NCBI RefSeq assembly: GCF_900182835.1
Contig: NZ_FXUB01000005.1
Coordinates: 1-34,905, forward strand
Direction of reading: 5' to 3'
Source of the DNA: Desulfurobacterium pacificum
GTDB taxonomy: Bacteria > Aquificota > Aquificia > Desulfurobacteriales > Desulfurobacteriaceae
DNA: 34,905 bases
Positions 1 through 34,905 of the stretch are shown here, piece by piece (the first letter of the stretch is position 1; each line of letters opens with the position of its first letter). The notes under the pieces were generated by a model, which saw only the letters and a program-made list of their open reading frames with translations, was not told the DNA's origin and ran no database searches. A program made the translations under genes and the position numbers.

Positions 1-90
1 AAGCTTATTCGTGTCCTGTTCGCTATGCTTTCTAAGGGTCAGTGCTTTCAGCATCCTGCTCAGGCTCCGTGTTTAATTTCTGATAGTTGA
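1..90 (+). mobile_element. Possible 3' end of an IS110-family transposase gene (partial)
   Basis: Frame 1 is open from the window edge to a TGA at 88-90. The 29 residues begin KLIRVLFAMLSKGQ, which resembles the extreme C-terminus of IS110/IS116-type DEDD transposases, where an (A)RKLL-type helix and an F/Y-A-M-L-K-x-G segment close the protein. The stretch looks richer in G/C than the coding sequence next to it. It overlaps the last codons of the convergent nuoG-like gene, so the element would end at or within that gene's 3' end. Only the tail is visible, so neither the family nor intactness is certain. A competing minus-strand reading is listed under rejected items. Confidence 0.4.
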
Positions 91-2058
91 CTCCTTATAC
101 GGATAAAATAATTTTAATATTTCTATTATATCTTCATCAAATCTTTCTACAAATAGAACCTTTTTCCCAACACCACTGTCTGAAAATTCCAAAACTCTGT
201 TTCCTTTAGAAACAGATGCAACATGCTGCGAATAAACAGACAACATTCCCTTAGCGCGCTTAGACACTAAAACCAACGTATCCGTATCCTCAGGAGCACG
301 AAAAAGGTTAGAAATACCGCCCCTACTCTTCTGTAAAAACACAGGCAGTCTCTTCAAAAAAGTTTTTAAAGAAACCTTCGCTTCAACTGCGCCTTTTACA
401 GGCTTTTCCAAACCACCTAAAAGATAAAGTTTTCCCTCTTTTTCTAAAAAGGTTTCCGTAGGAATTACCAAATCAGCGTCCAAAGCAAAGTCATCAAAGA
501 AAGGAGTAAAGAGAATTTTGAATTTCCCACTTTTCAAAACAGCAAACTTTTCGTTTGAACTAACAAAATAAACGCCAACAGAAGAATTAAGACTGCTTTC
601 AGTCTCAAACTTTTCAGAAATGTAATAGGAATTAGATTCAGGCGGAATTGGATACACAGAGATACCCTGAAAAATTCCTGCAATAGTTTTTGCAATTTCT
701 TCAGATTTAATTAAGTCATAAATAGTCCCACCTATAATTAAGGAAAACTTCTTCCTGCGCAGCAGTTTATTTAAACTTTCCGAAGTTAAAATCTTTTCTA
801 CATCTTCATCAACGAAAACTCTGTATGAAACAGAATCAAGTTTTGAAGGAAACTGACCCACCCTGATGATTCTTTTTCGCTCTTGAATAACTTTTAACCT
901 TAATAGCGTTGCAATAACAGGATTGGTCTCCTCTACAAAATCCCCCACAACCACCAGAACGTCGGAATCAAAAGCTTCCTTCAAACTACAAACGTTTAAA
1001 TTCCCACTAATCTTCTTCAAAAACCTCTGATAATTAAAAGCATCTGAAACAATCCCTTTCGTCCTAAACCTGTCGGCAATCAGGTCAATCTCTTCACAAG
1101 TTAGAGAAGAATCCACAAAAACACCAAAATCCCCACCCTCCATCTTCTCTTTTACAACCTCTACAGCCTCCTCAAAAGATATTTCTTTAAAACTACCATT
1201 CTCTTTCAACAGAGGCTTTTCAAAGCGGTATTCAGAATAGACAATATCCCAGCCCCACTTCCCGTTAACGCACAGGTATCCTTTATTATCCTCATGGTTA
1301 ACCCCTATCCTGCCAACTACCCTCTTTATCTCTCCCTCACACGTATCAACTTCCATATAACAGGCACTTCCACACAGCGTACAGGTGGTCCAGGTTTTGT
1401 CCAGCTTCCACGGTCTTCCTCTATGTTTGAAGGTTCTATCCAGCAGAGAACCCACAGGACAGACATCTATACAGCTACCGCAGTGTTCACAGCCACTTTT
1501 CTCAAAATCTCCATCAAATGGCGAAACGTAAGCCCAATATCCCCTGCCTATTATTCCTAAAACCCTATTACCCATATTCTCACCGCACATTCTGATACAT
1601 CTTCTACACAAAATACACCTATCGGTATTTATAGCTATCAGCTTGCCCTCAATAAAAATCCCCTTCTTCCTTACCCCTTCCTTATACTTCACCTCTTTAG
1701 AAGCGTGCCTGAATCCTGTCATCTGAAGTTCACACTCACCAGACTTATCACACTCCTTACACTCAAGCGCGTGGTTGTTTAAAATCATCCTGATTATCGT
1801 AGCTCTTGCCTTCTTTACCTTAGGGGTATTAGTCCTAACAACCATGTTCGGCATAGCCTTTAAGGTGCAGGCAGTTACGAGCCTTGGTGCACCTTCCACT
1901 TCAACCAGACAAACACGACAAGCACCTTCAGGTCTCAACTCCTTGTGGTAACAGAAAACAGGAATAACGATACCGTTCCTCTCTGCAACCTTTAAAACGG
2001 TCTCACCAGGAAAGGCTTCACACTCTTTTCCATCTATAACTATCCTGAAGCTCTCCAT
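73..2058 (-). CDS. nuoG: NuoG-like NADH dehydrogenase / formate dehydrogenase-type iron-sulfur subunit, 661 aa
   Basis: Electron-wiring subunit that should carry electrons from the NuoEF diaphorase through a chain of Fe-S clusters. Visible in order: N-terminal [2Fe-2S] (C36, C47, C50, C64); His-Cys [4Fe-4S] (H96, C100, C103, C109); a two-cluster ferredoxin domain (C148/C151/C154/C158 and C190/C193/C196/C200); a further CxxCxxxC...C site (C226, C229, C233, C263); then a shortened molybdopterin-oxidoreductase fold. Typical complex I NuoG has one [4Fe-4S] in the ferredoxin position. Two clusters there is the layout of NAD-dependent formate dehydrogenase alpha and [FeFe] hydrogenase subunits. The protein is too short for FDH (about 900 aa) and no catalytic Cys/Sec motif was recognised, so the Mo domain is probably structural. 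ATG follows AAGGAG overlapping the nuoF stop. Membrane Nuo subunits are not in the window, so complex I versus a soluble complex is open. Confidence 0.8.
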   Translation of the reverse strand: MESFRIVIDGKECEAFPGETVLKVAERNGIVIPVFCYHKELRPEGACRVCLVEVEGAPRLVTACTLKAMPNMVVRTNTPKVKKARATIIRMILNNHALECKECDKSGECELQMTGFRHASKEVKYKEGVRKKGIFIEGKLIAINTDRCILCRRCIRMCGENMGNRVLGIIGRGYWAYVSPFDGDFEKSGCEHCGSCIDVCPVGSLLDRTFKHRGRPWKLDKTWTTCTLCGSACYMEVDTCEGEIKRVVGRIGVNHEDNKGYLCVNGKWGWDIVYSEYRFEKPLLKENGSFKEISFEEAVEVVKEKMEGGDFGVFVDSSLTCEEIDLIADRFRTKGIVSDAFNYQRFLKKISGNLNVCSLKEAFDSDVLVVVGDFVEETNPVIATLLRLKVIQERKRIIRVGQFPSKLDSVSYRVFVDEDVEKILTSESLNKLLRRKKFSLIIGGTIYDLIKSEEIAKTIAGIFQGISVYPIPPESNSYYISEKFETESSLNSSVGVYFVSSNEKFAVLKSGKFKILFTPFFDDFALDADLVIPTETFLEKEGKLYLLGGLEKPVKGAVEAKVSLKTFLKRLPVFLQKSRGGISNLFRAPEDTDTLVLVSKRAKGMLSVYSQHVASVSKGNRVLEFSDSGVGKKVLFVERFDEDIIEILKLFYPYKESTIRN

Positions 2059-2060
2059 AC

Positions 2061-3323
2061 TTACTCCTTAAAAGGGCATCTCTTTAAGGCTATATGTTTT
2101 AGATACTCATCTCTGAACTTCTTCACCGTAGAAACGGCAGGATTATGCGCAGCCATTCCCAGACCGCAAAAGGAGTTCTCCATAGTCTCAGAAATGGTTA
2201 CTATAGTTTCAAGGTCATCCTCGCTCCCCTTACCGTTCTCTATCCTGTAAAGAATCCTAACTATCCAGTCCGTTCCCTCCCTGCACGGCGCACACTTACC
2301 GCACGATTCGTGCCTGAAAAACTTTAAAAGCCTCAACGCTGCTTTCACTATGCAGTCCGTTTCATCTAAAACCATCACAGCACCTGAACCTAACATCGTT
2401 CCAGCTTTTGCAAGAGAAGGGAAATCCATCTTCACGTGAATTTCATCGGCGGTAAGAACGCAGCTGGAAGCTCCACCAGGAAAAACAGCCTTTAACTTCC
2501 TGTCTTCCTTTATGCCACCAGCATGCTCAAATATTATCTCCTCTAAAGGCGTTCCCATCGGAAGTTCGTAAACGCCGGGCTTTTTCACCTTACCGCTTAC
2601 AGAGTAAAGCTTCGGACCGGGGCAATCAGGAGAACCTATGGAAGAATACCACTCAGCTCCCCTCTCTATTATCACAGGAACGTTGGCAAGAGTCTCAACG
2701 TTATTTACAACGGTAGGTTTCCACATAAAACCGGCGTTAACAGGGAAAGGCGGCTTTATCCTCGGCTCACCCCTTTTACCCTCAAGAGACTCTATAAGAG
2801 CTGTCTCTTCACCGCATATGTAAGCACCAGCGCCGGAATGGATATGAATATCAAAAGAAAAGTCACTCCCTAAAATGTTTTCGCCTAAAAATCCCCTCTC
2901 CCTCGCCTCTTCTATAGCCTGAAGCAGTATCCTTTTCCCTATCGGATATTCTCCTCGCAGATATATATAACCGACGCTACACCCTGTAGCGTAAGCTCCT
3001 ATAAGCATTCCCTCTATGAGAGCGTGAGGGTCTTTCTCTATTATCATTCTATCCTTAAACGTGCACGGTTCACCTTCATCGGCATTGCAGACAAAGTACT
3101 TCGGTTCTTTAAAATCGGCAGCGGCAAACTCCCACTTTAAACCTGTAGGAAAACCTGCCCCGCCTCTTCCCCTTAAACCGCTCCTTTTAATCTCTTCTAT
3201 AACGTCCTGGGGCGAAAACTCCTTTAAAACCTTCCTGAAAGCCTGATAACCGCCGTGCTTCAGGTAAACGTCTATACGGTGAGAGTCCTCTCTATCAACG
3301 TTTCTGAGAATTACCCTTTCCAT
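2061..3323 (-). CDS. nuoF: NADH dehydrogenase flavoprotein subunit NuoF (FMN, NADH-binding), 420 aa
   Basis: Oxidises NADH (or reduces NAD) at FMN and passes electrons to a [4Fe-4S] cluster. Seen: the glycine-rich NADH/FMN loop RGRGGAGFPTG (51-61), the FMN segment CNADEGEP (79-86), GAGAYICGEETAL (164-176), the SLBB-type region around 240-290, and the N3 cluster ligands C341, C344, C347 with C386 in FCGLG. At 420 aa it is the normal length of a NuoF without the extra thioredoxin and ferredoxin domains of HoxF/HydB. Its start overlaps the end of nuoE by 29 bases, with an AAGGAAGG ribosome site inside nuoE. It ends 2 bases before nuoG, so the three are co-translated. Assignment to the family is firm; which complex it serves is not. 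Confidence 0.93.
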   Translation of the reverse strand: MERVILRNVDREDSHRIDVYLKHGGYQAFRKVLKEFSPQDVIEEIKRSGLRGRGGAGFPTGLKWEFAAADFKEPKYFVCNADEGEPCTFKDRMIIEKDPHALIEGMLIGAYATGCSVGYIYLRGEYPIGKRILLQAIEEARERGFLGENILGSDFSFDIHIHSGAGAYICGEETALIESLEGKRGEPRIKPPFPVNAGFMWKPTVVNNVETLANVPVIIERGAEWYSSIGSPDCPGPKLYSVSGKVKKPGVYELPMGTPLEEIIFEHAGGIKEDRKLKAVFPGGASSCVLTADEIHVKMDFPSLAKAGTMLGSGAVMVLDETDCIVKAALRLLKFFRHESCGKCAPCREGTDWIVRILYRIENGKGSEDDLETIVTISETMENSFCGLGMAAHNPAVSTVKKFRDEYLKHIALKRCPFKE

Positions 3324-3807
3324 TACGTTCCTTCCTTTTAAGCTCTTCTAAAACAGCAATCGCCTTTTCAGGTGTAAGGTGGGTAAACCTTTCCTCGTTA
3401 ACCGTCATTGCAGGCGCACCGTCACACAACCCCATACACTCAGCTTCCTCAATCGTAAAAAGCCCATCTTCCGTAGTTTCACCAGGCTTAACACCAAAGT
3501 AACTACAGAGAGCCTGCAGGATAGATTCACCGCCGTTCAACATACAGGAAAGGTTAGTGCAAACTCTCACAACGTATTTGCCCTTTCTTTGAGTATGATA
3601 CATGGCGTAAAAGTGCGCAACTTCCTCAACCTCTATCGGTTTGACGCCTAAAAGCTTGGCTATCACCTCTATATGCTCAGGCAAAATTGCAGAAAACCGC
3701 TTCTCTGCAATCCACAGCGCAGGCATAATTAAGGAACGAAAAGATGGATAAGGAGAACTTTCCTTCAGCTCTTCAATCTCTTTAATTAGTATCTCTAAAT
3801 CATTCAT
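3295..3807 (-). CDS. nuoE: NADH dehydrogenase 24 kDa subunit NuoE ([2Fe-2S] thioredoxin-like), 170 aa
   Basis: First gene of the nuoE-F-G module. It carries a thioredoxin-fold [2Fe-2S] cluster next to the FMN of NuoF. Ligands are visible as C83-x4-C88 (CTNLSC) and C124-x3-C128 (CMGLC), the standard NuoE/HoxE pattern. The N-terminal helical bundle (about 1-70) contains the usual VEEVAHFYAMY segment. The length matches the family (150-180 aa). The Lys/Arg/Asn-rich last dozen residues are coded in the overlap with nuoF and are probably a disordered tail. ATG at 3807 is preceded by GAAGGTG and by an extended -10 promoter about 40 bases upstream. Confidence 0.93.
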   Translation of the reverse strand: MNDLEILIKEIEELKESSPYPSFRSLIMPALWIAEKRFSAILPEHIEVIAKLLGVKPIEVEEVAHFYAMYHTQRKGKYVVRVCTNLSCMLNGGESILQALCSYFGVKPGETTEDGLFTIEEAECMGLCDGAPAMTVNEERFTHLTPEKAIAVLEELKRKERNGKGNSQKR

Positions 3808-3844
3808 CTGAACACCTTCAAAATATTCTCAATCTCCTATTGAA

Positions 3845-3853
3845 ATTATACCA
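3845..3853 (-). promoter_or_regulatory. Extended -10 promoter for nuoEFG
   Basis: Read on the minus strand this is TGGTATAAT: a perfect TATAAT with the extended TGn. It lies 38 bases upstream of the nuoE start codon. No good -35 box is visible, as expected for an extended -10 promoter. Confidence 0.5.
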
Positions 3854-3889
3854 GAACGTTATTTCTCTCCTACACAAATTTAAAGCTAC

Positions 3890-3917
3890 TTGACTTATTT
3901 AGTTAATTGTCTAAATT
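3890..3917 (+). promoter_or_regulatory. Candidate promoter with embedded dyad for the ferredoxin gene
   Basis: TTGACT (3890-3895), a 16-base spacer and TAAATT (3912-3917) fit a sigma-70-type promoter. The imperfect palindrome TTAGTTAATTGTCTAA (3899-3914, 12 of 16 positions symmetric) fills the spacer and could be an operator. Start of transcription would fall near 3924, just before the AAGGAGGG ribosome site. No transcript evidence exists, so this is a proposal. Confidence 0.35.
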
Positions 3918-3947
3918 CTCCTAAAGAAATTCACAAGGAGGGACGAA

Positions 3948-4313
3948 ATGAAGGACCTATTAGGAAGAGAAGTAAAAGACCTATCAAAAGAACTCTGGTG
4001 GGGAGTCCCAAGAAATCAGATTGAGTGGTACCCAACTATAGATTACGAGAAATGTATCGGGTGCGGAATCTGTTTTATTACATGTGCAGGAAAGAAAGTT
4101 TTTGACTGGGATATAGAAAAAAACAGACCGATTGTAGCAAGACCTTACAACTGCATGGTTGGCTGTACAACGTGTGCAAACCTCTGTCCCGTTAAAGCTA
4201 TCTCCTTCCCCAGCGATGAATACGTAAAGAAGCTGGTAAAAGAATTAAAATTGATTGAAAAAGCAAAGAAGATACTTGAAGAAGCTATAAAGAAGCAGCA
4301 AAAGGGGGAGTAA
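3948..4313 (+). CDS. Small 2x[4Fe-4S] ferredoxin-family protein, 121 aa
   Basis: Likely soluble low-potential electron carrier or small subunit of an oxidoreductase. The first cluster motif is C36-x2-C39-x2-C42-x3-C46. The second is C69-x3-C73-x2-C76-x3-C80-P, one residue longer than the usual CxxCxxCxxxCP, and the stretch between the motifs is long (22 residues). A 30-residue N-terminal extension rich in Trp (LWWGVP, IEWYP) precedes the fold, and a Lys/Glu-rich helix (about 92-121) follows. A strong AAGGAGGG site sits 8 bases before ATG. It is divergent from nuoEFG and shares their control region, so a link to the same electron chain is plausible but inferred. Confidence 0.8.
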   Translation: MKDLLGREVKDLSKELWWGVPRNQIEWYPTIDYEKCIGCGICFITCAGKKVFDWDIEKNRPIVARPYNCMVGCTTCANLCPVKAISFPSDEYVKKLVKELKLIEKAKKILEEAIKKQQKGE

Positions 4314-4322
4314 ATCCCCCTT
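4302..4322. terminator. Bidirectional terminator shared by convergent genes
   Basis: AAGGGGGA (4302-4309), loop GTAAA, TCCCCCTT (4315-4322): a perfect 8-bp stem. The ferredoxin stop codon is in the loop and the stop of the opposite fumarase gene starts inside the right arm. Minus-strand reading continues into TTTT; plus-strand reading into AAATTT. Confidence 0.65.
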
Positions 4323-4884
4323 AAATTTCTATAAGCTGATACTTCTTTCTTCCCATCTCATAAAGGTCGTTTCCATAAATATCGTTAATAACGAAAGCTG
4401 GAAAATCCACCACCTCCAACCTTCTCACAGCTTCAGGTCCTAAATCTTCGTAAGCAATAACTTCCGCCTTCTTAACGCACCTTGCAAGGTAAGCAGCTGC
4501 CCCACCTACAGCTCCAAAATAAACGCCCTTAAACTTTTTAATCGCCTCTTTTACCTCCTCGTTCCTTGCCCCTTTACCTATCATACCTTTCAATCCAACC
4601 TCTAAAAGCTTAGGCGCGTAAGGGTCCATCCTGTAACTCGTAGTAGGTCCTACAGAACCTATAGGTTTACCCGGTTTAGCAGGAGCAGGACCAGCGTAGT
4701 AAATAATCTGCCCCTTAACGTCAAACGGCAGAGGTTCACCTTTTTTTAGCGCTTCAACCATTCTTTTATGAGCAGCATCCCTTGCAGTATAGATAACGCC
4801 AGAAATGAGAACAAAATCACCAGCTTTTAAACTTTCAACAACGCTGTCGTCTAAAATAGGTGCAGTAATCCTTATTGCAGACAT
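4321..4884 (-). CDS. fumB: Class I fumarate hydratase, beta (C-terminal) subunit, 187 aa
   Basis: Half of the two-subunit [4Fe-4S] fumarase (or L-tartrate dehydratase) seen in archaea and many anaerobes. It interconverts malate and fumarate, a step of both oxidative and reductive TCA cycles. Family marks: SGVIYTARDAAHKR early, then GPTTSYRMDPYAP in the middle, GKGAR, and a GGAAAYLA loop. The Fe-S cysteines belong to the alpha subunit, which is not in this window, so the partner is elsewhere. ATG at 4884 is chosen because GGGAGG lies 5 bases before it. A longer reading from 4923 would add 13 residues with no ribosome site. L-tartrate dehydratase beta is the main alternative; core-metabolism context favours fumarase. 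Confidence 0.82.
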   Translation of the reverse strand: MSAIRITAPILDDSVVESLKAGDFVLISGVIYTARDAAHKRMVEALKKGEPLPFDVKGQIIYYAGPAPAKPGKPIGSVGPTTSYRMDPYAPKLLEVGLKGMIGKGARNEEVKEAIKKFKGVYFGAVGGAAAYLARCVKKAEVIAYEDLGPEAVRRLEVVDFPAFVINDIYGNDLYEMGRKKYQLIEI

Positions 4885-4913
4885 GCAAACCTCCCATCTC
4901 TTAATACCAGCAT

Positions 4914-4919
4914 AGTATA
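4914..4919 (-). promoter_or_regulatory. Possible -10 box for the fumarase subunit gene
   Basis: TATACT on the minus strand, 29 bases before the ATG at 4884. No convincing -35 element was found, so confidence is low. Confidence 0.3.
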
Positions 4920-4969
4920 GCAAATGGAATAAATTTCCACCTCAAATCCAATCAGGGAGTAACCGGTAG

Positions 4970-5749
4970 ATGAAAGGAAAAACGGCGCTACTCGCAGTAG
5001 TATTTACAGCTTCCATAGGAGCTCTCTTAACTACAGCAAAAGATTGCAGCGCCGAAAAAGAAAACTACAGCAAGCAGACCGTTAAACTGCACGAAGTTCC
5101 ATCTACGCCATATCCATCTCACGTTTCTCTCTCCTATCTACCGCCGAAAGAGAGGAAGAAAGAATTTATAAAGCTCATGCTTCCCCTGATAGAGAAAGCC
5201 AACGAAGAGGTAATGAAAGAAAGAAAATTTTTACTGAGCATAAAAGGAAAAAAGAAACTGACGCCTTTAGAAGAAAAGAAACTTAAAGAATTGAAAAAAA
5301 AGTATAAAGCCGATTCTTATGAGGAACTACTAAAAAGGGTAAACATCGTTCCTGTAAGTCTCGTCTTGGCTCAGGCTGCAATAGAGAGCGGCTGGGGAAC
5401 GTCCCGCTTCTTTACAGAGGCAAACAACGCGTTCGGTATCTACTCCTATTCAAAAAAACGCAAATGCCTGAAAGCAAAGAAGAGCGGCGCATGCCTTAAA
5501 GTCTATCCAGACCTTTACGAATCGGTAAAAGATTACATATACAACATTAACGTAAGCTGGGCTTACAAAGATTTTAGAGATGCAAGGAGTAAAGGTGCAT
5601 CACTTGACACGCTTATAAAAGAATTGGAAAAATACTCCGTAATGAGAAAACAGTACACGGAGTTAGTAAAAAATGTCATTAAGAATAATAACCTTACTGA
5701 TTTTGACGGTTACGCTCTATCTTTTACCGGCAGTGGCAGCTCCAGATAA
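4970..5749 (+). CDS. Exported Bax-like glucosaminidase-family wall hydrolase, 259 aa
   Basis: Predicted periplasmic peptidoglycan hydrolase (N-acetylglucosaminidase superfamily, Bax branch). Residues 1-28 form a signal peptide: Lys-rich start, hydrophobic ALLAVVFTASIGALL, then a polar C-region ending near CSA. Residues 30-125 are charged and helical. The catalytic fold begins at about 126: VPVSLVLAQAAIESGWG, with the likely acid E139, followed by FFTEANNAFGIYS and a YPDLYESVKDYIYNIN helix. All are typical of Bax. The ribosome site CAGGGAGT lies about 10 bases before ATG. The last 26 codons overlap the next gene in another frame (77 bases), so the C-terminal tail after about residue 238 is probably not part of the fold. 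Substrate is inferred. Confidence 0.8.
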   Translation: MKGKTALLAVVFTASIGALLTTAKDCSAEKENYSKQTVKLHEVPSTPYPSHVSLSYLPPKERKKEFIKLMLPLIEKANEEVMKERKFLLSIKGKKKLTPLEEKKLKELKKKYKADSYEELLKRVNIVPVSLVLAQAAIESGWGTSRFFTEANNAFGIYSYSKKRKCLKAKKSGACLKVYPDLYESVKDYIYNINVSWAYKDFRDARSKGASLDTLIKELEKYSVMRKQYTELVKNVIKNNNLTDFDGYALSFTGSGSSR

Positions 5750-6728
5750 CTACGCTACAGTTTTTATATTTCACCGCTTCGGGGACCAAAGATATCCTTC
5801 CACTTCTGTGCCTATGCGAGATTTTGAAAAGGAAATGAAATACTTAAAAACGCACAACTACAACGTGATTTCAGTGAAAAAGCTATACGATATCGTTTCT
5901 TCAGGTAAACCTATCCCTCCCAAAACGGTCGTCATCACAATAGATGACGGATATGAAACAACAATGAAAGCTTTTAAAATTTTGAAGAAGTACAAATTTC
6001 CATTTACAGTTTTCCTCTACACAGCAGCCATAAACCGATATCCCGACTTTCTCACCCTCAAACAGATAAAGGAAATGGAAGAGTCAGGATTAGTTACGTT
6101 CGGAAATCACTTATACGACCATCCCAACTTAGGCTGGAAAAGATTACACCTTCCAAAAGACAAATACGTTAAACTGCTTAAAAGAGAGGAAAGAAAATCA
6201 AGGAAAAGGTTCAAAAGGCTGTTAGGCTACGAACCGGAATTCTTAGCTTTTCCTTACGGAGACTACGACAAAATAAGCCTGAAGTTTTTTAGGAATAGGT
6301 ATAAACTTCTTTTCTCTCAGGATAGAGGTGCTTTCTCCGGTAGAGAATTTCCCGTTCCGAGAATGGCTGTTGTAGGTTCCCAGTCAGGATTTAAGCTATT
6401 TGTAGAAGACCTCAACATAGAGCCCCTACCTGTAGTAAAACATACGCCAGACATAGGATTGACAGACAAAAATCCGGTTAGCGTCAGCTTTGAAATAGAA
6501 AACCCCGAAAACTATCATTACTGTTCAATCTACGCTACAGGAGTCGGCTGGCTGAACAACGTTGAAAAAAAAGGAAACGTCGTTAAACTCAAAGATAAGC
6601 TAACGCTCGTCAAGTATAAAACCCGAATAGGAATAAGGTGCTACGACAAAAGAACCGGTAAAAAAGCGGAATTCTTCTTTTTAGTTTTAGAGAAAAAGCC
6701 GGGAAAATCCCCGGCTCTCACAAACTAA
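5673..6728 (+). CDS. Exported NodB-type polysaccharide deacetylase, 351 aa
   Basis: Predicted metal-dependent deacetylase acting on N-acetylated glycans (peptidoglycan or exopolysaccharide) outside the cytoplasm. Residues 1-23 are a signal peptide (MSLR then a Leu/Ile/Val core, AVAA end). NodB motifs: motif 1 TIDDG with D91/D92, motif 2 H146-x3-H150 (GNHLYDH) as zinc ligands, motif 3 FPYGDYD (193-199). Residues about 240-351 form an additional region that looks beta-rich and could be an Ig-like module. ATG at 5673 is supported by GGAG 11 bases upstream and because it gives a clean signal peptide. Its start lies inside the glucosaminidase gene, so the two are probably translationally coupled and act on the same polymer. 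Confidence 0.82.
   Translation: MSLRIITLLILTVTLYLLPAVAAPDNYATVFIFHRFGDQRYPSTSVPMRDFEKEMKYLKTHNYNVISVKKLYDIVSSGKPIPPKTVVITIDDGYETTMKAFKILKKYKFPFTVFLYTAAINRYPDFLTLKQIKEMEESGLVTFGNHLYDHPNLGWKRLHLPKDKYVKLLKREERKSRKRFKRLLGYEPEFLAFPYGDYDKISLKFFRNRYKLLFSQDRGAFSGREFPVPRMAVVGSQSGFKLFVEDLNIEPLPVVKHTPDIGLTDKNPVSVSFEIENPENYHYCSIYATGVGWLNNVEKKGNVVKLKDKLTLVKYKTRIGIRCYDKRTGKKAEFFFLVLEKKPGKSPALTN
6697..6716 (-). terminator. Intrinsic terminator of the aldolase operon, inside the deacetylase 3' end
   Basis: AGCCGGG and CCCGGCT form a 7-bp G/C stem around a 6-base loop. On the minus strand it is followed by TTTTTCTC. It lies in the last codons of the convergent deacetylase gene, so terminator and coding sequence share the same bases. 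Confidence 0.65.
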
Positions 6729-6729
6729 T

Positions 6730-8106
6730 TTAGTAGGGTCTTTTCTTGTAAATCTTCACAGGCTTAACGTACCTATTAACTACTTCTTTCGTTCCGTAAA
6801 CTTTTAGCTGTTCAAAGAGGAATCTGAACTTATCTTCAAGAGCTTTCATCATAGGTTCTTTAACGTCTGCCGGCAAATCCCAGAAATCTTTCTTGAACTT
6901 ACCAAAAGCTTTCTTTCTCGTCTTGTAGATAAACTGTTCCTCTGTCCAGCCCTCTTTCCACTCGTTTTTCAGTTCTGTCTTAAGCCAGTTGTAAATTTCA
7001 TTCTTAAAGTCTTCTGGTAGATGGTCATAAATAATGTTCTGGAAACCTGTAGCGAGGTGAATTTCAGCAGTTTTAACCTCTGGAAACTTGTGGAAGAGTT
7101 CATCAGGTAGCGTTGAAGCGCCGTGCTGGACAGCACCTGCCATTGAATACTTCTTCCTTGCAACTTCCCCTATCTTTTCAAGAACGGAAAAGTCAAGCTT
7201 TACTTTCGCTATACTTCCATCTGGTAGAGGAACGCCTCCATGCTCTGTTCCCGTCTGGACAGAAATCTTGCTTATACCGGGAACATCTCCAGCAGTTTTC
7301 TTAAGCTCTTCAAGGAAACCTTCCATAAAGGCTTCAAACTCTTCCGGCGTTGAGTTTTTACCGCCTATGTGTCCTATCTCTCCGCCGACAGATACCGTTA
7401 CACCTTCAGGTTCAATTTCTCTTATAAAAGCAGTCATCTTAGCCGTGTTAACGTAGTTGTGATACTGCTGCTCCTTTAAAGTCGGTTTGCTGTAATCAAC
7501 CAAAGTAGATGGGTCAATGTCTATGTTGTAGAAGTCTGCTTCTATAGCCTCTTTAGTAAGCGCTTTTATGGATTCAAGCTCTTTTTCAGGGTCTTCTGCA
7601 TACTTTTTGGCGTTAAACTGGAAGTGGTCTCCCTGAATAAAAACAGGACCTTTATAACCTTCTTTTATCGCCGCCGCCAAAGCGCAGGCGGTATATTCAG
7701 CAGGACGCTGGTCTGTATAACCAATCTCGGACTTGGCAATTTCCAAGATAAAAGCACCCATATCCTTTTCAACGGCAATCTTGAAAATCTGCCTCATAAC
7801 GTCGTAGGTAAGCCCCCTTATGTTCATGGCAGGAACGGTAAACCAGAAAGGTATCTCCTCCCTTGCCATTCCGCCGGTGTAAAGGTCGTGAATGGAAGCG
7901 GGAACTATGTCAAGCTCAAGGGCTATAGCCCTTATAAGCCATCTTGCACACGCTTTCTCCTTTTCCTCTCCAAATACAGCAGTGTAAACAAGCCTATCTA
8001 TAAGCTCATCTCTGACTTTCTGTGGGTTGAGGATTTTCACTCTATCTTCGCCAACTTCAACAACGCCGTTTAGAGCGTTCTTAATCTCATCGCACGTAAA
8101 CTGCAT
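6730..8106 (-). CDS. fba: Long-form class II (zinc) fructose-bisphosphate aldolase, 458 aa
   Basis: Class II ketose-bisphosphate aldolase of glycolysis/gluconeogenesis. Candidate metal and catalytic residues: D160-H161 in QGDHFQF, E243 in GGEIGHIGG, H289 in TGTEHGG, H328 in VQHGASTLP, and the IDIDPSTL segment (195-202). The core matches the family, but at 458 aa the protein is about 100 residues longer than E. coli FbaA. The extra sequence is an N-terminal 90-residue helical part and a Trp/Lys-rich C-terminal extension (about 365-458). ATG follows AGGAGG that overlaps the stop of the upstream DUF4388 gene (3-base gap). Substrate could be fructose-, tagatose- or sedoheptulose-bisphosphate; fructose-1,6-bisphosphate is the default. 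In an autotroph it would run in the gluconeogenic direction. Confidence 0.75.
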   Translation of the reverse strand: MQFTCDEIKNALNGVVEVGEDRVKILNPQKVRDELIDRLVYTAVFGEEKEKACARWLIRAIALELDIVPASIHDLYTGGMAREEIPFWFTVPAMNIRGLTYDVMRQIFKIAVEKDMGAFILEIAKSEIGYTDQRPAEYTACALAAAIKEGYKGPVFIQGDHFQFNAKKYAEDPEKELESIKALTKEAIEADFYNIDIDPSTLVDYSKPTLKEQQYHNYVNTAKMTAFIREIEPEGVTVSVGGEIGHIGGKNSTPEEFEAFMEGFLEELKKTAGDVPGISKISVQTGTEHGGVPLPDGSIAKVKLDFSVLEKIGEVARKKYSMAGAVQHGASTLPDELFHKFPEVKTAEIHLATGFQNIIYDHLPEDFKNEIYNWLKTELKNEWKEGWTEEQFIYKTRKKAFGKFKKDFWDLPADVKEPMMKALEDKFRFLFEQLKVYGTKEVVNRYVKPVKIYKKRPY

Positions 8107-8109
8107 TCT

Positions 8110-8991
8110 CTAACCTCCTGTAAGGATTTTTTCAAACTCTTTTCTGAAGCGTTCTCTACAGCTTTCGCCTTCTATGAGGCAGGTTTCGGGGATTTTTTCA
8201 AGCAAAGTATCTATAAACATATTTACCATATCAGGTGACAATTCTCTAACTTCCAAATCCTCAAGAGCTTCATCAACCAAAAACTCACCCATAGGACCCA
8301 TTGCAGAAACTAAAATCTCCTTTATCTTCTCTATCCTTTCTTCTGGAACCTTAGGAATCTCTTCTTTGACTTCTTTCTTTTCTAACTCTTCTCTTTCAAC
8401 TACTTCTGTGGATTCGCAGATAGCTCCTTTATTTAGCAACATCTGTAACTTCTCTACTATTACACCATAAGGAAAAGGAAGAGAAAAAAGTAAACTCTTC
8501 ATACTCTTACCTTTTGCTATCTCTCTCAACAAACGCCATCCAACTCTGTCAATACAAATTTCACCTTGAATATCCTCAGAAAGCTGAAATTTCAGATTAT
8601 CAGCAATAGCTTTTCTAACTTCTTCAGGCGTTTCATCAACTTCTTTTGAAAACTCCATCATAACGCCAACCATATCAACAGAACCTAAATGCTCCCGGGA
8701 AATAGGTTTTTCTACAAAAAGGAACCTACCTCCCTTCCAGAAAGAGATGTAGTGAAGAATAAGCTTTATAGCTTCCTCCAAAGTTAAACTTTGCGATTTA
8801 ACAGCTTCCCTTATATTCAAAACAGCAGGTATGCTGGAGTCAAAGCTTATAGCTTTCCCCTGGTCAAAGTAGACAGTAACACTTCCTTCTTCCCCTCGGA
8901 AATTCATCTCTCCACTTTTCTTACCCATGCTAACTATCTGGATTAGGTCAAGAATCTCTGAAACAGACCTGAACTCTCCCCTTAATTCCAT
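8110..8991 (-). CDS. DUF4388-domain protein with helical C-terminal domain, 293 aa
   Basis: Cytoplasmic protein of unknown function. Residues 1-100 match the DUF4388 (PatA N-terminal-like) pattern: MELRGEFRSVSEILDLIQ, KSGEMNFR, then VTVYFDQGKAISF. Residues about 120-190 form a second helical, winged-helix-like segment (DRVGWRLLREIAKG). After a Glu/Lys/Val-rich linker (195-215), the end (about 220-293) is a helical domain beginning IKEILVSAMGPMGEFLVDEAL. That last block resembles the C-terminus of the divergent 150-aa protein at 9071. DUF4388 proteins often occur with roadblock/MglA-type polarity and signalling modules; no such partner is seen here. Placed just before the aldolase with a 3-base gap, so co-transcribed, though a functional link is not implied. 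Confidence 0.75.
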   Translation of the reverse strand: MELRGEFRSVSEILDLIQIVSMGKKSGEMNFRGEEGSVTVYFDQGKAISFDSSIPAVLNIREAVKSQSLTLEEAIKLILHYISFWKGGRFLFVEKPISREHLGSVDMVGVMMEFSKEVDETPEEVRKAIADNLKFQLSEDIQGEICIDRVGWRLLREIAKGKSMKSLLFSLPFPYGVIVEKLQMLLNKGAICESTEVVEREELEKKEVKEEIPKVPEERIEKIKEILVSAMGPMGEFLVDEALEDLEVRELSPDMVNMFIDTLLEKIPETCLIEGESCRERFRKEFEKILTGG

Positions 8992-9030
8992 TTCTATCTC
9001 CGATTATAGTTTTTACCACACCGCTAATTG

Positions 9031-9036
9031 TATAAT
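9031..9036 (+). promoter_or_regulatory. -10 box for the small protein at 9071
   Basis: A perfect TATAAT 34 bases before the start codon, with an AGGAGA ribosome site at about 9061. A second TATAAT on the opposite strand (9003-9008) sits too close to the divergent start codon to leave a normal leader. No good -35 box is seen for either. Confidence 0.4.
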
Positions 9037-9070
9037 AAACTGATATAAAATTGAACATTGAGGAGAACTA

Positions 9071-9523
9071 ATGGGAACTTCCCTTAATCAAGACATCAAA
9101 TTGGGAAAATCCACCTTCCACGTCCAAACCGAATACTACGCCTCTTCTAAAAAGATAGTTTCCAATATTTTCAAAGATGGAGCAATTGTTAAAAGGTTGG
9201 AGAAAGATATCAGCACTGAAGAAGCAATAGATGAAGAAGTTAAAAACTTTCACGAATCGGTAGTTAGAAAACTCCTCTCAAGACCAAAAAAGAGAAAACT
9301 GGAGCTTTCAAACGAAGTGTTCAACGATATACTGGAACTTGTTTCTCCCCTATTTGGAATAATGTCAACCACAATAGTTGAAGATTGCTTAAAAACGTCA
9401 AATACAGCACAAGACCTCATAAATAGTCTAAAGAAAGAGCTTACAGAAGATGAAGCTAAAGAAGTAATACCTAAGGTTATAGCTCTCTTAGAACTTAACG
9501 GATATTCTATCAATAAGGATTGA
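9071..9523 (+). CDS. Conserved small protein with FHVQTE-type N-terminal motif, 150 aa
   Basis: Function unknown. The N-terminal 50 residues (GTSLNQDI, then FHVQTEYY, then IVSNIFKDGAIVKRL) look like a small beta-rich domain. I recall comparable HVQTE-containing short proteins in deltaproteobacteria and their relatives but cannot name the family. Residues about 80-140 are helical and contain ILELVSPLFGIMSTTIVEDCL, which resembles the C-terminal domain of the divergently transcribed DUF4388 protein. There is no signal peptide or membrane segment, so it is cytoplasmic. The start is clear: AGGAGA just upstream. It ends 2 bases from the convergent mqnA gene with no obvious hairpin between them. 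Confidence 0.8.
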   Translation: MGTSLNQDIKLGKSTFHVQTEYYASSKKIVSNIFKDGAIVKRLEKDISTEEAIDEEVKNFHESVVRKLLSRPKKRKLELSNEVFNDILELVSPLFGIMSTTIVEDCLKTSNTAQDLINSLKKELTEDEAKEVIPKVIALLELNGYSINKD

Positions 9524-9525
9524 CT

Positions 9526-10332
9526 TTAAACTTCTATAAACTCTAACTTTGATGGAACGCCTATGCTTTGAGCAAACAACTCCAAACTTTGCTTTTCATC
9601 ATTCCCAAGGTTAAACCTCAAATTCTCAAGGTACTCCATGCAATTTTCACAATTGATACACAGTTTTTTAGAGTACGACTGACAGATATCTTTTAAATTC
9701 GCTATACCTTCCTCTCTTGAAACCAAAAGCTTCCTGTAAAATGCCTCCACCTCTTCAGGTCTGCTCTCGTAAACTTCTCTCCTAACAGCCCAAACGGCAA
9801 AAACGAACGGAAGACCGTGAATGTTAAACCACTCTTCAGCTAAATCGTAAATAAAGGTAAAACGCTTATTTTTTAAAAGCTTAAAAGCATCGTCACCTAT
9901 GGTGAGGAGGGCGGTGGGATTTTTGGGCAAATCGTTATCTTTAAGAGAGTAATAGTAATAGTTCGGTTCAACCCCGTAAACGTTTTTCAGCAAATATTTC
10001 AAAAGTTCTCTTGAAGTCATAGAGCTTCTCGTAAGCCATACATCTTTCCTGTGTAATTGATGTATAGGTACTGTTGAAAGGAACAAAACGCTCAAAACCT
10101 TTCTTTTAGCCGATATAGAAAAATCAGGAAATAGAAGATACTTATCGCTGTTAGATAAATACTCGTAAGAAGATATAACAGATATGTCCAAAAAACCTTC
10201 CCTTAAAAGCTCGTTAAGTTCAGAAGGAACGTCTTCTACAAACTCAACGTTATCAGCTTTAACGCTTCCTTTCAAAAAGCCGTAATAAACAGGAATTGTG
10301 TTTAGATACTCAATTATCCCTACTTTTAGCAT
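9526..10332 (-). CDS. mqnA: Chorismate dehydratase MqnA (futalosine menaquinone pathway), 268 aa
   Basis: Converts chorismate to 3-[(1-carboxyvinyl)oxy]benzoate, the first step of futalosine-route menaquinone synthesis. Family marks: KVGIIEYLNTIPVYYG at the N-terminus, SELNELLREGFLDISVISS, LTRSSMTSRELLKYLL, TIGDDA (144-149) and the LAEEW...LPFVFAVWAVRR strand-helix segment typical of MqnA/MqnD. An unusual feature is a Cys cluster near the end, C217, C225, C228, C231 (CINCENC), which is not needed for the dehydratase reaction. Last gene of the ileS operon, overlapping ttuA by 23 bases, with GAGGGTGAGAG before ATG. MqnD is less likely given the N-terminus and length. Confidence 0.85.
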   Translation of the reverse strand: MLKVGIIEYLNTIPVYYGFLKGSVKADNVEFVEDVPSELNELLREGFLDISVISSYEYLSNSDKYLLFPDFSISAKRKVLSVLFLSTVPIHQLHRKDVWLTRSSMTSRELLKYLLKNVYGVEPNYYYYSLKDNDLPKNPTALLTIGDDAFKLLKNKRFTFIYDLAEEWFNIHGLPFVFAVWAVRREVYESRPEEVEAFYRKLLVSREEGIANLKDICQSYSKKLCINCENCMEYLENLRFNLGNDEKQSLELFAQSIGVPSKLEFIEV

Positions 10333-11254
10333 TTTCTCTCACCCTCTTTAAAATTGAACAAACGCTACAAATTTCCTGAGTAGTAGGCATTCCACACTCA
10401 GTACATCTTCTTAATTCCAGTTCCTTTTTTAACTCCTTTTCAAACAAAGGCCTCGCCTTCTTCAAAAACTCTTTATAAAAACGTAGTTTCGTTCCAGGCA
10501 TCTCATGTTCAATCATTGCCAAAGCACGCTTAAAAGTTTTAGAAGTTGACTCTTTAGCGTTTGGACACCCAGTTTCCATAAATCTAATTCCATTTAAGAT
10601 TGCGTAGCTCACGGTTTCCTTCTCCGTCTGGAAAGCAAAAGGCTTAACTTTCTTAGGAAATCCAGCTTCTTCAGGTAAAACGGGTGATTGTCTGCCTAAA
10701 TAACCTATCTCCCACCTCATAGTATTAGAGAGCAGCAAAGCTGCCTCATCGTCAAGGTTATGCCCTGTAGCGATAACGTTAATCCCTCTCTCTTTCGCCA
10801 CCAAATTCATTACGTAGCGTTTAAACGTTCCACAAACGGAACAAACATCTTTCCTCCTTGCTTCCCTTGCAATCTCCTCTATTGAAAATCCAAAACGTTC
10901 TTTCAAGCTAAACACCACCAACTCTGCACCGTTCTTCTCCGCAAATTCCCTGCAAATTTCTTCCGAAGTTTTAGAGTAATTCCACCTTTCAATTCCAAGG
11001 TTTATGTGCAGTCCCAACGTTTTATAACCCAAAGCAATTAAAACTTTCCAGAGAGAAAGGCTGTCTTTTCCTCCAGAAACAGCCACAAGAACAGTCTCTT
11101 TTCTTGTAAACATTCGGAATTTCTTTATAGTTTTCTCAACCTGCTTCTCAAACCACTCTAAAAAGTGCTTTTCGCATAGAGCAAGTCTGTGGTGTCTCAA
11201 GAATATGACTGCCTTATTCCTCTTACCTCTATCCTTACAAATTCTACAGAGCAT
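10310..11254 (-). CDS. ttuA: TtuA/TtcA-family tRNA 2-thiolation enzyme, 314 aa
   Basis: Adenylates and thiolates a tRNA uridine. In thermophiles TtuA makes 2-thioribothymidine at position 54, which stabilises tRNA at high temperature. Visible: N-terminal zinc finger C3/C6/C27/H30, PP-loop SGGKDS (60-65), catalytic/Fe-S cysteines C138, C141 (CSVC) and C230 (TGCPNAK), the ATGHNLDDE segment, and a second zinc finger C284/C287/C296/C299. Two zinc fingers flanking the PP-loop core is the TtuA layout; TtcA (C32 of tRNA) lacks them. The length fits T. thermophilus TtuA. ATG lies inside the 3' end of the heptose kinase gene (11-base overlap) with an AGGAG site. The sulfur-carrier partner TtuB is not in the window. 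Confidence 0.85.
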   Translation of the reverse strand: MLCRICKDRGKRNKAVIFLRHHRLALCEKHFLEWFEKQVEKTIKKFRMFTRKETVLVAVSGGKDSLSLWKVLIALGYKTLGLHINLGIERWNYSKTSEEICREFAEKNGAELVVFSLKERFGFSIEEIAREARRKDVCSVCGTFKRYVMNLVAKERGINVIATGHNLDDEAALLLSNTMRWEIGYLGRQSPVLPEEAGFPKKVKPFAFQTEKETVSYAILNGIRFMETGCPNAKESTSKTFKRALAMIEHEMPGTKLRFYKEFLKKARPLFEKELKKELELRRCTECGMPTTQEICSVCSILKRVRENAKSRDN

Positions 11255-12212
11255 CCATCTCCTCAGCAGCCTTTAAAATTTCTTCTACCGTTACAGTGGC
11301 AGTTCCAAGCTTTCCAACCACAACTCCAGCAGCAATATTAGCTATTTCGCCCGCTTCTTCTGGAGTAGCACCACTGGCAAGAGAAAGAGCAAAAACGCTT
11401 ACAACGGTATCACCAGCACCTGTCACATCAAATACCTGCTTAGCTTTCGTTGGAATATGATAAGCGCTATTCTTCTTTACGATAGACAGCCCTTTCTCAC
11501 TCCTCGTTATAACAGCGTAATCAAGTTTAAATTTTTCTATAAGTCTCCTGCCGGCTTCTTCCGTTTCTTCATCCGTTTCAGGTTTAATTCCAACAGCCCC
11601 AAAAGTTTCTTTAATGTTGGGAGTCATGGTTGTAAGGTTTTTATAAAGGGGATAGTTCTTTTCTTTAGGGTCAAGAAGAACCGGAACGTTTTTCTTTATT
11701 TTCCCCGTCAAATCAAAAAGCCTCGCAGTTACAACTCCCTTGCCGTAATCGGAAATAATCACAGCGTCAACGTTGCTTAAATCGTTAAAAACGGAAAGAA
11801 TTTTACGTTCCACTTCCTCCGATACGTAATTTCTGTTTTCCCAATCAACCCTTAAAAGCTGCTGAGAAGAAGCAATGATTCTCGTTTTTTTAGTGGTAGG
11901 TCTCTCTCTGTCAACTATCAAGCTTTCAGTATCAACGTTGTACTGTGACAAAAGTGACTTTAACAGCTCTCCCTCTCTATCGTTACCGATAACTCCAACA
12001 GCAACAGGTACAGCTCCTAAAGAAGACAGGTTAACTACCACATTAGCAGCACCGCCCGGTCTATAGGTTGCTTCTTTGGCTTCAACTACCGGCACAGGAG
12101 CTTCTGGAGAAATTCTTTCAACTTTTCCGGTTATATACTCATCAAGCATAAAATCGCCTATAACCAAAACCTTCTTACCTTTAAACCTTTGAAGTGTCTC
12201 CTTTCTAAACAT
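11244..12212 (-). CDS. rfaE1: D-glycero-beta-D-manno-heptose-7-phosphate kinase (HldE kinase domain / RfaE1), 322 aa
   Basis: PfkB-family kinase that adds the 1-phosphate to heptose-7-phosphate for ADP-heptose, the LPS inner-core sugar donor. Seen: KVLVIGDFMLDEYITGKV, the PfkB glycine motif GGAANVVVNLSSLG, DYGKGV, TPNIKE, and the catalytic DVTGAGDTV near the end, all in the RfaE/HldE pattern (ISPEAPVPVVE is characteristic). The adenylyltransferase half of HldE is absent, so it must be a separate gene. ATG at 12212 is preferred over the TTG one codon earlier. It overlaps radC upstream and ttuA downstream. Indicates a heptose-containing outer-membrane glycolipid. Confidence 0.87.
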   Translation of the reverse strand: MFRKETLQRFKGKKVLVIGDFMLDEYITGKVERISPEAPVPVVEAKEATYRPGGAANVVVNLSSLGAVPVAVGVIGNDREGELLKSLLSQYNVDTESLIVDRERPTTKKTRIIASSQQLLRVDWENRNYVSEEVERKILSVFNDLSNVDAVIISDYGKGVVTARLFDLTGKIKKNVPVLLDPKEKNYPLYKNLTTMTPNIKETFGAVGIKPETDEETEEAGRRLIEKFKLDYAVITRSEKGLSIVKKNSAYHIPTKAKQVFDVTGAGDTVVSVFALSLASGATPEEAGEIANIAAGVVVGKLGTATVTVEEILKAAEEMDAL

Positions 12213-12885
12213 CAAGGATTCCCTCTTCTCTAAAACTAAAGTAAGAATCTCTTCCGATTATTACGTGGTCAAGAACTTCAATATCTAAAAGCTGCGCAGC
12301 TCTTTTTAATTTTTGGGTTATCTTCAAATCTTCACTGCTCGGAGTAGTATCTCCGGATGGGTGGTTGTGAAACAGTATCACCGACGCTGCCAAATCTCTA
12401 ACGGCAGGACGGAAAACTTCCTTAGGAGTCACGACAGCAGCGTTAACAGAACCTTTAGATATTTCGTAAACGCCCAAAGGAACGTTTTTTACGTTTAAAG
12501 TAACTATTCCAAATACCTCTACTTCCAAATCACCGAACCTGCGTAGTAGCTCAAAAGCATCCGGCGGAGTGGAGATAGACGAAACTTTCTTGTCGCTTTT
12601 TGTTCTTCTTCCTATCTCAACCGCAGCCTTAACAGCAACAGCTTTAGCTTTTCCAAGCCCCTTAAAACCGATGAGCTCCTGAACGTGAACTTTAGAAAGT
12701 CCTTCAAAACCTCCAAAAGCTTTTAGTATCTCGCGGGAAAGGTCAAGAACGTTTTTACCCTTTACGCCTGTTCTCAAAATTATCGCTAAAAGTTCAGAGT
12801 CCAACAGGTTTTCCGCCCCTACTTTTAGAAGCTTTTCTCTCGGTCTGTCGGACTCTGGAAGTTCTTTAACGGTGTAGTAAGACAT
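12205..12885 (-). CDS. radC: RadC/JAB-domain protein, 226 aa
   Basis: Conserved protein with an N-terminal UPF0758 part containing a helix-hairpin-helix (about 67-90, LIGFKGLGKAKA) and a C-terminal JAMM metalloprotease-like fold: H173-N-H175-P-S-G178 with D186 (FHNHPSGDTTPSSED). Historically linked to DNA repair, but its molecular role is not settled. Start at 12885 is chosen because ATG overlaps the ileS stop as TAATG and AAAGGAG lies about 10 bases upstream. A longer reading from 12918 would begin inside ileS and add 11 residues of unlikely sequence. The length is standard (about 225 aa). Confidence 0.9.
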   Translation of the reverse strand: MSYYTVKELPESDRPREKLLKVGAENLLDSELLAIILRTGVKGKNVLDLSREILKAFGGFEGLSKVHVQELIGFKGLGKAKAVAVKAAVEIGRRTKSDKKVSSISTPPDAFELLRRFGDLEVEVFGIVTLNVKNVPLGVYEISKGSVNAAVVTPKEVFRPAVRDLAASVILFHNHPSGDTTPSSEDLKITQKLKRAAQLLDIEVLDHVIIGRDSYFSFREEGILDV

Positions 12886-15671
12886 TACCCGTTCAACTCC
12901 TTTAGAACCCTTGCGCACCTTTCACAAACGTCAGGATATTCACTGTCTTTGCCAACCGTTTCGCTGTACATCCAGCATCTTTCACACTTATTACCCTTGG
13001 CTCTTTCAACAAAAACTTTTATTCCGGTATCCTCATCAAAAACAGCCGTTTCAGGAGCTTCACTTAAAGGCTTTACTTCAGCTTGAGATGTAATAAATAT
13101 GTATGGAAGCTGTGAAGCGTATCTTTTAAGCAGGTCGTAATCGCTACCTTCAGCGTAAACGGTTACTTTAGCTTCTAAAGAGTGTCTTATCAGGTCTTCA
13201 CTTCTTGCCTTTTCAAGACCTTTATTTACAGCTTTCTTAATTTCTATGAGCCTGTTCCAGGTTTCTAAAACTTCTCCATCTCTATCTTCGCAGTAAGGTG
13301 GAAACTCTTCAAGGAAAACCGATTCCTTTTCTTTTCCGGGAATGTGTGAGTAAACTTCCTCGGCAGTAAAGGAAAGTATAGGCGCTATTAGAATGGTTAA
13401 TCCTTCAAGTATTCTGCAAATGGCTGTTTGAGCGCTTCTCCTCTTTTTAGAGTCTGGATGTTCGCAATAGAGGGTATCCTTCAGTATGTCAAGATAAATG
13501 GCGCTCAATTCGTTTGAACAGTATTCGTAAACCATTCTGTAAACTCTGTTGAACTTATAGTCGTTGTAGGCTTTGATTATTTCGTTCTTCAGGTTGAAGA
13601 ACCTGTTTATCGCCCACTTGTCTATTTCTTCTAACTCGTCGTAGTTTAGTGCTTTATCAGGCGTAAAATCGTAAAGGTTACCTAACATAAACCTGAAAGT
13701 ATTTCTAATTTTCTTGTAACTTTCTGCTATCTTCCTTAGTATGTTCTCTGAAATTCTTACATCTTCTGTAAAGTTTTCGCTGGCAACCCAGAGCCTCAAT
13801 ATGTCAGCGCCAAACCTCTTAACTATATCGTTAGGCGAAATAACGTTACCCAAAGATTTGCTCATCTTGTAGCCTTTCTCGTCAAGGGTAAACCCGTGAG
13901 TCAGAACAGACCTGTAAGGCGCTCTTCCTCTCGTTCCGCAGGACTCTAAAAGGCTTGCCTGGAACCAGCCTCTATGCTGGTCTGAACCTTCAAGGTAAAG
14001 GTCAGCCGGTGAAGAAAGTTCTTCTCTCTTTTCTAAAACGGCTGCATGCGAAGAGCCGGAATCAAACCAGACGTCTAAAATGTCCTTCTCTTTCTCAAAT
14101 TCCTTACCACCGCACTTGGGACAGGCAAAACCTTCTGGAAGCAGTTCAGAAGCGGATTTTTCATACCAGGCGTCGGCTGATTCCTTTTCAAAAATATCGG
14201 CAACGTGGTCTGCTAACTCTTTTGAGTAGATAACCTCTCCGCAGGATTTGCAGTAAAAGGCAACTATCGGCACGCCCCAAATTCTCTGTCTTGAAATACA
14301 CCAGTCTGGACGCTGTTCAACCATGTTCCTGATTCTCGTTTTACCCCAGGCAGGTATCCACTTTACCTTTTCTATTTCATCAAGAGCCACTTTTCTTAGA
14401 GTTGGCTGCCCTTTATCCATTGAAATAAACCATTGAGGAGTTGCTCTAAAGATAACCTTCTTTTTACATCTCCAGCAGTGGGGGTAGGAGTGGGTTATCT
14501 TTCCAGCGTAAAGCAAGTGCCCTGTTTCTTTTAGCTTTTCAAGGATTTTGTCGTTGGCATCCCATATCTTCATTCCGCGAATCCACTCTGGAGCTTCATC
14601 TGTAAAGCGACCGTAGTCGTCAACCGGCACAATTACAGGAAGGTTATACTTTAATCCCACCTGATAGTCCTCTTCACCGTGACCGGGAGCTATGTGAACG
14701 AGTCCCGTTCCAGTATCCGAAGAAACGTAGTCGGCTAAAACGGTTTTTCCTTTTCTATCAACAAAAGGATGTTCATACTCTATCCCTTCTAAATCGCTAC
14801 CTTTGAAAGTTTTTACTGCATTGTTTGAAATGCCCGTTTTTTCCGAAAAATCTTCTGCAAGTTCTTTCGCCACCAAATACCTTTTACCTTCGCTTTCAAG
14901 AACAACGTATTCAAGGTCTGGATGAAGCGCAACGGCAACGTTGGCAGGTAAAGTCCACGGGGTTGTTGTCCAGATAACCAAATACGTTCCTTCGTCAAGC
15001 TTTCCTTTACCGTCTGTTACTTTAAAGGCAACGTAGATAGATGGAGAAGTTTCCTCTCCGTATTCAATTTCCGCTTCGGCAAGAGCAGTAACGCAGGTTG
15101 GACACCAGTAAACCGGCTTTTTCGCCCTGTAAACCAGTCCCTTTTCGTAAAACTTACCCAACTCCCTTAGGATTGTTGCCTGATAGGAAGGGTCCATAGT
15201 TATGTAAGGGTTCTTCCAGTCTCCCAAAACGCCGAGTCTGATGAATTCTTCTTTTTGTGTCTTAATCCACTTTTCAGCATACTGCCTGCACTTCTTCCTA
15301 ACTTCTATCGGGTCAACTTCATCTTTCCTTTTCTTTATTTCCTTAAAAACAGCTCTTTCTATTGGAAGCCCATGGCAGTCCCAGCCGGGAACAAAAGGCG
15401 TAAAGTAACCTTGCATCGCCTTTGATTTAATAACGATATCTTTAAGTATCTTGTTTAAGGCGTGTCCTATGTGAATGTGACCGTTGGCGTAAGGCGGTCC
15501 ATCGTGAAGGATGAATTTGCAGTCACACTTGTGGCTTTCTAACAGTTTTTTGTAGAGATTTATTTCATTCCAGTAGGAAAGAGTTTCAGGTTCTTTTTTG
15601 GGCAGGTTACCTCTCATCGGAAACGAGGTTTTGGGTAGGTTGAGCGTCTCTTTGTAGTCCTTTTCGCTCAT
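12885..15671 (-). CDS. ileS: Isoleucyl-tRNA synthetase, 928 aa
   Basis: Charges tRNA-Ile. Class I synthetase with the HIGH motif at residues 67-70 (within GHIHIGH), KMSKS in GYKMSKSLGN, an editing CP1 domain (TTTPWTLPAN region, about 230-250), and a C-terminal zinc site with CERC twice (CERCWMY ... DVCERC). The C-terminal zinc finger and length mark the bacterial-type enzyme. GGAGGAG lies before ATG. It heads the operon ileS-radC-hldE kinase-ttuA-mqnA, in which each gene overlaps the next. The 106-base region to the divergent metG contains a short palindrome but no room for a T-box leader. Confidence 0.97.
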   Translation of the reverse strand: MSEKDYKETLNLPKTSFPMRGNLPKKEPETLSYWNEINLYKKLLESHKCDCKFILHDGPPYANGHIHIGHALNKILKDIVIKSKAMQGYFTPFVPGWDCHGLPIERAVFKEIKKRKDEVDPIEVRKKCRQYAEKWIKTQKEEFIRLGVLGDWKNPYITMDPSYQATILRELGKFYEKGLVYRAKKPVYWCPTCVTALAEAEIEYGEETSPSIYVAFKVTDGKGKLDEGTYLVIWTTTPWTLPANVAVALHPDLEYVVLESEGKRYLVAKELAEDFSEKTGISNNAVKTFKGSDLEGIEYEHPFVDRKGKTVLADYVSSDTGTGLVHIAPGHGEEDYQVGLKYNLPVIVPVDDYGRFTDEAPEWIRGMKIWDANDKILEKLKETGHLLYAGKITHSYPHCWRCKKKVIFRATPQWFISMDKGQPTLRKVALDEIEKVKWIPAWGKTRIRNMVEQRPDWCISRQRIWGVPIVAFYCKSCGEVIYSKELADHVADIFEKESADAWYEKSASELLPEGFACPKCGGKEFEKEKDILDVWFDSGSSHAAVLEKREELSSPADLYLEGSDQHRGWFQASLLESCGTRGRAPYRSVLTHGFTLDEKGYKMSKSLGNVISPNDIVKRFGADILRLWVASENFTEDVRISENILRKIAESYKKIRNTFRFMLGNLYDFTPDKALNYDELEEIDKWAINRFFNLKNEIIKAYNDYKFNRVYRMVYEYCSNELSAIYLDILKDTLYCEHPDSKKRRSAQTAICRILEGLTILIAPILSFTAEEVYSHIPGKEKESVFLEEFPPYCEDRDGEVLETWNRLIEIKKAVNKGLEKARSEDLIRHSLEAKVTVYAEGSDYDLLKRYASQLPYIFITSQAEVKPLSEAPETAVFDEDTGIKVFVERAKGNKCERCWMYSETVGKDSEYPDVCERCARVLKELNG

Positions 15672-15697
15672 CTATTCTCCTCCGGGGACTTTAATTT

Positions 15698-15714
15698 GTG
15701 CTATATTGTAGCAC
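15698..15714. repeat. Inverted repeat between ileS and metG
   Basis: GTGCTA, 5-base spacer, TAGCAC: a perfect 6-bp dyad in the divergent intergenic region, 27 bases upstream of ileS. It may be an operator or part of the ileS promoter (TACAAT occurs on the minus strand within it). Function unknown. Confidence 0.45.
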
Positions 15715-15733
15715 TTAAATCCGTTGCTAATAA

Positions 15734-15739
15734 TATAAT
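15734..15739 (+). promoter_or_regulatory. -10 box for the metG-ilvBNC operon
   Basis: A perfect TATAAT 38 bases upstream of the metG TTG start. The region where a -35 would lie has no strong match. Confidence 0.4.
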
Positions 15740-15777
15740 TTCCTTTACAACTATGAAAACTAAATCAGGAGGCAAAG

Positions 15778-17355
15778 TTGGAAAAATTTTACGTTACCAC
15801 GCCTATATACTACGTTAACGATAAACCTCACATAGGACACGCCTACACAACCGTTGCAGCAGATATTATCGCAAGGTTCAATAGATTTTTGGGAAAAGAC
15901 GTTTTCTTTCTAACGGGAACGGACGAGCACGGTCAGAAAATCCAGCAGGCAGCAGAAAAGAAAGGAATGTCACCGAAAGAGTTTGTGGACTCACTTGTTC
16001 CAACGTTTAAAAACCTGTGGGAAAAGCTAAACATCTCATACGATAGATTTATCAGAACGACAGAGCCAGAACACGTAAAAGCCGTTCAACACATCTTTAT
16101 GAAGTGCTACGAAAACGGCGACATATACTTAGGTGAATACGAGGGCTGGTATTGTATTCCGTGTGAAACCTACTACACGGAAAAGGATTTAATTGATGGG
16201 AAACTCTGCCCTCTATGTAAAAGGGAAGTTACAAGAGTAAAGGAAGAGAGCTACTTTTTCAGGCTGTCCAAGTATCAGGACAGACTTTTAGAGCTTTACG
16301 AAAAAAATCCCCACTTCATCGCCCCCGAATTCCGCAGAAACGAGATAATAAATTTCGTAAAACAGGGACTCAAAGACCTTTCAATAAGCAGAACCAGCTT
16401 CACCTGGGGAATACCCGTTCCCATAAACGAAAAGCACGTGATTTACGTGTGGTTTGACGCCCTCACAAACTACCTAACGGCAGTAGGCTATCCAGACGAC
16501 GAAGAGCGCCTGAAAAGATACTGGCCTGCAGACCTGCACCTTGTAGGAAAAGACATTCTAAGGTTTCACACCGTTTATTGGCCCGCATTCTTAATGTCGG
16601 CAGGTTTAGAAATTCCCAAAAGGGTTTTCGCGCACGGCTGGTGGACGGTAAACGGCGAAAAGATGAGCAAATCCAAAGGAAACGTCGTTGACCCGTTTGA
16701 GGTAATAGAAAAGTTCGGCGTTGACCAGTTGAGGTTTTTCCTGTTCAGAGAGGTTAGTTTTGGGCTGGATGGGGATTTTTCATACGAAAAGCTTGTTTCA
16801 AGGATAAACGGGGAGTTAGCAAACGACCTTGGAAACCTCTTTAACAGAACGCTTTCAATGCTCAAAAAGTATAAAAAGAGCATCGTTCCGGAACCAAAAG
16901 GTGAAGAAAACGAGTTAGACGTGAAACTCAAAAACAAGGCAGCAGCAACCCTACGAAACATCAAAGAGCTAATTCCGAAGGCAGAACTGACAAAAGCGTT
17001 AGACGAAATCTGGCAGTTTGTATCGTTCGTTAACTTTTACATAGACAGACAGGCGCCCTGGTCCTTAAACAAAGAAGGAAAAGAGGAATTAGATAGAGTC
17101 CTCTACAACATGGTGGAGGCGTTAAGGTTCATTACGGCTTTTACATTCCCGTTTATGCCGTCTTCGGCTGAAAAGATGGCAGAACTGCTGAAACTACCGA
17201 AAAAGGCTGAAGAGTTAAGGGTTGACGAGTTTGAAAGCTGGGGAGGAATGAAGCCCGGAGCAGAAGTAGAAAAGGGAGGCATCCTGTTCCCAAGGGTGGA
17301 ATACAACCCAGAAACGGGCGAAGTTACAGTAGCAAAGACTAAGAAAGGAAAGTAG
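15778..17355 (+). CDS. metG: Methionyl-tRNA synthetase, 525 aa
   Basis: Charges tRNA-Met for initiation and elongation. HIGH motif at 18-21 (KPHIGHAYTT), zinc knuckle C126/C129/C144/C147, KMSKS at about 295-299 (EKMSKSKGN), and the C-terminal helical anticodon-binding domain. It ends without the EMAP/Trbp111 dimerisation domain, so it is the short form. The start codon is TTG at 15778: AGGAGG lies 5 bases before it, and the ATG at 15753 is out of frame. First gene of an operon with ilvB (44-base gap), an unusual partner for a synthetase. Confidence 0.96.
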   Translation: MEKFYVTTPIYYVNDKPHIGHAYTTVAADIIARFNRFLGKDVFFLTGTDEHGQKIQQAAEKKGMSPKEFVDSLVPTFKNLWEKLNISYDRFIRTTEPEHVKAVQHIFMKCYENGDIYLGEYEGWYCIPCETYYTEKDLIDGKLCPLCKREVTRVKEESYFFRLSKYQDRLLELYEKNPHFIAPEFRRNEIINFVKQGLKDLSISRTSFTWGIPVPINEKHVIYVWFDALTNYLTAVGYPDDEERLKRYWPADLHLVGKDILRFHTVYWPAFLMSAGLEIPKRVFAHGWWTVNGEKMSKSKGNVVDPFEVIEKFGVDQLRFFLFREVSFGLDGDFSYEKLVSRINGELANDLGNLFNRTLSMLKKYKKSIVPEPKGEENELDVKLKNKAAATLRNIKELIPKAELTKALDEIWQFVSFVNFYIDRQAPWSLNKEGKEELDRVLYNMVEALRFITAFTFPFMPSSAEKMAELLKLPKKAEELRVDEFESWGGMKPGAEVEKGGILFPRVEYNPETGEVTVAKTKKGK

Positions 17356-17399
17356 TTTTGTGTTAATATTTCCATTTACAAGCGTGCAGGAGGAATCTA

Positions 17400-19139
17400 A
17401 TGAAACTTTCCGGAGCTGAAATTCTCCTGAGAGCACTGGAGTTAGAGGGAGTCGACAAGATATTCGGTTATCCCGGTGGAGCAGTCCTTGACATTTACGA
17501 TAGATTGCCATTTTCACCGATAAAGCACTACTTAACAAGACACGAACAGGGGGCAGCCCACGCAGCAGACGGATACGCAAGAGTTACAGGAAAAGTAGGC
17601 GTATGCTTTGCAACTTCAGGTCCGGGAGCAACGAACTTAGTAACGGGATTGGCAACGGCACAGATAGATTCTGTTCCTGTTGTTGCGTTTACAGGTAACG
17701 TCCCGACTTTTATGATAGGAAACGATGCATTCCAGGAAGTTGATACGGTAGGAATAACGCGCCCTATTACAAAGCACAACTTTTTGGTAAAGGATGTAAA
17801 AGACTTAGCAGATACGGTTAAAAAGGCATTTTACATAGCAAAAACAGGAAGGCCGGGCGTTGTTTTAGTTGACCTTCCAAAAGACGTTACAAGAGAAATT
17901 GCAGACTTCTTTGAAGAAGAATACAAGTCGCCGGTTCAGATAAGAAGCTACAAACCAGTTTTAAAGGGACATCCCGGACAGATTAAAAAGGCTGCAAAGG
18001 CAATAGCTTCTTCTGAAAGACCGGTTCTTTATATCGGCGGGGGCGTCGTATCTTCCGGTGCAGCAGACCTTGTAGTGAAGCTTGCCGAAGTTGCAAACAT
18101 TCCCATGACCGCAACGTTGATGGGATTAACGGCAGTTCCCGGCAATCACCCGTTCTTTTTAGGAATGTTGGGAATGCACGGCACCTACGCCGCCAATATG
18201 GCAGTTACGGAGTGTGACCTTCTAATAGCCGTGGGTGCGCGCTTTGACGATAGAGTAACGGGTAGATTAGCCGACTTTGCACCAAACGCAAAGGTTATCC
18301 ACATTGACATTGACAGCGCAGAAATCGGAAAAAACAAAGCCGTTGACATACCGATAGTTGGAGATGCTAAGTTAGTTTTAGAGGAGCTTCTACCTGAAGT
18401 AGAAAAGCAGGTTGCCAAAAACAGAGAGTTCTACGCGGTAAGGGAGAAGTGGATATTAAAGGTAAGAAGTTGGGCTGACAGGTATCCGCTGTGGTATGAG
18501 CCAAGCGAAGTTTCTATAAAGCCTCAGTTTGTTATCCAGAAAATTTATGAAGTGACAAAAGGTGAAGCGATAATAACTACAGACGTTGGACAGCACCAGA
18601 TGTGGGTTGCTCAGTATTACAGGTTTAAGTTTCCTCGTCAGTTAGTTACTTCCGGCGGTTTGGGAACAATGGGATTTGGCGTTCCTGCTGCAATTGGCGC
18701 AAAGATAGGAAGACCGGACAAAACGGTATTCTGCATCTCCGGTGACGGTTCGTTCCAGATGAACATGCAGGAAATAGTAACTGCCGTTCAGCACAACGTT
18801 CCGATAAAGGTTGCGATTTTGAACAACGGATTTTTAGGAATGGTTAGGCAGTGGCAGGGGATTTTCTACGACAAGAACTACTCTCAAGTCCACATGGACG
18901 TTCAACCAGATTTTGTCAAACTCACCGAAGCAATGGGTGGTGTAGGGTTCCGAGTAGAGAAACCGCAGGACGTTGAAACAGTTCTAAAAGAAGCGATGCT
19001 TATAAATGACAGACCCGTTGTAATAGATTTCGTCGTTGACAGGGAAGAAGACGTATTCCCGATGGTTCCACCGGGCGGTGCGCTCCACGAGATGATTCTT
19101 CCCTCATACGGAAAGAAAAAGGCTAAAAAGGCAGTGTAG
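17400..19139 (+). CDS. ilvB: Acetolactate synthase large subunit, 579 aa
   Basis: Thiamine-diphosphate and FAD enzyme condensing two pyruvates (or pyruvate with 2-oxobutyrate), the first committed step to valine, leucine and isoleucine. Visible: [13 protein letters not shown], the glutamate-containing [30 protein letters not shown], a central FAD/Rossmann-like part, and the ThDP motif GDGSFQMN...[12 protein letters not shown]. The C-terminal [10 protein letters not shown] is the standard anabolic AHAS ending, which separates it from catabolic AlsS. AGGAGG precedes ATG. Followed by its regulatory subunit 11 bases on. Confidence 0.96.
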
Positions 19140-19150
19140 AGAGGGCAGTG

Positions 19151-20703
<1,553 letters not shown>

Positions 20704-20710
20704 TCTCTTT

Positions 20711-20730
20711 ACCCTCCCGCTCGGGAGGGT
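20711..20730. terminator. Terminator between convergent ilvC and the SPOR-protein gene
   Basis: ACCCTCCC and GGGAGGGT form an 8-bp stem with a 4-base GCTC loop. On the plus strand it runs into TTT then CCCTCC. The right arm can pair instead with that following CCCTCC, giving two mutually exclusive hairpins. T-tracts are short on both sides, so efficiency is uncertain. Confidence 0.6.
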
Positions 20731-20737
20731 TTCCCTC

Positions 20738-21769
20738 CTACTTAAAAGCTTCTTCAGATAGTTTTTCTGCCTTCTTTTCAAATTCTTCAGCTAAAACGAC
20801 AAAATCTTTTTTCCTGAGAACTTCTGCCAATTCTCTGTAAAGAGCAACTGTCTCAAGGATTCTTCCCTTCTTTTCCATGGCTTCTGCAAGAGCTTTCAGA
20901 GCAAACGTGTCTTCTGGTTCTCTTTTAAGGTAGGGAACTAAAACTTCTATTATTTTGTCGTAATCCTCTTCTTCTAAAAGCTTTCCTATATAAACTTCAA
21001 AATCCACCCCACCACTTTTTCTTCTTTTAGCCAAAAACAGAACCAAAAGTAAAAATACCGCCCCTAAAACAAGCAAAACGTAATAGTAGTAAAAGGTTTT
21101 CTTACCACGCTTTTTCACAGAAGGTTTTTCTTTAACTTTAGGCGGTAAAAACTCTTTTTCCTGTTCCTTTGATAGAGAAAAAACAGTAGCATTGGTTCTT
21201 ACATTGGTTTCATTTTCTACTTTCACAACGTTGTTTTCTGAAACAGTAGCAGTAACATTACTTGTAGTATTCTCTGTAATGTTATTAGTAGCATTACTGC
21301 TGGTAGTATTTGTAGAATTTAAAGAAGCACTTTCATTTTCCTCAGGAATAGGAAGTTTAACAACTTCTGAACTAAGTGCTGAAATTTGTGTAGCATTAGA
21401 AGAAACTTTCTCTTCTGTGGAATTAGAACTGCCAAAGCCGTAAACAACCACAGATGGGTCGTAAACGGTGAGGGTGATGTAGTGAGGGGATTTTTTAAGC
21501 TTTTCATGAGAGTTTATAAATTCTTCAGCTTCTTTGAGTGATGAAAAAAATCCCCCCCTCACCCTATAATGCCCATCCGCTTTTACAATCCTTAGAAAAG
21601 GCACCTCTTTCAGCTTTTTATAAATTTTTTTAGCCGTTTCAATCTTAGTAGGAGATGCAAACTGTATCGTAAAGTAACGGTGTCCAGGCTTTGGATGCTT
21701 AACTACAGCAATAGAAACGTTTACAAAAAGACACAACAAAAACAAAGTTAAAAACAAAACCCGCGTCAT
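20738..21769 (-). CDS. SPOR-domain, sequon-rich, single-pass membrane protein with TPR-like tail, 343 aa
   Basis: Envelope protein of unknown role. Residues 1-21 are a signal peptide or anchor. Residues about 30-108 are a SPOR fold ([22 protein letters not shown] ... [17 protein letters not shown]), which in other proteins binds denuded septal glycan. Residues 112-200 are a low-complexity Asn/Ser/Thr/Val linker with 11 N-X-S/T sites. Residues about 225-247 are a transmembrane helix flanked by Lys/Arg on both sides. Residues 255-343 are helical, TPR-like ([20 protein letters not shown]). If the first segment is cleaved, SPOR and linker lie outside and the TPR part inside. It overlaps cysE by 4 bases (ATGA), so it is co-translated. 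A role in division or polar localisation is only inferred from SPOR. Confidence 0.75.
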
Positions 21770-22416
21770 TTTTTTATTTCCTTCTTCAACGTCTTAACCT
21801 CAAGCTCTAAGTCGTGAATTATATCAAGCATCTGCTTCAAAGACTCCATAACAGGGTCGGGGAGCCTGCCGTGTTCAAGGTCAACTTTCGTCGGTTTTAC
21901 TCCCTCCCTTCTTACCACTTTACCAGGAATACCAACAACAGTAGAGTTTGGAGGAACATCCTTTATAACAACGGAATTAGCCCCTATTTTACAGTTATCA
22001 CCAATCGTGATAGGTCCTAAAACTTTAGCTCCAGCACCTATAACAACGTTATTACCTATAGTAGGATGCCTTTTCCCTTTTTTTGTACTCGTTCCCCCTA
22101 ACGTTACCTGATGATAAAGCGTCACATCATCCCCTATCTCCGTAGTTTCACCTATAACAACGCCCATTCCGTGGTCAATAAAAAACCTTTTGCCGATTTT
22201 AGCTCCCGGATGTATTTCTATTCCAGTTATCCATCGGGAAAGGTGAGAAATCAATCTCGCTATCAATTTCAAATTCTTATTCCAGAACCAATGGGCAACT
22301 CTATGAAACCAAATAGCGTGAAGACCTGGATAACACAACAAAACTTCTATTAAACTCCTCGCTGCCGGGTCTCTTTCAAATACTGTTCTAATATCTTCTT
22401 TAATTCTATTAAACAT
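21766..22416 (-). CDS. cysE: Serine O-acetyltransferase, 216 aa
   Basis: Makes O-acetylserine from serine and acetyl-CoA, the carbon acceptor for cysteine synthesis. N-terminal helical domain [20 protein letters not shown], then HRVAHWFW, followed by the left-handed hexapeptide-repeat helix with the catalytic region [19 protein letters not shown] and HQVTLGG. The ending [11 protein letters not shown] closes the fold. It is the shorter EpsC-type enzyme (about 215-245 aa). GGGAG precedes ATG at 22416. It is divergent from an ArsR-family repressor, which may control it. Confidence 0.93.
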
Positions 22417-22427
22417 ATCTACTCCCT

Positions 22428-22442
22428 TAATTTAAAAAATTA
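22428..22442. repeat. A/T palindrome between cysE and the ArsR-family gene
   Basis: TAATTT, 3-base centre AAA, AAATTA: a perfect 6-bp dyad, 11 bases upstream of the cysE start codon and just before a TATAAC box for the regulator. The position fits an operator for the adjacent repressor, but A/T-only palindromes also arise by chance. Confidence 0.35.
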
Positions 22443-22449
22443 GCTAAAA

Positions 22450-22455
22450 TATAAC
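22450..22455 (+). promoter_or_regulatory. -10 box for the ArsR-family regulator
   Basis: TATAAC 33 bases before the start codon. A weak TTAATT lies 17 bases upstream of it, overlapping the A/T palindrome at 22428-22442. Confidence 0.35.
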
Positions 22456-22488
22456 AAGCACAAAAAACTTCTCCTCGGGAGGCAGTAA

Positions 22489-22788
22489 ATGGAAAAAATG
22501 TGCCAAAAACGCTACGAAAAGTATAACGAATGCGCCAGAATCTTCGAAGTGCTGGCAAACCCCATCAGAATAGGAATCATCGTCTCGCTGGCGGAAAGAC
22601 CCAAAAAACCGAAGGAAATTAGAGAAGAGTTGGGCGTTCCTCAACCGCTCCTTTCCCAGCATGCAGCCATCTTAAAAGAGATGGGAATAATAGAAAAAGT
22701 TGACCGTTTCAACGTTAAATCTGAGTGTCGCCTTAAAGACAAAAAAGTTCTTGATATCCTCAAATGCGCCGGCGTAGAAATCACCTAA
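22489..22788 (+). CDS. ArsR/SmtB-family transcriptional repressor, 99 aa
   Basis: Winged-helix DNA-binding protein. FEVLANPIRIGIIVSLAERPKKPKEI followed by the recognition region LLSQHAAILKEMGIIEKV is typical of ArsR. Four cysteines are present: C5, C15, C80 and C93. The ELCVCDL metal box of classic ArsR is absent. C15 (helix 1) and C93 (last helix) are positioned where some family members hold a sulfide or redox-sensing Cys pair, so thiol or persulfide sensing is possible; metal sensing is the alternative. It is divergent from cysE with a palindrome between. CGGGAGG precedes ATG. The last 8 bases overlap the convergent mraY end. Confidence 0.88.
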   Translation: MEKMCQKRYEKYNECARIFEVLANPIRIGIIVSLAERPKKPKEIREELGVPQPLLSQHAAILKEMGIIEKVDRFNVKSECRLKDKKVLDILKCAGVEIT

Positions 22789-23857
22789 TCTTCAACATAC
22801 TCAAAGCTAAAAGTGCCAGCATCACCGAAATAATCCAGAACCTAACAGTAATCTTAGGTTCCTCCCACCCCTTCTTTTCAAAATGGTGGTGGAGAGGAGC
22901 CATCCTAAAAATCCTCCTCCCCTCTCCATACTTTCGCTTAGTATATTTAAAGTAAAACCTTTGAACAATCACAGAAAGCGTTTCTAAAACAAAAATCCCC
23001 CCTGCAATCGCCAAAATAAACTCCTCTTTAGTCAAAACTGCAATAGTCCCTAACAACGCTCCCAAAGAAAGCGACCCTACATCCCCCATAAAAACTTCAG
23101 CAGGATAAGTGTTAAACCACAAAAATGCCAACGAAGCACCTATAACAGCCGCACAGACTATCGTCAACTCTCCAGCACCCGGAACGTGCGGAATGTGAAG
23201 GTAAGAAGAAAGCTTGGCATTACCGGCAACGTAAGAAAAGACTAAAAATACAAACGATGTAGTAATAACAGGACCTATTGCCAAACCGTCAAGCCCATCG
23301 GTAAGGTTAACAGCATTAGAAGCACCAACGATAATAAAAACAACCCAAGGAATAAATAACCACCCTAAGTTAAAATGCAGGTTTTTAAAAATTGGAAAGT
23401 AAAGCTCCGTAGAAAATCCCGTCTTATAAAGCACAACAGCAACAACAGAAGCAAAAATTAGCTGAAAGAAGAACTTCTTTCTTTCGGAAAGACCTTCAGG
23501 ATTGCCCTTCTTAGACTTTATATAATCATCTACAAAACCGATAGCTCCGAAGGACACCAGAACGAAAACGACCAGCCAGACAAACAAGTTCTCAAGGTTA
23601 TTCCACAAAAATATGGAAAGAATTAAGGAGGTAATGATTAACAAACCACCCATCGTTGGAACGTTTTTCTTCTTGTGAGTTTCGGGAAGGTATTCCTTTA
23701 TCTTCTGTTTAAATTGGAGGTTCTTCAGCTTCTCCTCAAACCAGGGATAGAGCAAAAAACCAACGACAATAGCTGTTATAGACGCATAAATGCTCCTAAA
23801 AGTTATGTACTTAAAAAGGACAATCCCTAAAAGCTTATAGAAAAGGAAATAGAACAT
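22781..23857 (-). CDS. mraY: Phospho-N-acetylmuramoyl-pentapeptide transferase, 358 aa
   Basis: Integral membrane enzyme that forms lipid I from UDP-MurNAc-pentapeptide and undecaprenyl phosphate. About ten hydrophobic helices. Conserved motifs: THKKKNVPTMGGLL (near 60-75), the FVDDYIK loop, NLTDGLDGLA (catalytic Asp pair), EVFMGDVGSL, and the cytoplasmic APLHHHFEKKGWEE near the C-terminus. ATG at 23857 has GGAGAGG 5 bases before it; the GTG one codon earlier overlaps the oppC stop and is less well spaced. It is not in a mur/dcw cluster here; instead it is the last gene of a mixed operon after two ABC permeases. Confidence 0.95.
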   Translation of the reverse strand: MFYFLFYKLLGIVLFKYITFRSIYASITAIVVGFLLYPWFEEKLKNLQFKQKIKEYLPETHKKKNVPTMGGLLIITSLILSIFLWNNLENLFVWLVVFVLVSFGAIGFVDDYIKSKKGNPEGLSERKKFFFQLIFASVVAVVLYKTGFSTELYFPIFKNLHFNLGWLFIPWVVFIIVGASNAVNLTDGLDGLAIGPVITTSFVFLVFSYVAGNAKLSSYLHIPHVPGAGELTIVCAAVIGASLAFLWFNTYPAEVFMGDVGSLSLGALLGTIAVLTKEEFILAIAGGIFVLETLSVIVQRFYFKYTKRKYGEGRRIFRMAPLHHHFEKKGWEEPKITVRFWIISVMLALLALSMLKIR

Positions 23858-23859
23858 CA

Positions 23860-24927
23860 CTACCTCTCCATCTTCACATCAAAGTAGTCTCTCAAACCAT
23901 CACCTAACAGGTTGAACGCAATAATAACAAGAGAAATAGCAACACCTGCTGAAAGAACCCACGGATGGGCAGACAACACGTAAACGTTATTGGCTTCAGA
24001 AAGCATATTACCCCACGAAGGGTAAGGTTCCTGAATACCCAAACCAATCAAACTGAGCGCCGCTTCACCTAAAATGTAACCGGGAATGCTCAAAGTCGCA
24101 GCTATAATAACATAGGATAAAGTAGAAGGTATAACGTGCTTCCTTATAACGTAAAGATGGCTTCCTCCTAACACCCTCGCAGCCTTAACGTAATCGTTCT
24201 CCCTTATGGAAAGCACCATACCCCTGATAACCCTTGAAAGCCCAGTCCAGCCAATCAGAGAGAGAATCGCAACAATGATTATGAAAGTCAGGTAACTGGG
24301 CATATCAACGGGAAACATGGAGCGGAGGGCAAGCATCAAATAAAAAGCCGGAAACGCCATCAAGATTTCAACCAGTCTCATTATAACGTTATCAACAATC
24401 CCACCAAAATAACCTGCAACTGCCCCGATAAAAAGCCCCAAAGTAAAAGAGATAGCAACACCAATAAGTCCAACACTAAGAGAAATCCTCGTCCCGTAAA
24501 CGAGCCTTGAAAAAATATCCCTGCCGAGCCTGTCCGTTCCGAAAAGAAAAATATGACCGCCATTTCCAGCACCAAACAGGTGAATATCGGTTTTTATAAA
24601 CCCTAACAGGTAATGAGGTTCTCCTTTAACGAAAAATTCAACAGGATAAACCTTAGAATAATCAACCGTGTAAGTTTTGGTAACGGGGTCAACCAACTTA
24701 TGACCGTAAACAAAGGGGCGCAGGTGAAAATGCCCTTCTCTGTCAAAAAAATGTATGGGCGTTGGAGGATGGTAAGGGTAATGTCTGAACTGAACGTCAT
24801 AAGGGTAAGGAGCTATAAAATCGGCAAAAACAGCAATAAAATATAAGAAAAGCAGAAAGACAAAGGAGTAAGCTGCAAGAGAGTTTTTCCGATATAAACC
24901 CTTCAAAAAAGACAAAAATCTATCCAA
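23860..24927 (-). CDS. oppC: Peptide/nickel ABC transporter permease, OppC/DppC type, 355 aa
   Basis: One of two membrane subunits of a type I ABC importer for oligopeptides or similar solutes. N-terminal helix (20-40), a long outside segment of about 90 residues rich in aromatic and His residues (45-130), then the OppC core starting FGTDRLGRDIFSRLVYG and the ATPase-contact EAA-type loop ARVLGGSHLYVIRKHVIPS. The ending ALSLIGLGIQEPYPSWG is standard. The start is TTG at 24927, with GAGGG 5 bases upstream and an 8-base overlap with oppB. No ATPase or binding protein is in the window. The substrate cannot be read from the sequence. Confidence 0.88.
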   Translation of the reverse strand: MDRFLSFLKGLYRKNSLAAYSFVFLLFLYFIAVFADFIAPYPYDVQFRHYPYHPPTPIHFFDREGHFHLRPFVYGHKLVDPVTKTYTVDYSKVYPVEFFVKGEPHYLLGFIKTDIHLFGAGNGGHIFLFGTDRLGRDIFSRLVYGTRISLSVGLIGVAISFTLGLFIGAVAGYFGGIVDNVIMRLVEILMAFPAFYLMLALRSMFPVDMPSYLTFIIIVAILSLIGWTGLSRVIRGMVLSIRENDYVKAARVLGGSHLYVIRKHVIPSTLSYVIIAATLSIPGYILGEAALSLIGLGIQEPYPSWGNMLSEANNVYVLSAHPWVLSAGVAISLVIIAFNLLGDGLRDYFDVKMER

Positions 24928-25906
24928 CCCTGCCCTCTACTTCTCTTTCTCTAACTCTTGGGTCATTGAGCGCCAGCAGTATATCCGCTATCAAATTACC
25001 GATAAGAAGCATAATCCCGCCAATGTAAAGTGAACCCATAACAACGAAAATGTCTTGTGCCATAACTGCTTCAAACATCAATCTGCCAAGACCAGGCCAG
25101 GCAGTTATTATCTCAACTAAAACAGCACCGGATAAAAGTCCCGCAATGTCAAAACCGATAAGGGTAAGGAAGGGAGAAAGCGCATTCCTGAAGGCGTGTT
25201 TCATAACAACAACTCTGTATGGTAATCCTTTAGCAACTGCCACTTTAACGTAATCCTTTTGAAGTTCCTCTATTATCGTACTTCTGACGAGTCTCAGCAA
25301 ACCGGCAACAGAACCTATAACTAAAACTGTTAAAGGAATCGCCATATGCCAAAGCCTATCCAGTATCTTTCCAAAAAAAGACAACTTATCGTAATCCTGA
25401 GAAACTACACCACCTATGGGAAACCAGCCGGTTTTAGCTGCAAAAAACATAAGAAGGAAGGCTAAAAAGAAGTTGGGAACGGAAAGACCTAAAAGGGAAA
25501 AAAAGTTAATAAGTCTGTCCAGCAATTTCCCGTTATAAACGCCGGCAATTATCCCTAAAGGAACAGAAATAGACCAGGAAAGGACAAAAGAGGTAACAGT
25601 TAACTCAAGGGTATTAAGGAGCCTTTCCTCTATTAAAGCAGTAACAGGCTTATGGTAGGCAAAGGAATAACCCAAATTAAACTTTAAAGCGTTCAAAAGC
25701 CAATGGAAATACTGAACAAAAACGTTCTGGTCAAGTCCATAAATCTTTCTCAGCTCCTCTATCGTCTGTTTTGATATGGAAGGATTCATTTCAAGCTGGG
25801 TGAAAAAATCCCCCGGCGCCAACTTTATAACGATAAATGAGATAAAAGTCATACCTATAATGATAGGTATCATCTGAAAAAAACGCTTTAAAACGTACTT
25901 GAACAT
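24920..25906 (-). CDS. oppB: Peptide/nickel ABC transporter permease, OppB/DppB type, 328 aa
   Basis: Partner of the next permease. Six helices; N-terminal KYVLKRFFQMIPIIIGMTFISF, APGDFF, the region LRKIYGLDQNVFVQYFHWL, and the EAA-type loop YVKVAVAKGLPYRVVVMKHAFRNALSP typical of OppB. ITAWPGLGRLMFEAVMAQD near the end is a family hallmark. There is no clear Shine-Dalgarno before ATG (25906). It starts 3 bases after the reductase stop, so it is probably translated by reinitiation. The missing ATPases and solute-binding protein must be supplied from elsewhere. Confidence 0.88.
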   Translation of the reverse strand: MFKYVLKRFFQMIPIIIGMTFISFIVIKLAPGDFFTQLEMNPSISKQTIEELRKIYGLDQNVFVQYFHWLLNALKFNLGYSFAYHKPVTALIEERLLNTLELTVTSFVLSWSISVPLGIIAGVYNGKLLDRLINFFSLLGLSVPNFFLAFLLMFFAAKTGWFPIGGVVSQDYDKLSFFGKILDRLWHMAIPLTVLVIGSVAGLLRLVRSTIIEELQKDYVKVAVAKGLPYRVVVMKHAFRNALSPFLTLIGFDIAGLLSGAVLVEIITAWPGLGRLMFEAVMAQDIFVVMGSLYIGGIMLLIGNLIADILLALNDPRVREREVEGRVG

Positions 25907-25909
25907 CTG

Positions 25910-26572
25910 CTAAAGCCGCTGATACTCTGTAATTACCTGATTACCACACTGGAACACTCTTTTAATGGAAAATCTCTTAACGGCATCAAGCGTCTTAAAC
26001 CCTTCACCTGAAGTCAGAGAAGGAACATCATCTCCACCAACAACAACAGGAAGGTGGATAAGTCTTATCTCATCAACAAGGTCGTTCTTTATAAGCTCCC
26101 AGTTAACGGCGCTACCACCTTCAACCATAAGCTTCTTTATGCCTTTCTCGTAAAGTTTTTTGAAAAGCTCCTTAAAGTCCACCTTATCCTTACCTGCAAC
26201 GATAACGTCAGCTCCTTTTTCCTTAAATGCCTCTATCTTTTCCTTAGGAGCAGCTTCGCTTACAGCTATTATCGTAGGTGCAACAGACGTATTAAGGACG
26301 TTCGCATCAAGAGGGATATCTCCTTTAGAAGAAGGGATTATCCTGACAGGATTTTCACCCTCAACGTATCTAACGGTAAGGTTGGGATTGTCTATTCTGA
26401 CGGTATTAGCACCTACCATAATGCCGTCACACTCCGCTCTTATCTGATGCAAATATTTATTTGCTTCTTCGTCCATAAGCTTCATTATCTCCTTACTTGA
26501 AACGCCCTTAGCAAGAGTCAACTTGCCATCAATTGTTACCTCTGAAACTATCATTACGTAAGGTCTTTCCAT
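25910..26572 (-). CDS. Stand-alone RibD-C-type 2,5-diamino-6-ribosylaminopyrimidinone-phosphate reductase, 220 aa
   Basis: Dihydrofolate-reductase-like enzyme reducing the ribosyl side chain in riboflavin synthesis. Marks: PYVMIVSEVTIDGKLTL at the start, the nucleotide-binding ECDGIMVGANTVRIDNPNLTVR, LMVEGGSAVNWEL, and IHLPVVVGGDDVPSL. It lacks the zinc deaminase domain that fused bacterial RibD carries at its N-terminus. Its size matches the archaeal/yeast-type enzyme (MJ0671, Rib7), in which reduction precedes deamination. GAGGAG precedes ATG and overlaps the end of the upstream gene. Riboflavin synthase lies 3 kb away on the other strand, which fits the pathway. A free-standing deaminase elsewhere would be needed. 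Other RibD_C-domain reductases are possible. Confidence 0.78.
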   Translation of the reverse strand: MERPYVMIVSEVTIDGKLTLAKGVSSKEIMKLMDEEANKYLHQIRAECDGIMVGANTVRIDNPNLTVRYVEGENPVRIIPSSKGDIPLDANVLNTSVAPTIIAVSEAAPKEKIEAFKEKGADVIVAGKDKVDFKELFKKLYEKGIKKLMVEGGSAVNWELIKNDLVDEIRLIHLPVVVGGDDVPSLTSGEGFKTLDAVKRFSIKRVFQCGNQVITEYQRL

Positions 26573-26574
26573 GG

Positions 26575-27198
26575 TTACTCCTCATACTCTCTGCCGTATT
26601 TTTTATAAAGGTAGTAAAGCCTGTGCATAAGCGATAAGAAAGTCATAACAGCTATAAACTCTATTGCATAGGTCAAAATCCTATGGTTTAAAGGATAGAG
26701 AATTGAAGCTGTAAAGAGAACGATAAACGTTTCCGGTCTTCCAAAGAATCCAGTATTTTCAAGAGGGTCTTTAATTTTACCGGTAGTTCTTTCAGAGTAA
26801 CCTATCTCTGCATAGGCAACAGGCTTTATAAAGGTGTGAAGCATCGTTGAAACAACGGCTAAAAGCGCTATCCAGTCGTTGGCAAACCTCAGAGCTACAG
26901 CCCCCAAAACAAAACCATCAACCCACTTATCTGCTATCCAGTCAAAAACGGCACCAAACTTCGTAGCCTTCCTGTTGTTAACGGCTACGTACCCATCACA
27001 AAGGTCTAAAATCCCCGATGAAAACAACAAAAACGCACCCAAAACGGGATGCCCAGAGTAGTAAAGAAAGGCTGCGAACGTTCCCGTTATTACCGCAAGA
27101 AGCGTTATTACGTTTGGAGATACGTTAGCTTTAGCCAAAAGCCAGCCAAAGGGCGAGTAAAGTTTTTTCAGCGAATCCCTCTTACTCGTTATGTTCAC
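26575..27198 (-). CDS. CDP-alcohol phosphatidyltransferase-family membrane protein, 207 aa
   Basis: Transfers a phosphatidyl (or other phospho-alcohol) group from a CDP-alcohol; phosphatidylglycerophosphate and phosphatidylserine/inositol-phosphate synthases belong here. Several hydrophobic helices. The family signature is in register as D65-x2-D68-G69-x2-A72-V73-x8-G82-x3-D86-x3-D90. The normally conserved Arg after Ala is Val73, although R77 and K78 lie close by. The sequence around FGAVFDWIADKW looks more like archaeal-type members than E. coli PgsA. Start is GTG at 27198, overlapping the ugd stop (TAGTG), with GGGAG 6 bases upstream. The exact alcohol is not readable; pgsA would be a guess. 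Confidence 0.78.
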   Translation of the reverse strand: MNITSKRDSLKKLYSPFGWLLAKANVSPNVITLLAVITGTFAAFLYYSGHPVLGAFLLFSSGILDLCDGYVAVNNRKATKFGAVFDWIADKWVDGFVLGAVALRFANDWIALLAVVSTMLHTFIKPVAYAEIGYSERTTGKIKDPLENTGFFGRPETFIVLFTASILYPLNHRILTYAIEFIAVMTFLSLMHRLYYLYKKYGREYEE

Positions 27199-28532
27199 TA
27201 CGGTCTCCCTATACTTTCGTATTTACAGAACTGCCTTACGATTGACGGTTCCCAAAGGTTTCTGCCGTCAATCACAACTTTACCTCTTAGTTTATCAAAA
27301 TTAACGTCTTTAAATTCATTCCATTCTGTAACCAGTAAAAGCGCATCTGCATCTTGAACCGCTTCTTCTTTTGTTTCTGTAAACTGAAGTTTACCCTTGT
27401 AAGCCTTTAACTCTTGCTCAAAAACAGCCTTAGCGTTCGGAATAGCAACAGGGTCGTAAGCCTTAACCGTTGCTCCCAACTCTAACAGCTTTTTAATAAT
27501 AGGAATGGAAGGTGCTTCCCTCATGTCGTCTGTTTCTGGCTTAAAGGCAAGTCCCCAAACGGCAATTGTTTTACCTTTTAGGTCAGGAATGTGCTTCAGC
27601 AGTTTCTCAACAGGTTTTAGCTTCTGTCTTTCATTGACATCTATTACGGAGTTTAGCAGTTCAGGTTCTTCTCCAACTTCTTTAGCAGTGTATATTAGGG
27701 CTTTTACGTCTTTTGGGAAGCAGCTACCGCCAAAGCCGCAACCGGCGTTTAAGAAGTAAGGGCTTATTCTGTGGTCAAGTCCCATTCCTCTTGCAACTAC
27801 TGTGACGTCAGCTCCTACTTTTTCGCATACGTTTGCTATTTCGTTTATGAAGGAAATTTTTGTTGCTAAAAAGGCGTTTGAGGCGTATTTAATCATTTCG
27901 GCAGTTGGTAGGTCGGTTATGAGCATTGCAGGCTGGAGTTTTTCGTAGAGAGAGGCTACCATTCCTGCTACGTCTCTGTTGTCAGCTCCTACTACTACTC
28001 TGTCTGGATTCATGAAGTCTTCAACTGCTTTTCCTTCTCTTAAGAATTCAGGGTTGGATACGATTTCAAATCTTTCTTCGGGATTTTTTATTCCTCTTTC
28101 TTTTAATAGGTTAGCTATGTATTTTTTTGCCCATCTGCCCGTTCCTACAGGTACGGTGGATTTGTTAACGATAACTTTAAAGTCATTTTCATCTATAAGT
28201 TCGGCAATTCTGTCGTAGGCAGTTTTTACGTAAGATAGGTCTGCTGAACCGTCTATTTTTGAGGGAGTTCCTACCGCAATGAAGATGAAGTCTGAGTTCT
28301 TTACGGCGTAGGCGTAATCGGTTGTGAATTCAATGTTTCCAGATTCAATTGCCTGGTTGAGTATTCTGTCCAGTCCCGGTTCGTATATGGGAATTTCTCC
28401 GTTTTTTAGTTTTTCTATTTTCTCCGCGTCTATGTCAAGTCCTATGACTTTGTGTCCCAAGTAGGCAAAGCAAGCTCCTGATACAAGCCCTACATATCCT
28501 GTTCCTATTACGGCTATTCTTTTTTCAGACAC
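27198..28532 (-). CDS. ugd: UDP-glucose 6-dehydrogenase, 444 aa
   Basis: NAD-dependent four-electron oxidation of UDP-glucose to UDP-glucuronate, a precursor for surface polysaccharide or modified lipid A. Rossmann motif AVIGTGYVGLVSGA (7-20), GEIPIYEPGL, KSTVPVGTG (124-132), SNPEFLREG, and the catalytic C271 in GCGFGGSCFPKD. The C-terminal UDP-binding domain contains VWGLAFKPETDDMREAP. UDP-ManNAc dehydrogenase is the main relative, but GEIPIYEPGL and the catalytic loop favour UDP-glucose. Start is GTG at 28532 after GGAGG, overlapping ppx by 19 bases. Confidence 0.93.
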   Translation of the reverse strand: MSEKRIAVIGTGYVGLVSGACFAYLGHKVIGLDIDAEKIEKLKNGEIPIYEPGLDRILNQAIESGNIEFTTDYAYAVKNSDFIFIAVGTPSKIDGSADLSYVKTAYDRIAELIDENDFKVIVNKSTVPVGTGRWAKKYIANLLKERGIKNPEERFEIVSNPEFLREGKAVEDFMNPDRVVVGADNRDVAGMVASLYEKLQPAMLITDLPTAEMIKYASNAFLATKISFINEIANVCEKVGADVTVVARGMGLDHRISPYFLNAGCGFGGSCFPKDVKALIYTAKEVGEEPELLNSVIDVNERQKLKPVEKLLKHIPDLKGKTIAVWGLAFKPETDDMREAPSIPIIKKLLELGATVKAYDPVAIPNAKAVFEQELKAYKGKLQFTETKEEAVQDADALLLVTEWNEFKDVNFDKLRGKVVIDGRNLWEPSIVRQFCKYESIGRP

Positions 28533-29440
28533 TTTTCTACCTCCTTCAGTGCAAGTCCGTAAAGTAATCCGTGTTCGCTGACAGTCAAACTTTCTTTATT
28601 GAAAACTTCACAAAAAACTTTAAAGAAAGCAAGACCTGGAATGATAACATCTGACCGATTTTCCTCTAAACCTTTAACTTTCTTTCTTTCAGATTCAGTT
28701 AAAGAAATAAGCTTCTTATACCACTTTTCTACCATAGCCTTTGTTACTCTGTAGCCGTGAACAATCTCGGGCTTGTAAACTTCCATCTCTTCTTCCATAG
28801 CTACAACCGATGTAATCGTTCCACCAACGGCAAACACTTCAAAATCGGGTTCTTTAATGTATTTTTTTACTTCTAAAAGTTTCTCCCTTATGAAAGATTC
28901 TAATTGGGATAGCTCTTCTTCTGTGGGAGGGTCGCTCTTTAAAAACTCTTCATACAGAGTAACAACGCCAAACTTCAGGCTTTCAAGGTATTCAATTTTG
29001 TTCGGCGTTCCGTAAACGATTTCTGTACTGCCACCCCCCAAATCAACGGTCATAGCTCTACCATGAACGTTAAAAGAGAGAACGTTAGCTTTAAAAACAA
29101 GTTCGGCTTCTTCTTTGTCGCTCAGTATCTCTATTTCAAATCCAAGTTCTCTTACTCTATTTAAAAATTCATCAGCGTTTTCTGCAAGCCTTGCGGCTTC
29201 TGTCGTTGCAACTATAACCTTATCTACCTTATACTGCTCTATTACTTGCTTAAACTCTTTAAGGGCAACAATCGTTTTCTCAATACTTTCCTTTGAAAGC
29301 CTTCCCGTTTTTTTAACTCCCTTCCCTAATCGGGTAACCCTACCTAACTTCAACAGCTGCTTGATTTTTCCTCTTTCATCCGATTCGCTTATCAGAAGAC
29401 GCGTTGAGTTTGTTCCTATATCTATGGTGGCTAACCTCAA
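28514..29440 (-). CDS. ppx: Ppx/GppA-family exopolyphosphatase or pppGpp phosphatase, 308 aa
   Basis: ASKHA-fold phosphatase that removes terminal phosphate from polyphosphate or converts pppGpp to ppGpp. Motifs: phosphate-1 ATIDIGTNSTRLLI (4-17), VATTEAARLAENADEF (98-113), phosphate-2 VDLGGGSTEIVYG, and AVGGTITSVVAM. At about 308 aa it is the short form lacking the C-terminal HD-like domain of E. coli Ppx, as in Aquifex and other thermophiles. Start is TTG at 29440 with GGAGGAG upstream. It heads the seven-gene operon through ugd to mraY. The split between Ppx and GppA activity cannot be made from sequence. Confidence 0.88.
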   Translation of the reverse strand: MRLATIDIGTNSTRLLISESDERGKIKQLLKLGRVTRLGKGVKKTGRLSKESIEKTIVALKEFKQVIEQYKVDKVIVATTEAARLAENADEFLNRVRELGFEIEILSDKEEAELVFKANVLSFNVHGRAMTVDLGGGSTEIVYGTPNKIEYLESLKFGVVTLYEEFLKSDPPTEEELSQLESFIREKLLEVKKYIKEPDFEVFAVGGTITSVVAMEEEMEVYKPEIVHGYRVTKAMVEKWYKKLISLTESERKKVKGLEENRSDVIIPGLAFFKVFCEVFNKESLTVSEHGLLYGLALKEVEKCLKKE

Positions 29441-29455
29441 AAAACTCCTCCGCTG

Positions 29456-29461
29456 TATAAT
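29456..29461 (+). promoter_or_regulatory. -10 box for ribE and the aminotransferase
   Basis: Perfect TATAAT 33 bases before the ribE ATG in the 54-base divergent gap. No clear -35. There is no room for an FMN riboswitch in this gap. Confidence 0.4.
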
Positions 29462-29494
29462 CTGAGTGCAAATTTTACTAAAAGGCAGAAAAAG

Positions 29495-30085
29495 ATGTTT
29501 ACAGGATTAGTGGAAGAGGTAGGAAAGGTAAAAAGCATAGAAAAAAGCGGTTCGCTACTGAAAGTAGAGTGCGAAAAAGTGATAGAAGACGCCAGAGAAG
29601 GCGACAGTATAGCTGTAAACGGGGTGTGTTTAACCGTTATAGAGATTGGGAAAAACTTTTTAAGTTTTGATGTATCACCAGAAACGCTAAGGAGAAGCAA
29701 CCTGTCAAAACTGAAAGCGGGAAGTGCCGTTAACCTTGAAAGGGCGTTGAAGGTAGGGGATAGGTTAGGAGGACATATCTTGCAGGGGCACGTTGACACG
29801 GTTGTAAGGGTCGTGGGTATAAGGAGAGAAAAGGGGGGATTTTACAGGTTTACGTTTGAACTTCCCTACAACTTTAGAACGCTGGTAGTTGAAAAAGGTT
29901 CTATTGGAATAGACGGTATAAGCCTGACCGTTGCAGAAGTTAAAGGAAATACTTTTTCTGTTGCAGTGATACCGCACACCTACGAAAATACCAATCTAAA
30001 AGAAAGAAAAGTAGGCGATAGGGTAAACGTTGAGTTTGACATAATTGGAAAATACGTTAAAGCCATGGTGGAAGCATGGAGATAA
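29495..30085 (+). CDS. ribE: Riboflavin synthase, alpha chain, 196 aa
   Basis: Dismutates two 6,7-dimethyl-8-ribityllumazines to riboflavin, the final step. Two tandem lumazine-binding barrels: MFTGLVEEVGKV with SIAVNGVCLTV in the first (1-90), and GHILQGHVDTVVRV with IGIDGISLTV in the second (91-185). The trimerising C-terminal helix is short (196 aa against about 210). A modest AAAGG site lies 9 bases before ATG. No FMN-riboswitch leader fits in the 54 bases upstream. It overlaps the aminotransferase by 10 bases. This bacterial-type synthase coexists with an archaeal-type reductase in the window. Confidence 0.94.
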   Translation: MFTGLVEEVGKVKSIEKSGSLLKVECEKVIEDAREGDSIAVNGVCLTVIEIGKNFLSFDVSPETLRRSNLSKLKAGSAVNLERALKVGDRLGGHILQGHVDTVVRVVGIRREKGGFYRFTFELPYNFRTLVVEKGSIGIDGISLTVAEVKGNTFSVAVIPHTYENTNLKERKVGDRVNVEFDIIGKYVKAMVEAWR

Positions 30086-31176
30086 AACCTTTTTACGTGA
30101 TGGAAATACTTGAGAAGGCAAAGGAGTTAGAAAGAAAAGGGAAAGAAATTATTCACTTTGAAGTCGGCGAACCAGACCTGCCTGTGCCAGAAAAAGTTAA
30201 AAAGGAAGCAATAAAAGCTTTAAATGAAATGGAAATGAAGTACACGGAAAGCACGGGAATTTTGCCGCTAAAGGAAAAGATAACAGAGTATTACTGCGAA
30301 ACTTACGGTGTTAACGCTTCTCCTGAACAGGTAATTATTACACCGGGAAGTTCACCTGCCCTCCTTGCAGTTCTAAAAGTAATAGGTGAAAAACTTGGAG
30401 AGATAGCCTATACTGACCCTGGATATCCCTGCTACAAGAATATGCTCAACTTTCTAAAAGTTAAAAGTAGGAAAATTGACGTTCGTGCAGAAAACGGTTT
30501 TGAGATACCTGTCAACGAAATAGAAAGCCCTGCAATGATTATTAATTCACCTGCCAACCCGACGGGAAAAATTCTTTCCAGAGAAAGAATAAAGAAATTA
30601 TCTGAAAAATGCTTTTTAATTTCTGACGAGATATACCACGGGTTAACCTACGGCAAGAGGGCAATTTCAGCTTTGGAAGTTACGGAAGAATGTTGTGTGG
30701 TGGGGGGATTTTCAAAGTTTTTCCTCATGACAGGATGGAGAGTGGGCTGGGTTATCGTTCCGAAGTGGATGGTTAAAGAAATCACGGCAATTCTCCAGAA
30801 CATCGTAATTTCACCACCTACAGTTTCGCAGATTGCTGCACTTAAGTGCTTTGACGAGGAAGTTTTAGAAGAACTCAAAGAAAACGTAAAGGTTTTTGAA
30901 AAGAGAAGAAACCTCATGCTTAAAGGCATTCAAGAGTTAGGGTTTAAAGTTCCTGTAAAACCTGAAGGAGCTTTTTACATCTACGCCGACTGCTCTAAGT
31001 TTTCAAACGATAGCTATTCTTTCACCTCAAGAATTCTTGAAAAAGCAGGAGTAGCTATAACTCCTGGAATAGATTTTGGTGAGAATGAAACAGATAGGTT
31101 TGTAAGATTCTCTTACTGCACAGATGAAAATAAAATAGAAAAAGGATTGGAAAAACTCTACAAACACTTAAAATAG
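30076..31176 (+). CDS. PLP-dependent class I/II aminotransferase, AspC family, 366 aa
   Basis: Fold type I aminotransferase. The start EIKPFYVMEILEKAKELE with FEVGEPDLPVPEKV is common in the AspC/alanine/aromatic group of thermophiles. PLP site: GSSPALLAVL, NSPANPTG (157-164), SDEIYHGLTYG, Schiff-base Lys K214 in GGFSKFFLMTGWRVGW, and R222 in the same block. The carboxylate-binding Arg is likely in RFVRFSY near the end. Substrate (aspartate, alanine, LL-diaminopimelate precursor or aromatic) cannot be decided. Its start lies in the ribE end, so translation is coupled. No pathway link to riboflavin is evident. Confidence 0.85.
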   Translation: MEIKPFYVMEILEKAKELERKGKEIIHFEVGEPDLPVPEKVKKEAIKALNEMEMKYTESTGILPLKEKITEYYCETYGVNASPEQVIITPGSSPALLAVLKVIGEKLGEIAYTDPGYPCYKNMLNFLKVKSRKIDVRAENGFEIPVNEIESPAMIINSPANPTGKILSRERIKKLSEKCFLISDEIYHGLTYGKRAISALEVTEECCVVGGFSKFFLMTGWRVGWVIVPKWMVKEITAILQNIVISPPTVSQIAALKCFDEEVLEELKENVKVFEKRRNLMLKGIQELGFKVPVKPEGAFYIYADCSKFSNDSYSFTSRILEKAGVAITPGIDFGENETDRFVRFSYCTDENKIEKGLEKLYKHLK

Positions 31177-31178
31177 AG

Positions 31179-31195
31179 GGGGAGTTCTACTCCCC
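31179..31195 (-). terminator. Terminator of the fab operon
   Basis: GGGGAG, 5-base loop, CTCCCC. The stop codon of fabK sits in the loop and the aminotransferase stop is just outside. The minus strand continues into CTCTATTTT, a weak T-tract; the plus strand has none. Confidence 0.5.
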
Positions 31196-32137
31196 GAAGA
31201 ATCTGTTACACATCTCTTTCAGTCTCTTCTCTGCGCCTTCCATAATATCTTTGATTATCTCTTCGGCAGTTTCTTCTTTGTTAACGTAGCCAACAACCTG
31301 ACCTGCCATTACGGAACCCCACTCAACGTCGCCCTGTTCAGCAGCAAGCCTTAACCTGCCTCTTCCAAGTTCTTCAAGTTCTTCTTTCGGTGCACCGGAA
31401 AACTCAAGTTCTGCAAATTTTTTAGTAAGTTTATTTTCAAGAAGTCTTACAGGATGACCTGTGGTAATTCCTGTAACCGTAACCTGATTAAAACGCGCTT
31501 TAAGTATCTTTTCTTTATATTTTGGATGGATGTTGCACTCTTTTGCAGCTAAAAACCTCGTTCCTACCTGAATACCTTCAGCTCCTAAAGCGAAAGCTGC
31601 CGCTGCCTGCTCACCTAAAGCTATACCTCCGGCAGCAATCACGGGAATATTTACTGCTCTTACTATCGCAGGTATAAGAACCATAGTAGTTAGCTTTCCT
31701 ATGTGACCTCCAGCTTCCATTCCTTCGGCTATTACAGCGTCAACACCTATCCTTTCCATCCTTTTAGCCAAGGCATCGCTGGCAACAACGGGAATCACCT
31801 TTATTCCCTTCTCTTTGAAGGCTGGAATATACTTACCCGGATTTCCCGCTCCTGTGGTTACAACTGGAACTTCTTCTTCAAGACAGACGTTTATTATCTC
31901 TTCTGCGTTTGGCATCATAAGCATTATGTTAACGCCGAAAGGCTTATCGGTAAGTTCCTTACACTTTCTAATCTCTTCCCTTAACTCGTCGGCGCTCCTG
32001 TTCCCGCCGGCAATAATTCCAAGACCGCCAGCGTTTGACACTGCTGCTGCCAATTCTGCATCGGCTATCCAAGCCATTCCCCCCTGTAGTATGGGATACT
32101 CAATCCCTAAAATCTCACAAACCCTCGTTTTAAGCAT
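31187..32137 (-). CDS. fabK: Enoyl-ACP reductase II (FabK), FMN-dependent, 316 aa
   Basis: Reduces the enoyl-ACP double bond in each round of fatty-acid elongation, replacing FabI. TIM-barrel of the nitronate monooxygenase/FabK superfamily: [21 protein letters not shown] at the start, [31 protein letters not shown] with the catalytic/FMN-contacting His, [10 protein letters not shown] and [10 protein letters not shown] for phosphate binding. GGAGGAG precedes ATG. The fab operon context makes FabK much more likely than nitronate monooxygenase. A FabK organism would be expected to be less sensitive to FabI inhibitors. Confidence 0.9.
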
Positions 32138-32167
32138 CTCTCTCCTCCAATTTCAGCAGTAGGTCAA

Positions 32168-33106
32168 TTATAACCTTATAAGGCAAGAACCCCAGGTAAA
32201 TCCTCCTCCGAAAGCAACAAAAAGAATTAGGTCTCCTTTCTTAGCAGCACCGCTCTTCACCGCTTCATCTAACGCTATGGGAATGGAAGCTGCACTTGTA
32301 TTGCCATATTTATCAAGGTTAACGAAAACTTTACTTTTATCTATTCCAAGCCTTTCGGCAACGGCGTTTATTATCCTTACGTTAGCCTGATGAGGAATAA
32401 GAAGAGAAATCTCTTCAGGTGAAACGCCGGTTTTTTCAAGAACTCTTTTAGCTGAGTCAACCATGGTTCTAACAGCTACTTTGAAAACCTCGTTTCCTTT
32501 CATTTTGAGGTGGTAGGGGGGATTTTCGTTACTTCCTACAGAGTTAACGTAGAGTAAATCGCCGTAGCTTCCGTCAGCTCCGAGGTCAAATCCTAAAATC
32601 CCCTCTTCTTCCGACTTTTCAAGCAAAACCGCACCGGCACCGTCTCCAAACAGAATACAGGTAGTTCTGTCACTCCAGTCAAGAATCTTTGAGAACCTCT
32701 CCGCCCCTACAATCAGCGCCTTTGAAACGCCTTTAGTTCTCATTATTGAATCGGCTACGTAAAGGGCGTAAATGAATCCGGTACAGGCAGCTGAAATGTC
32801 AAAAGCTACAGAATTTTTATTTCCAAGAAGTGCCTGCAACTTACAGGCTGTAGAGGGAAAAAAAGCATCAGGCGTGGCAGTAGCAACAAGAATCAGCTCA
32901 AGCTCTTCAGGGTTTAAGTCAGGAATGTTCAGTGAGGCTTTATATGCTAACTCTGCCGTTGTTTCCTTCTCGCTGATTCTCCTTTCCTTTATGCCCGTCC
33001 TCGTCGTTATCCACTCATCAGAAGTTTCTACCATTTCTTCAAGGTCGTGGTTGGTGAGGATTTTTTCCGGAAGATACGAACCGGTTGAAACTAACCTTAT
33101 TCCCAT
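32168..33106 (-). CDS. fabH: Beta-ketoacyl-ACP synthase III (FabH), 312 aa
   Basis: Starts fatty-acid chains by condensing acyl-CoA with malonyl-ACP. The catalytic triad is visible: C108 in SAACTGF, H239 in PHQAN and N269 in YGNTSAAS. Also SDEWITTRTGIKERRI, GDGAGAVLLE and the C-terminal AFGGGFTWG. The length is normal. It starts 5 bases after plsX; the ribosome site GTAGGG overlaps the plsX stop. Position between plsX and fabK is the common Gram-negative arrangement. Confidence 0.95.
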   Translation of the reverse strand: MGIRLVSTGSYLPEKILTNHDLEEMVETSDEWITTRTGIKERRISEKETTAELAYKASLNIPDLNPEELELILVATATPDAFFPSTACKLQALLGNKNSVAFDISAACTGFIYALYVADSIMRTKGVSKALIVGAERFSKILDWSDRTTCILFGDGAGAVLLEKSEEEGILGFDLGADGSYGDLLYVNSVGSNENPPYHLKMKGNEVFKVAVRTMVDSAKRVLEKTGVSPEEISLLIPHQANVRIINAVAERLGIDKSKVFVNLDKYGNTSAASIPIALDEAVKSGAAKKGDLILFVAFGGGFTWGSCLIRL

Positions 33107-33111
33107 TTTCC

Positions 33112-34110
33112 CTACCCGTATTTCTCTATATTCTTTTCTATGTAGCTGTTAAGGTTACTCTCTGCAAACTGGCAGGCCACCTTTATAGCGTTCTTGATAG
33201 CCTTGGCATTTGAACTACCGTGAGATATTATAACAGGCGCTTTAACTCCAAGTAGCGGCGCTCCACCCCACTCAGCGTAGTCTATCCTCTTTTTAAAGCT
33301 CTTTATCGCAGGTTTCAACGTTATGGCACCTAAGCGGGATATAAAGTGGTTTTCTATCTCCTCTTTCAAAATTTTAGCTAAGATTTTTGCAAGGCTCTCG
33401 CTGAGTTTAAGCGCAACGTTACCAACAAATCCGTCACATACAATTACATCAAAATCGCCAGAATAGATATCCCTTCCTTCAGCGTTACCGACAAAGTTGA
33501 GCCCTTTTTCGGAAGCCTTCTTTAAAAGTTTATAAGCTTCTTTCGTTAACTCGTTTCCTTTGGTTTCTTCCTCGCCGATGTTGAGGAGACCGATGCGGGG
33601 ATTTTCATCACCCAAAACGTACTTAGCGTAAGCCTCACCCATTACAGCAAACTGCAAAAGATGATGAGGTTTACAATCAACGTTAGCACCAACGTCTAAT
33701 AGAAAAGTATGTCCCTTCAAATTAGGTAAGACAGTTGATATTGCAGGTCTTTCTACCCCTTTAAGCCTTCCTAAAGAAAAAACAGAAATAGCCATAACTG
33801 CACCGGTATTCCCGGCACTAACAAAAGCATCTGCCTCTTTGTTTTTAATTAAAGACATACCAACGTGAACGGATGAATTCTTTTTCTTTAAAGCTTTTGA
33901 AGGTTGCTCATCCATAGAAATGGATTCAGGAGCATCAACCACCTTTATTAAATTACCGGAGTACGAATATTTAGAAAGTTCATCCTCAATTAACTCCCTC
34001 TTCCCAGTTAAGATTACCTCTACTCCTAACTCTTTTGCAGCCTGAACTGCTCCCCTTACAGGAACTTGGGGGGCGTTATCACCCCCCATAGCATCCAGAA
34101 CCACCCTCAT
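33112..34110 (-). CDS. plsX: Phosphate acyltransferase PlsX, 332 aa
   Basis: Makes acyl-phosphate from acyl-ACP for PlsY, the first step of phospholipid synthesis. Marks: MRVVLDAMGGDNAP at the N-terminus, SISMDEQPSKALKKKNSS, VSAGNTGA, LDVGAN and NIGEEETKGNELT, DVIVCDGFVGNVALK, and the late GGAPLLGV followed by HGSSNAKA. ATG abuts the rpmF stop with no gap (TAA then ATG). Peripheral membrane enzyme by family knowledge. Confidence 0.95.
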   Translation of the reverse strand: MRVVLDAMGGDNAPQVPVRGAVQAAKELGVEVILTGKRELIEDELSKYSYSGNLIKVVDAPESISMDEQPSKALKKKNSSVHVGMSLIKNKEADAFVSAGNTGAVMAISVFSLGRLKGVERPAISTVLPNLKGHTFLLDVGANVDCKPHHLLQFAVMGEAYAKYVLGDENPRIGLLNIGEEETKGNELTKEAYKLLKKASEKGLNFVGNAEGRDIYSGDFDVIVCDGFVGNVALKLSESLAKILAKILKEEIENHFISRLGAITLKPAIKSFKKRIDYAEWGGAPLLGVKAPVIISHGSSNAKAIKNAIKVACQFAESNLNSYIEKNIEKYG

Positions 34111-34290
34111 TTACTCTTCTACCTCAATTACTGTCTCTCCTTTGTAGTAACCACAGTACTTACAAACTCTGTGAGGAAGTTTTGGTTGAAGGCAGTTTGG
34201 ACACGTAGAGATTGCAGGCATCTTAGCTTTCCAGTGCGTTCTTCTCTTGTCTCTTCTCGTTCTTGAAACTTTTCTCTTTGGAACTGCCAT
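34111..34290 (-). CDS. rpmF: Ribosomal protein L32, 59 aa
   Basis: Small 50S protein. It begins [20 protein letters not shown], the canonical L32 N-terminus, followed by a zinc ribbon C-x2-C ... C-x2-C (CPNC and CKYC). This is the zinc-containing form. The start at 34290 is fixed by the family N-terminus and by AAAGGAG upstream; a longer in-frame reading up to 34464 runs through the yceD gene and is not coding. It lies 1 base after yceD and directly before plsX, a conserved order that ties ribosome and lipid synthesis. Confidence 0.97.
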
Positions 34291-34291
34291 T

Positions 34292-34816
34292 TCACTTCTC
34301 CTTTGATAGTTTATCTTTAAGTGTTTTGAGTTTCTCCCACCTTTTATCAACACCACTCTTAACGTCTTCAGTACTCTTTTCTTTTTCCTCTTCCAAAGCT
34401 GGCAATTGGCAATCCTCGCTACATAAAGGTTTAACCGGTAAATCAAGAATAATCTGTTCCTCAACTACTTCAGCAAGGTCAAGAACGTCAGAGTCGGAGA
34501 ATTTTACATCAAGTTCAGAAGATTTTATCTCTCCGCCCGTAATTTCAGAAGTAGGCAACAACTTATACTCAAAATCTTTATCTATCTTATGCATAAACTT
34601 CTCATTACACCTGCTGCAGGTTAATTCCACTTCACCCTTTATGTTACCCTTGAGGTTATATCCAACAGGTTTCTTAGTAATCTCAATGTGAAGTTTGAAA
34701 GAAGAAGCTTTAGAAACTTCCTCCTCAGGAAGATGCATAATAGAAGCCTGAATTTCAGTATCTACCTTGACAGGTTCTTTAGCAGTAACTTCGTTAAGAT
34801 TAACTTTCCTCTTCAT
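34292..34816 (-). CDS. yceD: DUF177/YceD-family protein, 174 aa
   Basis: Conserved protein upstream of rpmF in most bacteria. In plants and bacteria the family has been linked to 23S rRNA accumulation, so a ribosome-assembly role is likely but not certain. Seen: the beta-rich N-terminal region to about residue 60, then [14 protein letters not shown] with a Cxx[21 protein letters not shown] with a second Cys pair (CSEDC), and a Lys/Glu-rich helical tail. AGGTGAAGAG precedes ATG. First gene of the operon yceD-rpmF-plsX-fabH-fabK. Confidence 0.88.
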
Positions 34817-34852
34817 CTCTCTTCACCTGTGATAATATTGACGTGAAATTTG

Positions 34853-34870
34853 AAGCATAAAGTTATGCTT
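34853..34870. promoter_or_regulatory. Perfect 18-base palindrome in the leader of the yceD-fab operon
   Basis: AAGCATAAAGTTATGCTT is a full palindrome. It lies 37 bases upstream of the start codon and roughly 15 bases downstream of the predicted transcription start, so it could be a repressor operator or an RNA hairpin (7-bp stem, 4-base loop). No poly-T follows, so it is not a terminator. Confidence 0.5.
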
Positions 34871-34892
34871 TTGAGCGGACTTTGCAAATTAC

Positions 34893-34898
34893 ATTATA
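34893..34898 (-). promoter_or_regulatory. -10 box for the yceD-rpmF-plsX-fabH-fabK operon
   Basis: Perfect TATAAT on the minus strand. A -35 at normal spacing would lie beyond the window's right edge. The transcript would start near 34886, giving a leader of about 70 bases that includes the palindrome at 34853-34870. Confidence 0.45.
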
Positions 34899-34905
34899 CT
34901 TCCTA

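Follow-up and report, generated by a model that had tools for sequence, protein, structure and literature searches.

Two genes of Desulfurobacterium pacificum that point away from each other encode a protein with a DUF4388 domain (protein A) and a smaller protein (protein B), and the question raised by this locus is whether the two belong to one signalling module and, if so, what that module would read and act upon. The window analysed here covers positions 1–34,905 of contig NZ_FXUB01000005.1, from a 1.59-Mb genome with an estimated completeness of 99.92%. A previous reading of the DNA, made from its letters and ORF translations (the sequence-only reading), had given the coordinates and lengths of both ORFs (293 and 150 aa), quoted their C-terminal segments and placed a 79-base gap between them, and all of these were confirmed (Table 1).

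Table 1. Features of the A–B locus, with positions counted from the first base of the window.
Feature	Position	Strand	Basis or remark
Protein A gene	8110..8991	-	293 aa; PATAN/DUF4388, middle winged-helix-like part, C-terminal STAC-like domain
PATAN (DUF4388), A residues 11-120	8632..8961	-	PF14332, E 4e-11, 43.5 bits, cut-off 25
Winged-helix-like region, A residues 131-196	8404..8601	-	fold match only
C-terminal four-helix STAC-like domain, A residues 216-292	8116..8346	-	hhalign, profile A7, VIA-align
MGPMG, GP motif between helices 1 and 2 of the domain, A residues 231-235	8287..8301	-	invariant columns of the family
A-B intergenic gap	8992..9070	.	79 bp between divergent start codons
Exact TATAAT	9008-9003	-	read from gap sequence
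Exact TATAAT	9031-9036	+	read from gap sequence
Protein B gene	9071..9523	+	150 aa; RomY-type N-terminal domain, single STAC-like repeat
RomY-type N-terminal domain, B residues 3-68	9077..9274	+	NF053858, E 1.2e-7, 32 bits, curated cut-off 50
C-terminal STAC-like repeat of B, FGIM in place of the MGPMG of A	9302..9493	+	profile A3, E 2.7e-21 (segment itself in profile)

Distribution of A and B

Full-length A was found in 15 of the 22 genomes of the family Desulfurobacteriaceae (f1), to which the window's genome belongs, and a B-type relative was present in all 15 (in G009 as a 78-aa stub only), so that an absence of co-occurrence, which would have refuted a common module, was not observed. In 14 of these 15 genomes the two genes were divergent, with match coordinates that put 64–92 bp between them, the exception being G017, in which A and B lie on separate contigs. 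The genes flanking the pair (mqnA and a tyrA-like gene) are also kept across f1, so the adjacency of A and B is partly general synteny and is weaker evidence than it appears. The f1 genomes without A or without the receptor described below include incomplete ones (G008, G013, G014 and G016, at 62–89%). Two Acidobacteria-labelled genomes with B-like proteins gave no convincing A-type C-terminal domain (best E 0.006 and 0.056, partial).

A C-terminal domain common to A and B

The last 70 or so residues of A and B had been judged similar by eye. Compared as single sequences they were at chance level, with a Smith-Waterman score of 31 that was equalled by 543 of 3000 shuffles and a BLASTP E value of 0.45. 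As the pairwise alignment was not significant, family profiles were needed, and the C-termini of 15 A relatives were aligned on one side and 28 repeat segments from 15 B proteins on the other. The hhalign comparison of these two alignments gave a probability of 92.2 and a score of 37.0, against a mean of 10.0 (sd 2.1) and a maximum of 19.9 over 300 column shuffles. Scores were 12.5 and 11.1 with one side reversed and at most 18.8 for windows of A that stop short of the domain; with the B side restricted to second repeats, the match weakened to a score of 24.6 (probability 35.7).

A profile built solely from B repeats (profile A3; 19 of the 28 segments, including that of the window's B) was searched over the 22 whole f1 genomes. 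The C-terminus of A was its top non-B match, in the same register, in nine of the 15 A genomes (E 0.001–0.044) and was absent from the matches at E ≤ 1 in the remaining six. A second set of C-domain sequences, consisting of 13 from two other families of the same class (f3 and f4) plus two from genus g4 of f1 and hence not wholly from other families, scored 35.8 against the B repeats (maximum of 18.5 over 200 shuffles), and all 30 C-domain sequences together scored 44.0 (shuffles ≤16.9). At the level of sequence families, this HMM-HMM comparison, which had been put forward as a check, establishes that A and B have a homologous C-terminal domain in common, and the similarity noted by eye is clear by profiles. 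For neither of the window's two proteins did a Pfam or NCBIfam model match the domain above its cut-off, and its relatives gave scattered weak model matches in one or two members each. Pfam DUF8082 (PF26309) is a family that we presume to resemble it.

Domain architecture of protein A

The PATAN domain was detected in all 15 members of the A alignment (A2) at E ≤ 0.1, and A itself passed the gathering score of PF14332. In Synechocystis response regulators the PATAN domain is reported to bind PilB, the pilus motor (PMC10519157), and MglA genes are said to occur occasionally near PATAN genes (PMC4316618). A is like the cyanobacterial pilus regulators PixG and PixE in its PATAN domain but differs from them in its C-terminal STAC-like domain and in having no receiver domain that Pfam detects. 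The structure model of A (pLDDT 85.6) has four helices in the C-domain, the first two at residues 217–231 and 234–245, with a break at the GP motif, whose G and P are present in 30/30 C-domain sequences. No PDB match at E ≤ 0.001 was returned by Foldseek for the model of either A or B.

The middle of A was matched by VIA-align to winged-helix/HTH-type chains (Z ≤6.3), a Z that may reflect just a common arrangement, and residues 144–188 gave a sub-threshold match to the NCBIfam fimbrial regulator FimY (E 0.004, 16.9 of 300 bits). Taken with the divergent layout and the short gap in 14/15 genomes, these matches would fit a mainly DNA-binding role, in which the winged-helix-like middle acts on the 79-bp gap and controls both B and A, with the PATAN domain and the C-domain as input. 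We consider such a role quite improbable, since no HTH model of Pfam or NCBIfam was above its cut-off in the window's A, G017 has the two genes on different contigs, and the C-domain proteins of f3 and f4 adjoin GTPases. The gap had been called a promoter region, which is not established: a sigma-70 scan found no full site in it, though an exact TATAAT can be read on each strand, and in the surrounding region sites were not more numerous than in shuffles.

Domain architecture of protein B

The N-terminal domain of B matches the RomY model NF053858, as do all 12 B-family members of alignment A1 at E ≤ 0.01. Across the phylum this model was matched in 19 of 136 genomes, all of them f1 and none (0/136) above the curated cut-off, and at E ≤ 0.001 it had no match in the 114 genomes outside f1. 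In Myxococcus, RomY is reported to make MglB a more active GAP of MglA, an effect that its N-terminal region can produce in part by itself (PMC9481161). B is like the RomY/MglA-MglB module of Myxococcus xanthus in this putative RomY-type domain and in the presence of MglA and MglB in the same genome; it differs in its added STAC-like repeat and in that every score is under the curated RomY cut-off. B also matched RomY-like proteins adjoining roadblock genes in G018 and G007 (E 2e-9 to 5.5e-4), and as these do not match NF053858 they are counted as weak support.

The STAC-like repeat occurs twice in 12 of the 15 B proteins, three times in one, once in the window's B and not at all in G009. The structure model of B (pLDDT 89.1) has helices at residues 81–109, 113–123 and 126–142, with a single unbroken helix at the motif, which in B reads FGI or FGV (G without P). 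VIA-align covered mostly the N-terminal part of B (best Z 6.1, common folds). Searched against PDB sequences, the B-family profile matched only a phosphorylase (E 0.0017) and a trigger factor (E 0.3), which we take as chance.

The window's genome carries an mglB-mglA pair at another locus (L046), and its MglA matches solved MglA with an E value of 3.6e-75. Roadblock matches and T2SSE-type ATPase matches were each obtained in 22/22 f1 genomes. The T2SSE and Arf profiles are unspecific and also match 14/14 and 12/14 control genomes, respectively, so type IV pili are likely rather than proven. No paper on twitching in Desulfurobacterium or its relatives was found in the open-access literature. 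The different N-termini of A and B had been taken as sensors; they look instead like output or effector domains (PATAN and RomY-N), and sensing is probably the task of a third protein, a membrane receptor of Cache-HAMP type.

A heme-Cache-HAMP receptor without an output domain

The gene directly 3' of A, overlapping it by ~10 bases, codes for a protein of 323–330 aa (eight relatives, L057-L063 and L066, and G017). The L057 receptor and the copy of the window's genome (L083) consist of a Tll0287-like heme c sensor (CXXCH) and a HAMP domain, the latter below the Pfam cut-off in L083 (22 vs 25 bits). The protein ends soon after HAMP, in a conserved tail, and has no output domain. To our knowledge, receptors ending in HAMP have no recognised effector. 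The receptor near A is like the sCache_heme (DUF3365/Tll0287) nitric oxide sensors in its Tll0287-like domain, CXXCH motif and HAMP domain, and its ligand is predicted by analogy; a HAMP-bearing P. azotoformans protein of the sCache_heme type is reported to bind nitric oxide (PMC12889525, a preprint).

A full-length receptor was found in 14 of the 15 genomes with full-length A (13 whole and one, in G001, split over two contigs) and in none of the seven f1 genomes without full-length A (E ≤ 1e-10), several of which are incomplete. By profile search it is missing in G009. The receptor gene adjoins A in 13 of the 15 genomes and not in that of the window, where it lies on the same contig but beyond the window's end, at 64817–65785, ~56 kb from A, with its usual neighbours still behind it. 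Counting against a receptor model are, in the window's genome, the distance of the receptor from A, its sub-cut-off HAMP domain and the single repeat of B and, in G009, a 78-aa B in a genome without the receptor.

The separation of the receptor gene and the reduction of B, which has one repeat in the window against two or three in 13 relatives, could also mean that A and B are an ordinary syntenic remnant, with B decaying in the window's lineage and no joint function left there, and G009, without repeats or receptor, and the conserved flanking genes would fit such a course. It is nevertheless very unlikely in our judgement, as neither ORF is interrupted, A has its full length and its GPMG motif, and a full-length receptor is retained elsewhere on the contig.

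The C-domain beside GTPase and roadblock genes in other families

Outside f1, the A profile found the C-terminus of another protein in 22 of 114 genomes, and 12 of these (eight f3 and four f4) were read as regions, in which that protein has 321–421 aa. The usual gene order in f3 is roadblock, GTPase, C-domain protein and receptor; the order C-domain protein, receptor and roadblock is seen in L079, in L081 and in the second copy of L068. The order in f4 is short HAMP protein, C-domain protein, roadblock, PATAN protein and GTPase. A HAMP-type gene adjoins the C-domain gene in 12/12 regions, and a Ras-like GTPase gene is present in 11/12 (the exception being L081, a contig of 3.5 kb), a roadblock gene likewise in 11/12 (none was seen in L078) and a PATAN gene in 4/12. 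Pfam HAMP was above its cut-off in all ten regions scanned, and Pfam confirmed the GTPase and roadblock proteins in both regions scanned for them. Solved MglA was matched by a GTPase from one f3 region (E 4e-35). Among the f4 GTPases one was scanned, with matches to the models Arf, Ras and ATP_bind_1.

The N-terminus of the f3 C-domain protein scored 22.4 against PATAN (shuffles ≤21.7) and that of the f4 C-domain protein resembles roadblock with a score of 28.6 (shuffles ≤22.4), and the PATAN domain of A scored 34.6 against f4 PATAN (shuffles ≤18.6; n = 60 in each case). The sensor part of ten f3/f4 receptors was Tll0287-like in only five, in contrast to the sCache_heme nitric oxide sensors, and dCache_3 in three; no sensor domain was found in two from f4.

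These regions are like the conservons of actinobacteria (CvnABCD), an arrangement described for actinobacterial G protein systems (PMC4316618; PMC13343842), in that a HAMP membrane sensor, a roadblock protein, a Ras-like GTPase and a fourth protein are encoded side by side. The fourth protein of a conservon is a protein of unknown function, whereas that of f3 and f4 has the STAC-like domain. A roadblock and a Ras-like GTPase gene by the sensor, as in a conservon, are found in f3/f4; the mglBA of the window's genome is at its other locus. No kinase domain was found by Pfam in the scanned receptors, which stop soon after HAMP, and as they are without a histidine kinase the arrangement is not a conservon. 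The polarity module that the sequence-only reading had suspected gains support from the RomY-type domain of B and from the Ras-like GTPase and roadblock genes beside the C-domain in other families.

Relation of the C-domain to STAC domains

STAC domains are described as four-helix bundles in which an LGPx(x)A motif joins helices 1 and 2, with AF1502 as an example, and STAC proteins such as AF1502 as genomically coupled to effector-less HAMP receptors, e.g. Af1503 (PMC4834066, where Korycinski 2015 is cited as the original STAC paper). The role of the domain is still termed unclear in PMC13022988.

The combined C-domain profile (profile A7; 30 sequences) was compared with PDB sequences and had AF1502 of Archaeoglobus (5a1q) as its first match, with an E value of 3.5e-4 and the next match at 1.5. 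A profile of f3/f4 C-domains only also had AF1502 first (E 0.0077, next 0.32), and neither the f1-only C-domain profile nor the B-repeat profile found it at E ≤ 10. Residues 216–292 of the A model were aligned to 5a1q by VIA-align over 68/68 residues (Z 5.9, rmsd 3.1), a Z in the common helical-bundle range, and adenylosuccinate lyases reach 5.1–5.2 over the same residues of A. Foldseek listed AF1502 weakly (E 0.62, rank 31). The invariant GP of the C-domain (MGPMG in A) sits at the helix 1/2 junction of the STAC motif. We therefore describe the C-domain as STAC-like and consider STAC membership probable for A; for B, whose own profile misses AF1502, membership would come from the A–B profile link.

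Helical bundles match easily in structure, and the match to AF1502 could have arisen by chance, the C-domain being an unrelated, Aquificota-specific helical bundle whose partner would be the GTPase or the roadblock protein, not the receptor. The failure of the f1-only and B-only profiles to find AF1502 would agree with this. It appears unlikely, however, given the distance between AF1502 and the next match with both the combined and the f3/f4-only profiles and the GP motif at the matching helix junction; moreover, the effector-less HAMP context was established before the AF1502 sequence match emerged, although AF1502 had already stood, unnoticed, at rank 31 of the Foldseek matches.

The Af1503/AF1502 pair and the present system are alike in combining a HAMP receptor without output domain with a small four-helix GP-motif protein, the Archaeoglobus pair being translationally coupled. 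They differ in that the STAC-like domain has a different N-terminus fused to it here (PATAN in A, RomY-N in B, others elsewhere), and in that a Ras-like GTPase and a roadblock protein adjoin it in f3 and f4. STAC domains are known for links to transporters, including fusion between a transporter and a kinase; the sole transporter gene noted near C-domain genes belongs to the SNF family and occurs in f4 (L072 and L074).

The domain common to A and B might alternatively be a pairing module that mediates A–B contacts or self-association, so that a PATAN-RomY complex would link MglA/MglB to the pilus motor without receptor input and the HAMP gene would be a mere neighbour. The same type of domain in two proteins encoded by divergent neighbours in 14/15 genomes, the up to three copies of it in B relatives and the distant receptor gene of the window's genome all suit this reading. 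The f3/f4 regions do not: there the C-domain adjoins HAMP receptors, yet RomY-N was found at E ≤ 0.001 in 0/114 genomes outside f1. AF1502, in addition, is reported as a monomer (PMC4834066), and on balance we find pairing a rather poor prospect.

Proposed mechanism

A receptor that lacks its own output requires a cytoplasmic reader, and the STAC-like proteins are placed for that role. We are therefore inclined, by a modest preference, to see A and B as two cytoplasmic adaptors in a module that would lead from a membrane receptor to a Ras-like GTPase. This explanation builds on the common C-terminal domain, the domain assignments (that of RomY-N being sub-cut-off), the f3/f4 gene neighbourhoods in which the C-domain is linked to HAMP receptors, roadblock proteins and GTPases, the receptor's presence in genomes with A and the genome's own mglB-mglA pair.

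In this scheme the membrane receptor, a c-heme (sCache_heme/Tll0287-like) sensor, would carry HAMP but lack any output domain. The STAC-type C-domains of A and B would sense the state of the HAMP dimer, jointly or in competition, and the state of the heme sensor, relayed via HAMP, would release or retain both proteins. B could then bring its RomY-type domain to MglB/MglA, with more MglA GTP hydrolysis as the outcome, and A could target PilB, the motor of type IV pili, with its PATAN domain. An outside chemical signal (nitric oxide or redox state) would in this way reset pilus activity at the same time as the polarity GTPase. The physical contacts, the order of steps, the ligand and the output are those that we infer for the module. 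In its specific form, a kinase-free pathway from an extracytoplasmic heme (NO/redox) sensor with a bare HAMP domain, via STAC-type adaptors (one RomY-type and GAP-stimulating, one PATAN and pilus-motor-binding), to the MglA/MglB switch, the proposal is offered tentatively, as a possibility that we would not yet favour over its negation.

The pair had been put forward as an undescribed system. This holds for the combination, as no description of STAC-like domains combined with MglA-type GTPases was found in the open-access literature; it does not hold for the parts, since RomY-N, PATAN and STAC are published families.

Significance for receptors and polarity

The present analysis names concrete partners for effector-less HAMP receptors, namely a Ras-like GTPase, a roadblock GAP and PATAN- or RomY-type effectors, in three families of one phylum, and these partners make the target of such a receptor open to a direct binding experiment. 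Proteins from such heat-loving hosts should lend themselves to structural studies. If the proposal is true, effector-less HAMP receptors would gain a downstream pathway, with STAC as a general receptor-to-GTPase coupler, and the MglA polarity switch would gain a defined environmental input.

Receptor locus in D. pacificum

The heme-Cache-HAMP receptor of D. pacificum and the 293-aa DUF4388 protein (A) are encoded apart, unlike in relatives. Downstream of the receptor gene lie aldolase-like and tyrA-like genes, the same followers as in relatives. The slot behind A that the receptor holds in relatives is occupied by a class II fructose-bisphosphate aldolase-like gene, separated from A by 3 bp. 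A and the receptor have been separated by a rearrangement in this genome.

Relatives of the two proteins

The genomes of L076 and L077 lack a full-length A and encode divergent A-like proteins. Downstream of each lies the gene of a 143-aa protein whose tail is HAMP-like; the one copy scanned gave no Pfam match at E <= 0.01. The RomY_Nterm profile (NF053858) matched proteins resembling the 150-aa RomY-type protein (B) in two MAGs (E 8.5e-6 in L064; 2.7e-6 in L065), with a DUF4388 protein encoded three genes downstream in both (confirmed by Pfam in L064).

Additional RomY-like proteins of about 200 aa were observed in L047, L048 and L049. Their gene clusters encode a short protein of the roadblock type together with an unassigned one of 68-76 aa, and in L047 also an MglA-like GTPase. 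A 76-aa protein from these clusters, the one scanned, had no Pfam match at E <= 0.01. RomY-type domains were also joined to a response-regulator receiver-like part in 331-346 aa proteins of one Desulfurobacteriaceae genus, g4 (L067 being the one scanned), and lay within large fusion proteins of 530-553 aa in L030 and L031. Shorter g4 versions measured 137-227 aa, some with abundant PGE/PGK repeats (L018, L020-L022).

C-domain/HAMP clusters in other families

Transporter-linked systems are among the known settings of STAC domains, and the sodium:neurotransmitter symporter family (SNF) gene located three genes past the HAMP gene in family f4 is therefore of interest. In family f3, a single roadblock-GTPase pair is flanked, within one cluster, by two C-domain/HAMP pairs whose receptors differ, one carrying a dCache_3 sensor and the other a CXXCH motif, which suggests that two inputs feed one GTPase.

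Coordinates of the receptor locus, related proteins and clusters
Feature	Location	Remark
Heme-Cache-HAMP receptor copy, D. pacificum (G000)	G000:C5:64817-65785 (L083:4318-5289)	outside window
Class II fructose-bisphosphate aldolase-like gene	window 6730-8106	directly behind A
Divergent A-like proteins, GPIA motif, with the 143-aa protein behind each	L076:3972-5230 (A-like protein 276 aa); L077:2163-3412 (A-like protein 273 aa)	
B-like proteins with FG repeats	L064:1158-1874; L065:334-1032	MAGs labelled Acidobacteria
RomY-like protein clusters	L047:7201-9066; L048:3125-4827; L049:3015-4241	
RomY-type domain + receiver-like part fusions, g4	L067:4974-6014; L017, L019, L023, L024	
SNF gene, f4	L072:6555-8096; L074:286-1827	same strand as HAMP gene
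Double C-domain/HAMP cluster, f3	L068:3078-8501
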